Assembly: GCF_016412875.1 (NCBI RefSeq)
Contig: NZ_JAEKPD010000014.1
Span: 62,001-126,000 of the forward strand
Direction: 5' to 3'
DNA: 64,000 bases
From: Palleronia pontilimi
Lineage (GTDB): Bacteria > Pseudomonadota > Alphaproteobacteria > Rhodobacterales > Rhodobacteraceae
Shown here: positions 1 to 64,000 of the stretch, in pieces
Numbering within the stretch: the first letter of the stretch is position 1
Layout: each line of letters starts with the position of its first letter
Position numbers and translations under genes: made by a program
The notes under the pieces: generated by a model
Told to the model about the DNA's origin: nothing
Database searches by the model: none
The model's input: the letters and a program-made list of their open reading frames with translations, nothing else

Positions 1-474
1 GCCCATGGCGCGGCGCCCGAAGACCATGGATTCGACCAGCACCAAGGTCGCGCCCGGATCCAGATCGACGTCGAGCTGGCGATCGATGGACGCGCCGTCG
101 AACACGATCAGCTCTTGCGGCAACCAATGCAGCACCGCGCCATCGGCCACGGACAGGTGCGTGCGGATGCGGGCGACCCCGGACTGGCTGCGATAGGCCC
201 GCTCGGCCGCCTGCGTCGTCACCACCAGGTGGCTGCCCGGCCCCGCTTGCGCGCTCAACTCGAAGCGATCCCCGCCGGTCAATCCGCCCGCGGTGTTCAG
301 CACGATGGCCTCCACGGCATCGGCGCGTCGGGGGAAGGCGACCTTCGTGGATCCGGACGTCCTGAACCGGTCGATGGCCGAACGCTCGCCCACGCGCTTG
401 GTCGACAGCTTCAGCGCGCCCAGCGATCGCGGAGCGGCCGTCGCCTTGCTCGATGCCAAGAATGCGTGGGTCAT
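1..474 (-). CDS. ureD: Urease accessory protein UreD, 5' part (runs off the window)
   Basis: UreD (UreH) acts with UreF and UreG as the chaperone complex that delivers nickel to apo-urease in the cytoplasm. Translating the minus strand gives diagnostic stretches: NTAGGLTGGDRF, TTQAAERAYRS and LHWLPQELIVFDGA, all typical of the family. About 158 residues are present. The C-terminal part, and probably ureABCEFG, lie beyond position 1. The start is uncertain: I chose the ATG at 474, just before the conserved region, but an in-frame ATG at 543 would add 23 residues and neither has a convincing ribosome site. It diverges from the urea transporter operon, so uptake and hydrolysis of urea are encoded side by side. 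The family call is firm; only the start is doubtful. Confidence 0.88.
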   Translation of the reverse strand, partial: MTHAFLASSKATAAPRSLGALKLSTKRVGERSAIDRFRTSGSTKVAFPRRADAVEAIVLNTAGGLTGGDRFELSAQAGPGSHLVVTTQAAERAYRSQSGVARIRTHLSVADGAVLHWLPQELIVFDGASIDRQLDVDLDPGATLVLVESMVFGRRAMG

Positions 475-754
475 ACGCAGCGTCGCCCCCAAAGTCCGAC
501 CCGCCCGTTTCAGCATGGCCGTGTCGAGGTAGCTATCGCGCATGGCTGGCGATCAGCGTGATTGCGCGCATCTGCCCAAATGGGATGCAGTCAATACCGC
601 ATATGCGCATAAAAAGTGCAAACCGACGGGATTCCATGGTATTTCCTGCCGTTACGGGAAAGACTCGCGAACAGCGGGACGCCCATTAACCTCGCCTTAG
701 CACCGGATCCGCCAAGATCGTGGTCGTCATGCCCCATCCGTAATTGATAAATTT

Positions 755-1132
755 ATGAGCGGTCTGAAACCTCTTCTTCTCGTGCTGTGTTTCCTGTCAG
801 GCCCGGCCATTGCCGGGGACCGCCCCCTGATGGCGGCCTTCGCCACCTGCGCGGGACGTCTTTCGGCCGAGCTCGAACACGCCTGGCTCATGCGCGATGC
901 GGGATCGGCGCGGATCGAAGATCGGCGCAGGCATTTCCTGTCGCTTCTGGACGCCACCGTTCCCGCCGGGCGGCAACGCGATGCGCTGGACCTGCGGATC
1001 CGGGCCAAGGCCGCCCACGCCGCGCTGCTGGCGCAGGCCAGCTTCGCCACCCGGGCCGACCACGCGCAATGGGCCCAGCGCCGCGCCAGGCTCGAAATCA
1101 CGTCCTGCGCCGGATACCTTCTCGAAAGTTAG
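755..1132 (+). CDS. Small exported hypothetical protein upstream of urtA
   Basis: A 125-residue protein with an N-terminal signal peptide (hydrophobic core LLLVLCFLSG, cleavage plausible after AIAG). The mature part is helical and rich in Ala and Arg, with one Cys in FATCAG near the mature N terminus and one in TSCAG near the C terminus, which could form a disulfide in the periplasm. No catalytic motif is visible. It lies between divergent ureD and urtA in the same orientation as the transporter. It may be part of the urea locus, but about 300 bp separate it from urtA, so co-transcription is unproven. I do not recognise a named family. Coding bias and the clean signal peptide argue that it is real. 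Confidence 0.6.
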   Translation: MSGLKPLLLVLCFLSGPAIAGDRPLMAAFATCAGRLSAELEHAWLMRDAGSARIEDRRRHFLSLLDATVPAGRQRDALDLRIRAKAAHAALLAQASFATRADHAQWAQRRARLEITSCAGYLLES

Positions 1133-1308
1133 ACACGCACCGGCAAGTGACCGCCCAGCGCCCAAATTTCAGGCGAATGGAAGGTGCCGCGCATAATTTT
1201 TCACTGTTCGCAGGCGGCGGGCCGCACTTCCGTGCCCCCTGCCTCGCGCTTTCAGCCGTTCTAATGGAACCACTGTTGCGGGATCTGAGCATCTCGAAGA
1301 ACGCGCGG

Positions 1309-1324
1309 TGGTGCTGGCCTTGCA
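1309..1324 (+). promoter_or_regulatory. Candidate sigma-54 (-24/-12) promoter for urtA
   Basis: The sequence TGGTGCTGGCCTTGCA has the GG-N10-GC spacing of sigma-54 promoters and a perfect TTGCA -12 box; the -24 half (TGGTGCT) departs from TGGCACG. It lies about 105 bp before the urtA ATG. Nitrogen control of urea uptake through NtrC and RpoN is established in other proteobacteria, which makes this plausible, but GC-rich DNA gives chance matches. A GCAC-TTCC-GTGC palindrome sits at 1224-1235, but its spacing does not fit the NtrC consensus. Confidence 0.4.
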
Positions 1325-1430
1325 ATCCCGAACACCACCGCGCTCCGCAATCATATTGCGTGGGGGCGCATATGAAGGACCGATCCTTCGAACGCAATAT
1401 TCCCCGCGCGGTGCCGAAAGGATTACTGCG

Positions 1431-2705
1431 ATGCCGAAGACACTTCTGAGTTCCGCCGCCATTCTGGCCGCGTCCGTGCTGCCCGCGATGGCGCAAGACT
1501 GCCCGATCAAGGTCGGCGTGCTTCACTCACTTTCCGGAACGATGGCGATCTCGGAGACGACCCTGAAGGACACGATGGAGATGCTGATCGAACAGCAGAA
1601 CGCCGATGGCGGTCTGCTGGGCTGTGACCTGGAAGCAGTCGTGGTCGATCCGGCCTCGGACTGGCCGCTTTTCGCGGAAAAGGCGCGCGAGCTTCTGACC
1701 GTGCACGAAGTCGACGTGATCTTCGGCAACTGGACCAGCGTGTCGCGCAAATCCGTCCTGCCGGTGCTCGAAGAGCTGAACGGCCTTCTGTTCTATCCCG
1801 TCCAGTACGAGGGCGAGGAATCGTCGAAGAACGTCTTCTACACCGGCGCCGCGCCCAACCAGCAGGCGATCCCGGCCACCGACTATTTCCTGGAAGAGCT
1901 CGGCGTCGAGAAATTCGCCCTGCTCGGAACCGACTACGTCTATCCCCGCACCACCAACAACATCCTGGAAAGCTACCTTCAGCAAAAGGGCATCGACGAC
2001 AGCGACATCTTCGTCAACTACACGCCGTTCGGCCATTCGGACTGGTCGAAGATCGTGTCCGACGTGGTGGCCCTGGGCGCGGACGGCAAGAAGGTCGGCG
2101 TGATCTCGACCATCAACGGCGACGCGAATGTGGGCTTCTACAAGGAGCTCGCCGCCGCCGGGATCTCGGCCGATGACATCCCTGTCGTCGCCTTCTCGGT
2201 CGGCGAGGAAGAGCTGTCGGGTCTGGACACGTCGAACCTGGTCGGCCACCTGGCGGCGTGGAACTACTTCCAGTCCGCCGACACCGACGCCAACGCGGAA
2301 TGGGTCGCGGCGTGGAAAGAGCGCATGGGCGAGGACCGCGTGACCAACGACCCGATGGAGGCCCATTACATCGGCTTCAACATGTGGGTGAACGCGGTCG
2401 AGCAGGCAGGCACCACCGACGTGGATGCGGTGCGCGAGGCGATGTACGGGCAGGAATTCCCGAACCTGACCGGCGGCACGGCCGTGATGCTGCCCAACCA
2501 CCACCTGTCGAAGCCGGTCCTAATCGGCGAGATCCAGGAAGACGGCCAGTTCGACATCATCAGCCAGACCGAGGAAGTGCCGGGCGACGCCTGGACCGAC
2601 TACCTGCCCGAATCGGCCGTGCTGACGTCCGACTGGGCCGCGCTCGACTGCGGGATGTACAACACCGAAACCGAGTCCTGCGTGCAGATCAAGTCGAACT
2701 ACTGA
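1431..2705 (+). CDS. urtA: Urea ABC transporter, substrate-binding protein UrtA
   Basis: UrtA is the periplasmic binding protein that captures urea (or short amides) for the UrtBCDE ABC transporter. The 424-residue product starts at the ATG at 1431, which gives a proper signal peptide ending AMAQ. The mature protein opens with CPIKVGVLHSLSG, typical of the Leu/Ile/Val-type type I fold. The FFYPVQYEG-like stretch (LLFYPVQYEGEE) and GNWTSVSRKSV are characteristic of UrtA rather than amino-acid-binding relatives. It is first in a five-gene operon in canonical order urtABCDE. A strong hairpin follows the stop codon, which may raise its expression relative to the membrane genes. Confidence 0.95.
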   Translation: MPKTLLSSAAILAASVLPAMAQDCPIKVGVLHSLSGTMAISETTLKDTMEMLIEQQNADGGLLGCDLEAVVVDPASDWPLFAEKARELLTVHEVDVIFGNWTSVSRKSVLPVLEELNGLLFYPVQYEGEESSKNVFYTGAAPNQQAIPATDYFLEELGVEKFALLGTDYVYPRTTNNILESYLQQKGIDDSDIFVNYTPFGHSDWSKIVSDVVALGADGKKVGVISTINGDANVGFYKELAAAGISADDIPVVAFSVGEEELSGLDTSNLVGHLAAWNYFQSADTDANAEWVAAWKERMGEDRVTNDPMEAHYIGFNMWVNAVEQAGTTDVDAVREAMYGQEFPNLTGGTAVMLPNHHLSKPVLIGEIQEDGQFDIISQTEEVPGDAWTDYLPESAVLTSDWAALDCGMYNTETESCVQIKSNY

Positions 2706-2713
2706 GCGATCTG

Positions 2714-2739
2714 TCCCGGGGGCCACGGCGCCCCCGGGA
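2714..2739 (+). promoter_or_regulatory. Intercistronic hairpin between urtA and urtB
   Basis: A perfect 10-bp stem (TCCCGGGGGC pairing with GCCCCCGGGA) with a 6-nt loop lies 9 nt after the urtA stop. No T-tract follows, so it is less likely a full terminator than an mRNA-stabilising or partially attenuating element. Such elements typically give more binding protein than permease. Confidence 0.65.
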
Positions 2740-2758
2740 TCCTTGGTTGGGGGCCGGA

Positions 2759-4723
2759 ATGACACGTCATCTTTGGAAGATACTCGCCCTGGCCGTCACG
2801 CTGGTGGCGGCGCCCGCGACCGCGCAGGACGCCGACGCCCCGATCCAGCGGGTCTTGCAAGAGCATGGCCAGATCATCGCCGACTCCTCGCGCCTGACGA
2901 TCGGGCCCGCCATCGACGCGCTGGCCACGTCCGGCCTGCCAGCGGCGCAGACCGTCCTTGAGAAATGGCGCGCGAAAGAGATGTGGCGGGACGAGGCGAG
3001 CGGTCTGTTCGTCTGGGCCGAGGAAATCGACCGCGACACGATCCGCGCCTTCGACTTCGCCGATGGCGCGGAAATCGGCACGCGCCCCGATGACGATTAC
3101 ACGCAGCTGAAACCCAATAGCGGCATCCGCGCCATGATCGGGGCCGCGCTGGTCCGGTTCCAGCTGTCGGACCCGTCGCCCGCCATCCGCGCCCGCGCGC
3201 TGAACGCGATCGAGCGGGACGCCGAGGCCTCGCACCTGGTGGCGCTGCGCGAGGCCGCGGCGACCGAGGACAACCCGCGCCTGGCCGACCGCATTGCGCG
3301 GCTCGAGCGCCTGCTGACCATCCGCTTCGCCGAAGACGACGCCGAGCGCATCGCCGCCATCGACAGCTTCCACGGGGACCTGGCCGTCGACGTGCGCGCG
3401 GCGCTCAACCCGCTGGCCGCGACGGTCATCGACGTCGCCACGGTGATGCCCGAAGGCGAGGCCATCGTCGGCCGCCTGCGCCCCGGCAGCGACCGCCTGC
3501 CCGAGGCCGACGCCTACGCGATCCTGGTCGACAAGGGCCTGGCCAAGCCGCGCATCTCGCGCGACGCGCAGCGCGCCGCCCTGGTGTCGCATATCGACGG
3601 TGGCGCGGTCGCCGGGATCGAGGTCGCGACGCTGGACACCGAAGCCGCGCGCGAAATGGCCTATGCGGCACTGGCCGAGACCGGCGCGGTCGAACCCGTC
3701 GCCACCTCAGCCGAGATCACTGCCGCGCTGGACGGCTTCACCTTCTACGAACGCTACACCGCCGCGTCGCCCGCCGTCGCCATCGCAGCCGCGGCGGTCC
3801 TGACCAGCATCGAGAACACCGTCGCTTTGAACCAGGCGGCGGACCTGGCCCTCGACGCGCTGTCTTTGGCGTCGATCTATTTCCTGGCGGCCATCGGGCT
3901 GGCGATCACCTTCGGCGTCATGGGCGTCATCAACATGGCCCATGGCGAATTCATCATGATGGGCGCCTATACGGGCTACGTGGTCCAGCAGATCGTCCCC
4001 GACTACACATTGTCGATCCTGGTCGCGCTGCCGCTGGCCTTCGCGATCACCTTCGCGGCGGGCGTCGCGATGGAGCGGCTGGTGATCCGCTGGCTCTATC
4101 ACCGCCCGCTGGAAACGCTGCTGGCGACCTTCGGCATCTCGATCGCGCTGCAACAGATCGCCAAGAACATCTTCGGCACCCAGGCGCGGCCCCTGACCTC
4201 GCCCGACTGGCTGGACGGATCGCTGGCGATCAACGACATCGTGTCGATCAGCTACATCCGCATCGCGATCTTCATCCTCGCGCTGGTGTTCCTGGCGCTG
4301 TTCTTGTTCGTGATGAACCGCACGCGGCTGGGACTGGAAGTGCGCGCCGTCACCCAGAACCCGCGCATGGCGGCGTCCATGGGGATCAACCCGGACCGCA
4401 TCAACATGCTGACCTTCGGCTTCGGCTCGGGCATCGCCGGGATCGCGGGCGTGGCCATCGGGCTTTACGCCAAGGTCACCAGCGAGATGGGCGCCGACTA
4501 CATCGTGCAAAGCTTCATGACCGTGGTCGTGGGCGGCGTCGGCAGCATCTGGGGCACGCTGCTGGGCGCCACGATGGTGGGCACCCTGCAAAAGGGGATC
4601 GAGTGGCTGAACCCGTCCAACACGCTGGCCGCCCAGACCTACATGATCCTGTTCATCATCCTGTTCATCCAGTTCCGGCCGCGCGGCATCGTCGCGCTGC
4701 GCGGGCGCGCGGCGGAGGCATAG
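2759..4723 (+). CDS. urtB: Urea ABC transporter, permease UrtB
   Basis: UrtB is one of the two inner-membrane permeases of the urea importer. The 654-residue protein has a signal peptide (LALAVTLVAAPATAQ) and a long periplasmic N-terminal region of about 330 residues rich in Ala, Asp and Glu. The LivH-type multi-pass permease domain begins near residue 360, with GVINMAHGEF, RTRLGLEVRAVTQN and GGVGSIWGTLLGA as family landmarks. The N-terminal extension is a known UrtB property and separates it from the shorter LivH. The start at 2759 follows GGGGCCGG. It ends one base before urtC begins, so translation is probably coupled. Confidence 0.93.
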   Translation: MTRHLWKILALAVTLVAAPATAQDADAPIQRVLQEHGQIIADSSRLTIGPAIDALATSGLPAAQTVLEKWRAKEMWRDEASGLFVWAEEIDRDTIRAFDFADGAEIGTRPDDDYTQLKPNSGIRAMIGAALVRFQLSDPSPAIRARALNAIERDAEASHLVALREAAATEDNPRLADRIARLERLLTIRFAEDDAERIAAIDSFHGDLAVDVRAALNPLAATVIDVATVMPEGEAIVGRLRPGSDRLPEADAYAILVDKGLAKPRISRDAQRAALVSHIDGGAVAGIEVATLDTEAAREMAYAALAETGAVEPVATSAEITAALDGFTFYERYTAASPAVAIAAAAVLTSIENTVALNQAADLALDALSLASIYFLAAIGLAITFGVMGVINMAHGEFIMMGAYTGYVVQQIVPDYTLSILVALPLAFAITFAAGVAMERLVIRWLYHRPLETLLATFGISIALQQIAKNIFGTQARPLTSPDWLDGSLAINDIVSISYIRIAIFILALVFLALFLFVMNRTRLGLEVRAVTQNPRMAASMGINPDRINMLTFGFGSGIAGIAGVAIGLYAKVTSEMGADYIVQSFMTVVVGGVGSIWGTLLGATMVGTLQKGIEWLNPSNTLAAQTYMILFIILFIQFRPRGIVALRGRAAEA

Positions 4724-4724
4724 C

Positions 4725-5984
4725 ATGGCCGACCTGACCGCAGGATCCCTGCGCTCCCGCCCGCTGGTGCTGCGCTATCCCGCGACGCTGGTGTTCCTGG
4801 CCTGCCTTGCGCTCTTCACGCTGGGTGTCACCATCCTGTCCGAAGGCTTCGGCATCGGCGTCATCTCCACGAGCTTCGTCAAGACGCTGGGCAAGACGCT
4901 GTGCCTGTGCCTGGTCGCGCTGGCGATGGATCTGGTCTGGGGGTATTGCGGGATCCTGTCGCTGGGGCACATGGCGTTCTTCGGGCTGGGCGGCTACGCC
5001 ATCGGCATGTGGCTGATGTACGAGCGGACGCGACTGATCGTCGTCGACAGCCTGGCCGCGGCCCCCCTGCCCCCCACGCCGCAAGAGATCTCGGACGGGA
5101 TCGCGTCGCAGATCTTCGGCGTCGTCGGCGCGTCCGAATTCCCGCCCATCTGGGCCTTCGCGCACTCCCTGCCCCTGCAACTGGCCGCCGTCGTGCTCGC
5201 GCCGGGACTGCTGGCGCTGGTCTTCGGCTGGCTGGCGTTCCGCAGCCGTGTGACGGGCGTTTACCTGTCGATCCTGACGCAGGCGATGACGCTGGCGCTG
5301 GCGCTCTACCTCTTCCAGAACGACAGCGGTCTGCGGGGCAACAACGGTCTGTCGGGCCTGCAGAACCTGCCGGGGCTCGAGCGCGTGGGCCAGGCCACCG
5401 TGTCGCTGTGGTTCTTCTGGGGCTCGGCGCTGGCGCTCGGGCTGGGCTACGTGCTGGCGACCTGGGTCGTGTCCGGCAAGTTCGGCTCGGTGCTGCGCGG
5501 CATCCGCGACGACGAGGCGCGCGTGCGCTTCCTGGGCTACCCGGTCGAGGCGTTCAAACTGTTCATCTTCACCCTGTCGGCGGTCATCGCCGGGATCGCG
5601 GGCGCGCTTTATTACCCGCAGGCCGGCATCATCAACCCGGCCGAGCTTGCGCCCATCGCGTCGATCTACCTGGCTGTCTGGGTCGCCATCGGCGGGCGTG
5701 GCCGCCTTTACGGCGCGGTGATCGGGGCGGCCTTCGTGTCGCTTTTGTCCACCTGGTTCACCGGCGGGCAGGCGCCCGATCTCTGGATCGGGTCCTACCG
5801 GGTGCAGTGGGTCAACTGGTGGACGGTGCTTCTGGGCCTGTCCTTCGTCGCCGTCACGCTGTTCGCGCCCAAGGGGATCGGCGGGCTGATCGACCTGCTG
5901 GCCGAACGGCGCAGACCCGACCGGCACGGCAAGGACCTGGGCCCTGGCGAAGGCGCGCTGCGCGAAGAAGAGGCGGACCGATGA
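4725..5984 (+). CDS. urtC: Urea ABC transporter, permease UrtC
   Basis: Second membrane subunit of the urea importer, LivM type, 419 residues. It has about ten hydrophobic segments, the GYCGILSLGHMAFFGLGGYA stretch near residue 70 typical of UrtC, and RGIRDDEARVRFLGYPVEAF before the last transmembrane cluster. The C-terminal tail is cytoplasmic and charged. The start is ATG at 4725 immediately after the urtB stop, and the 3' end overlaps urtD in an ATGA arrangement at 5981-5984. Length and order match urt operons elsewhere. Confidence 0.93.
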   Translation: MADLTAGSLRSRPLVLRYPATLVFLACLALFTLGVTILSEGFGIGVISTSFVKTLGKTLCLCLVALAMDLVWGYCGILSLGHMAFFGLGGYAIGMWLMYERTRLIVVDSLAAAPLPPTPQEISDGIASQIFGVVGASEFPPIWAFAHSLPLQLAAVVLAPGLLALVFGWLAFRSRVTGVYLSILTQAMTLALALYLFQNDSGLRGNNGLSGLQNLPGLERVGQATVSLWFFWGSALALGLGYVLATWVVSGKFGSVLRGIRDDEARVRFLGYPVEAFKLFIFTLSAVIAGIAGALYYPQAGIINPAELAPIASIYLAVWVAIGGRGRLYGAVIGAAFVSLLSTWFTGGQAPDLWIGSYRVQWVNWWTVLLGLSFVAVTLFAPKGIGGLIDLLAERRRPDRHGKDLGPGEGALREEEADR

Positions 5985-6721
5985 GCGCGCTTCTGGAAGT
6001 CTCGGGCGTGTCGGTCAGTTTCGACGGCTTCAAGGCGCTCAACAACCTGTCCTTCAGCATCGGCAAATCGGAACTGCGCGCCGTCATCGGCCCGAACGGT
6101 GCGGGCAAGACGACCTTCATGGATGTCGTCACCGGCAAGACCCGGCCGGACGAGGGCCGCATCCTGTGGGGCGAGCCGCCGGTGTCGCTTCTGGGCAAAT
6201 CCGAAAGCGCCATCGCCGTCGCGGGCGTCGGGCGCAAGTTCCAAAGACCGACCGTGTTCGAGGATCAGTCGGTCCAGGACAACCTGATGATGGCGCTCAG
6301 CAAGCCGCGCACGCCCTTCTCGGTGCTGACCTTCAAGCCCGCATCCGTCGATTACGCGCGGATCAAGGAACTGGCCGAGGTGATCGGTCTGAGCGCGGAG
6401 CTCGGGCGCAAATCCGGCGAGCTGTCGCACGGCCAGAAGCAATGGCTCGAGATCGGGATGCTGCTGGCGCAAGAGCCGAAGCTGCTGCTGGTGGACGAGC
6501 CCGCCGCCGGGATGACCACCGCCGAGCGCGAGAAGACGACCCGCATCCTGCGCGATGCGGCACGGGACCGGGCGGTGGTTGTGGTCGAGCATGACATGGA
6601 TTTCGTGCGCAAGCTCGACTGCAAGGTGACCGTGCTGCACGAAGGCTCGGTCCTGGCCGAAGGGTCGCTGGACCATGTGACCGGGAACAAGGACGTGATC
6701 GAGGTGTATCTTGGCCGATGA
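5981..6721 (+). CDS. urtD: Urea ABC transporter, ATP-binding protein UrtD
   Basis: UrtD is one of the paired ATPases that power the importer from the cytoplasmic face. The 246-residue protein has Walker A GPNGAGKT at about residues 37-44, the short signature LSHGQKQWLEI (characteristic of UrtD, replacing LSGGQ), Walker B LLLVDEPAAGM and the H-loop VVVEHDM. It starts at ATG 5981, overlapping the urtC stop by four bases, and its own end overlaps urtE by 11 bases, showing tight coupling. No lesions were seen. Confidence 0.94.
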   Translation: MSALLEVSGVSVSFDGFKALNNLSFSIGKSELRAVIGPNGAGKTTFMDVVTGKTRPDEGRILWGEPPVSLLGKSESAIAVAGVGRKFQRPTVFEDQSVQDNLMMALSKPRTPFSVLTFKPASVDYARIKELAEVIGLSAELGRKSGELSHGQKQWLEIGMLLAQEPKLLLVDEPAAGMTTAEREKTTRILRDAARDRAVVVVEHDMDFVRKLDCKVTVLHEGSVLAEGSLDHVTGNKDVIEVYLGR

Positions 6722-7418
6722 TTTCCTGAGCGTCCGGGGGCTCACGCTGCACTACGGCGGCAGCCAGATCCTGAACGGCATCGACCTGTCGGCGGTACGC
6801 GGCGAGGTGACCTGCATCACGGGCACCAACGGGGTCGGCAAGACATCGCTGTTGAAGGCTCTGTCGGGCACCCATCCCCGGTCGGACGGCGATTATGTGC
6901 TGGACGGCCAGCCGATCGGGCGACTGAAAGCCTTCGACCTGGCCAGGCGCGGCGTGGCCTACGTGCCCCAGGGCCGCGAGATTTTCCCGTTCCTGACCGT
7001 GCGCGAAAACCTGGAAACCGGCTTCGCCTGCCTGCCGAAATCCAAACGCCAGGTGAACGACGAGATCTTCGAGCTTTTTCCCATCCTCAAGACATTCCTG
7101 AACCGACGCGGCGGCGACCTGTCGGGCGGCCAGCAACAACAGCTTGCCATCGCCCGCGCGCTGGTCTCGGACCCGAAGGTGCTGCTACTCGACGAGCCGA
7201 CCGAGGGCATCCAGCCCAACGTCATTCAGCAGATCGCACAGACCATTCGCATCCTGAAAGCGCGCGGAACCATCGCGATCATCCTTGTCGAGCAGTTCCT
7301 GAGCTTTGCCCATGACCTGGGCGATACGTTCATCGTCATGGAGCGCGGCAAGGTGAAGCTCAGGGGGCGCAAGAGCAGCCTGTCGATCGAGGACCTCGTC
7401 GCCAGCACGGCCCTTTGA
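6711..7418 (+). CDS. urtE: Urea ABC transporter, ATP-binding protein UrtE
   Basis: Second ATPase of the urea importer, 235 residues, LivF type. Motifs: Walker A GTNGVGKT near residue 38, the Q-loop region YVPQGREIFPFLTV, signature DLSGGQQQQLAIARAL, Walker B LLLDEPTEGIQP and H-loop ILVEQ. The only good in-frame start is TTG at 6711, inside the end of urtD; ATG at 6719 is out of frame. The rare start codon plus overlap suggests translational coupling. It is the last gene of the operon: a 230-bp gap with an inverted repeat follows. Confidence 0.93.
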   Translation: MADDFLSVRGLTLHYGGSQILNGIDLSAVRGEVTCITGTNGVGKTSLLKALSGTHPRSDGDYVLDGQPIGRLKAFDLARRGVAYVPQGREIFPFLTVRENLETGFACLPKSKRQVNDEIFELFPILKTFLNRRGGDLSGGQQQQLAIARALVSDPKVLLLDEPTEGIQPNVIQQIAQTIRILKARGTIAIILVEQFLSFAHDLGDTFIVMERGKVKLRGRKSSLSIEDLVASTAL

Positions 7419-7419
7419 C

Positions 7420-7463
7420 CAGGGCCCGTTCTTTGCCAGATTCCAGGTGGGACCGGGGCCCTG
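7420..7463 (+). terminator. Inverted repeat after urtE, possible transcription end
   Basis: CAGGGCCC at 7420-7427 pairs perfectly with GGGCCCTG at 7456-7463, two bases after the urtE stop. The loop is 28 nt and no T-run follows, so it is at best a weak or factor-dependent terminator. The position at the end of the operon is the main argument. Confidence 0.35.
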
Positions 7464-7650
7464 AAAGCCACCGCGCGCGCCCTGTTTTCAAGGGGCCGCC
7501 TTTGCATTTCGCCCGAAGCGATTGCAGCCTGTAAAGGACATGGACTTCACCATCATTTCGCCGCATTTCACGGTGAAAGGGTGCTGTCCAGACCCCACCG
7601 ATTCGGCGCGTTGTCCAACCGGTTCCAACTCTTCATAAAAGGCTCGTGCC

Positions 7651-8556
7651 ATGCGTTTTGGCAAACTTCTTCTCGGCTCCACCATCGTCGTCGTGTCCCT
7701 GTGGGTCATCATCGGTGAGCAGATTTCAGGCGTCAGCTCGGACGCCGTGGTCAACGCGCGGCTCAGCACGGTGCGCGCCACGCAGGCCGGCACGCTCGAT
7801 ATGCCGTTCCGCGCCTTCGGCTCGCATATCGGAGCCGAGGAACAGATCGGCACGCTGAGCGCGACCCTGCCGCAGATGACCCGCGCCGACGACCTGCGGA
7901 TGGAACGCGCCTTCGCCGCCGCCGATCTTCAGCGCCTGGTCACCATTCGCAATGCGCAGAAGATTTCGTCGGCGATGCCGTTCGCCGTGGCCAGCAACGA
8001 CCCCAGCACTGGTCTGGAACTCGACGAAGATCCGGCCAGCGTCGCGGACGCCGACATGACCCGCGCCGAGCAGCGCCTTGCCGCCCTCGACCAGCGGATC
8101 GCGACGGAAACGGCCCGCCTGGGCGCGCAGACCAGCCAGCCCCTGAACGCCCCCGTCGAAGGTGTGCTGTGGGAAGTTCTCGCCGATCACGGCGAACACG
8201 TCGAGCGCGGGCAGGACATCGCCAAGCTGATGATGTGCGGCTCCGCGCTGGTCACGCTGTCGGTGCCCGACAACATCTACGCCCGCCTGTCGGTCGGGCA
8301 ATCGGCACGCTTCCGGCTGAACGGTTCGAAGACGGTGCTCGACGGCACGATCACCCGCATGGCGGGGTCCGGAGCCGAGACGATCTACCGCAACCTGGTC
8401 GTCGCGCCGTCTGAAAAGCATCTCGAGCGCTTCGATGTCGCCTTGCTCGTGCCGGGCCTTCGGAACGATCCCGCCCTGCGCTGTTCTGCGGGGCAAACCG
8501 GTCGCGTGTTCTTCGATAGCCGTCCGCTTGACTGGGTGCGGAGCTTCCTGAACTGA
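7651..8556 (+). CDS. HlyD-like membrane-fusion protein, BgsB-like partner of the next glycosyltransferase
   Basis: A 301-residue protein with one N-terminal membrane anchor (LLLGSTIVVVSLWVIIG, residues 6-22) and a periplasmic part with a short central coiled coil (about residues 130-160). The coiled coil is flanked by lipoyl/barrel-sandwich halves: STVRATQAGTLDMPF, and later APVEGVLWEVLADHGEHVERGQDIAKL. This is the HlyD/Alg44-type adaptor fold. It ends one base before a BcsA-like glycosyltransferase, so the pair is co-translated. In Sinorhizobium the same pair, bgsB (membrane-fusion) and bgsA (synthase), makes mixed-linkage beta-glucan; size and order match here. By that analogy it helps pass the nascent polysaccharide through the periplasm. 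The role is inferred; the fold is well supported. Confidence 0.75.
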   Translation: MRFGKLLLGSTIVVVSLWVIIGEQISGVSSDAVVNARLSTVRATQAGTLDMPFRAFGSHIGAEEQIGTLSATLPQMTRADDLRMERAFAAADLQRLVTIRNAQKISSAMPFAVASNDPSTGLELDEDPASVADADMTRAEQRLAALDQRIATETARLGAQTSQPLNAPVEGVLWEVLADHGEHVERGQDIAKLMMCGSALVTLSVPDNIYARLSVGQSARFRLNGSKTVLDGTITRMAGSGAETIYRNLVVAPSEKHLERFDVALLVPGLRNDPALRCSAGQTGRVFFDSRPLDWVRSFLN

Positions 8557-8557
8557 C

Positions 8558-10528
8558 ATGCTCGACATCGTCTATCTGAGCGCGATCGAAAGCAGCCTGG
8601 CGCGCGTCGCCCTGGTGCTTGGCATCGCGCTGGCCCTGCCCTTCATCTTCGACAAGAGCAAAACCACCCACCGAACGGCCGTCTTCGCGGTCGCGGCCCT
8701 TCTGGCGGGCCGCTACCTGTGGTGGCGGGCGACCGTAACCATCGCGCCGCTGGGCCTGACCTGGGATTTCTTGGCCAGCTGGTCGCTGCTGGCCATCGAG
8801 ACGGCGGCCATCGCAAGCTCGCTCAGTTCCTTCGCCATCCTGTCGCGGATCAAGCAGCGCAGCAGCGAGGCCACGGCCAAGCTCGACTGGTGGGCGCCCT
8901 ACGCCCCCCCACGGGTCGCCGTCCTGATCGCCACCTACAACGAAACGCTGGACGTGCTCGAGCGCACGATCATCGGGGCCAAGGCGCTGAACCATCCGGC
9001 CAAGCAGATCCTGGTGCTGGATGACGGGCGCCGCGACTGGCTGCGGGACTATTGCGCGGCCCAGGGCGTGCGGTACCTGGTCCGCCCCGACAACAAGGGG
9101 TCGAAGGCCGGGAACATCAACCACGCCATCGCCACGCTGTCGCGTGATGCGCAGCCGCCGGATTTCGTCGCGGTCCTGGACGCGGATTTCGTGCCCCATC
9201 GCGGCTTCCTGAGCCGGTCTCTGGCGCTGTTCAAATCCCGGTCCGTGGGCCTAGTCCAGACACCGCAGCACTTCTTCAATGCCGACCCGATCCAGCATAA
9301 CCTGGGTCTCAACCGGTCCTATCCCGACGAGCAGCGGCTGTTCTTCGACCACCTGCAGCCCGCCCGCGATGCCTGGGGCATCGCGTTTTGCTGCGGCACG
9401 TCGTCCGTGGTCCGCTGGACGGCGTTGCGGGCCGTCGGTGGCTTTCCCGAGGACAGCGTGACCGAGGATTTCATGATGACTCTGGTCCTGCGCGATGGCG
9501 GCTGGGACACGGTCTATCTGAACGAGCCGCTGACCGAAGGCCTCGCGCCCGAAGGGCTGAAGGAATACGTCACGCAACGCGCCCGCTGGTGCCTGGGCAT
9601 GATGCAGATCGCCCGCAGCCGCGTTGGCCCCTTCGCCCGCAACAACCTGCGCCTGCGCGACCGTTGGAGCATCATCGACGCCGTGCTCTACTGGACCACG
9701 ACATTCCCGTTCCGCCTGGCGACGCTGATCTATCCCCTGCTCTACTGGTATTTCAACATCACGGTCGTGAACGCCACGGTGGCCGACGTCATCAGCTTCT
9801 TCGGCGTTTATTACCTGTGGATCCTGCTGGCGATGGGTCTGGTGGCGCGGGGCCTCGTCGTGCCCGTGCTGAACGATGTCAGCCAGATCCTGGGTGCCCT
9901 TCCGATCACGCGAGCGGCCTTTACCGGGCTTCTGAAGCCGCACGGCCATCCCTTCCAGGTCACGGCCAAGGGCGGACAGCGCGACCGCATCGTGGTACAG
10001 TGGCGGCTTCTTCTGCCCTATCTAGTGCTCTTCGCGCTGACGCTGGGCGGGCTTCTGATCGGCATCTTCGCCGACCGGTTCGCCTTCAACGATGCGGGAC
10101 AGGGCAAGCAGGTCGTGCTGTTCTGGACGCTCTACAACATGGTCGTGCTCGCGACCACGATCCTGGCCTTCGTCGAGCTGCCGCGCTCGGAAGTTCACGT
10201 GGCGGACCGGCCCGAACCCGCCCGGCTGACCACGCCCGAAGGCGTGTTCGACGTCATGGTCGAGGGGCTGACGCTGGACACCCTGCGCGTGTCGCAGCTT
10301 TCCCTGCCACAGGGCACGGTCGGCACGGTCGCGCTGGACGGCGTGGGCGATGTGCGCGCCACGGTCATCGGGCGCAATCGACGCGGGAACCGGCTGCGCC
10401 TGCAGACGACCGAAGCCCAGAAGGAAGCGCTGATCCTGAAGTTCTATACCGATGGCGGCTCGCCCGGAATCGCGGCAGCGAAGTTCCTGCCCGTCGCCCG
10501 GGATGCAGCCCTGCGCCTGATGCGCTAG
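8558..10528 (+). CDS. Processive beta-glucan synthase, GT2 family (BgsA/CrdS/BcsA-like)
   Basis: A 656-residue inner-membrane glycosyltransferase that should polymerise and export a beta-glucan. After N-terminal membrane helices the GT-A core shows VLDDGRRDW (first Asp), LDADFVPH (DxD), VTEDFMM (TED) and QRARW (QxxRW), the full processive set. A cluster of transmembrane helices follows. The last ~120 residues have a beta-barrel-like segment but no intact PilZ signature (no RxxxR; the DxSxxG region is degenerate). Sinorhizobium BgsA likewise lacks PilZ yet binds c-di-GMP through its C terminus, and the adjacent adaptor gene strengthens that match. Alternatives are curdlan synthase or an unlike cellulose synthase. 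Product identity is inference. Confidence 0.82.
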   Translation: MLDIVYLSAIESSLARVALVLGIALALPFIFDKSKTTHRTAVFAVAALLAGRYLWWRATVTIAPLGLTWDFLASWSLLAIETAAIASSLSSFAILSRIKQRSSEATAKLDWWAPYAPPRVAVLIATYNETLDVLERTIIGAKALNHPAKQILVLDDGRRDWLRDYCAAQGVRYLVRPDNKGSKAGNINHAIATLSRDAQPPDFVAVLDADFVPHRGFLSRSLALFKSRSVGLVQTPQHFFNADPIQHNLGLNRSYPDEQRLFFDHLQPARDAWGIAFCCGTSSVVRWTALRAVGGFPEDSVTEDFMMTLVLRDGGWDTVYLNEPLTEGLAPEGLKEYVTQRARWCLGMMQIARSRVGPFARNNLRLRDRWSIIDAVLYWTTTFPFRLATLIYPLLYWYFNITVVNATVADVISFFGVYYLWILLAMGLVARGLVVPVLNDVSQILGALPITRAAFTGLLKPHGHPFQVTAKGGQRDRIVVQWRLLLPYLVLFALTLGGLLIGIFADRFAFNDAGQGKQVVLFWTLYNMVVLATTILAFVELPRSEVHVADRPEPARLTTPEGVFDVMVEGLTLDTLRVSQLSLPQGTVGTVALDGVGDVRATVIGRNRRGNRLRLQTTEAQKEALILKFYTDGGSPGIAAAKFLPVARDAALRLMR

Positions 10529-10593
10529 CGCCTGGTACGGGGCGGTGACGCGGCGGCCCTGATGTGTCGGTCAATCCGTCCGCATTGTCAGCC

Positions 10594-11899
10594 ATTCATC
10601 GGGACAGGCCGGAACGAGCCGCCTTCCGGCGATCTAGCCAAGTGACGGCCGCCATCGTCGGGACGCTTCGAAAGCGCCCAAGTACAATAAGGCGCGCAGG
10701 GCCTGGGCGAGTTCGGCCAGCCCATAGGGCTTGCGCAGCACTTTTTGTCCGGTCTTCGGGGATCCGTCGTTTTCCCTGCCCTTGGCGTATCCCGTGGACA
10801 GCAGGATCTTGATATCCGGCCTGAGCCATGCGCCGCCTTGGCGACCTCGAATCCGGACATGCCGCCGGGCATGACCACGTCCGACAGGACCAGATCGATA
10901 TCGGCGCGCTGTGTCAGGACCGAAATGGCCCCGGGACCGGACGACGCCGTGACGGTGTTGTCGCCCAATTCTGTCAGCCCCGCGGTCGCCCGGCGCGGGA
11001 CCTTCAGGTCATCCTCGACGACCAGGATGGTCTCACTGCCAGGCTCGGAACCCGAGCCGTCCGCCGCACCCTGACGAGTCCCCGGACATTCCACGGCGGC
11101 AGGCAGGAAAATCTCGACCGTCCTGTTTCATCGCGTCGCGCGCGTTGATCGCCAGGTTCAGGATCGCGCTTTTGATCTGCCCGGCATCCGTGATCGTGGG
11201 GACCAGGTCGTCCGCCAGATCGACCTGTATGCCAAGCGTGCGGCTGAGAAGCGGAAGGATCGCCTTCAACAGCGTATTCCGATCCACGTATTCTGGGGCA
11301 AGGGCCTGGCTTTTCGAGAAGTACGGCAATTGCCCGACAGGTTCCATCTTCTGGGGGCGCTGCAATTCGGCCTGGCGTATCCGATCCACCGTAAGATCGT
11401 GCAGGATGCCCAGGAAGTGGCGCGCGCCGTCCCGGTGACAGGCATCCATGTCGCGTCCGACGCCAATGATCTTTTCCCACCCGTCCTCGGTCAGTCGCGC
11501 GGTTTCGCGGCAGATTTCACCGTCCCGGCGCGCCTTGCGGATGACGCTGCTCAGGGGCGCGCGCAGGCCATGCCTGGCCATCGCAGCCAGATCCTGGCTC
11601 GTCCTTCCCGACGCCAGCCTCAGGCATCTTGGCGATCGGCGTGACGTGATCCGCGGCCCCCGTCGCGATCGCGCTCCGTGGCATGCCGTCAGCGTGGGCC
11701 CCGTCGGGCGCCTGGACCAAGACGATGCCGCCACTTTCCTTGATCTCGCGGATGACCAGGGATCAGTCGCTGCCGGTGCCCCGATCCCCACGACGGGCAC
11801 GCGGGCATCTGCCCGGGATGCCGCCAGGTCTCCGGTCCCATTGCCTTGGTCCGCCTCGGACCCGTCCTGTCCGGGGTGTTTTTTGGTTTTGCGTGCCAT
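10594..11899 (-). pseudogene. Decayed CheB/CheR-PAS-histidine kinase-receiver hybrid
   Basis: Fragments of one large chemotaxis-type sensor read in order on the minus strand but in different frames. A CheB start (VPVVGIGA) comes first, then CheB active-domain sequence in another frame (DGMPRSAIATGAADHV, near 11650). Next is a CheR-like piece (HGLRAPLSSVIRKAR), a PAS tail, and a kinase N-box (SAILNLAINARDAM, near 11150). A receiver domain with ETILVVEDD and SDVVMPGGMSGFEV (11060-10850) follows, after which the frame is lost again. An intact hybrid of this type exceeds 1000 residues, but only about 1.3 kb remains, so there are large internal deletions as well as frameshifts. No functional product is expected. 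Confidence 0.75.
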
Positions 11900-11917
11900 C
11901 TCGCCTCAGTGTTTCGC

Positions 11918-12504
11918 CCTGGTGCTGTCGATCCTGCCCGAACATTGGGGGGCATCCCGTCTGGCATCGGCACTCGGCTTCAGCAGGCCCAACCGGAAGA
12001 CCTACCGGTGTCGGAATTGTGAACACGACTCCGGCAAGGATTGAGCGGCATCAAGTCGCGCAGTGCCGGGTCTGGTAAGAATCGGGTGTGATTTGAGCAC
12101 ATCGATTTGAGCACATTGGATTGTCCTTCCGCGGCTCCCCGGTCCGACTTGGGGAGCCGCAATTTCTTGGAGCTCGTGCAACCGCGTCTCGGTATCTCGG
12201 TCCGTCTGCGTGCAGAACCCCGCCGAGTAATCCGGTCTGGACTTGAGCGCATCGTCGCTTGGAAGCCTTGCCTTCGTGATCCGGATCCGTAGGGACGCCC
12301 ACGCCGACACCGGGCCCGCAAACAGCCCCAACAGCCAAAGCCCACGAACGCCCATCCCCTGGAAATCGCAAGGATATCAATGCCCACGGAAGGAAATGCC
12401 GCGAATTTCACGCTAAGCGCCGCACTGCCAGCATGGTTCGATCCATCTTTCGCCCAACGAGTGTCGTCTGACTGACGCATTATCCTGCTGAAAGGGTCAG
12501 TCCG
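11918..12504. other. Gene-free leader before the RTX gene, with a strong stem-loop and direct repeats
   Basis: No convincing coding sequence. It contains two direct copies of ATTTGAGCACAT (12091-12102 and 12105-12116, 14-bp period) with a related CTTGAGCGCATC near 12244. There is also a perfect 10-bp stem, GCGGCTCCCC / GGGGAGCCGC at 12131-12160, with a 10-nt loop followed by AATTTCTT. The repeats could be regulator sites. The stem could act as an attenuator for the long RTX transcript or as a terminator of upstream transcription. Confidence 0.5.
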
Positions 12505-15500
12505 TTGGCCACCTACACGGTTACGACATCGAACTGGAACAGCCCGGCCTTTTGGTCGGGCATTTCCGAGTCGACCGACGGGCACGAGCTGGATTTCGGG
12601 CAGCTTCCGACGGGCTATTCCGTCGACCTGAATCTCGACACCGGCGAGCTCAGACTGTCGGACGGCACGACGACCTTCACCGTGGGCGACGCAACGGCGA
12701 CCGGCAGCTACGACGCGACGCTCGGCGGCAGCACCGAATTTTCCTTCTTCGATCTGATTTCCACCAGCCAGGGGCAGGATACGCTGTCCGGCTCTGCGGA
12801 TAACGAGGAATTCTACGGCGGCGACGGCTCGGACGTGATATTCGGTCAAGCCGGCAACGACACGATCTTCGCCGGTGCGGGCAACGACACGCTGCTGGGC
12901 GGTGCCGGCGCCGACTCCCTAGGCGGCGAGGCCGGGAACGACTCGCTGATCGGCGGCGCCGGGGCCGATACCCTGTCGGGCGGCAGCGGCATCGACACCG
13001 CAAGTTACGAAGGCTCGGCCGCCGGGGTCTCGGTCGATCTCAGCACGAACACCGCGTCGGGCGGCGATGCGGCGGGCGACGCGTTCAGCAGCATCGAGAA
13101 CCTTACGGGCTCATCCTTCGACGACTCGCTGTCGGGCGATTCCGGCAACAACCGCATCGAAGGCGGCGACGGCAGCGACACCCTGCGCGGCCGGGACGGC
13201 AACGACACCCTGATCGGCGGCGACGGCGTGCGCGACTACCTCCAGGGGGACGGCGGCGACGACCTGATGGACGGCGGCGCTGGCCAGGACGCCTTTGTCA
13301 TCTACCAAGATGACGGGAACGACACGATCGACGGCGGCGGCGGATCCGAGGACGCTTCGGGCGATTACCTGGAATTGTGGTCGAACAACTCGGATGGCGT
13401 TTCCGTCACCCTCGGCGCCACCGACGGCAGCGGCAGCTATACATATCTGGGCGCGGGCACCGGATCGGGAACCTTCGCCAACCTCGAACAGGTCTATACG
13501 AACGACAACGGCGATTTCATCGACGCGACGGCGACCACCGCTGGCGAGATCTACGTGAATGCCCGGGGCGGCAACGACACCATGCTGGGCGGCGCCGGGG
13601 TCGAGATCTTCCAGGCGGGAGCAGGCAACGACAGCGTCGACGGGGGCGGCGGCGATGACGAGCTTTACGGATCTGCGGGCTTGGACACGATCAGTGGCGG
13701 GACGGGAAACGACTTCATCGATGGCGGCGCCGACGACGACACGCTGACCGGCAACGCCGGGCAGGACACGCTGATCGGTGGCGGGGGCGCGGACAGCCTC
13801 GATGGCGGCACCGGGGACGACTCGCTCGATGGCGGCACCGGGGATGACACGCTCCAGGGCGGGGTCGGCGGCGACTGGATCTTCGGCGGTGATGGACGCG
13901 ACCTGCTCGCGGGCGGCGACGGCAACGACACCATGGACGGCGGCAATCGCTCGGACACGATCTATGGCGGCGCCGGTGACGACCTGATCGTGGATACCGG
14001 CGGTGCGTCATTCAGCGACGACACGATCTATGGCGAGGCGGGCAACGACACCCTTGCGGGCGGCAGGCGCGAGGATCTGCTGGATGGCGGTGACGACGCG
14101 GACACCTTCCTGATCGCGGACGGCTTTGGCGCGGACACGATCATCGGGGGCGCAGGCGGCGTCGACACCGACACTGTCGATCTTTCGGCGCTGACCGTGT
14201 CGATCACGGTGACCTATACCGGCGACGAGGCGGGCACGTTCACCGACAGCACCGACACCGGCACCTTCAGCGAGATTGAGCGCTTCGTCCTGACGGGCCA
14301 GGCGGACAGCTTCGACGGCGACGCCGACAACCTAATCGGGATCGATATCGACGGCGGCGACGGGGACGATTCGATCCTGGGCGGCGGGCAAAACGACACC
14401 ATTTTCGGCGGGGCCGGCAATGACACCCTGATGGGCAACTGGGACGTCGATCTCATCTATGGCGGTGACGGAAACGACGAGATCTGGGGCGATGGCCTCG
14501 CCCGGTCGGGCGCGAGGGACACACTTTATGGCGGTGCGGGCGACGATACGATCTACGCGTCGCAGCGGGCGGGCGTGGTCGACTTCTCCCAGCTCTACGG
14601 CGAGGCGGGCGACGACGCGTTGATCGGCAGCGACGGGGCCGACACGCTGGATGGCGGCGCGGGCAGCGATGTGCTGGCGGGCCGCGAGGGGGGCGATCGC
14701 CTGACCGGGGGCGACGACGCGGATACCTTCCTGATCCTGGACGGCTTCGGCGCGGACACCATCCTTGGCGGCGAAGGCGTCACCACCGGGCTCGACCGCG
14801 ACCGGATCGATTTCAGCGGAATGGCCGCTTCGGGTGTCGCGCTGATCTATTCGGCCAACGAAGCAGGCTCGGTCACCGACGCCACCGACACGCTTAGCTT
14901 TACCGGTATCGAGGCGGTCACGCTCACCCAGCAGGCCGACAGCGTCGACGCCACGGCCACCACGGTCGGTGTCGAGATCGACGGTCTGGGGGGCAACGAC
15001 ACGCTTCTCGGCGGCGACGGCGGCGACACGCTGCGGGGCGGCGACGGCAACGACAGCATCGAAGGCGGCGCGGGCGACGACCTGCTGACCACGGGCCAGG
15101 GCCAGGACACGCTGATCGGCGGCGACGGCAACGACACGCTGATGAACTCGGCGGGCGACGACAGCCTTGTGGGAGGGGCGGGCGACGACAGCCTGGTGGC
15201 GAGCGCGGGCAACGACACGCTGGAAGGCGGCGCGGGCTTCGACACGCTCTACGGCGGCACCGGCGATGACAGCCTGGATGGCGGGGCGGACGGCGACTTG
15301 CTGCTGGGCGACATGGCGGGCGTGGCGTTCAACGCCACCGGGACCGACGGCGTGGGGCTCGCGTCGAACATCACCGATTTCCCCACGACGCAGCTCAGCT
15401 ACGAGATCACGTTCAGCTCGACCACGTCCGGGCCGGGCGATATCGCGCTGGCCTCCTACGCGGTGGGGCCTGGGAACCTGGCCAACGAGTTCACGCTCGA

Positions 15501-18500
15501 ATCGGCTAGCGGACAATTCAAGATCAGCATCCGAGACATCGATCTTAATACAGGTGTATCGACGGCCCCCTATTTCGACGGGACCCCTCAGACCATCGGC
15601 GTCACCTGGGACAGCGCCACCGGCGATATCCGCCTGTACGCGGGCGGTACCCAGATCTACTCGGGGACACATGCCACGGGCGAGACACTGACCCAAGGTG
15701 GCACCTTCGCCGTCGGGCAGGAGCAGGACTCGGTCGGAGGCGGCTTCGACGTGCCTCAGGCGTTTGTCGGCACCATTTACGGTGTCCGGCTTTACGACGA
15801 TATCCGCACGCCTGCCGAGATCCTTGACAGCGCCGAAGGCCCGATCGCCGACACCTCTGACCCGAACCTGATCGCCAACTGGGTCGCCGATCCGGGCAGC
15901 GCCACCTTCACCGACATGACCGGCAGTCACGCGATGGTCATGTCGGGCGATGTGACGAGCGACTGGAGCGACGGCGCCGATACGCTGCTGGGCGGCGACG
16001 GGAACGACACGATCTGGGGCGGCGGGGGCGACGACTCCCTCGATGGCGGCGAGGGCGCCGACCTGCTCTTTTCCGGCACGGGCGACGACACCCTGCGGGG
16101 CGGGCTCGGCGACGACAGCATGGAGGGCGGCGACGACGCCGACACCTTCATCATCGAGGACGGCTTCGGCACCGACACCATCTTCGGTGGCGAAGGTGCC
16201 AGCGCGACCACCGATTTCGACACGGTCGACCTGTCGGCGCTGAGCGTGGCGGTGACGGTGACCTATACCGGTGACGCGGCCGGGACGATCACCGACGGCA
16301 CCAACACCATCGCCTTCAGCGGGATCGAGCGCCTGATCCTGACGGCGCAGAACGACAGCGTCGACGCCTCGGCCGACAATGTGGGCATCGACATCATCGC
16401 GGGCGACGGCGACGACACGATCATCGGGTCGGATCGGGCCGACCTGATCGACACCGGTGCGGGCGACGACATAGTCTATACCGGCGCCGAAAACGACACG
16501 GTCGAGACCGGCGAAGGCTCGGACACCATCTATCTCAACGACAGAGATGGCGCCTCGAGCAACGTCCTGACCGACAGCGGCACGGCCGGCACCGACCGGA
16601 TCGTGCTGAACAGCGGGGCGGGCACCTACCGGATCCAGGGCACATTCTCGGACGCGCAGGGCTTCGAGATCATCGACGGCAGCGGCGTCAGCGGCGATAT
16701 CCTGGGCACCCAGGACGCCTTTGCCGATTTCGACTTCACCAATGTCACCCTGCTGGGCGTGGACCAGATCGTAGGCACCGCCAATGCCGACACGATCCTG
16801 GGCTCGGCCTCGGACGATACGATCGACGGCCTCGACGGCGCCGACAGCATCGACGGCGGGCTCGGCAACGACAGCCTGTCCGGTGGTCTCGGCGACGACA
16901 CGGTGGCGGGTGGCAGCGGGGCCGATCTGGTCGACGGCAGCGGCGGGTCGGACAGCGTCCTGGGCGGCGACGGCGCCGACACGCTCTACGGTGGCATGGG
17001 CGGCGGGAACGACACGCTGTTCGGCGATGCAGGTGACGACGACCTGGTCCTCGGCTCCGGGGATTCCGCGACGGGCGGCGACGGCGACGACGAGTTCTTC
17101 CTTTACGACGCCGAAGGCACGGGCGGTGCGGCGACGGTCATCGGGGGCGAGACCGGCGAGGATCTGACGGATGCCGCCAACGGCGGGGAAGGCGATATCC
17201 TGCGGCTCGACTACGACGGTGTCGCCATCGTCGCGGATGCCTACACGATCATCGGATCGGGGGATGGCGCGGGCACCGCCACCGGAAGCGACACCGATGT
17301 CACCTTCTTCGAAATCGAGCGCATCGTCACGGGAAGTGGCGCCGATTCCATCGACATGTCGTCCGACACCGAGGGCATCTTCATCGACGCTGGCGACGGC
17401 AACGACACGGTCGTGACCGGATCCGGCGCCGATTCGGTGGACGGCGGCGCTGGCGCGGACAGCATCGACGGCGGCGACGGCAACGACACGATCGCGGGCG
17501 GCGATGGCGACGACTATATCGAAGGCGGCGCGGGCGACGACTTCCTGACGACGGGCCTGGGCCGGGACACCCTGATCGGCGGTGACGGCAACGACACGCT
17601 GATGAACGCGGCAGGCGACGACAGCCTGGTGGGAGGCGCGGGCGACGACAGCATCATCGCCACCGACGGCAACGACACGCTGGAAGGGGGCGACGGCAAC
17701 GACACGCTCGACGGCGGGGCGGACAATGACAGCCTTGTGGGGGGGCTCGGCAATGACAGCCTGACCGGCGGCAGCGGCGACGATATCTTCGTCTATGCGG
17801 CTGGCGACGGCAACGACACGATCACCGATTTCAACACCGGCAACACCGGCACTCTGTCGGACGGCGACAGCACCAACAATGACTTCATCGACCTCTCGGC
17901 CTTCTACGACGACATCTGGGAACTGCACGCCGACCAGGCCGATGACGGCATCCTGAACCAGTCCAACGACGGCGTGGACGGGGTCGATTACTCCGACAAC
18001 ACCTCGATGGGCGGCGGCAGCCTGACCTTCACCGGGGCCTCGGCCGACGGTTCGTCCTTCACCAGCGAGAATACCGGCGTCGCCTGTTTCGCCACCGGCA
18101 CGCGCATCGCCACGCCGTGCGGCCCGGTGCCGATCGAGACGCTGAAGCCCGGCGACCTGGTCACGACGCTGGACCACGGCCCGCAGCCGCTGCTCTGGAT
18201 CGGCTTCCGGCACGTGGGCGAGGAAGAGCTGCGCCGCAACGAAAAGCTGCGCCCGGTCCTGATCCGGGAAGGCGCGCTTGGAAATGACCGGCCGCTCCTG
18301 GTGTCGCGCCAGCACGCGATGTTGATGGGCCCCGACCACCTGGTGCGCGCGGTGCACCTGGCGCGCGGCACCCGCGGCGTGCGCATCGCCCATGGCAAAC
18401 GCGAAGTGACCTACGTGCACCTCCTGTTCGAGCGGCACCAGATCGTCTTCGCCGAAGGCATCCCGAGCGAAAGCTTCTATCCCGGCCCGCACGCCCTGGG

Positions 18501-18648
18501 CGCCCTCGCCCCCGCCGCGCGCCGCGAGCTGCTGGACCTTCTGCCGCACCTCATCTCGGGCGACACCGAAACCCGCTACCCCGCCTCCGCGCGCCCCTAC
18601 GCCAAATCCTCACCAGGCCCCTACGCCGACCTTGATAGGGCCGCGTAG
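12505..18648 (+). CDS. Giant RTX calcium-binding exoprotein with lectin-like segment and C-terminal Hint domain
   Basis: A 2047-residue protein made mostly of GGxGxDxUx nonapeptides that bind calcium in parallel beta-rolls, as in type I-secreted exoproteins. Layout: N-terminal cap (1-95); long RTX arrays broken by repeated ~100-residue modules (ADTFLI..GFGADTI.GG then a beta-rich stretch ending IER..LT) near residues 530, 735, 1205 and 1580; and a LamG/concanavalin-like segment at about 940-1150. The Hint_2-type domain starts at CFATGTRIATPCGPVPIETL (residue ~1863). The Hint region has the Cys start and SRQHAML motif but no obvious downstream extein, so cleavage or attachment of a short tail is possible. 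The start is TTG at 12505 with AAGGG upstream. No T1SS genes are adjacent. Likely surface or matrix protein; substrate unknown. Confidence 0.85.
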   Translation: MATYTVTTSNWNSPAFWSGISESTDGHELDFGQLPTGYSVDLNLDTGELRLSDGTTTFTVGDATATGSYDATLGGSTEFSFFDLISTSQGQDTLSGSADNEEFYGGDGSDVIFGQAGNDTIFAGAGNDTLLGGAGADSLGGEAGNDSLIGGAGADTLSGGSGIDTASYEGSAAGVSVDLSTNTASGGDAAGDAFSSIENLTGSSFDDSLSGDSGNNRIEGGDGSDTLRGRDGNDTLIGGDGVRDYLQGDGGDDLMDGGAGQDAFVIYQDDGNDTIDGGGGSEDASGDYLELWSNNSDGVSVTLGATDGSGSYTYLGAGTGSGTFANLEQVYTNDNGDFIDATATTAGEIYVNARGGNDTMLGGAGVEIFQAGAGNDSVDGGGGDDELYGSAGLDTISGGTGNDFIDGGADDDTLTGNAGQDTLIGGGGADSLDGGTGDDSLDGGTGDDTLQGGVGGDWIFGGDGRDLLAGGDGNDTMDGGNRSDTIYGGAGDDLIVDTGGASFSDDTIYGEAGNDTLAGGRREDLLDGGDDADTFLIADGFGADTIIGGAGGVDTDTVDLSALTVSITVTYTGDEAGTFTDSTDTGTFSEIERFVLTGQADSFDGDADNLIGIDIDGGDGDDSILGGGQNDTIFGGAGNDTLMGNWDVDLIYGGDGNDEIWGDGLARSGARDTLYGGAGDDTIYASQRAGVVDFSQLYGEAGDDALIGSDGADTLDGGAGSDVLAGREGGDRLTGGDDADTFLILDGFGADTILGGEGVTTGLDRDRIDFSGMAASGVALIYSANEAGSVTDATDTLSFTGIEAVTLTQQADSVDATATTVGVEIDGLGGNDTLLGGDGGDTLRGGDGNDSIEGGAGDDLLTTGQGQDTLIGGDGNDTLMNSAGDDSLVGGAGDDSLVASAGNDTLEGGAGFDTLYGGTGDDSLDGGADGDLLLGDMAGVAFNATGTDGVGLASNITDFPTTQLSYEITFSSTTSGPGDIALASYAVGPGNLANEFTLESASGQFKISIRDIDLNTGVSTAPYFDGTPQTIGVTWDSATGDIRLYAGGTQIYSGTHATGETLTQGGTFAVGQEQDSVGGGFDVPQAFVGTIYGVRLYDDIRTPAEILDSAEGPIADTSDPNLIANWVADPGSATFTDMTGSHAMVMSGDVTSDWSDGADTLLGGDGNDTIWGGGGDDSLDGGEGADLLFSGTGDDTLRGGLGDDSMEGGDDADTFIIEDGFGTDTIFGGEGASATTDFDTVDLSALSVAVTVTYTGDAAGTITDGTNTIAFSGIERLILTAQNDSVDASADNVGIDIIAGDGDDTIIGSDRADLIDTGAGDDIVYTGAENDTVETGEGSDTIYLNDRDGASSNVLTDSGTAGTDRIVLNSGAGTYRIQGTFSDAQGFEIIDGSGVSGDILGTQDAFADFDFTNVTLLGVDQIVGTANADTILGSASDDTIDGLDGADSIDGGLGNDSLSGGLGDDTVAGGSGADLVDGSGGSDSVLGGDGADTLYGGMGGGNDTLFGDAGDDDLVLGSGDSATGGDGDDEFFLYDAEGTGGAATVIGGETGEDLTDAANGGEGDILRLDYDGVAIVADAYTIIGSGDGAGTATGSDTDVTFFEIERIVTGSGADSIDMSSDTEGIFIDAGDGNDTVVTGSGADSVDGGAGADSIDGGDGNDTIAGGDGDDYIEGGAGDDFLTTGLGRDTLIGGDGNDTLMNAAGDDSLVGGAGDDSIIATDGNDTLEGGDGNDTLDGGADNDSLVGGLGNDSLTGGSGDDIFVYAAGDGNDTITDFNTGNTGTLSDGDSTNNDFIDLSAFYDDIWELHADQADDGILNQSNDGVDGVDYSDNTSMGGGSLTFTGASADGSSFTSENTGVACFATGTRIATPCGPVPIETLKPGDLVTTLDHGPQPLLWIGFRHVGEEELRRNEKLRPVLIREGALGNDRPLLVSRQHAMLMGPDHLVRAVHLARGTRGVRIAHGKREVTYVHLLFERHQIVFAEGIPSESFYPGPHALGALAPAARRELLDLLPHLISGDTETRYPASARPYAKSSPGPYADLDRAA

Positions 18649-18717
18649 GACAATGGAGGGTGGGTCCGGTTCGATCGAACGTAGCGGCCGCCCCGATCTC
18701 AGCAGGCGAAGCGGTGA

Positions 18718-19641
18718 TTAGCTCCAGGGCCCCGCCCGTCCGCCAGTCCGGGTGTTGGGAACGCGGCTGGGCGACAAGCCCCGGTCCGCAGCGCCCGAGA
18801 CGTTGCCAGAACCACCCGCCATCGCCCGCAAAGCCGCAACGCGGTTCTCGGTCGCGGGATGGGTCGCGAACAGGCTGTCGTGCTTGTGGGCGTGCAGGGG
18901 GTTGATGATGAACATATGCGCCGTCGCCGGATTGCGCTCGGCCGCATAATTGTCGATCCGTGCGGCGCCCGCGGCGATCTTCTCCAAGGCCGCGGCGAGC
19001 CAAAGCGGCTGCCCGCAGATCTCGGCCCCGGCCTTGTCGGCGGCATATTCCCGGGTCCGGCTGATCGCCATCTGCACGAGCGCGGCGGCCAGGGGCGCCA
19101 GGATCATCATCATCAGCGTCCCGACCAGGCCCAGCCTTTCGCGCGATCCGCCGAAGAACAGCGCGAAGTTGGCAAGCATCGAAATCGCACCCGCGAAAGT
19201 CGCGGTCACGGTCATGATTGCGGTGTCGTGGTTCCGGATATGCGCCAGCTCGTGGGCGATCACACCGGCCAATTCTTCGCGCGTCAGGCTGCGCACCAGG
19301 CCCGCGGTCACGGCCACGGCGGCGTTTTCCGGGTTGCGTCCCGTCGCGAACGCGTTCGGCTGCGGGGTGTCGATCAGATAAACCTTCGGCTCCGGCAATC
19401 CCGCGTTCCGGGCAAGCTCGACCGTCAACGCGTGCAGTCCCATCCGGTCGTCCGCTTCCACCGGACGGGCATTGTGCATCCGCAGGACCATCCGGTCGGA
19501 GTTCCACCAGGTGAAGGCGTTCATTGCGGCCGCGACGACCAGCGCGATCACCGCACCGCCCGATCCGCCCAGCAAGTAGCCCACGCCCATGAAAAGCGCG
19601 GTCATCGCCGCCATCAATAGTGCTGTCTTGGCGTAGCCCAT
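18718..19641 (-). CDS. htpX: Membrane zinc metalloprotease HtpX
   Basis: HtpX is an inner-membrane M48 protease that removes misfolded membrane proteins under stress. The 307-residue product has two N-terminal transmembrane segments, the zinc motif HELAH at residues 130-134, two further membrane segments, and the third ligand region [15 protein letters not shown]. The [10 protein letters not shown] and [12 protein letters not shown] signatures are also present. I chose the ATG at 19641 (MGYAKT), which matches the usual start; an upstream in-frame ATG would add 32 non-family residues. The C-terminal tail after the ENR motif is Gly/Pro-rich and variable. It stands alone, transcribed opposite to its neighbours. 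Confidence 0.93.
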
Positions 19642-19827
19642 GGTTGCCCCCGGAAAGTGTCCTGAAGTGGTCAAGCACATATGGACGGCCAGTCCCGCGA
19701 TGCAAGATTTCGCGCCGGGTGATCCAACTGGCCGCACCGCGTCACGGAAGAGAGGTTTCAGGACGAACGGGCGGCCCCGGAAGTCGGCCCTTCCCTACCG
19801 CCGAGATACAGAATCCTTGCGATAAAG

Positions 19828-19842
19828 GATATATCATATATC
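19828..19842. promoter_or_regulatory. Perfect palindrome, candidate operator of the GntR-fusion gene
   Basis: GATATAT-C-ATATATC is a perfect 7-1-7 inverted repeat, AT-rich in GC-rich surroundings, 25 bp before the ATG of the GntR/FCD fusion. FadR-subfamily regulators often bind short palindromes in their own promoter, so autoregulation is the simple reading. No binding data exist here. Confidence 0.5.
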
Positions 19843-19844
19843 GT

Positions 19845-19858
19845 TCCCCTCGAGGGGA
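19845..19858. promoter_or_regulatory. Palindrome overlapping the Shine-Dalgarno site
   Basis: TCCCCTCGAGGGGA is a perfect 14-bp palindrome. Its right arm (GAGGGG) is the ribosome-binding site 9 nt before the ATG at 19867. In mRNA, a paired form would hide that site if two transcripts or a longer fold paired it; as a self-hairpin it lacks a loop. It may instead be a second protein-binding site. Confidence 0.35.
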
Positions 19859-19866
19859 CGAGATTG

Positions 19867-21621
19867 ATGAGCACCGTCGTTGCAGGTCCAGAAACGCGCG
19901 CCAGACGGAAACTGTCCGAGATCGCGCGCGACATGATCCGCGAGAAGATCGTCTACGACGAGTTCCCGTTCGGCCGTGTTCTGCGCGAATCCGAACTGGC
20001 GGCAATGCTCGACATGAGCAAAAGCCCGATCCGCGAGGCTTTGGCCGAGCTTGCCCATGAAGGGCTGGTCGTGATGTCGCCCAACCGTTCGGCGCGGGTG
20101 ATCCAGTTGACGGCGCAGGACATGGCGGAACTCGCCCATCTGCGGGAAATGCTCGAGATCGACGGGCTGCGCCTGGCCATGGCCGGTGACCCCGCCGCGC
20201 TTGCCGCCGCGCTGGATGCCCAGGTCCAGGCGGGGGCCGCCGCGATGGAAGCAGGCGATACCGAGGCGTTCAGCCGGTCCGACAACGCCTTCCACCTCGA
20301 GATCTTCCGCCTGTGCGGCAACCGATATCTAGATCAGACCTTCCGGCAATTCGCCCCGCGGATCCAGGCCATGCGCAGTCGCCTGGCGCGCGAGCGCGAT
20401 CGGATCCGCGCCTCGCACGCCACGCATACGGCCATCGTTGCGGCCGTGCGATCGGGCGACGCGGATCGGGCAATGGGATTGCTGCGCGACCACGTGCGCG
20501 AGAACGCCCATGCGTATTCCGAGTTCTGCCGCAAGGACAGCCGCCCCGATCGCGTCCCCCGCGTTCCGTTGGACGAAATGGAGCGGTTCGCCCGCGCCGC
20601 CCTGACCAAGATCGGCGCGGATGCCGAGACCACGGACGCGGTCCTGCGGGCGCTGGGGCATGCGTCGCTACTGGGCGTCGATACCCATGGATACCGGCTG
20701 CTGCCGCATTACCTGCGCGGCCTCGAGTTTGGTCGACTGAACCCGACCCCGACGCTCCGTTTCCCCAAGGCCAGCGGCGCGGCCGCGGTGTTGGACGCCG
20801 ACGACGCCCACGGTGCCCGCGCAGCCTATGCCGCCGTCGACCGCGCCGTGGACCTGGCGCGCGGCTGCGGTGTGGGTGCGGTGGCGATCCGGGCCTCGTC
20901 GCATTTCGGCGCCGCGGGGGCCTATGCCGCCGCCATCGCCAATGCGGGCATGGCGGGACTTGCCGTGTGCAACTCGGACGCCTTCGTGCGGCTGCATGGC
21001 GGGGCCGAGCGATTCCACGGCACCAACCCCATCGCCTTTGCCGCGCCCGCCGACGATCCCGCGCGCCCGTGGCTTCTGGACATGGCCACCAGCGCGATCC
21101 CCTACAACAAGGTGTTGCTGTCGCGGTCGCTGAACGACGCCTTGCCCGAAGGGACGGCTTCCGACCAGAATGGCGTCGACACCACCGTGGCGGGCATGGC
21201 CGAGATGCTGGCGCCGCTGGGCGGGGCCTTCGGCTACAAGGGCGCGGGGCTGGCCGGAATATCGGAGATCCTCTCGGCCGCGCTTTCGGACGCGCCGCTC
21301 AGCCGCGAAATCGCCCCGATGATGTCCGATGACATGACCACGCCCCGCGGACTTGGTGCCTTCGTCCTGGCGATCGACCCCGAAGCGTTCATGGGCCGCG
21401 ACGTGTTCCGCGCGGTCGTGACGCGCTACCGCACCGCGATCCGAAATTCAGACGCTGCGCCCGGACAGGCCGTCATGGCCGCGGGTGACCGCGAATGGGC
21501 CGAAGCGGACCGCCGCCGCAACGACGGCATCACGCTTGACCCCACAACCGTCGAGGCGCTGGCCGCATTTGCCGACGCCCACGACATCACTCCGCTCAAG
21601 ACAGCTCCGGCCTTGGCCTGA
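19867..21621 (+). CDS. GntR/FCD transcription regulator fused to Ldh_2-family malate/lactate-type dehydrogenase
   Basis: A 584-residue fusion. Residues ~12-78 are a GntR winged helix (ESELAAMLDMSKSPIREAL) and ~85-205 an FCD ligand domain with its His-containing helices (DNAFHLEIF, HTAIVAAVRSGD). From ~232 onward a complete Ldh_2 dehydrogenase follows, with LGVDTHGYRLLPHY, SSHFGAAGAYAAAIANAG, GTNPIAFAAPA and GGAFGYKGAGLA. The reading frame is open throughout, with no stop at the junction. The enzyme family oxidises 2-hydroxy acids with NAD(P). The fusion would link substrate oxidation to DNA binding, probably controlling the downstream TRAP genes. The start is ATG at 19867 (TTG at 19864 is less likely). 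The first nucleotides overlap no other gene. A sequencing fusion artefact is possible but would need an exact in-frame join. Confidence 0.85.
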   Translation: MSTVVAGPETRARRKLSEIARDMIREKIVYDEFPFGRVLRESELAAMLDMSKSPIREALAELAHEGLVVMSPNRSARVIQLTAQDMAELAHLREMLEIDGLRLAMAGDPAALAAALDAQVQAGAAAMEAGDTEAFSRSDNAFHLEIFRLCGNRYLDQTFRQFAPRIQAMRSRLARERDRIRASHATHTAIVAAVRSGDADRAMGLLRDHVRENAHAYSEFCRKDSRPDRVPRVPLDEMERFARAALTKIGADAETTDAVLRALGHASLLGVDTHGYRLLPHYLRGLEFGRLNPTPTLRFPKASGAAAVLDADDAHGARAAYAAVDRAVDLARGCGVGAVAIRASSHFGAAGAYAAAIANAGMAGLAVCNSDAFVRLHGGAERFHGTNPIAFAAPADDPARPWLLDMATSAIPYNKVLLSRSLNDALPEGTASDQNGVDTTVAGMAEMLAPLGGAFGYKGAGLAGISEILSAALSDAPLSREIAPMMSDDMTTPRGLGAFVLAIDPEAFMGRDVFRAVVTRYRTAIRNSDAAPGQAVMAAGDREWAEADRRRNDGITLDPTTVEALAAFADAHDITPLKTAPALA

Positions 21622-21659
21622 GCGGACAAGAAAGGCCATTCAAAGGGAGAGTTTTGATC

Positions 21660-22658
21660 ATGACCAAGACAAAGACCACATTGAAGATTGCACTGGCGGC
21701 CACGACCGCCGTCGGGCTCGCGGGCCCGGTCGCCGCACAGGATGCCGACCGGATCCTGAAATGGGCCCATGTCTACGAGTCGAGTGAGCCCTACCACACC
21801 TGCGCCGTCGAGGCGGGCACACAGCTGGCCGCAGCCACAGACGGCGCGCTCGGGATCGAGGTGTTTCCGGCGTCGTCGCTGGGCAAGGAGGTCGACATCA
21901 ACGAAGGGCTCGGGCTTGGCACAGTCGACATCATCTGGACCGGGCAGCTTTTCGCGGGCCGCGCCTACGGGCCCATTGCCATCGGCGGCGCGCCCTACAT
22001 GTTCCGCGACTATGACCACTGGGAAGCCTACCGCGACAGCGACCTGTTCCAGGAACTGCGCCAGGGCTACGACGACGCCACCGGCAACCACGCCGTCACG
22101 CTGGCCTATTACGGTGCGCGTCACACCACGTCGAACAAGCCCATCGCCACCCCCGCCGACATGGAGGGCATGAAACTGCGCGTGCCGAATGCGCCGCTCT
22201 ACATGATGTTCCCGCGCGCGGTCGGCGCCAATCCCACCCCGATCGCCTTCGCCGAGGTCTACCTGGCGCTCCAGCAGGGCACCGCGGACGGGCAGGAAAA
22301 CCCGCTGCCCACGATCCAGGCCAAGAAGTTCTACGAGGTCCAGTCCGACATCAACCTGACCGGCCACCTGATCGACTCGCTTCTGGGCATCGTGGGCGGC
22401 CCGACCTGGGGCAGCCTCTCGGCCGAGCACCAGGAAGCGCTGAGCACGGTCATCCAGGACACCGCCGAATGCGTGACCGGGCAGATCCGCGAATCCGAGG
22501 CCGAGCTGGCCGACTGGTTCCGCGAGCAGGGCAACAACGTGAACGAGGTCGACATCACCCCGTTCCGCGAAGCCGTTATGGACATGCATAACGGCGACAT
22601 GGCCACCTGGGACCAGGAAACCTACGACCGTCTGCAAGCCATCGGCGCCGACAGCTGA
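21660..22658 (+). CDS. dctP: TRAP transporter substrate-binding protein (DctP family)
   Basis: Periplasmic receptor of a TRAP importer for an organic or sugar acid. The 332-residue precursor has a signal peptide ending PVAAQ. Family marks include ILKWAHVYESSEPYH at the mature start, MKLRVPNAPLY (the Arg that grips the substrate carboxylate) and ALQQGTADGQENPL. It starts at ATG 21660 after AGGGAGAG. It lies 39 bp after the GntR-dehydrogenase fusion and before dctQ and dctM, so one operon is likely. The co-occurring DUF1537 kinase and PdxA2 genes point to a four-carbon sugar acid, but the ligand is not proven. Confidence 0.9.
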   Translation: MTKTKTTLKIALAATTAVGLAGPVAAQDADRILKWAHVYESSEPYHTCAVEAGTQLAAATDGALGIEVFPASSLGKEVDINEGLGLGTVDIIWTGQLFAGRAYGPIAIGGAPYMFRDYDHWEAYRDSDLFQELRQGYDDATGNHAVTLAYYGARHTTSNKPIATPADMEGMKLRVPNAPLYMMFPRAVGANPTPIAFAEVYLALQQGTADGQENPLPTIQAKKFYEVQSDINLTGHLIDSLLGIVGGPTWGSLSAEHQEALSTVIQDTAECVTGQIRESEAELADWFREQGNNVNEVDITPFREAVMDMHNGDMATWDQETYDRLQAIGADS

Positions 22659-22676
22659 TCGCGCTTGATCGACGAC

Positions 22677-22706
22677 GGGGCGCGCGCGACACTTCGCGCG
22701 CGCCCC
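22677..22706 (+). promoter_or_regulatory. Very strong hairpin between dctP and dctQ
   Basis: A perfect 13-bp stem, GGGGCGCGCGCGA pairing with TCGCGCGCGCCCC, closes a 4-nt CACT loop 18 nt after the dctP stop. No U-tract follows. It probably protects the upstream binding-protein mRNA from 3' decay or partly stops transcription, giving excess receptor over membrane subunits. Confidence 0.7.
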
Positions 22707-22751
22707 CTGCCGCGCACGGTTAGACTGCCCCGAAAACAAAGGACGCCGCCC

Positions 22752-23315
22752 ATGACCGACCCGCACGAATCCGACACACCGAAACAAGTCGCTTTCGAGG
22801 AAGACGAGATCAATCTCGACGATATTTCCTGGATCGATTACGGCGTTCTCACGATCTTCTGGGTGCTGGCCTTCGTCGTCTTCCTGCAGTTCTTCACCCG
22901 CTACGTGCTGAACAACTCGCTGGGCTGGACCGAGGAAATCGCCCGCTTCCTGCTGATCGCCGTGACCTTCACCGGCGCGATGATGGCGGCGCGCAAGAAT
23001 ACCCACATCGCGGTCGAATTCTTCTACCGCTGGATTCCCCGCCCCCTGCGCCGGGCGGCGCAATGCGCCATCGACGTCATCACCACGCTGGCCTTCGCGG
23101 GAATGGTCGGGTTGTGCATCCAGCTTGCCGGCCGCACCAACCAGCTGATGGTGTCGATCGAGATGCCGAAATCGGTGGTCTATTATTACGTGGCGGTCTG
23201 CTTCGCGGGGATGACGCTCTATTCCGCCTGGAACACCTGGCGGCACCTGCGCGACGGCACCAGCCGCCTGATCGACCCGGACGCCCATGTCGACCTGTCG
23301 CCGGGAGCGGATTGA
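22752..23315 (+). CDS. dctQ: TRAP transporter small membrane subunit (DctQ family)
   Basis: Small permease subunit of the TRAP importer, 187 residues, with four predicted transmembrane helices (first at VLTIFWVLAFVVFLQFFTRY). The conserved LGWTEEIARFLLI stretch is typical of DctQ. The charged N terminus (about 25 residues, acidic) is slightly longer than average. The start at ATG 22752 was chosen because the upstream in-frame sequence is Arg/Pro-rich and overlaps the hairpin. dctM starts 3 bases after its stop. It forms the membrane complex with DctM. Confidence 0.9.
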   Translation: MTDPHESDTPKQVAFEEDEINLDDISWIDYGVLTIFWVLAFVVFLQFFTRYVLNNSLGWTEEIARFLLIAVTFTGAMMAARKNTHIAVEFFYRWIPRPLRRAAQCAIDVITTLAFAGMVGLCIQLAGRTNQLMVSIEMPKSVVYYYVAVCFAGMTLYSAWNTWRHLRDGTSRLIDPDAHVDLSPGAD

Positions 23316-23318
23316 GCC

Positions 23319-24596
23319 ATGACCATCGGTATCATGTTCGTCATCCTTTTCGGCCTGCTGCTCTTCGGCCTGCCGGTGGCCGTGGCGCTGGCGGGGTCGT
23401 CGGCGCTGTTCATCCTATCGGGCAACGTGCCGCCCATGGTGGTGGCGCACCGGGTCATCAACGGGGTCGACAGCTTCCCGCTGCTGGCCGTGCCGTTCTT
23501 CATCCTGGCGGGCAACCTGATGAACACCGCGGGCATCACCGAAAGGATCTTCAATTTCGCCCTGGCGCTCGTGGGCTGGATGCGCGGCGGGCTCGGCCAC
23601 GTCAACGTGGGCGCGTCGGTGATCTTCGCGGGCATGTCCGGCGCCGCCGTGGCTGATGCGGGCGGGCTGGGCGCGATCGAGATCAAGGCCATGCGCGATG
23701 CGGGCTACGATGCGGGCTTCTCGGTGGGTATCACCGCCGCGTCCTCGACCATCGGTCCGATCATCCCGCCGTCGCTGCCCATGGTGATCTACGGCGTCGT
23801 CTCGGGCGCCTCCATCGGGCAGCTTTTCGCGGCGGGCTTCATCCCCGGCCTCGTGATGGCGCTGAGCCTGATGCTGATGATCTTCTATTTCGCGGGCCGC
23901 TACGGCTTCAAGCGCGACCAGCCCTTCGCCTGGGGCGTTCTCTTCATCACCTTCAAGCGCGCCTTCCTGTCGCTGCTGACGCCTGTCATCATCGTGGGCG
24001 GCATCCTGTCGGGTGCCTTCACGCCCACCGAGGCCGCCGTCGCCGCCTGCGCCTACGCCATGTTCCTGGGCCTCATCGTCTATCGCACGCTGACGCTGAA
24101 GCGGTTCCTGCGTGTGAGCTTCGACACGATCGAGACCACGGCCGTCGTGCTGTTCGTCGTGGCGGGCGCGGCGATCTTCGCGTGGATCCTCACCTCGAAC
24201 CGGGTGCCCGAGGCGGCGGCGTCGCTGCTGCTGGGCATCTCGGATCGCCCGTGGGTCATCCTGCTGATGATCAACCTGGTGCTGCTGGTGGTGGGCTGCT
24301 TCATGGAAACCGTCGCGGCCATCACCATCCTGACGCCGGTCCTGCTGCCCGTCGCGGTCAGCCTGGGCGTCGATCCGGTGCATTTCGGGGTCATCATGGT
24401 GCTGAATCTGATGCTTGGCCTGCTGACTCCACCCGTCGGCATGGTGCTCTACGTGCTCAGCCGCGTCTCGGGCGTGCCCTTCGAGCGCTGCGTGGTCGCC
24501 ACGGCACCCTTCCTGATACCGCTGGTGGCCTGCCTGCTGCTGATGACCTTCGTGCCGGCCATCGCCATGTGGCTGCCCACCCTGATCTACCGCTAG
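23319..24596 (+). CDS. dctM: TRAP transporter large membrane subunit (DctM family)
   Basis: Main channel subunit of the TRAP importer, which uses a sodium or proton gradient rather than ATP. The 425-residue protein has about 12 hydrophobic segments. It carries the DctM landmarks FPLLAVPFFILAGNLMN, MSGAAVADAGGLGAIEI, SSTIGPIIPPSLPMVIYG and LGLLTPPVGMVLYV. Length is standard. It ends 14 bp from the convergent SDR gene, which marks the operon end. No defects were seen. Confidence 0.92.
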   Translation: MTIGIMFVILFGLLLFGLPVAVALAGSSALFILSGNVPPMVVAHRVINGVDSFPLLAVPFFILAGNLMNTAGITERIFNFALALVGWMRGGLGHVNVGASVIFAGMSGAAVADAGGLGAIEIKAMRDAGYDAGFSVGITAASSTIGPIIPPSLPMVIYGVVSGASIGQLFAAGFIPGLVMALSLMLMIFYFAGRYGFKRDQPFAWGVLFITFKRAFLSLLTPVIIVGGILSGAFTPTEAAVAACAYAMFLGLIVYRTLTLKRFLRVSFDTIETTAVVLFVVAGAAIFAWILTSNRVPEAAASLLLGISDRPWVILLMINLVLLVVGCFMETVAAITILTPVLLPVAVSLGVDPVHFGVIMVLNLMLGLLTPPVGMVLYVLSRVSGVPFERCVVATAPFLIPLVACLLLMTFVPAIAMWLPTLIYR

Positions 24597-24609
24597 GGCC
24601 GTGGCGGGC

Positions 24610-25377
24610 TCAGGTCAGCATCTGCGTGTCGCCGCAGACCGAGATTGCCTGGCCCGACACGGCGCGGCCCAGGGGGCTGGCGAGGTAAAGCGCCTGGTTC
24701 GCGATGTCCTCGGCGGTCACGTAGGCACCGGTCGAGGTATAGCGCAGCGCCTCGGCCTCGACCTCGGCCAGGCTGCGACCATGCCGCTCGGCCTTCTGTC
24801 GAAGGACGCGGGTCTGGCGCTCGCCCGACACGATGCCCGGCAGGATCGCGTTTGCGCGCACCCCGTCCGGCCCCATCTCGATGGCCAGCGACTTGGTGAA
24901 ACCGATCACGCCCCACTTGGCGGCGGCGTAGGGCGTGCGCAGACCGAAGCCCAGCCGCCCGGCCAGCGACGAGATGTTGATGACGCTACCATTGTCGCTT
25001 TGGCGCAGGGCGGCGGCGGCGTGGCGGGTGGCGCGGAACTGCCCGGTCAGGCAGATCTCGAGGCAGGCGCACCAGTCGGCATCGTCGATCTCGTCCACCG
25101 GCGCGGTGGGACCCGAGATGCCAGCGTTGTTGACCAGCGTGTCGAGCCCGCCCATGGCCGCGATCGCGCCGGTCACGAAGCCTTCGATCTGGGCCGCGTC
25201 GCCCATGTCGGCGCGGCTGCCGGTGATCCCCGCGGGCAGCGCGTCGAGCGCGCCCTGGTCGATGTCGCAGACATGCACGATGGCACCCGCCTCGGCGAAG
25301 CCGCGCGCGATGGCCAGCCCGATCCCCGCCGCGCCGCCCGTCACGATCACCCGCGCGCCCGTCAAACCCCACTCCAT
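24610..25377 (-). CDS. Short-chain dehydrogenase/reductase, catabolic cluster
   Basis: A 255-residue classical SDR. It has the NAD(P) motif VTGGAAGIGLAIA (TGxxxGxG), the acidic VCDID after beta-2 that favours NAD, NNAG, the Ser of INISSLAG, and YAAAK with the catalytic Tyr and Lys. It oxidises or reduces a hydroxyl/keto group on a small substrate. The start is ATG at 25377; longer frames run into the divergent gene. It diverges from the BKACE gene with a 67-bp promoter gap and converges with dctM. Its place in a sugar-acid cluster suggests it acts on the transported compound, but the substrate cannot be read from sequence. Confidence 0.88.
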   Translation of the reverse strand: MEWGLTGARVIVTGGAAGIGLAIARGFAEAGAIVHVCDIDQGALDALPAGITGSRADMGDAAQIEGFVTGAIAAMGGLDTLVNNAGISGPTAPVDEIDDADWCACLEICLTGQFRATRHAAAALRQSDNGSVINISSLAGRLGFGLRTPYAAAKWGVIGFTKSLAIEMGPDGVRANAILPGIVSGERQTRVLRQKAERHGRSLAEVEAEALRYTSTGAYVTAEDIANQALYLASPLGRAVSGQAISVCGDTQMLT

Positions 25378-25444
25378 CGCCACACCTCCGCTTTGCTGCC
25401 TCCAGCCTAGCCGACCTGCCGCGCCCACCGAAAGAGGATCCGCC

Positions 25445-26374
25445 ATGCCGTCCCCCCGCAAAGTCATCCTGACCTGCGCCGTCACCGGCGCGATCCACAC
25501 GCCGTCGATGTCGGATGCGCTGCCCGTCACGGCCCAACAGATCGCCGATGCGGCGCTGGGCGCGGCCGAGGCGGGGGCGGCCATCGTCCACCTGCACGCC
25601 CGCGACCCCGAAGACGGCCGCCCCGACCAGACACCCGAGGCCTTCGCGCCGTTCCTGCAGGTCATCAAGCAGCGCAGCGACGTGGTCGTGAACATTACCA
25701 CCGGCGGCGCGCCCACCATGAGCATCGAGGACCGGCTGCGCCCCGCCGCCACCCACGCGCCCGAGCTCGCGTCGCTGAACATGGGGTCGATGAATTTCGG
25801 CCTCTTCCCGATGCTGGACCGCTTTGCCGACCTGAAGCACCAGTGGGAACGCGACTATCTCGGCAACAAGGACATCCTCTTCAACAACACCTTCGGCCAG
25901 ATCGAGACGATCATCACAACCTTGTCCCGGCACGGCACCCGGTTCGAGTTCGAATGCTACGACACCGCGCATCTCTATAACCTCAAGTATTTCCTGGATG
26001 CCGGGCTGGTGAAGCCGCCGCTGTTCATCCAGACGGTGTTCGGCCTGATGGGCGGGATCGGCGCGCATCCCGACGACGTGGCCCACATGAAGCGCACCGC
26101 CGACCGGCTGTTCGGCGACGATTGGCGCTGGTCGGTGCTGGGCGCGGGCCGCAACCAGATCAACATCGCCGCCATGGCCGCGGCGCAAGGCGGCCACGTC
26201 CGCGTGGGGCTCGAGGATTCGCTTTGGATCGGACCGGGCGTCCCGGCCACGTCGAACGCCCAGCAGGTCGCCAAGGCCCGCACGCTCATCGAGACGCTGG
26301 GTCTGGAGCTTGCCACCCCCGACGTGGCCCGCGCCATGCTGGACCTGAAGGGCGCCGACCGAGTGGGATTTTGA
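25445..26374 (+). CDS. Beta-keto acid cleavage enzyme (BKACE, DUF849)
   Basis: A 309-residue TIM-barrel enzyme of the BKACE family. Members join a beta-keto acid to acetyl-CoA and cleave it to acetoacetate and a new CoA ester, using zinc. Signatures: ILTCAVTGAIHTPS at the N terminus, the zinc-binding HLHARDP near residue 48, NITTGGAPTMS, ASLNMGSMNFG, FECYDTAHLYNL and VGLEDSLW. It is complete and starts at ATG 25445 after AGAGGATCCGCC. It faces the DUF1537 kinase tail to tail. In this setting it could cleave a 3-keto acid made by the Ldh_2 fusion or the SDR, which is an inference. Confidence 0.9.
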   Translation: MPSPRKVILTCAVTGAIHTPSMSDALPVTAQQIADAALGAAEAGAAIVHLHARDPEDGRPDQTPEAFAPFLQVIKQRSDVVVNITTGGAPTMSIEDRLRPAATHAPELASLNMGSMNFGLFPMLDRFADLKHQWERDYLGNKDILFNNTFGQIETIITTLSRHGTRFEFECYDTAHLYNLKYFLDAGLVKPPLFIQTVFGLMGGIGAHPDDVAHMKRTADRLFGDDWRWSVLGAGRNQINIAAMAAAQGGHVRVGLEDSLWIGPGVPATSNAQQVAKARTLIETLGLELATPDVARAMLDLKGADRVGF

Positions 26375-26388
26375 GCCGGGGACGCGCC

Positions 26389-27411
26389 CTACCGGCCCCG
26401 CACGATCTGCTCCATCAGAAGCGGACCGCCAAAGCCGCCGGACTTGGTGGCGATTTGCAGCATGCCCCACGGAACGCGAACCGTGCTGATCGGCAGGCCG
26501 GGCGCGAGCTCGGCCACGACGTCCAGCACGCCGATATCCAGGCGATCGAGGATTGCCTGCGCCGTCTCGCCGCCCGTCGCCAGCAGCGCCGCGGGTCGTG
26601 CGGCGCGCAGGTGGCTCACGACCGCCTCGGCGAAATCCCGGGCGGCGTCGGCGGGCGCGCGCCCCGCGCCACTGTCGGTCATCTGCAGGATACCGACCGG
26701 TTCGCGCTCGATGATGCCGGCAACGCGCCCATCGGGAAGGGCGGTCACCGGCGCCAGGTCGTGCAGAACGTCCACCTGCCGCAGCGTGATCGGATCGCGA
26801 GAGCCCACGGCGATCACCAGCGGACGGCTCAGCCCTCCGCCGCCCGCCGTCACTCGGCCATAGAGCCGCCGCGCCAGCGCAAAACCCAGGCCCCTAGCAC
26901 CGACCCACAGCACGCGCCCTTCCACCCTGACCGCGTCATCCAGATGCGCATCCGTCGTCGCATCGGGGATCGTCACGGGCCGGTCGAACAGCGGCGCCAG
27001 CGCGATGGGGGCGTCGATCCCGTCGCCCGACACCGCGCCGTCCACCTGCACGCGACCCATCTGTGGCACGGCGGGCAGCACGACGATGCGCTCGGGCGCC
27101 ATCGCATCCGCCAACGCGGCACATTCCACGCCCACGTGACCCTTCAGACGCGAATCGACCTTCTTCATCACGACGGGCACTTTATCCACGTCGATCTGGC
27201 CCAGGCACGCGTCCATCCGCGTCCGCGCGGTCGCGGCATCTCCCTCGCGGCTGGCGAGGTTGACCGACAGCACCTCCGGCGCCCGCTCCAACGCTTCGGC
27301 GAGAAAGCTGACGCCGCGCGCAACCAGTACGCGGCGACCGCCACCCGCGAAGGCAACGGCGCTGTCTAGCGCCCCCGTCAGATCGTCGGCTATGATGAGA
27401 ACCTGCAACAT
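26389..27411 (-). CDS. Four-carbon acid sugar kinase family protein (DUF1537)
   Basis: A 340-residue DUF1537 kinase. Characterised members phosphorylate threonate or erythronate (or their 3-keto forms) with ATP. N-terminal substrate domain: [15 protein letters not shown], with the conserved Asp pair. C-terminal nucleotide domain: [13 protein letters not shown] and the final KSGGFGG. It is shorter than the usual ~420 residues, mainly in the middle, yet both signature ends are intact. The divergent PdxA2-type gene next door is the classic partner: kinase, then oxidative decarboxylation to dihydroxyacetone phosphate. The exact substrate is uncertain. Confidence 0.85.
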
Positions 27412-27501
27412 ACCCTCGGCACCCAGATCCCGGGAACGCTAGGCGCGACGCCGCGCCACTGCAACGCCCCCTGCCCCACGACGACCCAAAGGAGCACCGC
27501 C

Positions 27502-28473
27502 ATGACTGCCCCGATCCTGCTGACCATGGGCGATCCCGCCGGGGTCGGGCCCGAAATCACCGTGAAAGCCCTCGCCCAGCGCGACGCGGCCTTCCGCCGC
27601 CGGGTGACCGTCATCGGCGACCGCGCGGTGCTGGCGCGCGCGGCCAAGATCACCGGCGTGGACGTGCCCCTGGTGGATCCCGACGACGAAGCTGACGGGA
27701 TCCGCGTGACCCACGTGGCGACGGACGCTCTGCCGGACGGCTTCGGCGTGCAGGACCCGGCCTGCGGCGAGGCGAGCTTTCGCTACATCTCGGCCGCGGT
27801 GGACCACGCGCTGGCCGATCCGCGCCGCTGCATCGTCACGGCGCCCATCAACAAGGCTTCGCTGAACGCCGCGGGGCACCATTACGACGGGCATACGGGA
27901 ATGCTGGCGCACCTGACGGGCTCGAAATCGTCCTGGATGCTGCTGGCGTCGGAAAAGCTGAACGTGCTGCACGTCTCGACCCATGTCTCCCTGCGCGAAG
28001 CGATCGACCGCGCCACGACCGAACGCGTGCACGAGACCATCCGCATCGGCCACGCGCACCTGACGAAGATGGGCAATCCCGCGCCGCGCATCGCGGTCGC
28101 GGGGATCAACCCCCATTGCGGCGAGGGCGGTCTGTTCGGCAGCGAGGATGACGAGGCCATCGCCCCCGCCGTCGCCGCCGCCAGGTCCGACGGCATCGCG
28201 GTCGAGGGTCCGGTGCCCGCCGACACGGTCTTTCACCGCGCCTATCGCGGCGCCTTCGACCTGGTGATCGCGCAGTATCACGACCAGGGCCACATCCCGA
28301 TCAAGCTGGTGGCTTTCGACACCGCGGTGAACGTGTCGCTGGGCCTGCCCATCCACCGCTGCTCGGTGGATCACGGCACCGCCTTCGACATCGCAGGCAC
28401 GGGCAAGGCGGACCACGGCAACATGCAGTCGGCGCTGGACTACGCGGAACGGATCATCGCGTCCGGACGCTGA
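27502..28473 (+). CDS. PdxA2-type 4-phosphate dehydrogenase (threonate/erythronate pathway)
   Basis: A 323-residue PdxA-family enzyme. PdxA itself oxidises 4-phosphohydroxy-L-threonine in vitamin B6 synthesis; the PdxA2 branch works beside DUF1537 kinases and converts 4-phospho-threonate or -erythronate to dihydroxyacetone phosphate and CO2. Visible: [10 protein letters not shown] near the N terminus, [21 protein letters not shown], the metal-binding HDQGHIPIK and [13 protein letters not shown]. The start is ATG 27502 with AAAGGAG eight bases upstream. Its position beside the kinase and away from pdx genes supports the catabolic role rather than B6 synthesis. Confidence 0.87.
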
Positions 28474-29036
28474 GCACTTTGCGCGTCCGCAGTCGTCCCG
28501 GCAGTCAGCTTGCGCATTGGGGCATCCATCGCTGGCTTGGCATCGATGATCCGGCCGCGCTGTTCGGCAGTCATGCTGATCTCGTTCAGACGACCTCGCT
28601 ACTACGCTTTCCGGTCTTTGTTCGTGGGAGGGATTATCGCGGCAGTCCAGACATGCGCCGACCTCCGCTCTTGCTGCGTTATCTGATGGAGCATTTTGTT
28701 CAGGAGGTTACGCAACTGACAGATGCAACCTTCTTCGGACTTGGTCCCAGAGTGCAAGCTGACGCTGCAGATTGCCGCACATCGGCTCCCCGCTGAACGC
28801 AGCTGTCAGCTTGGAAAGGCGCAACACCTCCCCAGAGGACAACCCCGCCCGCAGTGCGCGCCTTCGGACTCACGTACTCGAAAGGGGCATAGTGAACGGC
28901 TAGGCCAAGGGCTGTCGGTCCGTGATGCGGCGCGGCAGGTCGGCACCCCGCAGCAGAGCTGATCCCGGTGGCGCAGGCAGTCTGGCGGCATGAGCTGCGA
29001 TCAGCTGAAGCGACGCCCGACCGTCTGGCCCTGGGC
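28474..29036. other. About 560 bp without a recognisable gene
   Basis: Short open frames on both strands have no family features, signal peptides or ribosome sites. Base composition falls slightly below the flanks. It may contain eroded sequence, but I could not identify the source. The 3' ends of the pdxA-type gene and of the small exported gene converge here. Confidence 0.5.
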
Positions 29037-29321
29037 TTATCCGCCGGGTGCGGCGGGCCTGAGACCGAGAATGGCGTTCACGACGGCAAGCTTTTCCAAG
29101 CAAGTGACGGTGTCGCCGCTGGCGAGCGCCGTTTCGGCATCGAGCCGCGCCCACATCAGACCGGTGGCGAGTTCTTCCTTCATCAAGGGAAGATCCTCCA
29201 TCGCGGCAAGGCTGCGGTCGAGGCCCGCGCGGCACCGCGCGGCGGGATCTTCCGGCGCGGCGATCGCGCCGAGGCTCGCGGCCACCAGGATCACGGGGCC
29301 GAGCGTGCGGATGCTCACCAT
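29037..29321 (-). CDS. Small exported hypothetical protein downstream of the BtpA/SgcQ-like gene
   Basis: A 94-residue protein with a signal peptide (LGPVILVAASLGAIA) and a helical mature part with two Cys (ARCRAGL and TVTCLEKL) that could form a disulfide. It starts 4 bases after the stop of the preceding minus-strand gene, so it is probably in the same operon. No named family is recognised. Its link with a sugar cluster is positional only. Confidence 0.55.
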   Translation of the reverse strand: MVSIRTLGPVILVAASLGAIAAPEDPAARCRAGLDRSLAAMEDLPLMKEELATGLMWARLDAETALASGDTVTCLEKLAVVNAILGLRPAAPGG

Positions 29322-29325
29322 GGCG

Positions 29326-30168
29326 TCACGTCCTCAGCGCGCGGGCGGTGTCCATGAACCGGCGCGCGCGATCTCCATCGACGGGATTCCACCAGACGCC
29401 GTCCTCTTTCAGGGACGAGCCGATGATGACGCCGCGAGCACGGGACAGGATGCGCTCGGCGTTCTCGACGGTGACGCCCGAGCCCACGATCACCGGCAGT
29501 CCGGTCGCGCCGACGATGGTTTCGAGTTCTTCGTTGGTGGCCGCGTCGCCGGTGCGTTGGCCGGTGGCAATCACCACTTCGGCGTCGAAGAATTCCAGGT
29601 CGCGCGTCAGTTCCTCGATGGACCTGTCCGCGGTGATGGCGTGGGCGCCGTGCTTGACGTGGCTGTCGGCGAACACCGCGACACCCTCGGCCGCAATGGT
29701 CTTGCGATAGCGCAAGGCGCGCGCCGCGTCGCCGTCCAACAGCCCTTCATTCGCCACGTAGGCATTGGCCCACTGGTTCACCCGGATGAACTGTGCGCCG
29801 CTGGCCGCCGCGACCGCGAAGGCAGGCAGCGGTGCGTTGGCAAGGATGTTTATGCCGGTGGGAAGACCGGTCGCCTCGATCACCCGGCGTGTGGCCGCCG
29901 TCATGAAGGCCGTCGTCTCGGGCCCAAGATCGTCGGGCCGCAGGAAGGGAATATCCCCGTGATTCTCGACGATCAGACCGTCGATCCCGGCCGCCGCGTA
30001 TGTCTCGGCATCGAAAAGCGCCGCATCGAGGATCTGGTCGAAAGACCGCCCGTCATGGCGCGGGCTGCCGGGGAAGGCCGGGCAGTGCACCACGCCGATC
30101 ACGGCGCGCTCAGTCTTGAAAATATTCAATATTGCATCGGTATCGGTCGACTTCGATGAAATGTTCAC
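29326..30168 (-). CDS. BtpA/SgcQ family TIM-barrel protein
   Basis: A 280-residue protein of the BtpA family, which includes SgcQ of the E. coli sgc sugar operon and BtpA of cyanobacterial photosystem I biogenesis; biochemical function is poorly known. Marks: RAVIGVVHCPAFPGSPR at the start, GIDGLIVENHGDIPF, the central NQWANAYVANEG, ADSHVKHGAHA, and the phosphate-binding-like GLPVIVGSGVTVENAE. I chose the GTG at 30168, preceded by GGAG, giving the usual family length; an open frame continues to 30255 without family sequence. It diverges from a sugar ABC transporter and shares its operator-like repeats, suggesting a metabolic enzyme of that pathway. Confidence 0.8.
   Translation of the reverse strand: MNISSKSTDTDAILNIFKTERAVIGVVHCPAFPGSPRHDGRSFDQILDAALFDAETYAAAGIDGLIVENHGDIPFLRPDDLGPETTAFMTAATRRVIEATGLPTGINILANAPLPAFAVAAASGAQFIRVNQWANAYVANEGLLDGDAARALRYRKTIAAEGVAVFADSHVKHGAHAITADRSIEELTRDLEFFDAEVVIATGQRTGDAATNEELETIVGATGLPVIVGSGVTVENAERILSRARGVIIGSSLKEDGVWWNPVDGDRARRFMDTARALRT
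30116..30129. promoter_or_regulatory. Inverted repeat TTGAA-N4-TTCAA, copy 1 (inside the BtpA/SgcQ-like gene)
   Basis: TTGAA-AATA-TTCAA matches the promoter copy at 30265-30282 in arms and spacing. It lies in the first codons of the minus-strand gene, a common place for a secondary operator that allows looping. The likely binder is the LacI-type domain encoded at the end of the transporter operon. Confidence 0.5.
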
Positions 30169-30264
30169 TCGTTTCACTCTCCGCTGCCTATCCGTTGTGC
30201 CCTTTTCAAACGCACGCACACCGAAAAAAGGAATGATTTGATTTATCTCCCACATAACGTCACT

Positions 30265-30282
30265 AATTGAAAATGTTCAATT
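30265..30282. promoter_or_regulatory. Inverted repeat AATTGAA-N4-TTCAATT, copy 2 (transporter promoter)
   Basis: Perfect 7-bp arms around AATG, an AT-rich site 20 bp before the transporter ATG at 30303. Its centre is about 151 bp from copy 1, roughly 14 helical turns, compatible with looping by a tetrameric LacI-family repressor. Confidence 0.6.
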
Positions 30283-30302
30283 GCAATAGGGAGTTTGTCA
30301 AG

Positions 30303-31241
30303 ATGATCAGCTACGCGAAGACTGCCGCGGGCGCGCTCGTGTCCGGCCTTGTTCTGATGGGTGGTCCCCAGGCGGCCACGGCGCAAGACAACGATTACAC
30401 CATCTGCTTCGTGACCTTTTCGTTGCAGATCGAGTATTTCCAGCAATCCGTCGAGGGCGGCGAGCGCGCGGCCGAGGATCTGGGTGTCGAGTTGATCGTC
30501 TTCGACCCGCAGGCCGACGCCACGCGCCAGGTGACCCTGGTCGAGGATTGCATCGCCCGCCAGGTTGACGCGATCGTCGTGGATCCGATCGAAAGCAATT
30601 CGCTGATGGGGCCGATCGAGCAGGCGGCCGAGGCGGGCATTCCCATGGTCACGCTCGACACGCCCATCGACCACCCGAACGTGCTCAGCCTGATCGGCGT
30701 CGAGCAATACGCCACAAGCCGTGAATTCGGCCGCTACGTGGCGGGGATCATCGCGGCGAAGATGGACGGTGCGGCCAAGGTCGGCCTGATGATCGCGTCC
30801 TCCGAGGTGCAGATCGCCCGGCGCGACGGCTTCGTCGATGCCATCCAGGCCGTGCTGCCCGATGTCGAGATCGTGGCCGAAGGCGACGGCCGCAACATCC
30901 TTGAACGTGCCACGTCAGAGGCCGAGAATATGTTGACCGCGAACCCCGAGATCAACGTGATCTACGCGACCGGGGACCCGCAATTGCAGGGCGCGCTGGC
31001 CGCAGGCCTCAGCCAGAACCGCGATATCGCCTTCTTCGGCTGGGATGACGTGCCGGACTATTTCATCCCGCCGCTGCAAGAGGGCCGTTTGCAGGGGTTC
31101 CTGATGCAGTCGCCCGATTTCAACGGCGAACAGGGCGTGCGTCTGCTGGTCGATCACCTGAACGGCGAAGATATCCCGGCTCGGGTGTCCTATATTCCGA
31201 CCATAGTGACGCCGTTCAACCTGGAGCAGGTGAACCAGTGA
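30303..31241 (+). CDS. Sugar ABC transporter substrate-binding protein (CUT2/ribose type)
   Basis: Periplasmic sugar receptor, 312 residues, with a signal peptide ending AATAQ. The mature protein opens YTICFVTFSLQIEYFQQSVEGG, a type I periplasmic-binding fold of the RbsB/FrcB group, and contains DAIVVDPIESNSL and FFGWDDVP. The start is the ATG at 30303 with GGGAG nine bases upstream; a TTG at 30267 would break the signal peptide. It is first in a binding protein-permease-ATPase-kinase operon like frcBCA-frcK. The sugar is unknown; a ketose, pentose or nucleoside-derived sugar is possible. Confidence 0.88.
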   Translation: MISYAKTAAGALVSGLVLMGGPQAATAQDNDYTICFVTFSLQIEYFQQSVEGGERAAEDLGVELIVFDPQADATRQVTLVEDCIARQVDAIVVDPIESNSLMGPIEQAAEAGIPMVTLDTPIDHPNVLSLIGVEQYATSREFGRYVAGIIAAKMDGAAKVGLMIASSEVQIARRDGFVDAIQAVLPDVEIVAEGDGRNILERATSEAENMLTANPEINVIYATGDPQLQGALAAGLSQNRDIAFFGWDDVPDYFIPPLQEGRLQGFLMQSPDFNGEQGVRLLVDHLNGEDIPARVSYIPTIVTPFNLEQVNQ

Positions 31242-31249
31242 TCCTGGAC

Positions 31250-31271
31250 GGGCCGCGCCCCGGCGCGGCCC
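31250..31271 (+). promoter_or_regulatory. GC hairpin between binding-protein and permease genes
   Basis: GGGCCGCGCC and GGCGCGGCCC form a perfect inverted repeat separated by 2 nt, giving an 8-9 bp stem in practice, 9 nt after the stop of the binding-protein gene. No U-tract. It is placed like the hairpins after urtA and dctP. Confidence 0.6.
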
Positions 31272-31299
31272 TCCCCCACGAACCGGAGGCATCCTTTCC

Positions 31300-32313
31300 G
31301 TGAGCGATACGACATCCACCGGCAGCGGGGCCGCCACGCCCACCCGGCGCCAGCTGATCGTCGGGCTGGTCCGTTACGGCATGTTCATCGCGCTGGCGTT
31401 GTGGCTGGTGGCGATGAGCCTGGCATCCGAATACTTCCTGACCCCGACCAACATCCTGAACGTCATGCGCCAGGCCGCGCCCGTCATCATCATCGGAGTC
31501 GGGATGACCTTCGTGATGGCGACGGCGGGGATCGATTTGTCGGTGGGCTCGACCGTGGCGCTGGTCTCGGTGCTGACCGCGGGCTGGCTGGCGCTGGGCC
31601 TGCCCGCCTGGGTGGTGCTGCCGCTTGTGCTGGCCGTGGGGGCCGCCGTGGGGATGGCCAACGGCTTCATCATCACCTTGGGCGTTCCGGCCTTCGTGGT
31701 GACGTTGGCGGGCCTGACCTCGATCCGCGGGTTCGCCTTCGTCTATTCCGACGGCTACGCCACGCCGATCACCGATCCGGTGATGATCTGGATCGGTCGC
31801 GGCGACATTCTGGGCGTCAACACCCCCTTCGCCATCTCCATCGCGGTGGCCGTGCTGGGCTGGTTCCTCTTGAACCGCACGCGGTTCGGCCTGCACGCCC
31901 TGGCCACGGGCGGCCGCGAGGAAGCGGCGCGCGTCATGGGGCTGGCCATCAATCGGATCAAGATCCTGGTCTATGCAATGACCGGCGCGCTGGCCGCGCT
32001 GGCGGGAATCGTCGTGTCGGCACGGCTGTCGAACGGCTCGCCCAATTCGGGTGTGATGCTCGAACTCGAGGTCATCGCCGCCACGGTCCTGGGCGGCACC
32101 AGCCTGTTCGGCGGCCGGGCGACGATCGCGGGCACGGTCGTGGGCGCGCTGCTGATCTATTTCGTGCGCAACGGTCTGAACCTGCTGGGGGTCAATCCCT
32201 ACTGGGTGCAGGTGGTCACCGGGATCATTCTGGTGGTCGCGGTGCTGATGAACACCGTTCTGAACCAGAAGGTCGAAAGCTGGGCTCGCGCCGCCGGGGA
32301 GGACGAGTCATGA
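31300..32313 (+). CDS. Sugar ABC transporter permease (CUT2 family)
   Basis: Membrane subunit, 337 residues, RbsC/FrcC type, with about ten hydrophobic segments. Landmarks: GVGMTFVMATAGIDLSVGS, ANGFIITLGVPAFVVTL, and the coupling region NRTRFGLHALATGGREEAARVMGL. The start is GTG at 31300, just after GGAGGC, and the stop overlaps the ATPase start as ATGA. CUT2 systems use one permease gene as a homodimer, consistent with a single copy here. Confidence 0.9.
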   Translation: MSDTTSTGSGAATPTRRQLIVGLVRYGMFIALALWLVAMSLASEYFLTPTNILNVMRQAAPVIIIGVGMTFVMATAGIDLSVGSTVALVSVLTAGWLALGLPAWVVLPLVLAVGAAVGMANGFIITLGVPAFVVTLAGLTSIRGFAFVYSDGYATPITDPVMIWIGRGDILGVNTPFAISIAVAVLGWFLLNRTRFGLHALATGGREEAARVMGLAINRIKILVYAMTGALAALAGIVVSARLSNGSPNSGVMLELEVIAATVLGGTSLFGGRATIAGTVVGALLIYFVRNGLNLLGVNPYWVQVVTGIILVVAVLMNTVLNQKVESWARAAGEDES

Positions 32314-33080
32314 GCGCCAACCTGATCGAAATGCGCAACATCTCGAAATCCTTCGGCGCGGTCACGGCGCTCAGCGATGTGACGTTGACCCTGCCGCACG
32401 GTTCGGTCCTGGGCCTGGTCGGCGACAACGCCGCGGGCAAGTCCACGCTGATGAAGGTGCTGGCGGGCGCGATCACCCCCGACCGCGGCAAGATCCTGAT
32501 CGACGGCGCGCCCGGGCGTTACAGCCACCCCATCGGGGCGCGCGACGCGGGGATCGAAATGATCTATCAGGATTTCGCGCTGGTGCCCGATCTGACCGTC
32601 GCGCAGAACATCTTCCTGGGGCGCGAGATCATGCGCAGCGTGGCGGGCGTCCCGATCCTCGACCGGAAGACCATGAGCGCCCGCGCGCGCGAGCTTTTCG
32701 CGGGGCTCGGGCTGCGGGTGCCGTCGGTGACGCTGCCGGTCGTGGCGCTGTCGGGCGGCCAGCAGCAGGCCGTCGCCATCGCGCGGGCGACGGCCTTCAA
32801 CGCACGGCTGGTCATCATGGACGAACCCACGGCCAACCTGGGCGCGCCCGCCATCGAGAAGGTGCGCGAGACCATCACCCGCCTGAAAGAGAACGGCGTC
32901 GCCGTCATCATCATCAGCCACCGGCTCGAGGACATCTTCGCCATCGGTGACGCCATGATGGTGATGAAGCAGGGCCGGGTCGTGGGCACCCGCGCCGTGG
33001 ACGACACCGAAAATGCCGAGATCGTCGAGATGATCGTCACCGGCCGGGATCCGCGGGAACGGACCGCGGTTCCGGCATGA
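32310..33080 (+). CDS. Sugar ABC transporter ATP-binding protein, single-domain CUT2 type
   Basis: A 256-residue ATPase with Walker A GDNAAGKST, Q-loop MIYQDFALVPDL, signature ALSGGQQQAVAIARA, Walker B LVIMDEPTANLG and H-loop IIISHRLED. Most CUT2 ATPases (RbsA type) have two fused halves of about 500 residues; this one is single like FrcA of Sinorhizobium. It overlaps the permease upstream and the LacI-PfkB fusion downstream by four bases each, so the five genes are tightly coupled. Confidence 0.9.
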   Translation: MSANLIEMRNISKSFGAVTALSDVTLTLPHGSVLGLVGDNAAGKSTLMKVLAGAITPDRGKILIDGAPGRYSHPIGARDAGIEMIYQDFALVPDLTVAQNIFLGREIMRSVAGVPILDRKTMSARARELFAGLGLRVPSVTLPVVALSGGQQQAVAIARATAFNARLVIMDEPTANLGAPAIEKVRETITRLKENGVAVIIISHRLEDIFAIGDAMMVMKQGRVVGTRAVDDTENAEIVEMIVTGRDPRERTAVPA

Positions 33081-34258
33081 GGCCCAAACCCGGCCTGGCC
33101 GATGTCGCGCGGACAGCGGGCGTGTCCATGGGCACCGCGTCGAACGTGCTGAACAATCCGGACCGGGTGCGCCCGGCAACCCGCGCCAAAGTCTATCGCG
33201 CCATGCGCGACCTGGGATACGGGCACAAAGGCGTGGTCTTTCCCGCCGATCCGCCCGTCGGCGCCGCCCCCGTCCCCGAATGGGGCGGGGACAGGCCGTT
33301 CCTGATGACGCTGGGCTATATCTCGGTCGATTTCCTGGCCCGGATCGACGTGATGCCCCATCGCAACGACCGCGTGACGGGCGAAAGGATCTCGAAGCAT
33401 CTGGGCGGCCCGGCCGCCAACGTGGCCGTCGCCGCGGCTGGACTCGGGGGCCCGTTTGCCCTGGATGTGGAGCTTGCGACCGCCATAGGCCGCGACCCCG
33501 ACAGCCTGTGGGCGCTGGAACAGCTGGCGCAGCGCGGCGTGCGGGCCCGCGCCATCCGTCATCCCGAACGCCATCGCCTGTCGCGCTGCATCGTCCTTCT
33601 GGAATCCGATGGAAGCCGCACCAAGGTGAACGAACCGCTGACGCTCAGCGGCCCCGAGCTTCTGCCGCGGCTGCCTTCCAGCCCCGTCCGCCGCCGATCG
33701 CATCTGCACGCGGATGGCTATCAGGCGGGTGTCATCCTGCCGCTGGCCGACCGGCTGCACGAGCTCGGCTTCACGCTCAGCGTCCATGACACCGGGCTGG
33801 ATCCAAGCCACTTCTGCGGCGACGGCTTCGCGGATCTGGTGCGCCGCATGGATCTGGCGTTCCTGAACCGCAGGTCCGCCGGTTGGATCCTGGGCCAGTC
33901 GCTGGCGACCAGCCATCTGATCGCGGCGTTCGCCAGGCATCTGACCGAGATCGCGGACCGCAACGACGTGGTGCTGACGCTTGGGCCGGATGGCGCGGTG
34001 GTGTTTCCACGCGACGCCACCGAGCCTCTGCGCGTCATGGCCCCGTCCACCGACGTGGTCGATGGAACAGGCGCGGGCGACAGCTTCATCGGCTGCTACT
34101 TGGCGCAGCGCCTGCACCAGGTCGATCCCGCGATGGCGGCCGAACGGGCCTGCCGGGCCGCCAGCCTGAATATGACCGCCGAGGGCGCGCAAGGCCGCAT
34201 CGCCAGCGCCGCCGACCTCGGAGTGACCGAGCTTCTTGCCGAAACCGGGGCGCCGTGA
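33077..34258 (+). CDS. LacI-type DNA-binding domain fused to PfkB-family carbohydrate kinase
   Basis: A 393-residue fusion. Residues 6-48 are a canonical LacI helix-turn-helix with hinge (LADVARTAGVSMGTASNVLN, then VRPATRAKVYRAMRDLGY). Instead of the usual sugar-binding domain, a full PfkB kinase follows from about residue 75. It shows KHLGGPAANVAVAAAGLGG (substrate/ATP lid region), SRTKVNEPL, NDVVLTLGPDGA and the catalytic DGTGAGDSFIGCYL with the base Asp. A ribokinase-type protein that also binds DNA would report sugar or nucleotide state directly to the promoter. It starts with ATGA overlap after the ATPase and ends in GTGA overlap with a second PfkB gene. Its probable targets are the two TTGAA-N4-TTCAA sites near 30.1-30.3 kb. 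Confidence 0.87.
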   Translation: MRPKPGLADVARTAGVSMGTASNVLNNPDRVRPATRAKVYRAMRDLGYGHKGVVFPADPPVGAAPVPEWGGDRPFLMTLGYISVDFLARIDVMPHRNDRVTGERISKHLGGPAANVAVAAAGLGGPFALDVELATAIGRDPDSLWALEQLAQRGVRARAIRHPERHRLSRCIVLLESDGSRTKVNEPLTLSGPELLPRLPSSPVRRRSHLHADGYQAGVILPLADRLHELGFTLSVHDTGLDPSHFCGDGFADLVRRMDLAFLNRRSAGWILGQSLATSHLIAAFARHLTEIADRNDVVLTLGPDGAVVFPRDATEPLRVMAPSTDVVDGTGAGDSFIGCYLAQRLHQVDPAMAAERACRAASLNMTAEGAQGRIASAADLGVTELLAETGAP

Positions 34259-35160
34259 CCGTCTGGGTCGTGGGCAACGTGACCGAGGACCACACCTTCG
34301 CTGTGGATCGACTGCCGCGCGCCGGTGAAACCCGCTTGGCGCGCAGCCACCGGACCGAGTTGGGCGGCAAGGGTCTGAATCAGGCGCTGATCCTCGCGCG
34401 CGCCGACATCGCGACGCGGCTGGTCGCCCCGATCGGTCGCGATGCGCCGGGCCGGGCGGCCCGCGCCATGGTCGCGGCCGAAATCCCCGGCGCCACGCTG
34501 ATCGAAACCGATGCCCCCACCGACCGCTCCATCATCACGGTTGCCGAGGGCGGCGAGAATTCCATCCTTTCGACAGCCGCGGCCGCACGTTCGATGACCC
34601 CTGCGGCGGCGGTGGCCGCGCTTGCGGATCTCTCGCCGGGCGACACGGTGCTGTTGCAGGGCAATCTGACGCGCCCCACGACCCGGTCCGTGCTTGAGTT
34701 GGCGCGCGCGCGCCGTGCCGCGACCGTTGCGAATCCGTCGCCCATCGAATGGGATTGGACTCCTCTCTGGCCGTTGCTGGATCTGGTCTTCGTGAACGCG
34801 CCCGAGCTTGCGCACCTCTCCGGCGCCCGCGACACCACGGGCGGATGCCGCGCGCTGCTCGATCTTGGACTTCGTGAGCTGGTCGTGACGCTTGGCGCGG
34901 ACGGCGCACTCGCGGCGTCAAGGGAAGGAACCGTCTCGGTGTCGGCAATCGCAGTCGAGCCTGTCGATACCGCCGGTGCCGGGGATACATTCTGCGGGGC
35001 CTACCTCGCGGCGACATTGCGCGGACGGTCACCGGAGGCGGCGCTGGGCATCGCCGCCAGTGCCGCGGCTCTGACCGTGGGGCGCCCCGGCACGCACGGC
35101 GCCTTTCCCGATCGGACCGAACTGTCGGCTTGCTTCGGAGATCAGGTGGCATCCTCGTGA
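34255..35160 (+). CDS. PfkB-family carbohydrate kinase (ribokinase-like)
   Basis: A 301-residue kinase of the ribokinase family. It has the N-terminal WVVGNVTEDHTFAVDRLPRAGET, the TELGGKGLNQALILARA glycine motif, VFVNAPELAHLSG, LVVTLGADGALA and the DTAGAGDTFCGAYLAA signature with catalytic Asp. The start is GTG at 34255, overlapping the stop of the LacI-PfkB fusion. It probably phosphorylates the sugar imported by the upstream transporter. With two kinases in tandem, one may serve as the true enzyme and the fused one mainly as sensor. Last gene of the operon. Confidence 0.88.
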   Translation: MTVWVVGNVTEDHTFAVDRLPRAGETRLARSHRTELGGKGLNQALILARADIATRLVAPIGRDAPGRAARAMVAAEIPGATLIETDAPTDRSIITVAEGGENSILSTAAAARSMTPAAAVAALADLSPGDTVLLQGNLTRPTTRSVLELARARRAATVANPSPIEWDWTPLWPLLDLVFVNAPELAHLSGARDTTGGCRALLDLGLRELVVTLGADGALAASREGTVSVSAIAVEPVDTAGAGDTFCGAYLAATLRGRSPEAALGIAASAAALTVGRPGTHGAFPDRTELSACFGDQVASS

Positions 35161-35590
35161 CCAATTACGACCGCCGTCGACTATCGGCTCGGGCCAACCT
35201 TGTTCCGCAAGTTCTGGCAGGGATTCTTATTGTGGATAACGTGTTGGCCAAGGTGCGGAGCAGACCGGTTCTTCTGTGCTGCAAGATCACGATCTGGTCG
35301 GCGCACCTCGGGCGCGAAGGCGAGTGATCCATCGATTTCACAGTCGAATTAGTGCGTCGGCGCTCTATCAAGACGGTTCCGCTCGCAGACCGCCTGGAGC
35401 GACTTCTGAGACGTAATTCATAGCCATCCTTTCTTGGGATAGCTGATAGGTAAAGCAAGCGCCCCGTGACGCGCCCAGCGGCTTTGACGCGACTCCGGCC
35501 AAGTATCACGAATTCCCTCGGGCCGCCGCTGTTCATCAGATCGATCCTCATATCGCGAACCCATCGAAGCGACGATGGAGTGAACGCTAT
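35161..35590. other. About 430 bp of decayed sequence without a recognisable gene
   Basis: Open frames are short and show no family motifs. The stretch has lower GC than the sugar operon before it and leads into an XRE-like remnant and an IS110 remnant, so it is probably eroded mobile-element DNA. I could not assign any piece. Confidence 0.45.
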
Positions 35591-35800
35591 ATCCCCAGCC
35601 CGACCGCAATGCTGATCTCGGATGCCTTTGACGCCAGCCAAAAGACCCAGCGAGAGAGCGCGTAGGAAGTGGGCTTCCCGAGAGCGAACGTCATCTCGAT
35701 GCTGCGCTTAGGCGAGATGCGTCTCCCCATCGAAAGGTGCCCTGCCCTCGCCAGGTCGCCCGGGATCGACGAGCGGCATCTGATCAAGACGGCCATGACG
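35591..35800 (+). pseudogene. Remnant of a small XRE-like HTH gene (copy A)
   Basis: Translation gives SPTAMLISDAFDA, then an in-frame TAG, then VGFPRANVISMLRLGEMRLP, then IERCPALARSPGIDERHLI. This aligns residue for residue with the second copy at 43524. The start codon is lost (ATC), a stop interrupts helix 1-2, and the 3' end abuts the IS110 remnant. It is a clear dead paralogue of a short helix-turn-helix protein. Confidence 0.75.
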
Positions 35801-35803
35801 GAA

Positions 35804-36253
35804 ACCGCGCACCTCGTTGGCCAGATCAATGGTCTTGCTGAGCAAGGCCCTGCGCGTGCTCAAAAGAGCCCGGTTAGAATGGGCCTCACGGCTCTTCAAT
35901 TGAACGGGACCGAACCAATCCGTCCGCAGGATGTGGGCGATACCGCGCGTATCGTTGAGATCCGTCTTGTTCCGCATCGCATACAGGGCAGCACTCACCT
36001 GGCGCGCCTCCATGCAGGCGACGTCAAATCCTTCCGCGGTCAGACCGTAGAACAGATTCCGGCTCAGGGTGCCGGACTCGAAGCAGATGCGTTCGACCCA
36101 GACGGAAAGCGCGGCCAGATACGCCGATATCTCCTCGATCTCACAAGGCAGTTCCCGCTCACACGGAACCTTGCCTTTACCGTCAACGACACAAACCGCG
36201 CACGAATGCAGCGATACATCCAATCCCGCAAGATACTCCGTTCGAAATCTCAC
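35804..36253 (-). pseudogene. IS110-family transposase remnant (N-terminal DEDD domain only)
   Basis: About 150 codons of an IS110 transposase: YLAGLDVSLHSCAVCVVD with the first Asp, VERICFESGTLSRNLF with the Glu, MEARQVSAALYAMRNKTDLND with the last acidic pair, and IAHILRTDWF. The C-terminal Ser-containing transposase_20 domain is missing. After LANEVRG the frame continues as antisense of the XRE remnant, so this is the deletion joint. Non-functional. Confidence 0.85.
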
Positions 36254-36426
36254 ATGTTCACAGTTATCCTGTGCTCTTATCGGGAGTTCGGCCTCCGATC
36301 AGGGTCAGCCCAATTACGCATGCTATGGGCCGTCACCCATCAGGACGCCAGGCCTTACGACGCCACCCCATCGACGTCTTACGCAAGCAGGGAAAGCAAA
36401 GTCGCGGGCTTTCCAATGTGAGCCGA

Positions 36427-37101
36427 TTAGTCTTCTCTCCGGAGACGTTTGGCCACCTCCTTAAACCCTCGCGCCTCGGCGTGCTGGAGCGGTGTGACAC
36501 CATCGCGATCGGCCAGCGAGCGATCGGCCCCGGCCGACAGGAGGGCGTCGAGCACCGCCTGATGGTCCGGACCACCATCGCCCAGCACCACCGCCTCCAT
36601 GACGGCCGTCCAGTGCAGGTTGTTGATGTGGTCGAGCGGTGCGCCCGCATCGATCAGGCGCCGCACCACCTCGGCATGGCCGAGATGGGCCGCGGCGATC
36701 AGCGCGGTGCGACGGTAGGGGCTGGTGACAAGAGCCGGATCGTTGCCTAGCGCGATGGCGAGCGACATCAGTTCGGGATCATCTGCCACAGCGGCAATGG
36801 TGACGGCATCGTAGGCCTGATGTTCAAATGTATTCATATCGGCCCCTGCCTTGGCGAGGGCGCGCAGCGCGTCATCTTCGGAGGCAAAGGCGGCGACGTG
36901 CACCGGCGTCCGGCCACGGGAGTCGCGCGCATTGACGTCGGCGCCGTCCGCTGCGAGTTGAGCGATCCGTGCGACGTCACCTTCATGCGCGGCCCGGAAG
37001 AGACCGTCATAGGCCGCGACTTCGCTTGGCGAAGGGGCGGTTTGCGCCCCAACAGGACCCGCAAGTCCGATGAAAAGGGCAATAAGGGGAAGACGGCGCA
37101 T
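36427..37101 (-). CDS. Exported ankyrin-repeat protein
   Basis: A 224-residue protein with a signal peptide (LPLIALFIGLAGPVGAQ) and five to six ankyrin repeats. Good repeats are DGADVNARDSRGRTPVHVAA, AGADMNTFEHQAYDAVTIAA and AGADRSLADRDGVTPLQHAE. Exported ankyrin proteins in proteobacteria are often protein-binding partners, for example of catalase or secretion systems. The start is ATG 37101; upstream in-frame sequence is Arg-rich and unlikely. It is 65 bp after the HbpS-like gene and may be the last gene of that sensory operon. The partner is unknown. Confidence 0.82.
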   Translation of the reverse strand: MRRLPLIALFIGLAGPVGAQTAPSPSEVAAYDGLFRAAHEGDVARIAQLAADGADVNARDSRGRTPVHVAAFASEDDALRALAKAGADMNTFEHQAYDAVTIAAVADDPELMSLAIALGNDPALVTSPYRRTALIAAAHLGHAEVVRRLIDAGAPLDHINNLHWTAVMEAVVLGDGGPDHQAVLDALLSAGADRSLADRDGVTPLQHAEARGFKEVAKRLRRED

Positions 37102-37166
37102 GTATCTACCTTTCTCGCAATGTTCGTAAGGAAGGGTCCGCGCCCGACGCGCGAACCCCATAGGCC

Positions 37167-37649
37167 CTATTCGGCGCCGATCGCATCGAGACCGACACGG
37201 GCGCAATCCGCGTCGATCTCGCCCGACGGTGCGCCGCCGACGCCGATGCCGCCCACCAGCGCGTCACCGATCCGGATCGGCAGGCCGCCCGCCTGGATCA
37301 CAAGGCGCGCATCCATGTCGCCAAGGCCATTGTTCTGCGTGTTGTCGGAGGTGAATTCGGCCAGCCTGGCGGTGTCGCGACCAAGACTGGCCGAGGTGAA
37401 GGCCTTGCCCGTCGCGCTCGACGCGGTGTGCGGGCCCGAATTGTCGGCCTTCAGAAGCACCTTGGTATTGCCGTCGCGGGCAACGATCGCAACGCTGACG
37501 TCGTGACCTTCCGCAGCACAGGCTGCGAGGGCCGCGTTCGCGGCATCACCTGCCATGACGAGCGGCAAATAGGGGCTGGTCGGCAGGTCCTGGGCCACGA
37601 CGGCCACGGGCGCGGTCAGGGCGGCGAGAAGAGCGGTCGTTCTGAGCAT
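37167..37649 (-). CDS. Exported HbpS/GlcG-family haem- or redox-responsive protein
   Basis: A 160-residue protein with a signal peptide ending VAVVAQ and a GlcG/HbpS (PF03928) domain: DVSVAIVARDGNTKVLLKAD, then TGKAFTSASLGRDTARL, GGLPIRIGDALVGGIGVGG and a terminal CARVGLDAIG. In Streptomyces, secreted HbpS binds haem and controls the sensor kinase SenS. Here the gene follows a response regulator and kinase on the same strand, matching that arrangement. The start is ATG 37649 with GGAG upstream. It probably acts in the periplasm as an accessory sensor; haem binding is not proven. Confidence 0.8.
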   Translation of the reverse strand: MLRTTALLAALTAPVAVVAQDLPTSPYLPLVMAGDAANAALAACAAEGHDVSVAIVARDGNTKVLLKADNSGPHTASSATGKAFTSASLGRDTARLAEFTSDNTQNNGLGDMDARLVIQAGGLPIRIGDALVGGIGVGGAPSGEIDADCARVGLDAIGAE

Positions 37650-37738
37650 GTCGGTTCTCCTTTGCTGGTAACAGAAAGACACCTACGCCACCGCGGGACC
37701 TTGCCCCATTCGTAGAGCGGACCGACGCCTCCGTAGAA

Positions 37739-38347
37739 CTACGGAGCGCTCTCGGCCTCGATCCAGAGACGCGTCATCTCAACGGGCGAGGTCGTTCCGA
37801 GCTTGGTCCCGATGGCCGCGCGATGGCTTTCCACCGTCCGAGGCGAGACGTCGAGTGCTCCGGCAATATCGCGGGTCGCAAAGCCGCGCGCCACAAGCGA
37901 CAGGACTTCGCGCTCGCGCGGGGTCAGCCCGGCCAGAAGTTCAATCGTTTCGCAGTGCTCGGCGTCGGTCTGGGCGGCTCTATTGAGCGCTGCCTGCCCT
38001 TTCTGGATCGCGTCGATGAGGTCCTGTTCGTCGATCGGTTTCGACAGGAAGTCGATGGCGCTGTTGCGGAACGCCTTGCGGCAGGCCTCGATGTCGCCGT
38101 GGCCCGAGATCACAACCGTCGGCCAGGCCACGCCGCCGACGGCCAGGCGTTCCTGCAGCTTCAACCCGGAGATCGCGGGCATCCGGATATCGAGGATCAG
38201 ACAGCCCGGATCAAGCTTCGGCAGAGCCGACAAGAAATTCTCGGGGCCGGGAAAGACCCTGACGTCGAGCCCCACCGTCGAGAGCAACAGCGAGAGCGCG
38301 TCGCAAACCGCCGCATCGTCGTCGACGAGATAGACCGGCGCTGTCAT
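37739..38347 (-). CDS. FixJ/NarL-type response regulator
   Basis: A 202-residue two-component regulator. The receiver domain (residues 5-120) has DDDAAVCDAL, the phospho-Asp in CLILDIRMPAISG, and the conserved Lys in FLSKPID. The LuxR-type helix-turn-helix is LTPREREVLSLVARGFATRDIAG..VSPRTVESHRAAI. It overlaps the stop of the kinase gene by four bases. FixJ relatives activate transcription after phosphorylation. Because the partner kinase reads as broken, it may now be orphaned or cross-regulated. Confidence 0.9.
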   Translation of the reverse strand: MTAPVYLVDDDAAVCDALSLLLSTVGLDVRVFPGPENFLSALPKLDPGCLILDIRMPAISGLKLQERLAVGGVAWPTVVISGHGDIEACRKAFRNSAIDFLSKPIDEQDLIDAIQKGQAALNRAAQTDAEHCETIELLAGLTPREREVLSLVARGFATRDIAGALDVSPRTVESHRAAIGTKLGTTSPVEMTRLWIEAESAP

Positions 38348-39879
38348 TCCGCGGCCTCCTTCGCCGCGCGAACCAGCGGCAGGCTGATCCTGAACCGTGC
38401 GCCCTCGTGGCTCTCGACCAGCGTCAGATCGTCACCCGCCCGCTCGACCAAGCGATGGCTGAGCGCGAGGCCAAGGCCCGTTCCGCCTTCCCGTGTCGTC
38501 ACGAACGGGGTGAACAGCCGGTCCCGCACGTCCGGCCGGATGCCGGGCCCGGTGTCGCTGACGTCGATCACTGCCATCTCTCCCTCTAGAGACGCATCAA
38601 CGGCAACCTTGCGCGCCCCCGCGCTCTCGGCAACCGCATCGAAAGCGTTTTGCATCAGGTTGAAGAGCACCTGCTCCAACTCCACGAGATCGCCCTCAAC
38701 CAACACCGGCGTCGGTGGCATGGTCAGGTCCAGACGGGCGCCAAGCTCCGCGGCCTGTCCCGCGAGCAGGGTTTCGGCCACGCGGATGCATTCCCTTAAG
38801 GTCGATCATTTCCGCATTCCGCTCCCGCGGCCGGGTCCACGTCCGCAGACGCTCCAGTATGGCGGAGGCGCGCCGCGTCTGTCTGACCACGTCGTCGAGA
38901 ATTCCCGTGACGCGGTCCGTGTCGCCCCGTGCGCCAGGTGCCTAGCCGCCTGGGCCTGCGCAAGGATCGCCGTCAAAGGCTGGGTCAATTCGTGCGCCAT
39001 CCCGCTTGCCATCTCGCCAAGCGCATTCACTCGGGAGGCATGGCTGAGACGGGTCTCGAGGCCACTCAACTCGGCGCTCGCTTCGGCCGCGCGCACCTTG
39101 GCGCGTTGTCGTCCGATCGTGCGCAGAGCGACGCCGCCGAGTACGATCAGGGCGAGGACGAGGGCCACCCGGCCCGGCGGCAAGATATCCGATACCGTCA
39201 CGCGGATCGCGATCTTTAGCTCGAGCGGCTGGGTGCCGCTCGAAAGCGCGCGGGTAAACTGCGGCGCGCGCGCATCGCCGGCCACACCGACAAGCGGCGT
39301 GCCGTCGGGAAGCGCCAGCCGCCGCGTCGCCTCGGCACGCATCCAAAAGGCGGGATCGCCATCAAGCAGGGCCACGGCGTCGATAACAAGCGCGAGCCCG
39401 TGGCGGGCCGTCTCGGAATTCGGACTCCGTTTCACGACCAGATAGGCCGGGCTGTCAGAGGGATACCGCACCAGGACCGGAGCGCCCGTCGAGCGTTCGG
39501 CTGTCGCGCGAATGAGATCCCGGAGTTCAGCCTCGTGGATCCCGATCTCCAGCACCCCACCCGCCCCGTCGAGCGGCACGAGTGAGATGCCGATGATCCG
39601 GGGGAGGACCGCATTATCGCGCTCGCAACCTCTTGAAAGAGGTCCTGACGCTGCTCCGCACCGGCCACCGCGATCGCCGACAGGGCCGTCAGGTGCGCAT
39701 CATGCTGATCGACGCGATGCGATGCGATGGCGTGAAGGCGCTCGCTTTCCGTCGTCAACTCACTCAGCCGTGCGCTGCGTTCGAAACCTGCAATTGCCGC
39801 CCGCCGGACAGCCGCACAGCAGAAACCAAGCGAACACCTGGACCAGGGAGCGGCGCACAAGATTTCTGACTGATCGCAT
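38344..39879 (-). pseudogene. Sensor histidine kinase interrupted by about four frameshifts
   Basis: All parts of a FixL-like kinase are present in order but in different frames. They are: an N-terminal helix (SLVQVFAWFLLCG from ATG 39879); a periplasmic sensor starting SERLHAIASHRVDQHDAHL; a second membrane helix near VALVLALIVLGGVAL; H-box GMAHELTQPLTAIL; and ATPase N- and G-boxes (LFNLMQNAFDAVAE, DTGPGIRPDV, GGTGLGLALS). The frame changes near 39810, 39605, 38930 and 38797; the last lies in a short C run. Four lesions mean a true pseudogene unless the assembly is poor here. The downstream response regulator is intact. Confidence 0.8.
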
Positions 39880-39980
39880 TCTCTCTGCCACGTATCCGGT
39901 TCCGGTGCGAGCGATGCTGTCGGCGCATCGCGAAGTCGGGGCGAGCATAGCCTCTTGGCGCGGTCTTGAAATCCGTAGGA

Positions 39981-40145
39981 CTACAGAGGCCAGTCGGAGT
40001 GGCTACGACAAACCTGTGGGTCGCGCAGGAACGTCATCTCGCCGACGGCGTCACCGAACACCTCTCTGTGCACGGCGTGGAAGTCCTGAAGCTCGGCCCC
40101 GACGGGGGTATGCGAGACGCGGCAGATGGATACGAGCATTGTCAT
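39981..40145 (-). CDS. Short ORF divergent from the LysR gene, possibly a gene remnant
   Basis: A 54-residue frame (MTMLVSICRVSHTPV...) beginning 120 bp from the divergent LysR gene, where a regulated target gene is normally found. No family is recognised and it ends early, so it may be the surviving 5' end of the LysR target. The downstream DNA is the start of the broken kinase. Confidence 0.25.
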   Translation of the reverse strand: MTMLVSICRVSHTPVGAELQDFHAVHREVFGDAVGEMTFLRDPQVCRSHSDWPL

Positions 40146-40265
40146 GTTGTGTCCTTTCAAACAGCGGGTGCCCTGGCCTTGTGCCGGGCATGTCGAAGGG
40201 TGACATGAACGGGTTTGCACGAGTATACCCGCATTATCGTCTTTATGATTCCATGAGATCGAACA

Positions 40266-41180
40266 ATGATTGATCAGCTCAGAACCATGGCGATCTTTCA
40301 GGCGGTGGCCGAGCTTGGATCGTTCCGGCAGGCCGCCAAGACGCTGAATCTGTCGCCCTCGGTGATCAGCCATCACGTCTCGAAGCTCGAGGAACAATTG
40401 GGCACGCCGCTCCTCTACCGCTCCACGCGCCGCATGTCGCTGACCGATGCGGGTGCCGAGCTTCTGGCGGCCAGTCAACGGATGACCGCCGCCGCCCTGG
40501 ATGGGCTGTCAGCCGTGCAGCGGCGCGCGAAGCAGCCCACGGGAACACTGACGATCGCGGCGGCGACCCCATTCGCGCAAAGCCCCTATGTCGAGGCATT
40601 CACCCGCTTTGCGCAGACGTTCCCCGACGTGCATCTGAAGGTCCAACTGGATGACACCACAGTTCCACTGGAGGGGTCGACCGTCGATGTTGCCATTCGC
40701 GGCCGCACACACGACCTGGACGACAGCAGCTACAAGGCGCGCAAACTGGGCATGGTTCAGTTCTGTGTCTTCGCAGCCCCGTCCTACGTGCACGGTCGGC
40801 CAAGACCCCAGTCGATGGAGGATCTCGCCGACTGGGATTGGATTCAAAGCCCGCCCATCTCCTGGTCTGCCTTCGCGACCTTGGCTGACGGGACTGTCCC
40901 CAGTCGGTCTCCGAGGATCGTCGCGACCTGCAACAATTTCGCGATGGCCCGCAAGTTCGTCGAAGATGGTCTGGGGTTCATGATCGAAACCTACCCGCTC
41001 GTTGCCGACGACTTTCGCGCGGGGCGCCTGGTCCAATTGGTGCCGCGCGTAAAACTCCGTCCGATCGACGTTTACGCGATCTACCCGGCGAACAGCCCGA
41101 AAGATGGGCTCGCGCATCTGTTCGTCGATTTCATGATGGGACAACCCTGGGCCGCAGAGCACAGTTTCGGCGTCCGGTGA
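40266..41180 (+). CDS. LysR-family transcriptional regulator
   Basis: A 304-residue LysR regulator. The N-terminal winged helix reads MAIFQAVAELGSFRQAAKTLNLSPSVISHHVSKLEEQLGT in two parts, followed by the linker helix and a periplasmic-binding-like effector domain (GTLTIAAATPFAQSPYVEAF, then VDVAIRGRTHDLDDSSYKAR). It belongs to the subgroup related to CrgA-type regulators. Start ATG 40266. LysR proteins usually control a divergent gene; here only a 54-codon remnant lies opposite, so the target may have been lost. Confidence 0.9.
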   Translation: MIDQLRTMAIFQAVAELGSFRQAAKTLNLSPSVISHHVSKLEEQLGTPLLYRSTRRMSLTDAGAELLAASQRMTAAALDGLSAVQRRAKQPTGTLTIAAATPFAQSPYVEAFTRFAQTFPDVHLKVQLDDTTVPLEGSTVDVAIRGRTHDLDDSSYKARKLGMVQFCVFAAPSYVHGRPRPQSMEDLADWDWIQSPPISWSAFATLADGTVPSRSPRIVATCNNFAMARKFVEDGLGFMIETYPLVADDFRAGRLVQLVPRVKLRPIDVYAIYPANSPKDGLAHLFVDFMMGQPWAAEHSFGVR

Positions 41181-41471
41181 TCGCTCCGTTGCAGCATGAG
41201 CGAGGACGGCGAACGGCGGCTCATGGTCGGGAAGCGGCAGTCCTTGGGGACGCGAAGGGTCGATCCAGCTGGGGCGCCGCAAGTCGGTTTCGAGCCCTGA
41301 ACGACTGATGCCGCGGAACGGGCGAATGTCGGGTTCGGTGGATCGGCGCTGCAGTATTGGCAAGGTGTTTCGTATGATCCTGCGCTCGCCCGTGTAGGTG
41401 CGCCGCGCGCCGAAAAGGACGCTATTGCAACCGTTGGATCTTTCCGTTCAATCGCCGCACGCGGGTGCGGG

Positions 41472-42368
41472 CTATCGATGGACTCTCGCTGAGGATGGAA
41501 AGACCAATGGCTCGCTTTCGGGACGTGTCGCGAGCATTTCCAGGAGGCTTTCGTCGTTCGGCGCGCCCTCGACCTCGTCTGTCCAGACCCTGAAAAGCCG
41601 CAGATCGTAGGGGCCGAAAGACGTGATCATGGCAACGTCGGACGCATCCGCGCCCCGCACCATCGGCAACCGACCGATCCGCCTGGTATTGTAGCGGGCG
41701 TCGAAAACGAACCAACGTCCGCCCAGATAGACCTCGAACCAAGCGCAGAAATCTCCGGGACCGGAATCCGGGACGCCGATATCGCCCAGATACCCGCTGG
41801 CATAGCGGCTGGGGATGTTCATCGCCCGGCATAGGGATATTGCAAGATGGGCGAAGTCGCGGCAAACGCCGGTCTTTTCGCGGTTAACCTCCGATGCGGT
41901 CTTGCTGGAGCGGGCGAACTTGTAACCGAAGCTGATCTCGGAATGCACGAAATCGCAGATCGCCTGGACACGCGGCCAGCCCGGCGGCGTGGAGCCGAAC
42001 GTCGCCCAGGCCATATCGGACAGGTTGTCGCTGTCGCAATAGCGGCTGGCCATCAGATGCGTCAGATGCGCGTCGGCAACGGCGTCGATCGCGTGCTGCT
42101 CGGCATCCGGCACCAGAGGGTCCGGCGCGCCATCGACTTCGGCCACGCAATCGGACCAGAGCCGAAGTGATCCCTTCGGCGCCACGAGCCGGGTGATACG
42201 ATTGCCATATCCGTCAAGGAATTCGCGGGTCGGGATCATCGGCTCGGTGCGCACCCGGTCCTCGCCCACCAGCCGGGCGTCCAGTGTGCTGTGGGCCGAA
42301 AGCGCCAGTATCATCGGCACATCGGCGCCGCTTTCGATCTCGATCTCGAAGCCGAAACGTATGAACAC
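41472..42368 (-). CDS. Transglutaminase-like protein, possibly lacking the catalytic His
   Basis: A 298-residue cytoplasmic protein with a bacterial transglutaminase N-terminal beta domain (about 1-100) and a transglutaminase core. The core shows the nucleophile region KTGVCRDFAHLAISLCRAMN and the Asp region GGRWFVFDARYN. Where many relatives have His before AWFE, this one reads GDFCAWFEVYL, so the triad may be Cys-Cys-Asp or inactive. The C-terminal TSFGPYDLRLFRVWTDEV is characteristic of a family often annotated as transglutaminase-like protease. Start ATG 42368. It diverges from a second transglutaminase gene 102 bp away. Confidence 0.85.
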   Translation of the reverse strand: MFIRFGFEIEIESGADVPMILALSAHSTLDARLVGEDRVRTEPMIPTREFLDGYGNRITRLVAPKGSLRLWSDCVAEVDGAPDPLVPDAEQHAIDAVADAHLTHLMASRYCDSDNLSDMAWATFGSTPPGWPRVQAICDFVHSEISFGYKFARSSKTASEVNREKTGVCRDFAHLAISLCRAMNIPSRYASGYLGDIGVPDSGPGDFCAWFEVYLGGRWFVFDARYNTRRIGRLPMVRGADASDVAMITSFGPYDLRLFRVWTDEVEGAPNDESLLEMLATRPESEPLVFPSSARVHR

Positions 42369-42470
42369 GACATTCTATCCTGTTGGGTTTGGAACCGACG
42401 CTGCCCGATCGGGCTTCTCATCATGCCGGTACACCACCCAAAGCTCCGGCAGGCAGGAATTGTTCCCCCC

Positions 42471-43352
42471 ATGCCCGACCTCCTGCGTATCGTCCACCGA
42501 ACCGAGTATCGCTACGACCGCGTGGTCCAGTTCGGTCCGCACCGCCTGATGCTCCGCCCGCGGGATGCCCATGACCTGTGGGTCGAGGACGCCTCGCTTT
42601 CAATCTATCCTCCGGCGCAGCTTCGCTGGAAGTTCGATCCGTTCGGAAATTCGGTCGCAAGCGCCAGCTTCACCGATCCGGCGGACCGTCTGAGCGTGAC
42701 AAGCACTTTGCTGCTGCGCCGCTATTCGACCGAGAACCGCCGTGGCGGTCTGGGATCTTCGACGGCGCCTTTTCCATTCGAATACAGCGCCGACGAGAAG
42801 GTCGATCTTCGGCCGTTCCGGCGCATGCACGACCCCGAGGACGAGACCATAATCTCCGGCTGGATCGACCGGGTCTTTCCCGGACGTCCCGCCACCGCGC
42901 TGGCATTTCTCAGCGATCTCGCCACAGCGATTCACGGCGCCATCAGCTATTCTCGGCGCGATGAGATGGGAACCCAGACCGCGGCCGAGACGATCCGCAC
43001 GGGCCGCGGGACGTGTCGCGACTTCGCCTTTCTCTTCATGGAAACGGCGCGAAGCTTCGGTTTCGCCGCGCGGTTCGTCACTGGATACCTTCACGATGCC
43101 AGGGCCGAAAGCAGGGGCATGGTCGGGGGCGGCGCCACCCATGCCTGGGCCGATGTCTACGTTCCCGACGAAGGCTGGATCGAGTTCGACCCGACCAACC
43201 GGATCGTGGGCGGCGCTCCGCTGATCAGGGTCGCCACGACGCGAACCCCACGCCAGGCCTCGCCCATATCCGGCAGCTTCGTCGGCAGGGGCGCCGCGCT
43301 CCGCGGGCTCGATGTCGTCGTCGACGTGACCAGTGAGCATGTCCGCGACTAA
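42471..43352 (+). CDS. Transglutaminase-like cysteine peptidase
   Basis: A 293-residue protein with an N-terminal beta domain (LRIVHRTEYRYDRVVQFGPH) and a complete transglutaminase triad: Cys in GRGTCRDFAFLFMETAR, His in GGGATHAWADVYVP, Asp in GWIEFDPTNRI. Such proteins are peptidases or amidases, sometimes linked to cyanophycin-like or alpha-E protein clusters, which are not seen here. The start at ATG 42471 was chosen by family alignment (MPDLLRIVHRTEYRY). Divergent from the related gene at 41472. Confidence 0.87.
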   Translation: MPDLLRIVHRTEYRYDRVVQFGPHRLMLRPRDAHDLWVEDASLSIYPPAQLRWKFDPFGNSVASASFTDPADRLSVTSTLLLRRYSTENRRGGLGSSTAPFPFEYSADEKVDLRPFRRMHDPEDETIISGWIDRVFPGRPATALAFLSDLATAIHGAISYSRRDEMGTQTAAETIRTGRGTCRDFAFLFMETARSFGFAARFVTGYLHDARAESRGMVGGGATHAWADVYVPDEGWIEFDPTNRIVGGAPLIRVATTRTPRQASPISGSFVGRGAALRGLDVVVDVTSEHVRD

Positions 43353-43523
43353 GACCGCTTCTGGCGCCCGTGTCGTGGCAACGCCGATCACACCCTTTCG
43401 TGGCGGAACGCACAGCGCCCGGTTCCCGGCGACGGCGTCGAGGCGGTCAGGCGCAAACAGGGCGACCCCCTTCTCTCCAACTCGCGGGTTACCCAGCAGA
43501 ACAATCCGTGATGGAAGCAAATC

Positions 43524-43842
43524 ATGATCGACAGCCCGATCGCCACCCTGGTTGCCGAGGCTATCGACATCATCGGCAAGACCCAGAAGGAAATCGCCGA
43601 GGACGCGGGCTTTCCCCGGCCCAACGTCATCTCGATGCTGCGCTCGGGCGAGATGCGCCCCCCCCATTGAGCGCGCGCCCGCGCTGGCATACGCTCTTGG
43701 TATCGACGAGAAGCACATGATCGCGACCGCCACCGCGGAATACATGCCAGAGACCTGGACAAAAGCCGCTCGCGCCTCTCTGCCCGTGCCCGAACTCCAG
43801 ACCGGCATCGAGTGCCCAGCGCCCGTTTTCCAGCAGTATTAG
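43524..43842 (+). pseudogene. Small XRE-like HTH gene broken at a C8 run (copy B)
   Basis: From ATG 43524 the protein reads SPIATLVAEAIDIIGKTQKE, AEDAGFPRPNVISMLRSGEM, then hits a run of eight C (near 43660) and stops at PPH. In another frame the expected sequence resumes: PIERAPALAYALGIDEKHMI. The single indel could be a real mutation or a homopolymer error. The intact protein would be about 105 residues with a helix-turn-helix. A more decayed copy lies at 35591. Confidence 0.75.
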
Positions 43843-44300
43843 GCGCTCTGCACGTCATAGCGCTCAACCTACTCGGAAATACTGACGCAGTTGCTAGCTC
43901 GACTCTTGGCTGCGCAAAGACTTTCCGTGCAATCGTCGCCGACGCCGCTGGGCAGGCAAGAAGCTTGTTTATTGCGGCTTGGTGGGATGCGCTTACTGCC
44001 CTTGCGGACCTTTGCCAATTAGCCATCGCTGCGGCGCAGCGTCCTTGTCACGAACACTTGTTCAACCGGCAGCACGCGCACCCAGCCCGGTGTCCGCAGC
44101 GCGGAACCTTCCCGCCGTTCACATTCTTCGCGCGGGTGGCCGGTATCTGCCGTTCGCTGTCGTGGCGCGCTTCCTACACGTCAGCTCCTCGCTCCTCGCG
44201 GCAGACGCGACTGGCACTCGGGCCAGGCAGAAACGCGACAGTTAAAATCATCCCTTCGCTCGCTTGACGCGCCTTAAGGGCCTAGAGCATTTGATGCTTC
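43843..44300. other. About 460 bp without a recognisable gene
   Basis: No supported coding sequence or RNA gene. The stretch after 44080 resembles eroded sequence like that at 44880-44980. Nothing else can be said. Confidence 0.45.
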
Positions 44301-44747
44301 CTACGGCGCGTCGTTCCAGGTTTCCACCAAAATGCGCCAAGTGCCGTCATCTTCCTTACGGTAGATCAGGACATAGTTACCGGAACCGGTGCCCATGGCA
44401 TCCCCCTTGGGAAAATCGATGGTATTATCGCCCACGACATATCCAAGATTGCCGTCATGCCCGATCTCCGTGGCATCAAGCTGGATATTCTCAAGGCCTG
44501 CATCGAAATCACCTTGCAAGGCCGCTTCAATGGCGTCACGACCTACCGTCCGGCTTCCATCCGGAGGTAAACGCATTGCGTCTTCGGTATAGAGATCGGC
44601 CAACCCGGCGGCGTCACCCGCGTTGAAGAGTTCTTGCCATTTATCTTCTGCTTCGCGCAGTTGGTCTTCTACCGACTGTGCGGTCACCGCGTTCCCAGCC
44701 GTTACAAGAGCGGCGGCTGCCAGCAGCATTACTATAGTATTTCTCAT
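44301..44747 (-). CDS. Exported SnoaL-like/DUF4440 domain protein
   Basis: A 148-residue protein with a signal peptide (MLLAAAALVTAGNAVTAQ) and an NTF2-like cone fold of the SgcJ/DUF4440 type: WQELFNAGDAAGLADLYTEDAMRLPPDG, then VGRDAIEAAL, and the C-terminal IYRKEDDGTWRILVETWN. Members bind small molecules or act as isomerase-like enzymes; most exported ones have no known role. Start ATG 44747 preceded by AGGAGG. Monocistronic. Confidence 0.85.
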   Translation of the reverse strand: MRNTIVMLLAAAALVTAGNAVTAQSVEDQLREAEDKWQELFNAGDAAGLADLYTEDAMRLPPDGSRTVGRDAIEAALQGDFDAGLENIQLDATEIGHDGNLGYVVGDNTIDFPKGDAMGTGSGNYVLIYRKEDDGTWRILVETWNDAP

Positions 44748-44982
44748 CGAACCTCCTATCCATTTGATTTTATTATCTTATTGGATTTCCCCCGACTGCA
44801 ATATCGTCAGAGGCGGCGCTTGAAAAATATCTTCGATGTCCACGGTATCGCTGTTCTGCATTTCGATCAACGCTCTTGAAATTAAGCTGTTCTCAGGCGC
44901 GTGTTTCCAATCTGTGCGCGATTTCCAACCGTATAGAACGGCTGGCGCGGTCGTGGCGGTTTTCAGCGCAGCTGTCGCACAT

Positions 44983-46887
44983 CTAGCGTGGGCCGCTGCA
45001 AGCCACCCCTACGGAGCCGTAGCGCAGAGCTTGGATCGCGCGCTTGACAGGCGCCGGAAGATCGCACGAAACCTCCTGACCCGCCTGTGCGGCGCGCAGC
45101 GCAGCCACCTCGCCCGGTAGCCCGTCGATCGCAGCCGCGTCTGCCGTCACGATCGCGAGACATGCATCAAGACCCGCCGCGTCCGGGTCTTCCTGGCCCA
45201 GACGCGAAGCGAGCCGCTCCAGTTCGGTCCAGAGCGCCGCAGTGCCATCGCCGCCCGACTCCCGCTGGAAGCGCAGACGCGACTTCTCGCTTCGGCACAG
45301 ATAGCGCTCATCGGTCTCGGCAAGGTTGGCTGCAACATCGGGCGGCAGCTCGGCGGGCCACCAGTCTCTCAGACAGTGCATGCAGCCTGGCCCGTCGAGG
45401 AAACGCGCCAGTGCTTCGGGGTCCGAGAGCCCTTTCTCTGACAGAATCCGCGCCGTCGGCGACAGCGTATCCGGCTTGCCTCGAAACTCGATCGGGAGAG
45501 ACGTCGTCAAGCGATATCCGTCCTCGATAGGCACAAGCCATGTGGACGGGCCGGAAGCCCAGACATGGTTGTCCGCAAGGTCGTGAGGAACCTCTGTTCC
45601 GTGCAGCAAGACGATGGCATTGCGCTCCTGGAAGATGCGATTGCCGTGACAAGATCCAATACAGGATGGTACCCGCACCCCGCCGCCCACCTGCAGACCT
45701 AGCTTAGCATTTCCCCAAAGCTCGTTTGCCTTCATTTCGGCAACATTTGAGCTTTCGATACTAATGCCTACCTCAGCGTTCCCGTGGAAGCGGTTGCCGC
45801 GCAGCTTGGCCTCCGAGGGCGCGTCGGGGCTGTCGAGGACGCGCAGGAGCAAGATACCCGAGCGCTGGTTCTCCCAGCATTCGTTATCCGCGATCTCCGA
45901 GGCGTGGGCGGAGATAAGGACGAGACCGGCCCCGGCGTTCCCGTGGCAGCGGTTGCCGCGCCGCTTGGCCTCCGAGGGCGCGTCGGGGCTGTCGTGGCCG
46001 CGCGCGAGCACGATACCCGAGCGCTGGTTGTCCCAGCATTCGTTCTCCGCGATCTCCGAGGCGTGGGAGGAGATAAGGACGAGACCGGCCCCGGCGTTAC
46101 CGTGGCAGCGGTTGCCGCGCAGCTTGGCCTCCGAGGGCGCGTCGGGGCTGTCGTGGCCGCGCTCGAGCACGATACCCGAGTTCTGGTTGTCCCAGCCTTC
46201 GTTCTCCGCGATCTCCGAGGCGTGGGAGGAGATAAGGACGAGACCGGCCCCGGCGTTACCGTGGCAGCGGTTGCCGCGCAGCTTGGCCTCCGAGGGCGCG
46301 TCGGGGCTGTCAAGATCGCGCCGGAGCATGATACCCGAGCGCTGGTTCTCCCAGCATTCGTTTTCCGCGATCTTCGATGCGTGAGAGGAGGCAAGACCGA
46401 TACCGGCCTGGGCGTTGCCGTGGCAGCGATTGCCCCCGATCAGGTCTGCTCGGGAGTGCAGCAAGTATAGCCCCGTTCCCTGCCCACCTTCGGTCACGCT
46501 GTTCGATATGCGCGTGCCCTCACCTCTGCGCAAGCAGATGCCGTGCGCCGACTGTGCGCCAGAAATGGAGACATTCGTAATCCGCCCGTGGGCGACATCG
46601 TCGAACCAGAGGACGCCCCACTCAACCATTGCTGTCTCGCCTGCGGCAAAGGGCGGGTCGTCCGGCTCACGGCGAAGCAGCACGCCGTTTGCGACGACCT
46701 CTACGGCCACGCCCTCGACCGCCACGTTGGCCACCCCTCGCGCTTCGATCGCGGGCCCTGAACCGCCGTGGACAAGGCGTGCGTCAGTTCCCGCTAACGT
46801 CACTCCAGTCCGGAGCCTGAGCGTTTCGCTTCCCGTATAGACGCCCGGTGTCAATCGAACCGTGTCGCCGGGCGCCGCACGCTCCAA
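44983..46887 (-). CDS. Right-handed beta-helix protein with tandem repeats, N terminus lost
   Basis: About 634 residues of a pectate-lyase-like beta-helix. It opens with LERAAPGDTVRLTPGVYTG, which in relatives follows a signal peptide and some 20-40 more residues. Coding continues upstream for a few codons (SSIAAA) and then meets an IS3 scar, so the 5' end, start codon and export signal are gone; the TTG at 46887 is only nominal. Residues 152-363 are four 53-residue repeats starting GNRCHGNA, plus a diverged fifth. The C-terminal third has CMHCLRDWW and is less repetitive. Possibly silent; otherwise a surface carbohydrate-binding or lyase protein. Confidence 0.7.
   Translation of the reverse strand: MERAAPGDTVRLTPGVYTGSETLRLRTGVTLAGTDARLVHGGSGPAIEARGVANVAVEGVAVEVVANGVLLRREPDDPPFAAGETAMVEWGVLWFDDVAHGRITNVSISGAQSAHGICLRRGEGTRISNSVTEGGQGTGLYLLHSRADLIGGNRCHGNAQAGIGLASSHASKIAENECWENQRSGIMLRRDLDSPDAPSEAKLRGNRCHGNAGAGLVLISSHASEIAENEGWDNQNSGIVLERGHDSPDAPSEAKLRGNRCHGNAGAGLVLISSHASEIAENECWDNQRSGIVLARGHDSPDAPSEAKRRGNRCHGNAGAGLVLISAHASEIADNECWENQRSGILLLRVLDSPDAPSEAKLRGNRFHGNAEVGISIESSNVAEMKANELWGNAKLGLQVGGGVRVPSCIGSCHGNRIFQERNAIVLLHGTEVPHDLADNHVWASGPSTWLVPIEDGYRLTTSLPIEFRGKPDTLSPTARILSEKGLSDPEALARFLDGPGCMHCLRDWWPAELPPDVAANLAETDERYLCRSEKSRLRFQRESGGDGTAALWTELERLASRLGQEDPDAAGLDACLAIVTADAAAIDGLPGEVAALRAAQAGQEVSCDLPAPVKRAIQALRYGSVGVACSGPR
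45799..46434. repeat. Four 159-bp tandem repeats
   Basis: Four nearly identical copies of a 159-bp unit encode 53 residues each (GNRCHGNA..., ...SPDAPSEAK). Copies 2-4 differ at few bases; the first is more diverged, and a fifth degenerate copy follows toward 45690. Copy number is likely to vary by slippage or recombination, and short-read assemblies may collapse it. Confidence 0.9.
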
Positions 46888-46919
46888 CGCCGCAGCGATA
46901 CTTGACCTTCCCCCGCGGT

Positions 46920-47062
46920 TACGTGCGCTTGTGGTTCACGAGGAGACCTTCCCGACGCAGCATCGCGTGCAGGCGCAGATAGCCATAGCGACGGTTCTCC
47001 GACGCCAGCTCCTTCATGCGTTTAATTGCGGCCTCGTCGTCTTTCGGCAGTGGTCGGTATTG
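46920..47062 (-). mobile_element. IS3-family orfB scar
   Basis: About 45 codons of an IS3 orfB N terminus: KDDEAAIKRMKELASENRRY, then GYLRLHAMLRREGLLVNHKR. It joins the 3' end of the reverse transcriptase gene to the headless beta-helix gene. It is not a copy of the complete IS3 element at 49.7 kb. Confidence 0.8.
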
Positions 47063-48086
47063 CTGCACCGCTGTCGATGAGGCTATAAGTGTGCTGTAGT
47101 CCGGCACTTCGTTTCTTTTGTTGCCGTTCATCAAAGAACTGGTAACCACACGTTAAAATGCGAACACGGTCGCGCAGGTCCTCGAAATTGCCATCGGACA
47201 GGTACTGCAAAAACGACTTCACAATTCGTGTCTTGTTTTTCTTCACTTTTGATGCAGCAATATCTAGTTCCACAACTCTAAAACATGGTTTCTTTTTGTT
47301 GGTTTGATAGATGGTAAACCTGAACCCGAGGTAGTCGAAGCTGTGTTCTGCGGAAGGGTTGTTTGCCTTAGCCCCTCCAAACACAAAGACCTTTGACTTC
47401 GTGAAGTTGAGCCGAAGGCCATTTGGCAGCGCCCTCTCGATCTGCTTTTTCAGTGCCCTTGCACTATCAAGCTCTGGCAAAATCAAAATAATATCATCGA
47501 CGTAGCGGGCGAAATAATGGGCTTGCAAGGTTTCTCGCATATTGCGGTCAAAATCTTGCATGTAGAATTCGCTCAGTTCTGCGCTAATTGCCAAGCCAGG
47601 AGGAAGACCCGAAACGGAATTACTTTTGCATTGGTGAATAAACGAGCCAAGAACAGCACGTGTGCTAGGAGCAGTAACCAATCTTCTTTTGAGTTGGCCA
47701 ATTAGGACATCTTGATCGATAGATGGGTAAAAATTCTTTATGTCCATCTTTGCAATAGTAAACGGGATGCCTTCTTCGCAGAACAACTTTAATCGACGGA
47801 CGATTTCCATTCGGCTGCTTTGCTTGGCTCCTGTGATTCTTCTAATGTTTTGCGCCGCTTTCCTAAGTACCAAATCGGACGCTAGATTATTGACTTGATA
47901 TATTCTCCGACCAGCCAAATCATTCGGCGTCAACGGTAGAGAAGGAAAGCCATTTCTTGCTGTGTGGGCTGCACTAGCGATAACAGCAGCTTTGTATGGG
48001 TCGCCCATAAGCGCTGGTTGTTTTAAGAAATCGTTTTTCGTCAGGTGCCGAGCAAGCGATGCAGTGCTAAAAGTGGGATCATGCAT
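47022..48086 (-). CDS. Antiviral-type reverse transcriptase (UG/DRT3-like), C terminus truncated
   Basis: A 354-residue reverse transcriptase. It has the motif order FTIAKMDIKNFYPSIDQDVL (motif A region), SGLPPGLAISAELSEFYM (motif B), ARYVDDIILIL (catalytic YVDD) and RLNFTKSKVF (motif D). The N terminus MHDPTFSTASLARHLTKNDF resembles Drt3a (UG3) proteins of DRT3 phage-defence systems; group II and retron features (GIIM domain, msr/msd) are not seen. The C terminus runs into an IS3 scar about 16 codons before the stop, and no Drt3b gene follows, so the system is probably broken. The gene has markedly lower GC than its surroundings. RT identity is sure; the DRT3 subtype is tentative. Confidence 0.8.
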   Translation of the reverse strand: MHDPTFSTASLARHLTKNDFLKQPALMGDPYKAAVIASAAHTARNGFPSLPLTPNDLAGRRIYQVNNLASDLVLRKAAQNIRRITGAKQSSRMEIVRRLKLFCEEGIPFTIAKMDIKNFYPSIDQDVLIGQLKRRLVTAPSTRAVLGSFIHQCKSNSVSGLPPGLAISAELSEFYMQDFDRNMRETLQAHYFARYVDDIILILPELDSARALKKQIERALPNGLRLNFTKSKVFVFGGAKANNPSAEHSFDYLGFRFTIYQTNKKKPCFRVVELDIAASKVKKNKTRIVKSFLQYLSDGNFEDLRDRVRILTCGYQFFDERQQKKRSAGLQHTYSLIDSGAAIPTTAERRRGRN

Positions 48087-48443
48087 ACGTGGAACCTACG
48101 AGTATCAATTTCTTGAATTCGCCTTAGAATAGAACGAACACCACAGACACACCAGCGTTCAGCTAGGTGCATAATTGATATGCAGTTCATATCATCGCAT
48201 TTGACACCCATACGGCACCCAAGCGGGATATGGCAGTCACAGCCATCGCTGAAACAACAGAAATTATCCAAATAAATCAAATAGCTAAATGGTGCCCGGG
48301 GGCGGCATAGCATTCCAGTCTCAGCAGGCCCCATGTAATGCCATATCTGTCTGTAAAACATGGATTTTCCTGATCCAATGCTCTCAGGGAAACTTGCGCC
48401 GTCGCAACAAATCCTATACGTCTTGGGGGATAATCTGGGGGAT
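48087..48443 (-). other. Low-GC leader of the reverse transcriptase gene, possible ncRNA region
   Basis: Roughly 350 bp between the RT and the divergent integrase, with no credible gene: the one long frame is Cys-rich and has no family features. DRT-type systems often carry a non-coding RNA next to the RT, so this stretch is where one would be sought. No fold is asserted. It must also hold the promoters of both genes. Confidence 0.35.
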
Positions 48444-49598
48444 ATGTCCTTGGGGAACCTAACAGCTCTCTTCATCAAATCCGCGCCGCCGGGCAAGCAC
48501 GAGGATGGCGATGGCCTGCGACTGATCAAGCGCGAGGATGGCGGCGGTCAATGGGTCTTCCGCTACACGCTTTACGGACGCAGACGGGAGATGGGTCTCG
48601 GCGGCCTGAAGGCCCTCTCCCTGAAGGACGCCCGGGACGTCGCCTCGGGGTACCGGACCTTGGTCGCCAAAGGTAAAGACCCCATCGAACATCGGCGCAG
48701 ACAACGCCAGGACGCCATGCGCAGTCGGCATCTCCTCAAGGATGTCGCGCTGGACGCTTTCGAGAGCCGCAAGGCCGATCTCAAGGGGGACGGGACTGCG
48801 GGGCGATGGTATAGCCCGTTGGAGCATCATGTGCTTCCGAAACTCGGGCAAATGCCCGTCGCTGAGATTACCCAAAGCGATGTCCGGGACGCCCTTATGC
48901 CGATCTGGCATTTGAAGGCTGCAACAGCGACGAAGGCCGCCAATCGCCTCAGGATCGTCCTGGACCATGCAGCCGCCTTGGGACTCGATGTCGACCTGCA
49001 GGCGGTTGCCAAGGCGAAGCAGCTCTTGGGGCGGCAACGGCACCAGGTGACGTCGATCCCGAGCATGCCATGGGTGGATGTGCCCGCGTTCTACGCCTCG
49101 CTCGAGGACCCGACGATCACGCATCTGGCGCTGCGACTGCTTATACTCACAGGGCTTCGCTCGCGGCCCGTGCGCTTCGCCCGGCTGGACGAGATCGAAG
49201 GGGATATCTGGACCGTACCCGCGAACAACATGAAGGCGCGGGTTGGCGCTGCGGAAGATTTCCGTGTCCCCCTGAGCAAGGAGGCGCAACGGGTCATCAA
49301 TCTCGCCCGCCCTTACGAGCGCGATGGCTATCTGTTTCCATCAGTCCGCAAGGGAGTCATCAGTGACGCAACCATGGCGCGGCTGATGGAGCGCCGAGGG
49401 CTTGAGGCCCGTCCGCATGGCTTCAGGTCCAGTCTGCGGACATGGCTTGCCGAAGAGACAGACGCCCCGCATGAGGTGGCAGAAATGGTCTTGGCGCACC
49501 TGTCCGACAGCAAGGTCGTCCGGACCTATCGCCAGACCGACTTCCTGGATCAGCGACGGCCTTTGATGGACCGCTGGGCAAAGTACTGTACGGGGTAA
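48444..49598 (+). CDS. P4-type tyrosine integrase of the genomic island
   Basis: A 384-residue site-specific recombinase with an N-terminal DUF4102 arm-binding domain (LFIKSAPPGKHEDGDGLRL, GGQWVFRYTLYGRRREMGLG). The catalytic domain has Arg in LLILTGLRSRPVRFARLDE, HGFRSSLRTW (HxxR), LAHLSD and the nucleophile region VRTYRQTDFL. All catalytic residues appear present. I chose ATG 48444 because family sequence starts there; an open frame continues to 48360. This family usually integrates at tRNA 3' ends, but no tRNA or att repeat was found nearby, so the island edges may be displaced. Confidence 0.88.
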   Translation: MSLGNLTALFIKSAPPGKHEDGDGLRLIKREDGGGQWVFRYTLYGRRREMGLGGLKALSLKDARDVASGYRTLVAKGKDPIEHRRRQRQDAMRSRHLLKDVALDAFESRKADLKGDGTAGRWYSPLEHHVLPKLGQMPVAEITQSDVRDALMPIWHLKAATATKAANRLRIVLDHAAALGLDVDLQAVAKAKQLLGRQRHQVTSIPSMPWVDVPAFYASLEDPTITHLALRLLILTGLRSRPVRFARLDEIEGDIWTVPANNMKARVGAAEDFRVPLSKEAQRVINLARPYERDGYLFPSVRKGVISDATMARLMERRGLEARPHGFRSSLRTWLAEETDAPHEVAEMVLAHLSDSKVVRTYRQTDFLDQRRPLMDRWAKYCTG

Positions 49599-49760
49599 TG
49601 CCACCGAAGTCGGCGCGAGCCGCTGACCTCTAAAGCACTACTAGCTCGAAGGCACTTCTCCTTCCCGGTCCGAATCAAACCCCCTCTTCCCCTTTTCGGC
49701 CCAGACCTCACGCGCATGATCTGAGGTACTCCCCGATCATTGGACAGGATCTGGCGTAAA

Positions 49761-50624
49761 TTAAGCTACTCGTTGCACCTGCTGATCGGGTTGGTTGATA
49801 TCATTTCTCTGCCAATAGACCAGCGCCGGTGGCTTGCCGCCCAAGGCCGAATGCGGGCGCTGGTGGTTGTAGAAGGTCATCCACTTCTGGATGGCCACCT
49901 TCGTCTCCGATCCTGTCTCCCAGGCATGCAGGTAGACGCACTCGTATTTCAGGGTGCGCCACAGCCTCTCGATGAAGATGTTGTCGAGGAACCGGCCTTT
50001 CCCATCCATCGAGATCCGCACGCCAGACCGACGTAGCCGATCCGTCCAGGCGAAGGACGTGAACTGGGATCCTTGATCTGTATTCATGATCTCAGGCGGC
50101 CCGAACTTGTGGATGGCCTCGTTCAGCGCGTCGACGCAGAAGTCGGCCTCCAGCGTGTTCGAGATCCGCCAAGACAGAACCTTGCGGGTGTGCCAGTCCA
50201 TGATCGCCACGAGGTAGAGGAACCCGCGCCGCATGGGCAGGTAGGTGATATCCGAGCACCAGACCTGGTTCGGGCGATCCACCTGCAGACCTCTCAGCAG
50301 GTAGGGATAGGTCTTGTGCCCCTTCGCGGGCCTGCTGGTATTGGGCTTCTGGTAAATCGGCATCAGCCCCATGAGGCGCATTAGCCGCCGTATCCGCTTC
50401 TCGTTCACCAGGTGTCCGTCGTTACGCAGATGCCAGGTCATTTGCCGGACACCGAAGAACGGCGTCTCCAGGAACTGCTCGTCGATACGCCGCATCAGGC
50501 CGAGGTTCTGTTCGGTCTCGCCCTTGGGTGTGTAGTAGAAAGACGAGCGCGCGATCGACAACAGCCTGCACTGCTGCCCGATCGACAGATCTGGGTGGCC
50601 CGGCTCGATCATCCCGCGCCTCAC
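49761..50624 (-). CDS. IS3-family transposase OrfB (DDE integrase domain)
   Basis: A 287-residue product with HTH_21 (TPFFGVRQMTWHLRNDGHLV) and an rve integrase core. The DDE residues lie in VWCSDITYLPM (Asp), IMNTDQGSQFTS (Asp) and GKGRFLDNIFIERLWRTLK (Glu). It is normally made as an OrfAB fusion by -1 frameshifting at T-TTT-TTG (plus coordinates 50654-50660) within orfA; reading on in the -1 frame gives GRKVRRGMIEPG and joins OrfB exactly. The nominal start is at 50624. Confidence 0.93.
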   Translation of the reverse strand: MRRGMIEPGHPDLSIGQQCRLLSIARSSFYYTPKGETEQNLGLMRRIDEQFLETPFFGVRQMTWHLRNDGHLVNEKRIRRLMRLMGLMPIYQKPNTSRPAKGHKTYPYLLRGLQVDRPNQVWCSDITYLPMRRGFLYLVAIMDWHTRKVLSWRISNTLEADFCVDALNEAIHKFGPPEIMNTDQGSQFTSFAWTDRLRRSGVRISMDGKGRFLDNIFIERLWRTLKYECVYLHAWETGSETKVAIQKWMTFYNHQRPHSALGGKPPALVYWQRNDINQPDQQVQRVA

Positions 50625-50914
50625 TTTCCGCCCCAGGGCTTCAGCTTTCGTTCCAAAAAAGAGTTGGCCACCGCCAGCTCCCCGATCTTGGCGTGGAGCT
50701 CCTTCACCTGCTCCTCGTCAATCTCAGGCTTCTTACGGCCCCCACGTTCGAACACCTCGGACGCGCCTTCAAGCAGCGCTCGCTTCCATTGATGGATCAT
50801 CGTCGGATGCACCCCGAAACGGCTGGCCAGTTCGGCGGCCGTCTCTTCACCCTTCAGGGCTTCCAGCGCGACCTTCGCCTTGAACTCAGGCGCGTGCTGC
50901 TTCCGTTTCGACAT
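50621..50914 (-). CDS. IS3-family transposase OrfA (HTH)
   Basis: A 97-residue DNA-binding subunit with an HTH_Tnp_1 domain (EFKAKVALEALKGEETAAEL, then ASRFGVHPTMIHQWKRALLE) and a leucine-zipper-like C terminus (QVKELHAKIGELAVANSFLE). It recognises the IS ends. Its last 13 codons contain the T-TTT-TTG slip site and it overlaps orfB by four bases. Confidence 0.93.
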   Translation of the reverse strand: MSKRKQHAPEFKAKVALEALKGEETAAELASRFGVHPTMIHQWKRALLEGASEVFERGGRKKPEIDEEQVKELHAKIGELAVANSFLERKLKPWGGK

Positions 50915-50991
50915 CTCTGATCTCCTTTTCGTCGAAGATCAGCAGACTGCAAATCGTAGCTTATGTCAGTGTCCGAATTTCGGGGGGTAGC

Positions 50992-51159
50992 TCAATCGCC
51001 CTGGTCGCTTTGCAGTTTGTCGGCCATCCAGAGCAGAGCGCCGTAAATCAGGGCGCGGTCGTCACCGGTCAACTCGACGACGCGTGACTTGACGACAAGG
51101 CCTCCGATTTCGATCAGATGCCTTGTGCGCTTGCGGCGCTCGACCTGCCAGTTGCGCAT
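50992..51159 (-). CDS. traD: Mobilization protein TraD (small, Ti-type)
   Basis: A 55-residue protein, too short for most ORF callers. It reads NWQVERRKRTRHLIEIGGLV, then VVELTGDDRALIYGALLWMA, matching the small TraD of Ti-type mobilization regions, not the VirD4-like TraD coupling protein. It starts at 51159, just inside the traC stop, so both are co-translated. It is somewhat shorter than the usual ~70 residues but ends at its own stop before the IS3 insertion. The exact role at oriT is unclear. Confidence 0.7.
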   Translation of the reverse strand: MRNWQVERRKRTRHLIEIGGLVVKSRVVELTGDDRALIYGALLWMADKLQSDQGD

Positions 51160-51160
51160 G

Positions 51161-51487
51161 TCATGCCGCGCCTTTGTCGCCTGATGTCGGTTGCGCGCCG
51201 CCAGATTGCGCCGGAGTGCTTTCCGCGTTGCGGTCAGTTGCTTTCGCAGATCGCCGCGACCGGCGTGGAAAGAACGCGGCCCCGCGTTTTGCCCAGGCCT
51301 CCCTCTTGCCGGTGTCGGTAGTCTCCGCCAGCACGATCAGCGCACCGGCCAGTTCGTCAGCACTGAACGCATCGGCACCGGTGGCGATGACGAGCTCGCC
51401 GAGTTGTTGCACCTTGCGGGCCTTCAGCTCATTCGTCTTCGCTTCCAGTTCTTTCAACTCCGCATCGTAATCCCGTGGTTTGCGCAT
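51161..51487 (-). CDS. traC: Mobilization protein TraC (oriT accessory)
   Basis: A 108-residue basic protein with an N-terminal coiled-coil segment (DYDAELKELEAKTNELKARK) and GELVIATGADAFSADELAGA, characteristic of the TraC-like accessory proteins of Ti-type and related plasmids. They bind near oriT and help the TraA relaxase. It diverges from traA across oriT, the standard arrangement. Start ATG 51487; upstream in-frame sequence lacks family similarity. The Arg/Ser-rich C terminus is probably disordered. Confidence 0.82.
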   Translation of the reverse strand: MRKPRDYDAELKELEAKTNELKARKVQQLGELVIATGADAFSADELAGALIVLAETTDTGKREAWAKRGAAFFPRRSRRSAKATDRNAESTPAQSGGAQPTSGDKGAA

Positions 51488-51600
51488 TCCTGCCTCCATA
51501 TCGTGTTGATGCAGAGAGGATAGCGGGGCATGTTTCAGAAGGCAGCAGAGTCGCCAGGACGGCTGGGGACGCACCGGTCCATCCCGAGATTTTATTGAGG

Positions 51601-51640
51601 GAGGGCGCGCTTATACGTCGTTCCGACGTGGGCGTTCTTG
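51601..51640. other. oriT: Candidate origin of transfer (MOBQ oriT)
   Basis: Between divergent traC and traA lies GAGGGCGCGCTTATACGTCG, then TTCCGACGTGGGCG. The AGGGCGCGCTTA part is close to the complement of the RSF1010/Ti-type nic region (TAAGTGCGCCCT), and a perfect ACGTCG-TTC-CGACGT inverted repeat (51615-51629) adjoins it, as at the Ti plasmid oriT. The nick would be expected in the AGGGCGC segment. Confidence 0.7.
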
Positions 51641-51659
51641 TGTAGATGATTGCGCCATC

Positions 51660-54641
51660 ATGGCAATCTATCATCTCCACGTGAAGGTCATCGGGCGCGC
51701 AGCTGGTTCCAGCGCGGTGGCGTCCGCTGCCTACCGCGCAGCATCGCGGTTGCGCGACGAGCGGCTGGACCGTCCCCATGACTTCACGGCCAAGCGCGGT
51801 GTCGTGCATTCCGAGGTGCTGCTGCCGGAAACCGCGCCCGAGGTCTGGTCTGACCGCGAACAGCTCTGGAACGCCGTCGAGGCGGTCGAGGTCAGGCGCG
51901 ATGCGCAGCTGGCCAGGGAGGTAGAGTTCGCCATTCCGCGCGAGATGAGTGAGGCTCAGGGGATCGCGCTGGCCCGCAACTTCGTGCAGTCGGAGTTCGT
52001 GGATCGCGGTATGATCGCCGATCTCAATGTGCATTGGGACAGGGGTGCGGATGGCCTGCCCAAACCCCATGCCCATGTCATGCTGACGATGCGGTCCGTC
52101 GATGAAGATGGGTTTGGCAAAAAGGTGCGCGACTGGAACAGCACCGGGATGGTCGAGCGTTGGAGGGAACGCTGGGCGACGCTGGCCAACGAGCGCCTGG
52201 CTGAACTCGACATCGACGCACGCATCGACCACAGGAGCTTGGAAGACCAGGGCATCGCGCTGGAGCCGCAAAGCCAGATCGGCGCGCCCGCGCAGCGTAT
52301 CGCGGGCGAAGGGAGCCCTGCCGACCGGGCCGAACTGCACCGCGAGATCGCACGCGACAACGGAGCGAGGATCATCGCGGAACCTTCGCTTGCACTGGAC
52401 GCGATTACCCATCAGCAATCGACCTTCACGGACCGCGACATGGCACGCTTCGCCCATCGGCACAGCGACGGGATCGATCAGTTCAACGCGGTGAACAACG
52501 CAATCCGAAGCGCGCCCGATCTGGTTGGGCTTGGCCAGGATGGGTGCGGCGAGGACCGTTTCACCACCCGCGCGATGATCGAGGCCGAACAGCGTTTGCA
52601 TCGCGCCGCCAAAGTCTTGGCCGAGAAGCAACGTCATGACGTGCGGGATGCGGATCGCAAAGCAGCCTTGGCGCGTGCGGAAGCGCGCGGTCTGGTTCTG
52701 TCGCGCGAGCAGGCTGACGCTCTGACGCAGATTACCGGTGGGCGTGATATCGGGATCGTCGTGGGCCATGCCGGGACGGGAAAGAGCGCGATGCTGGGCG
52801 TGGCGCGGGAGGCCTGGGAGGCGGCGGGTTACGAGGTCCGGGGTGCGGCGCTCTCCGGTATTGCGGCGGACGGACTGGAGGCCGGATCGGGCATCGCGTC
52901 GCGCACCATTGCCAGTCTGGAACACAGTTGGGCACAGGACCGCGATCACCTCAGCGCGCGCGATGTGCTGGTGATCGACGAGGCGGGCATGGTCGGCACG
53001 CGGCAGCTGGAAAGGGTGCTGTCACATGCCGCAGACGCCGGGGCCAAGGTGGTGCTGGTCGGCGATCAGCAGCAGCTGCAATCCATCGAAGCGGGCGCAG
53101 CCTTCCGGGCGCTCCACGAGCGTCACGGCGGAGCGGAGATCGGTGAGGTCCGCCGTCAGCGCATGGACTGGCAGCGCAACGCCACCCGTGATCTGGCGAC
53201 CGGTCGAACCGGGGCGGCAATCGACGCCTATGAGGCGCAAGGCATGGTGCATGCCGCCGAGACCCGTGAGCAGGCGCGCACCGACCTGATCGACCGCTGG
53301 GACCGCGACCGACAGGCGGCACCGGACCAGAGCCGGATGATCCTGACCCACACCAACGCCGAAGTGCGCTTGCTCAATGACTTGGCGCGGGAGCGGAAGC
53401 GCGCGGCGGGCGATCTGGGAGAAGACGTCTCCTTGACGGTCGAGCGCGGTGACCGTCGCTTTGCCAGCGGTGACCGGGTGATGTTCCTGCAGAATGACCG
53501 TGGCCTCGGCGTGAAGAATGGCACTTTGGGGACGATTGAGCAGGTCAGCAGACAGTCCCTGTCCGTTCATACTGATGATGGGCGCTCCATCGCCTTCGAC
53601 CTCAAGGACTACGACCGCCTCGACTACGGCTATGCCGCGACCATCCACAAGGCCCAGGGCATGACGGTGGACCGCACCCATGTGCTGGCAACACCGGGCC
53701 TGGATGCCCATGGCAGCTATGTCGCTCTGTCGCGGCACCGGAACGGTCTGGACCTGCATTACGGTCGCGACGACTTCGCCACGCAGGATCGGCTGATCCG
53801 CACCCTGTCCCGCGACCGGTCCAAGGACATGGCGCTGGACTACACCGAGGCCGATCCGGCGCAGGCCTTTGCCGAGCGGCGCGGAATCACCTTCCGGAAA
53901 CGTGTCATCGAGGTTCTGCGCAAGATCGTGCCGGAGAGACTCCGCGATAGGATTGATGGGTCGCGCCCTGCCCGAGACGGCGCGCTTGGCTCGGATGTCG
54001 CGCAGGGGCCGGGAGGGGAAGAGGCAAGGAAGGATATCCGTCCCAGCGCGGATGCGCTGCAAAAGGCCCTGGCGTATGACCCGGAAGCGGCAATGCGAAA
54101 AGCCCGCACCGAAGCCCTCAAACGCCATGCCCGCGCGGTGGATGCGATCTTCACGGCTCAGGAGAGGGGGAACCCGGGCACACCCGACCAGTTGCGTGTC
54201 CTCTCTGAGTCCCGCGCGTCCTTCGAAGAGGTCCGGCCTGACGGCTGGCGCGATGCCGAGGCGGCCTACGCGAAGGACCTGTCCCTTGCCCGCGAGGCGG
54301 GATCGGGCCAGGTCAATCGGACCATCCGGGCGCTGCAACTCGAAACCGAGTTGCGCACCTCTCCAGAGCGCCGGGCCGCGCAGTTCGTGGAGCGCTGGCA
54401 GCACCTTGATCGGACCAGCCTGTCGCACTACCGGTCGGGCACGATGTCCGACTATCGCGCGACACGCGCGGAGATGGGCGAGATGGCGAAAGGCCTCCAA
54501 CGCGATCCGCAGCTGGAATCCGTCCTTGCCAACCGCAAGGCCGAACTGGGTATTCGGATGGACTCGGGCCGCCGACTCGGTGCGGAGTTGGCTTATTGTC
54601 ACGGCATCGACATCACCCGGGGACGCGGACTCGGGCTCTGA
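51660..54641 (+). CDS. traA: Ti-type conjugative relaxase/helicase TraA
   Basis: A 993-residue bifunctional protein. The N-terminal MobA/MobL (MOBQ) relaxase domain has the nicking Tyr in SAVASAAYRAASRLRDE and the metal-binding GLPKPHAHVMLTMR. From about residue 350 an AAA_30/RecD-like helicase follows, with Walker A GHAGTGKS at ~371, VLVIDEAGMVGTRQL, LVGDQQQLQSIEAGAAF and the UvrD_C_2 motif YGYAATIHKAQGMTVDRTHV. The C-terminal ~250 residues are Ti-TraA specific. It would nick oriT and unwind the strand for transfer. No type IV secretion or coupling genes are in the window, so the element is probably mobilizable rather than self-transmissible. Confidence 0.93.
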   Translation: MAIYHLHVKVIGRAAGSSAVASAAYRAASRLRDERLDRPHDFTAKRGVVHSEVLLPETAPEVWSDREQLWNAVEAVEVRRDAQLAREVEFAIPREMSEAQGIALARNFVQSEFVDRGMIADLNVHWDRGADGLPKPHAHVMLTMRSVDEDGFGKKVRDWNSTGMVERWRERWATLANERLAELDIDARIDHRSLEDQGIALEPQSQIGAPAQRIAGEGSPADRAELHREIARDNGARIIAEPSLALDAITHQQSTFTDRDMARFAHRHSDGIDQFNAVNNAIRSAPDLVGLGQDGCGEDRFTTRAMIEAEQRLHRAAKVLAEKQRHDVRDADRKAALARAEARGLVLSREQADALTQITGGRDIGIVVGHAGTGKSAMLGVAREAWEAAGYEVRGAALSGIAADGLEAGSGIASRTIASLEHSWAQDRDHLSARDVLVIDEAGMVGTRQLERVLSHAADAGAKVVLVGDQQQLQSIEAGAAFRALHERHGGAEIGEVRRQRMDWQRNATRDLATGRTGAAIDAYEAQGMVHAAETREQARTDLIDRWDRDRQAAPDQSRMILTHTNAEVRLLNDLARERKRAAGDLGEDVSLTVERGDRRFASGDRVMFLQNDRGLGVKNGTLGTIEQVSRQSLSVHTDDGRSIAFDLKDYDRLDYGYAATIHKAQGMTVDRTHVLATPGLDAHGSYVALSRHRNGLDLHYGRDDFATQDRLIRTLSRDRSKDMALDYTEADPAQAFAERRGITFRKRVIEVLRKIVPERLRDRIDGSRPARDGALGSDVAQGPGGEEARKDIRPSADALQKALAYDPEAAMRKARTEALKRHARAVDAIFTAQERGNPGTPDQLRVLSESRASFEEVRPDGWRDAEAAYAKDLSLAREAGSGQVNRTIRALQLETELRTSPERRAAQFVERWQHLDRTSLSHYRSGTMSDYRATRAEMGEMAKGLQRDPQLESVLANRKAELGIRMDSGRRLGAELAYCHGIDITRGRGLGL

Positions 54642-54761
54642 CACCTGTCCGATCTGCCGCCCATTCCACGCACCGCTGCGACCATGGGCCGGGCACTCTT
54701 GCGCGGCCAACGTGGCGTGGCCTGACTGGTTCAAGAACATCCAGCAGGAGGCAATAGACCC

Positions 54762-55016
54762 ATGTCCGACCCAGATCGTATTATCCGCCTGAACACAGTC
54801 CTCGACCGAACCGGCCTGTCCCGTTCCACCATCTATCGAAAGATCGCCGAGGGCACCTTCCCGGCTCAGCTCAGGATCAGCGTGCATGGCGCAGGATGGC
54901 GGGAGTCAGAGATCAGTCGATGGGTCGAAGATCCAATGGGTTGGAGACCCGAAGACGAGACCGTAGCAACGCCACAAAGGCATGAACGCCAAGGGCAACT
55001 GCAAAGACGCTATTGA
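54762..55016 (+). CDS. AlpA-family DNA-binding regulator
   Basis: An 84-residue protein with a MerR-like AlpA helix-turn-helix: IIRLNTVLDRTGLSRSTIYR, then IAEGTFPAQL and GWRESEISRWVED. AlpA proteins activate excision or regulate integrases in genomic islands and prophages, which fits this mobilizable island. It starts at ATG 54762 with AGGAGG ten bases upstream. Its likely target is the integrase or tra region. Confidence 0.85.
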   Translation: MSDPDRIIRLNTVLDRTGLSRSTIYRKIAEGTFPAQLRISVHGAGWRESEISRWVEDPMGWRPEDETVATPQRHERQGQLQRRY

Positions 55017-55476
55017 GCCCTTGGTCCCGTCGTTCGGACAAACGTCCACGTTCCATGTCAGCGACCAGCACTGGCAATGCAGCATTATTCAAAAGTATGG
55101 GCAAAAAGCGGATATTTTCTGCGGCAGGCACTGATGTGTGCTGTGCAGGATTAAACTGCGGTTTCAAAGAAATTATAGATATAGTTGCTTCCGGCCCTGA
55201 GCCGACATCCAGCAGCCAACCCAGATGCTGCGGTCGCAGCCCGCTTTCCGGACATTCGCTGCGGGTGAAAAATCTGGGGCTGTATGGACGCACACTCTGC
55301 GGACCAACCACCGCTCGCGTTCCCAAGTGCAAAGGCAGCAGCCAACCAATTTCAGAAATTCCAATACGGACTTTTCTGCCTGTAAGCTGCCTGCCAACGC
55401 CCTGTCGCTAATGATCAGGCGAATATCTAACCTTCTACTTGTTGAGGTCGGTTGAAATCGGTCGCCTCGCAAACGT
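55017..55476. other. Intergenic stretch with degenerate repeat-like DNA
   Basis: No supported gene. The motif around CCGCTTTCCGGACATTCGCT (55235-55262) looks like the short dispersed intergenic elements often mis-annotated as small proteins in alphaproteobacteria, but I cannot confirm a family. Open frames on the minus strand are not supported. Confidence 0.4.
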
Positions 55477-56844
55477 TCAAGGGGTGCTCTGCGCCCGCAT
55501 GTACCGATCCTTTAGATGCTCTGCGGTCTGATCAATGCTGGGGTAGACAGTTGTTGCATTGATATTGAGAGCATCAAGCTGATCGAGGATACCCTGCTTG
55601 TTGGTAACCGTGATGCGTGATATTTCTAATCCGTCTTGGCCTGAATCGGGTAGCATCGCACCATGACCGTACAGGAGAAATGCGCCAGATTGGGGTTTTA
55701 TACGGGCGTTGGTGTGCTTAGCTTTCACGCATATGATCGAGCCTAGATGATCTGGGTCCATTCGAGGTTCGAAGAAACCTTTCTCGGACTTGATGTGATG
55801 CAACAGCTTGCCCGCGACCTCGCTTTCGTTGAACGCGTGGATTTCCAAAGCGAGATCTATTTCATTCTTTTGCTCATAGCTGAGGTTAGATAGATTTGAG
55901 AGGCAACTAACTGTATCAGAATCATAATATTTAACCTTCGCCTCGGGCACCCGAAAAATGATCACTTCGCCCGGAATATCCATTAATTTTTGCTTGCCGT
56001 AGCAAGCGAAGAACAGAGCGATCAAGGGATTGCCTGAGATGTCGAGTAGTCGCGTGGGCAGGCCGAAATGCTGCATGCGGACTAGGCGGTCAAAGCAATA
56101 CTGATCGCTCTGAAATTCTTCGTAGTGAGCGATAAGCAGCTCTTTACTGAGGCGATCTTCGCTCGGCAAGAATTGCCAACTGCCGTCGGGCCACTTCCGC
56201 ATTACAGAAGGTGTCAACTCGAAGTTCGCGTCCTCGTGTCCACGATAGAAGATTTCTACTTCATCCCTCGGAGGCAACCCCTGCAGGGCCGCGAGAAATC
56301 CCTCCACGTCGCTAATAGTGGCAATGATGTTCTTCTTGCGCTCCGGCGGCGGCGCGGTTGGGGCAACCTGTTCGGCACCTAAGAATTCGTCCACCTTGGG
56401 CGCAGACGCCGGCTTGCGTTCGGCTAGAGCCCGGAGGATCGGTCCTGCCTCGCCTTCTCGCACTGCCCAGTGTGTGCGGTAGAGCTGGAATCCGTCCGCT
56501 CGAAAGGCCTCGGTTGCATCATCGACACTAGCGAAAGTAATCTCGCCGAACTCGATGATCGGTTCGAACCCTGCCACTACCTCTTTGCGATTGGCTTGGA
56601 TATTCGCAAGCCGACCGAAGCGCACGAGCATCGTTGCACTGCCGTCTGCCCGCCCAACTTCGCTGCACAAAAATGTTGGTAATGTCATAAGGAAGGCAAG
56701 CGCTTCGTCGTCGAGGCCCTCCAACCCATTCGCGAGTTCCGTTGGCGTGTACTCGAACATACGACCGCGGCTCATACCGACTTGTGTCACCCCATCGACG
56801 TAGTCGACGTTACCAAACGAGATGTAATTGAAATTGTCGGCCAT
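55477..56844 (-). CDS. FRG-domain protein with extra N-terminal domain
   Basis: A 455-residue protein. Residues ~175-430 are an FRG domain, with the eponymous VEIFYRGHEDANFELTPSV and RMQHFGLPTRLLDISGNPLI. The first ~130 residues form a separate uncharacterised domain (GRMFEYTPTELANGLEGLDD), joined by a Pro-rich linker (QVAPTAPPPERKK). FRG domains recur in phage-defence islands; their catalytic role is not settled. It diverges from an MBL-fold gene and sits next to gajAB on a mobile island with lower GC. A defence function is therefore plausible but inferred. Start ATG 56844. Confidence 0.82.
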   Translation of the reverse strand: MADNFNYISFGNVDYVDGVTQVGMSRGRMFEYTPTELANGLEGLDDEALAFLMTLPTFLCSEVGRADGSATMLVRFGRLANIQANRKEVVAGFEPIIEFGEITFASVDDATEAFRADGFQLYRTHWAVREGEAGPILRALAERKPASAPKVDEFLGAEQVAPTAPPPERKKNIIATISDVEGFLAALQGLPPRDEVEIFYRGHEDANFELTPSVMRKWPDGSWQFLPSEDRLSKELLIAHYEEFQSDQYCFDRLVRMQHFGLPTRLLDISGNPLIALFFACYGKQKLMDIPGEVIIFRVPEAKVKYYDSDTVSCLSNLSNLSYEQKNEIDLALEIHAFNESEVAGKLLHHIKSEKGFFEPRMDPDHLGSIICVKAKHTNARIKPQSGAFLLYGHGAMLPDSGQDGLEISRITVTNKQGILDQLDALNINATTVYPSIDQTAEHLKDRYMRAQSTP

Positions 56845-57325
56845 TTGTCCGCCTTCTCTTGTGGCTGACCTGAGTTACAATCCACCGACTTGTACGACCC
56901 TGTGTCCTGAGGTCCATTGCCGGAGCCTGTCAACTGTCTTGGTCGTCAGCTATTATGCCCGCTATCCTGCGCTTTGAGGATTTTTGTGCCTGACCCGTCA
57001 TCGGTCAAGCTAAGCTCTTAGCCGCCGTCGAACATCTGCATGGTCCTGTGTCCGGCTGGCGACGTGGCCGACCCTTACCAAATATTGCCAATTCTATCTG
57101 GCATTGCACTGGGGCACCACCACACCGGCCATTCGTGCATCGCGTAGCATTTTGGGAACAAAAAGGACCTCAGCGCGGATCTTCTCGAACCTTCACACCT
57201 GGAGTTTTGAGCGTTGAAGGCGGCCGACTTCTCCACAATTGTTGTGCGATATCAAGATACATGCAGTACTGTGGACTGAGAATTCCAATCGAGACAGTCC
57301 CTTATATTTTCTAAAGGTATGCAGC
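56845..57325. other. Divergent promoter region between FRG and MBL genes
   Basis: About 480 bp with no recognisable coding sequence; low GC. It should carry both promoters. No clear inverted repeat was picked out. Confidence 0.4.
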
Positions 57326-58807
57326 ATGGCATCGCGATTTACAGCGCTTCCGCTCTCTAGCGGCGAGAGCTTCATCCTCGAAACAGACCACTGCGGAAAA
57401 CGTTTTGTTATTCTGGTCGATGGCGGGCAATCGAAGAGCACGAGCCCGAAAAAAAACGGTCTATATAAAGCGATCAGGCAGTGCTGTCCCGATATCACGG
57501 ACACGATAGACATCGCCATTTGTACACATCGGGACCATGACCATGCCGGAGGGTTTCCCGCTTTCATAGAAACATGGCTCGCCGAAGGAAATGACATCGG
57601 GGAGTTCTGGCTACCCGGTGGCTGGGCTGGGGCAGTGGAGATGGTACTTACAAATCCGGACGGGCTTGTCTCAATGCTCCGTGCCGGTGCCAATACTGCT
57701 GCATATCGCATTGACCAACGTCAGAGCTCACGTGAAACAGACGTTGAATCGACCGCTCAAAGATCATTCCGGGGGAAAAATGTACGCTCCATACAAGCTG
57801 AGATGCACGACATGTGCATCGAGGATAGCTGGACGGACAGTCTTACGGAACAGTCTCGAGCCAATCGCAGCACAGATGATGACCGCTACGTCGAAACCAA
57901 CCGCACAGTTCATGCCGCCAACAGTTGGGGTTTCACCATAGAAGGCTGGGAAGCAATCCGCTCAGATCTGGATACGAGCGCGATACATGACGAGCCGCTT
58001 ACTGAGCGAGACGGTGCATACCGACAACTGAATGACGAAGTTTACTTCGAAGAGATTCTTCTCGATGATAGCGGCGTACGTGAGCATTGGATCTCCAGAC
58101 GTTTCTTTGATGGCAGCAATTCAACTTCACAGCTTGCGAGAAGTCTGTTTCGAAACGCGATTGATACAGTTGAAGCGATTAGGAACATCGCCAGTGCGGC
58201 AGTGATGTTCGACATTCCGGTTCGTTGGTTTGACTTTTCGGCATTTGAGAAGGGAGCCAAACCCTCCGGTGGCAGACAAGGGTTTTTACAGCCTCTGAAT
58301 GCCGTCGAATTCAAGCAAGCGGAGCGTGAGACCGATGCGCTCAAACTGTTCTTTAAACTGACGTTAACCGAGCAGAATGTTGCGTCTCTTGTCTTTCAAC
58401 GCCTAGAGACAGCCTCCGAACCAGGTGTGATCTTTCTTGGAGATTCCCGTTTGGCGTTCGGAGTCGACCAGCCAGAAGAAAATTTCGAAAAGCACCTCGT
58501 TCAACCGAGAAGGCCAATTGTCTATACCGCGCCGCATCACGGTTCTCGCAACAACGACCGTGCTTATGAGGTCCTTGCCAAGTGGCTGCCCGATCTGTTT
58601 GATGCTTCAATCGCCGTTCGAAACGGTGGTGTGTGGAACCAGACACTTGCGGGATATCTGAATATCAAATGTCGGCGCTGCGCCCAATGCTATCAATGTC
58701 ATGGGGGTAATTGGTCACAACCTGTTCAGATCATTTCAGATGACCGCCAATGGATCTGGCCATCTGCCCTTGGTGGCAGATGTGGCGTGCCGAAACGGAA
58801 GAAGTAG
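57326..58807 (+). CDS. ComEC-type metallo-beta-lactamase-fold hydrolase with Cys cluster
   Basis: A 493-residue cytoplasmic protein. The MBL metal motif reads CTHRDHDHAGGF, i.e. HxDxDH with Asp in place of the second His, as in ComEC-like hydrolases. Further metal sites are GVIFLGDSRLAFG and the late VYTAPHHGSRNND, again ComEC-like. A middle insertion of about 250 residues (~130-380) has no recognisable family. The end carries CRRCAQCYQC, four Cys at CxxCxxCxxC spacing, a likely zinc site. Such stand-alone MBL nucleases or phosphodiesterases occur in defence systems. ATG 57326 was chosen because the ATG at 57319 is out of frame. The substrate is unknown. Confidence 0.78.
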   Translation: MASRFTALPLSSGESFILETDHCGKRFVILVDGGQSKSTSPKKNGLYKAIRQCCPDITDTIDIAICTHRDHDHAGGFPAFIETWLAEGNDIGEFWLPGGWAGAVEMVLTNPDGLVSMLRAGANTAAYRIDQRQSSRETDVESTAQRSFRGKNVRSIQAEMHDMCIEDSWTDSLTEQSRANRSTDDDRYVETNRTVHAANSWGFTIEGWEAIRSDLDTSAIHDEPLTERDGAYRQLNDEVYFEEILLDDSGVREHWISRRFFDGSNSTSQLARSLFRNAIDTVEAIRNIASAAVMFDIPVRWFDFSAFEKGAKPSGGRQGFLQPLNAVEFKQAERETDALKLFFKLTLTEQNVASLVFQRLETASEPGVIFLGDSRLAFGVDQPEENFEKHLVQPRRPIVYTAPHHGSRNNDRAYEVLAKWLPDLFDASIAVRNGGVWNQTLAGYLNIKCRRCAQCYQCHGGNWSQPVQIISDDRQWIWPSALGGRCGVPKRKK

Positions 58808-58938
58808 TTATCTGCGCCGCGCTACGGAAGGCGCATCTTCCGGCCCTTTGCGGGATTTTATCTGTCTGCTTACTGATGCAACGCGGCGTCACCAAAGCCT
58901 AAATTTGGGGCATACTCAACGAAAAGGACAACACTAAA

Positions 58939-60702
58939 TTAGTTCAAGCCGCTTTGCCCAATAAAGCGTGATGGGACATTCTTCCAATGAGCTTCGTCGG
59001 AAAGAACCAGAAGGTACTGTTTGGCGCGAGTTACTCCCACATAGAATAGTCTTTGCGCTTCGGCGACCTTTATAGGATCATCGGTTATCGCAAAGAAAGG
59101 AATGTGCCCGTCATTCGCGTTGATGATCGCAACTGCTTCGAATTCCCTGCCTTTGGCAGAGTGCATGGTGATGAGCTTGATGGCGCGGTCAGGGTTGGCG
59201 AAGAGACCCAAATCGGCGATGACCATGTTGTCTATATCAACGGTCTTCTCCATGTCGGCCCTCATATCAGCAACAGAACTGACCAAGGCTTCGGCGGCGG
59301 ATGGCGTGATCCATTCGTCGCGCATTAATATTTCCCCGATGGCCACGCTGCTGGCTTCCAGCCACGCTAGGGCGCCCTCACGGAGCGCTGCCAGTCTCTT
59401 GGCTTCCATGATCAGCCCCAGAGAGGTACGTCGTCCGTCATAAGTGAAGATGTCAAAGCGCGTCTGACCCATCACTTCGCTGATCATTCGGAAGAGAGCC
59501 TTCTCCACGCCTGACGGATCAAACAGAGCGCCTTGCTGTATGCATGCGCCTAACTCCTCTGCAAGCCGCGCATAGAGCCGAGAGCGCTTGTATGGTCGCG
59601 CCCCTGGTCCAAAGACAGGCACGCCTAAATCCCGCAAGTGCCGTGCGACAGGCACAAGATGCGACCACCACGGTGCAAGCACCGCCGCTTTACCGTAAGG
59701 GATGCCCAGAGTTTCCAAAGCGGGCAAGAAGTAGTCTTCCACGCCTGCCTTGGGGTTATCGACGTGTTGATACTGCACAATGCCTTTACGCTCTGCCGCA
59801 GATCCTCTGGCATTCATCACGGGCATACGCGGAATGAGAGTCTGTGCGGGCTTTATAATCTCAGGGGCACAACGAAAATTCCCGCTCAAGGCATGGGTGC
59901 GGTCGGCCTTGATTTGATCGCAGAACCGATTGCCCAGAGCGCTATCCGCGCCTGCAAACCCATTGATGGATTGATGCTCGTCACCGACCAAGAAGAAATG
60001 CGTGTGCAGATGTCGACGTAAGAGTGCGAGGATCGCGATCTGCACGTCTGTCGTATCTTGGAATTCATCCACGAGAAGCCACGCGAAGCGACAAGCAATA
60101 CCTCTAGCGACGAAGGGATGCTCTTTGAGTATGAGGAAGGAATAATAGAGGATCATCGCAAAATCGAGATAGCCTCGACCACGTACAAATTTCCAATATC
60201 GCGCGGCGGTCTGTGGCGTGACGATCCCGCTTTCAATGCCTGTGCCTGCGGGATGCCCTTTGGTGGTGTGGCGCAAAGAAGCATAATCATCGAAAGTAGA
60301 GCGCTGAATCGATCTGCCGAACTCATCTTCGACAGATAGAACGATCTCTTCAAAGTCGCGCATCTGTTGCGTGAGAATAGAAAAGCCTTTTGGGACTTCT
60401 GGATGCATCCAGCCATAGGGGCGCAAGATGAAGTTCAGACAGAAGCTATGGATTGTGGAAATCTCACAGCGCTCAATCAATCGATTGGTGCCGACACGCT
60501 TAATCCTTGCTTCGATCTCATTGACGGCGGCATTGGTGTAGGTAATGCACCCAATCGATAGCGGTGTCTCTTCGACGCTTTCTGCAAGCTTCAACAGTTT
60601 GGCGATGATCACACGTGTCTTGCCACTGCCGGGGCATGCCGAGAGAGCCGTATCACTTGGATGGTCTACGGCGCGTCTTTGTTCGTCGGTCAGCGCAATC
60701 AT
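58939..60702 (-). CDS. gajB: UvrD/Rep-like helicase GajB (Gabija-type defence)
   Basis: A 587-residue SF1 helicase. Motifs: Q-motif LTDEQRRAVDHP, Walker A SACPGSGKTRV, Ia ITYTNAAVNEIEARI, II WLLVDEFQDTTDVQ, III FLVGDEHQSINGFAGA, V LITMHSAKGREFEAV and VI LFYVGVTRAKQYLL. In Gabija, GajB senses nucleic-acid ends and activates the GajA nuclease. I chose ATG 60702 because it overlaps the gajA stop as ATGA; a GTG at 60714 is also in frame. It is longer than the reference GajB (~490). Convergent with the MBL gene. Confidence 0.85.
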   Translation of the reverse strand: MIALTDEQRRAVDHPSDTALSACPGSGKTRVIIAKLLKLAESVEETPLSIGCITYTNAAVNEIEARIKRVGTNRLIERCEISTIHSFCLNFILRPYGWMHPEVPKGFSILTQQMRDFEEIVLSVEDEFGRSIQRSTFDDYASLRHTTKGHPAGTGIESGIVTPQTAARYWKFVRGRGYLDFAMILYYSFLILKEHPFVARGIACRFAWLLVDEFQDTTDVQIAILALLRRHLHTHFFLVGDEHQSINGFAGADSALGNRFCDQIKADRTHALSGNFRCAPEIIKPAQTLIPRMPVMNARGSAAERKGIVQYQHVDNPKAGVEDYFLPALETLGIPYGKAAVLAPWWSHLVPVARHLRDLGVPVFGPGARPYKRSRLYARLAEELGACIQQGALFDPSGVEKALFRMISEVMGQTRFDIFTYDGRRTSLGLIMEAKRLAALREGALAWLEASSVAIGEILMRDEWITPSAAEALVSSVADMRADMEKTVDIDNMVIADLGLFANPDRAIKLITMHSAKGREFEAVAIINANDGHIPFFAITDDPIKVAEAQRLFYVGVTRAKQYLLVLSDEAHWKNVPSRFIGQSGLN

Positions 60703-62498
60703 ACTTGTAGCCACTCAATGGCATCATTGATGTAACCGGGAAGCTCAGTGCATTCATTGGCAAAGCGAGAAGCGACTTGCGCGAAGCGGGCTTTGCCGAA
60801 ACGCTTAGCTGTGTTCAGTACCTTGTCCCGACACTCTTCCAACAGCTCTGCCTCGCGTTCATCCACAATGAAGTCATCGAGTTCATCCCGTGCGGCTTCC
60901 AGATCGGCGGTGATGTTGGGGGCTCCTAATGTGCGGCACGTCTCGATGAACATGTTTAAGGTCTCAAGGCAGACCAATTCTCTCTCGAAAGTCGTTTCAC
61001 CAAGGAAGACATGAACGAAGTCGCTGTTGAGGGCCGTAAGCGCATGACCATCGAGGGGGTCCACATCATCATCCGCATCTGAGGGTTTGAGATCGGCATC
61101 GGCAACGATAGCGCATTTCTTCTCTAGGCCTCCCGCGCGGAAGAGCTTGGAATAGACCTCAAAATGCACGCCATAGATCGACGTGATCGAGATGCCCAGG
61201 CGTTCTAGATTGATGCCCAAAACCGCCTCCGCCAATGCAGGAATGAGAAACAACTCTGCTGGACCTTCGACCAACATCACTTTTCGGGCAAAAAGCAAGT
61301 TGTTTTTGGTGGCATCCAGATATCTCTCAAGATCAGCGATATCGTTTGCGTCCAGCGTCGGTGTCTTGGACAGCGTGGATGCGGCGATGCTGGCATCAGC
61401 GCGACGGGTCAGAGAGATGAAGGTTGCGAATGGCGCTTGCGAGGTGACTTGGGTCGAGTGACTGCTCAAAATCACTTGGACTTTGGTTTGTTCCAAAGCG
61501 ATCAGAAGAGAGGCTTGCAACTGCGGATGCAAATGTGCCTCCGGCTCTTCAATCAAAAGGAGCTGTCCTGCAGTCGTAGCTTTAGAAATGCGTCGTTTGA
61601 GATATTCGATCAGGATTGCGATGTAGAGAATGTTGTTCATCCCCAATCCATTGCGAGATGGCTCGAAACTTTGAAGGACATGATCAGAGAGAAGAATTTT
61701 CAGGTTACGGATGATCGCCTGAAACGTCGCGGCGGAAAGTCCCAACGTCGCGCCCATCTCGAAGGCTGGTCCCGAGACCGCCTTGAATGAGCTGTCAATG
61801 GCTTGGGCGATTTCGGCAATGGTCTTCGAAGCTTCGATCTCGGCATTCGCATCGGTTAGGATTGCCACCAAGGCCTCTTGCTCGGCATCGGGCACATCAA
61901 ACGCTTCGATTAAACGAACTAGGGGTGAGTGATGTGGCTGGCGCAAATCGGCTTCCACATCCCGCAAAGCGGGCAGATTGACGACAAGATAAGATGATAG
62001 ATCACCAAAGCGGACGGTCTCGCCGATACTGTCCATATCCCATGTGATTTCTGTTAGATCGACAGTCGCATCACCTCCACGCAGCTCCCAAGTGTAATCG
62101 TCAAGCGTCAGCTCGCCTGGAACGATCTCTCCAAGGGCTAGCTTTTCTCGAATGGCGGGCCGTGGTCGAAAGCGGAAAAAAACACGAGCTCGATCGGCTT
62201 CAAGTTTCCACTGACACACTAAGGCTTCTTCATTGACGATGCCTTCGAAGTCTGTGAGCTCGATGCCGATCAAAACTTGACTTGGGTGAGAGATGTCTAC
62301 CGACGCATGAATATCCTCTCGAATTAACGAGCGAAAGACTGACGGAAGGTTGACATCCACACAAATCTGAATCGCTCTGAAGAGCGCCGTTTTGCCGGTA
62401 TTGTTCTCGCCGATGATGCACGTGATGTCGTTCTCAAGAGTTATATCTAGAGATTTAAAGCTACGAAAATTCTGAATTACGATGCGGGAAATCTTCAT
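60699..62498 (-). CDS. gajA: OLD-family ATPase/TOPRIM nuclease GajA (Gabija-type defence)
   Basis: A 599-residue OLD nuclease. The N-terminal ABC-like ATPase has IQNFRSFKSLDITLENDITC, Walker A GENNTGKT (~30-37) and Walker B LLLIEEPEAHLHPQLQ with ILSSHSTQV. The C-terminal TOPRIM domain has VMLVEGPAELFLIPAL (Glu) and CAIVADADLKPSDADDD (DxD). Coupled by a four-base overlap to a UvrD-like helicase, it matches Gabija gene order and size (GajA ~580). GajA cuts phage DNA when nucleotide levels fall. Both genes appear intact and have lower GC than the chromosomal part. Confidence 0.88.
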   Translation of the reverse strand: MKISRIVIQNFRSFKSLDITLENDITCIIGENNTGKTALFRAIQICVDVNLPSVFRSLIREDIHASVDISHPSQVLIGIELTDFEGIVNEEALVCQWKLEADRARVFFRFRPRPAIREKLALGEIVPGELTLDDYTWELRGGDATVDLTEITWDMDSIGETVRFGDLSSYLVVNLPALRDVEADLRQPHHSPLVRLIEAFDVPDAEQEALVAILTDANAEIEASKTIAEIAQAIDSSFKAVSGPAFEMGATLGLSAATFQAIIRNLKILLSDHVLQSFEPSRNGLGMNNILYIAILIEYLKRRISKATTAGQLLLIEEPEAHLHPQLQASLLIALEQTKVQVILSSHSTQVTSQAPFATFISLTRRADASIAASTLSKTPTLDANDIADLERYLDATKNNLLFARKVMLVEGPAELFLIPALAEAVLGINLERLGISITSIYGVHFEVYSKLFRAGGLEKKCAIVADADLKPSDADDDVDPLDGHALTALNSDFVHVFLGETTFERELVCLETLNMFIETCRTLGAPNITADLEAARDELDDFIVDEREAELLEECRDKVLNTAKRFGKARFAQVASRFANECTELPGYINDAIEWLQV

Positions 62499-62797
62499 AA
62501 GTGTCTTTCAATTTTGAGCGCAAGAAGAGCGTTTTTATGCAACAATGGCAAGCATTTGTATTTTGATGCGAGGACCGAACGCCGTCCTAACGATTCAGTT
62601 AAGTTTGCACACGAAAGACGAGCCCCAGCATTGGCTTAAAAGGAGCAAGCGTTGATTCGGAACCAATGGCTACTTTTCAGATTGCATTGCTGAGATGGGG
62701 TACATGCAGAGAAAGTCCGGTTTCCGCCCTTTCCTCGGGGAAGCTACCCGGCCCAAAGCCGTCATTCGTGGAACTACAGGGAGACACCGCTCTCAGC

Positions 62798-63388
62798 TTA
62801 CTTTGCATTGCAGTGGGAAACAGATTCCTGAAGAACATCGCTGAGTTGGTCCCGATCTTGTGTATTAACCAGCAACAACTCCGGGCTGGAGCGAATGGTC
62901 ATGTGGAGTTGACCATCGCACTGATAGAGAATTCGGTAGGTGCCGGCAGAAGAAAAGTCTATTGACCCTATAAAGTCGGTTAGCGAGCGATCCGAAAATT
63001 CGTTCTTCAAAAAATTCTGCAATTCTGCACTTAAAGCTCGTTGGTAGGAGCTGGATGAAGAGTTAAGGGAAAAATGCACTACAGTTTCCGGTAGGGAAGA
63101 ACGCGTCGAACGCTCCACCGTCAAAGACCCCGGCGCGATAGCACTCATGTTGTAAAAGTAGATCGCTTCTCGGATTTTTCCGCCATCACCGCATGGTAAC
63201 CGGCCGGGAAACTTTAGCTTTAGCACACAAGCCTCAGCGTGAGCAGATACCGTCCGATTATCCTCGTAGCCATCGAATCGAAATTCCTGGACTAACTCGA
63301 ATAGGGCCGATTTCTCATCAGGGGAAGATTGTGCGAACGATGCTGTGAAGAAAAGCAAGGTAGCAGCTAAGATATAGGAGTTAGGCAC
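62798..63388 (-). CDS. Exported hypothetical protein
   Basis: A 196-residue protein with a signal peptide (YILAATLLFFTASFAQS) and a mature domain with three Cys (EACVLKL, GRLPCGDGG, LYQCDGQ) plus one at the end. No family is recognised. I prefer the GTG at 63388, preceded by GGAG six bases upstream and giving a normal signal peptide; an ATG at 63436 would add 16 residues. It lies just beyond gajA, at the right edge of the low-GC island. Confidence 0.6.
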   Translation of the reverse strand: MPNSYILAATLLFFTASFAQSSPDEKSALFELVQEFRFDGYEDNRTVSAHAEACVLKLKFPGRLPCGDGGKIREAIYFYNMSAIAPGSLTVERSTRSSLPETVVHFSLNSSSSSYQRALSAELQNFLKNEFSDRSLTDFIGSIDFSSAGTYRILYQCDGQLHMTIRSSPELLLVNTQDRDQLSDVLQESVSHCNAK

Positions 63389-63575
63389 AAGTTGCTCCGA
63401 TGCGGCTTGCCTCCATAAGGTGATGGTGCGGATCAACAGTCAACCAGAGAGTCTTGGCAGCTTTCGGATCAATCGACTCAACTTTGTAAATGCAGCGAAT
63501 GTCCGAGATCCGGCTTGGTGACTGGGGTCGCGCACCAGCAGCGAACGACCGCTTCCCGCCCTCCGTGTAGTACAC
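63381..63575 (-). CDS. Short ORF overlapping the exported protein start, possibly a remnant
   Basis: A 64-codon frame that ends eight bases inside the next gene, compatible with coupling. It has only a GTG start without a ribosome site, and the open frame continues upstream to a TAG near 63650, so it may be the tail of a lost gene. No family recognised. Confidence 0.25.
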   Translation of the reverse strand: MYYTEGGKRSFAAGARPQSPSRISDIRCIYKVESIDPKAAKTLWLTVDPHHHLMEASRIGATCA

Positions 63576-64000
63576 GGGTGCAACAGTTTCGGTCGTCGAT
63601 TGCTCTTGATGGGCACTTGCAGCTCTCGTTGTAGACCATCCAACAAACTATGATTCCGACAGTTGCAGTGCTCCAGCACGATTGGTCCTAGGGGTGATGC
63701 AAAGCCTAGTTTTTGGCCGGACAACGCAGCACCAGAATACACGCAAAAACTAGCCATAGAGATTCTGTGACCCCAGCGTTAGTGCCGGGATCGCCTTGAG
63801 CGATAGACAGAGTTGGAGATCGACGGGCTCGCGCCCCCTCACCCCAACCCTGACAGTTTCCAAATCCTGTTGATCCGCCTGCCATCCCGGCAGGTCCGAG
63901 AAAACCGGCAAGCGCCGCCTGTGGCGTCGGTTCCGGTCGAGAATTCCGGTTCCTCCCACGCGCAGGCGCGCGGTTCCCTCCCAAATTCACGCCCTCCACC
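63576..64000. other. Right edge of window, no gene recognised
   Basis: GC rises again after about 63780. Open frames on the minus strand lack family features. The change in composition may mark the island boundary, but no tRNA or attachment repeat was found. Confidence 0.4.

Follow-up and report, generated by a model that had tools for sequence, protein, structure and literature searches.

The window, by which we mean the whole stretch of 64,000 nucleotides that was analysed, carries an operon that encodes, in this order, a periplasmic sugar-binding protein, a permease, an ATPase, a protein in which a LacI-type helix-turn-helix (HTH) is fused to a PfkB kinase (LacI-PfkB) and a second PfkB kinase (Pfk2), with a gene of the BtpA/SgcQ family in divergent orientation (Table 1). 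At both ends the fusion gene shares 4 nt with a neighbour: its ATG (33077) lies in the end of the ABC ATPase gene (33080), and its own stop in the GTG start of the second PfkB gene. This agrees with an earlier note on this DNA, which had placed the fusion at the end of a CUT2 transporter operon and in overlap with a second PfkB kinase; we find it near the operon end, with binding protein, permease and ATPase of the CUT2 ABC system upstream. The start ATG of the binding-protein gene at 30303 was inferred from a signal-peptide-like N terminus, and the GTG start of btpA at 30168 from homologues, the mechanical ORF extending to 30255. Convergent genes for a four-carbon acid-sugar kinase (SBD_N/NBD_C) and a PdxA-family protein are located close to the BtpA gene (26389-28473), a pair resembling that of a D-threonate-type pathway. 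Just past the operon lies an ORF on the minus strand (35708-36253) that we take, by eye, to resemble the N-terminal part of an IS110-type transposase, which suggests a mobile-element scar at the operon end. No single sugar substrate follows from the neighbours found here and in related loci (BtpA, TenA, GATase1-like, PTE-like, M20, ribose-1,5-bisphosphate-isomerase-like and SIS proteins) or from the solved relatives, and for BtpA a phmmer search at E 0.001 returned no relative in the PDB.

Table 1. Features of the LacI-PfkB locus with their positions in the window.
Feature	Position	Strand	Basis
LacI-HTH/PfkB fusion protein, 393 aa	33077..34258	+	ORF; Pfam LacI and PfkB; 16 further full-length homologues
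LacI helix-turn-helix, residues 7-48	33095..33220	+	PF00356, E 1.4e-14
Linker/hinge, residues 49-75, no canonical hinge helix	33221..33301	+	YGHKGVVFPADPP versus YRPSxxARxL in 13 Rhizobiaceae-type homologues; pLDDT <50 at 51-64
PfkB (ribokinase-like) domain, residues 76-373	33302..34195	+	PF00294, E 1.1e-33; Foldseek
NXXE position, reads N264-R-R-S267, Glu lost	33866..33877	+	Aligned against E. coli ribokinase and PfkBs including Pfk2
D-G-T-G-A-G-D (329-335), anion hole and catalytic Asp	34061..34081	+	DxTGAGD in 17/17
Second PfkB kinase (Pfk2), ribokinase-like, NXXE intact (NAPE)	34255..35160	+	Pfam; alignment
CUT2-type ABC ATPase, single NBD	32310..33080	+	Pfam/NCBIfam
CUT2-type ABC permease	31300..32313	+	Pfam/NCBIfam
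Periplasmic sugar-binding protein	30303..31241	+	Peripla_BP_4; ribose-binding proteins among PDB matches
Divergent BtpA/SgcQ family gene	29326..30168	-	PF03437, E 7.4e-71
Proximal operator (candidate) TTGAAAATGTTCAA	30267..30280	.	Pattern scans; conservation in relatives
Distal operator (candidate) TTGAAAATATTCAA	30116..30129	.	Pattern scans; L009 also with two exact sites
Candidate promoter TTGATT-17-CACTAA (weak), abuts proximal operator	30238..30266	+	By eye

Both domains of the fusion (PF00356 and PF00294) exceed the curated Pfam cut-offs, in line with the LacI DNA-binding domain read by the earlier note, and no Pfam domain besides these two was found in the protein up to E 0.01. With NCBIfam the best 25 of 33 matches all stayed below the cut-offs and belonged to PfkB/ribokinase-type and LacI-type models. 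A second copy of the fusion is absent from its own genome, where the other five of six hits are weak and each falls inside one domain. The homologue search that the earlier note had proposed yielded 16 further full-length LacI-PfkB proteins, 34-66% identical to the window protein. As all of them keep both domains, the fusion is not a sequencing or annotation artefact, and a chance fusion or a frameshift was rejected on the same 17 full-length loci. HTH, ATP motif and catalytic DxTGAGD are retained in 17 of 17 members, and the loss of the HTH in close homologues, named in the earlier note as an observation that would speak against its reading, was thus not seen.

In the AlphaFold2 model (14 alignment rows; mean pLDDT 81.9, pTM 0.78) a low-confidence linker connects three head helices to an alpha/beta kinase domain, in which the strands 83-92 and 100-110 may form the kinase lid, with low confidence in the 90s. 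Foldseek returned 409 chains at E 0.001 or better, of which the best 50 are all PfkB/ribokinase-type kinases; the top PDB matches are the sulfofructose kinase YihV and ribokinases. Neither these best 50 chains nor the Pfam matches contain a ROK fold, and none of the 60 listed out of 117 family-profile matches is a solved structure spanning head and kinase, each best stretch covering one part.

The alignment of the 17 full-length proteins comprises the window protein, two from its family (L009 and L010), L096, L012, L097, L098 and ten from the family sample of a Shinella genome. In the sample of the window's family 3 of 394 genomes matched at E 1e-30 or better, the own genome included, and in the class sample 2 of 385 at E 1e-20, namely the own genome and one kinase-only match. 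The Shinella family sample (presumably Rhizobiaceae) gave 13 of 394 at E 1e-15, 11 covering the HTH and two kinase-only, while the order sample for Shinella gave 2 of 297, both among the relatives found before. The phylum sample yielded 2 of 299, the own genome and one with the place and score of G1045, presumably the same genome. One kinase-only match was found among 112 genomes sampled from the phylum of a Streptomyces genome and none among 111 from that of a Paenibacillus genome, a sample without a positive. Named plasmid records contributed 3 of 72,556 at E 1e-20 (Roseivivax marinus 64%, Rhizobium sp. WYJ-E13 42%, Rhizobium etli 8C-3 40%), and a search with the Shinella protein added two Rhizobium plasmids, whose matches span just 40% of the query. 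A scan of genome contigs with two narrow peptide patterns found at least one full-length relative among 80 loci, in Shinella sp. SUS2 (41%); the distribution given here rests on the samples. Across these samples the fusion is seldom found, and its occurrence is limited to two alphaproteobacterial groups. In Rhizobium sp. T1473 (L112, 10316-10771), and also in T1470, only the first ~150 residues of LacI-PfkB match, and an exact TTGAA-N5-TTCAA site is still present near this partial match, which is a decayed copy.

CUT2-type transporter genes adjoin the fusion in 16 of 17 loci, and the neighbourhoods fall into three types. Type A (window, L009 and L096) has the gene order described above with BtpA divergent, and TenA follows in two of the loci. 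In type B (n=8: L012, L097, L098 and L118-L122) the fusion gene is followed by genes for a GATase1-like protein (8/8), ATPase, binding protein, two permeases and an M20 deacylase (8/8), and in seven of the eight loci no other PfkB gene was found within ~19-21 kb. Type C (n=5, L113-L117) has the order LacI-PfkB, ATPase, binding protein, two permeases and a further kinase, PfkB3, together with ribose-1,5-bisphosphate-isomerase-like and SIS genes (5/5 each). In the remaining locus, L010, the BtpA, Pfk2 and LacI-PfkB genes have as their neighbour an ABC system whose genes cluster with L096 genes annotated as peptide-type ABC components. A second PfkB accompanies the fusion in 9 of 17 loci, or in 10 if the Pfk2 near L121 is counted. 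L009 (1-12000) bridges the context types, with two CUT2 systems around LacI-PfkB, one a window-type module and the other an ATPase/binding protein/two-permease module with TenA and SIS. Beside the fusion in L112 and L121 we noted a second cluster with BtpA, Pfk2, TenA, an M20 enzyme (allantoate-amidohydrolase-like in L112), GATase1-like and PTE-like proteins and another CUT2 transporter, approximately the gene set of L144. In L098 (343-9376, plasmid pRsp8C3a of R. etli 8C-3) the operon adjoins a type I restriction-modification system and, according to the annotation, a Kiwa KwaB-like gene.

Searching the window for TTGAA-N4-TTCAA with at most one mismatch gave two sites, both exact, where 0.56 were expected; since two or more occur in 11 of 100 shuffles, the count in the window alone is weak, and it is the conservation in relatives that carries the case for these candidate operators. 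In the genome (3.72 Mb) the exact pattern occurs at three places, two of them at the start of this operon, and the reversed control pattern at none. The third place lies inside an ORF which we take to be rplE (ribosomal protein L5), and a larger regulon in the own genome, as far as exact N4 sites go, was rejected on this count. The distal operator lies within the first codons of btpA, if btpA starts at 30168. A scan for consensus promoters found nothing at the window operon, and the promoter listed in Table 1 is accordingly weak.

In the 200 bp that precede the fusion gene, 13 of 13 Rhizobiaceae-type loci have a single exact N4 site and a single exact N5 site, with the N4 centres at -18.5 to -26.5 and the N5 centres at -109 to -158 from the chosen start. 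The distance between the two is 84.5 bp in one locus, 93.5-95.5 bp in four and 131.5-135.5 bp in eight. The window and L009 have two exact N4 sites each, at distances of 151 and 163 bp. Exact sites are lacking in L096, which carries two N4 sites with one mismatch before the binding-protein gene, out of four such hits in 21 kb; L010 has one just before the binding-protein ORF, the sole one in 19.5 kb, and a second candidate with two mismatches further upstream. When L096 and L010 are set aside, the half-sites in the remaining 15 loci, all of which have exact sites, are paired at spacing 4 in 17 cases and at spacing 5 in 13, against one pair for the spacings 0-3 and 6-10 together; Markov shuffles gave 0 to 0.004 exact pairs per region and spacing. 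Hexamers similar to -35 and -10 elements, ~17 nt apart, end at the N4 site as judged by eye (e.g. TTGACG-17-TACGCT in L012 and L098), and a site directly after a -10-like hexamer is the place of a repressor at the presumed transcription start. The TTGAA sites thus look like real operators, as predicted from the sequence, and the presence of one ahead of the fusion gene itself in the Rhizobiaceae type points to autoregulation. The earlier note had proposed a kinase-based regulator that binds TTGAA-N4-TTCAA, and comparative genomics supports this, the operon promoter carrying exact sites in 15 of the 17 loci and one-mismatch sites in L096 and L010. We do not claim a strict helical phase for the paired sites: the distances of 84.5 and 93.5-95.5 bp lie roughly one turn apart, but those of 131.5-135.5, 151 and 163 bp are off a common phase.

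In LacI-type regulators the HTH is followed by a hinge helix with the consensus YxPNxxARxL. The canonical hinge that the earlier note had read in the window protein is not there, the sequence being YGHKGVVFPA. All three type A proteins (window, L009, L096) share this non-canonical form, YG[HP]K followed by VFPA, whereas the 13 Rhizobiaceae-type proteins have a canonical-looking YRPSxxARxL and L010 a roughly canonical YVPDVTAQAL. The proximal N4 sites of the Rhizobiaceae type (13/13, always xCGx) and the site of L010 have a CG centre; the window sites are even palindromes with the centres AATA and AATG, and none of the window, L009 and L096 sites has a central CG. Hinge type and central CG may thus covary between the clades, a link that is suggestive only, as it amounts to one covariation.

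Regarding the kinase domain, the residues D85, GG110-111, N115, TLG 301-303, D329 and T331 to D335 are invariant across the 17 proteins, as are the TLGxxGA ATP motif and GGxAAN. In a profile alignment to E. coli ribokinase, D85 corresponds to an Asp of its first strands and TGAGD to IAAGD; in such kinases the two bind the sugar and carry the catalytic base, respectively. The conservation of catalytic Asp, anion hole, ATP motif and sugar-site Asp/Asn favours kinase activity. The full ribokinase-like kinase that the earlier note had seen in place of the ligand domain therefore holds as to a complete PfkB domain with GAGD, but not at NXXE, which reads NRRS. The Glu at position +3 of this motif is found in 0 of 17 fusions; among 19 comparison kinases 12 have Glu and one Asp. 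With this Glu missing, the pocket of the fusion kinase is not fully canonical. The BtpA-linked Pfk2 proteins keep the Glu in six of six cases, and it is present in a further PfkB locus of the own genome, L131 (L138 did not align). It is missing from the five type C kinases, from L123 and from the kinase-only protein L143 (NAGL), and may therefore have been lost before the fusion arose. Its absence does not have to imply inactivity, and we rejected it as proof of a dead enzyme.

In a tree of 37 kinase domains the 17 fusions form one branch (support 100/97), which L143 joins (97/91); L143 and L010 are long rows and their placement is less certain. L143 lies in the locus L144 in a same-strand run of genes for BtpA, PfkB, binding protein, ATPase, permease, PTE-like and GATase1-like proteins, and no in-frame HTH was seen by eye before it. 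The simplest history would be a single event in which a pathway kinase captured a LacI head.

We consider it likely that the fusion is a local autogenous repressor of the sugar-uptake operon that senses the substrate, probably together with ATP, via its kinase fold. LacI-type heads, paired via a kinase body that we infer to dimerise, would hold the TTGAA-N4/5-TTCAA palindromes, one of which overlaps the transcription start while the second, 84-163 bp away, would allow a DNA loop. With the PfkB domain in the place of the periplasmic-binding-protein-like ligand domain, the imported sugar as presumed inducer (probably with ATP) would bind in the kinase pocket, close the lid and free the DNA, and the transporter and catabolic genes would be induced; any residual phosphorylation would be a putative property of the same pocket. 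Against this repressor we count the non-canonical hinge of the window protein and the low-confidence linker between kinase and head, the site distances (84.5, 93.5-95.5, 131.5-135.5, 151 and 163 bp), which are not all whole helical turns, the lack of an exact site in L096, the single one-mismatch site in L010, the missing NXXE Glu, the lack of a consensus promoter at the window operon and the site count in the window alone, which 11 of 100 shuffles equalled at up to one mismatch.

What the kinase contributes can be read in two ways. The fusion may be a true trigger enzyme, as the earlier note had inferred, an active kinase in which occupancy by the substrate, or turnover in phosphorylation, is the signal that releases the operator, and we give this nearly even chances. 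All 17 proteins keep DxTGAGD, TLGxxGA, GGxAAN and the N-terminal Asp unchanged, and as no other PfkB was found in seven of eight type B loci (~19-21 kb), LacI-PfkB may be the sole PfkB kinase there, although this comparison covered PfkB kinases, with the annotation of L098 for other families. The NXXE Glu is, however, absent from all 17, and types A and C and L010 have a second PfkB alongside. These same two observations, together with the Glu kept in all six BtpA-linked Pfk2 proteins, would suit a catalytically dead kinase that acts as a pure ligand sensor, as in BzdR or the ROK repressors. We regard such a sensor as quite possible, but the catalytic Asp and the ATP motif are invariant, and the kinase-only sister L143, the five type C kinases and L123 likewise lack the Glu.

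That the fusion is an activator or dual regulator of the operon instead of a repressor is improbable; activation would be compatible with the position of the distal site, which lies upstream of the promoter and is conserved in all 13 Rhizobiaceae-type loci, whereas the proximal site lies, as judged by eye, directly after the -10-like hexamer and over the presumed transcription start. Hardly credible is a catabolic kinase with a vestigial or non-regulatory HTH, as the names of the Roseivivax and R. etli homologues might imply: the HTH is kept in 17 of 17 proteins, and the sites are conserved in sequence and position. One form of the repressor reading, which we put forward tentatively, is an active sugar kinase that acts at the same time as its own repressor. 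On a single occasion a LacI head would have captured a former pathway kinase, from a BtpA/CUT2/GATase1-like/PTE-like operon, catalysis would have been kept, the paired (looped) operators would be freed while the active site is occupied, and the window-type branch would have lost the hinge helix together with the central CG.

Very probably, then, the fusion is a repressor of its own operon, and a metabolic enzyme fold seems to have been turned into a switch for its own sugar-uptake genes. If true, this would add a new sensor fold to the LacI family. The 17 fusions and their kinase-only sister form a compact natural set for the question of how an enzyme becomes a transcription factor, with catalysis kept, lost or used as a signal, and the paired sites make the prediction directly testable. 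A DNA-binding head swapped onto a kinase would also be useful for sensor building. As the two homologues with annotation (Roseivivax and R. etli) are called plain PfkB family carbohydrate kinases, similar regulators may be missed elsewhere.

In the open-licence literature, judged mostly from the opening parts of abstracts, we recognised no description of a LacI-PfkB fusion regulator. In the survey by Ravcheev et al. (2014, PMC4052901) the LacI family is defined by an effector domain similar to periplasmic binding proteins, sites are CG-centred for 1173 of 1303 LacI-family regulators and odd palindromes make up 4%, and in its main text a word beginning with kinase appears once, in connection with regulated genes. 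The fusions share with LacI/GalR factors the HTH (PF00356), the predicted local control of a sugar ABC operon and, in the Rhizobiaceae-type loci, CG-centred even palindromes. They differ in the PfkB kinase that replaces the effector domain and in the odd N5 palindrome that accompanies the N4 one, and the window type in addition lacks CG centre and canonical hinge. With PfkB/ribokinase kinases they have in common the fold, the ATP motif, GAGD, the N-terminal Asp and the Asn of GGxxxN (GGPAAN in the fusion versus GGKGAN in ribokinase), while the N-terminal HTH and the missing NXXE Glu set them apart. ROK repressors (NagC, Mlc, XylR) likewise join an HTH to a sugar-kinase fold that senses the sugar, but their kinase superfamily is unrelated and their HTH different. 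NadR, with HTH, adenylyltransferase and nucleoside kinase, is enzyme and repressor in one chain like the fusion, though with a different kinase fold and pathway. The nearest studied precedent we found for a regulator built on a small-molecule kinase appears to be BzdR, in which, according to its description (PMC3602430), an XRE-type HTH is joined to a shikimate-kinase-like domain whose enzyme activity is lost. Both are an HTH joined to a small-molecule kinase; HTH and kinase of the fusion come from other families, and in contrast to BzdR it keeps the catalytic Asp and the ATP motif.
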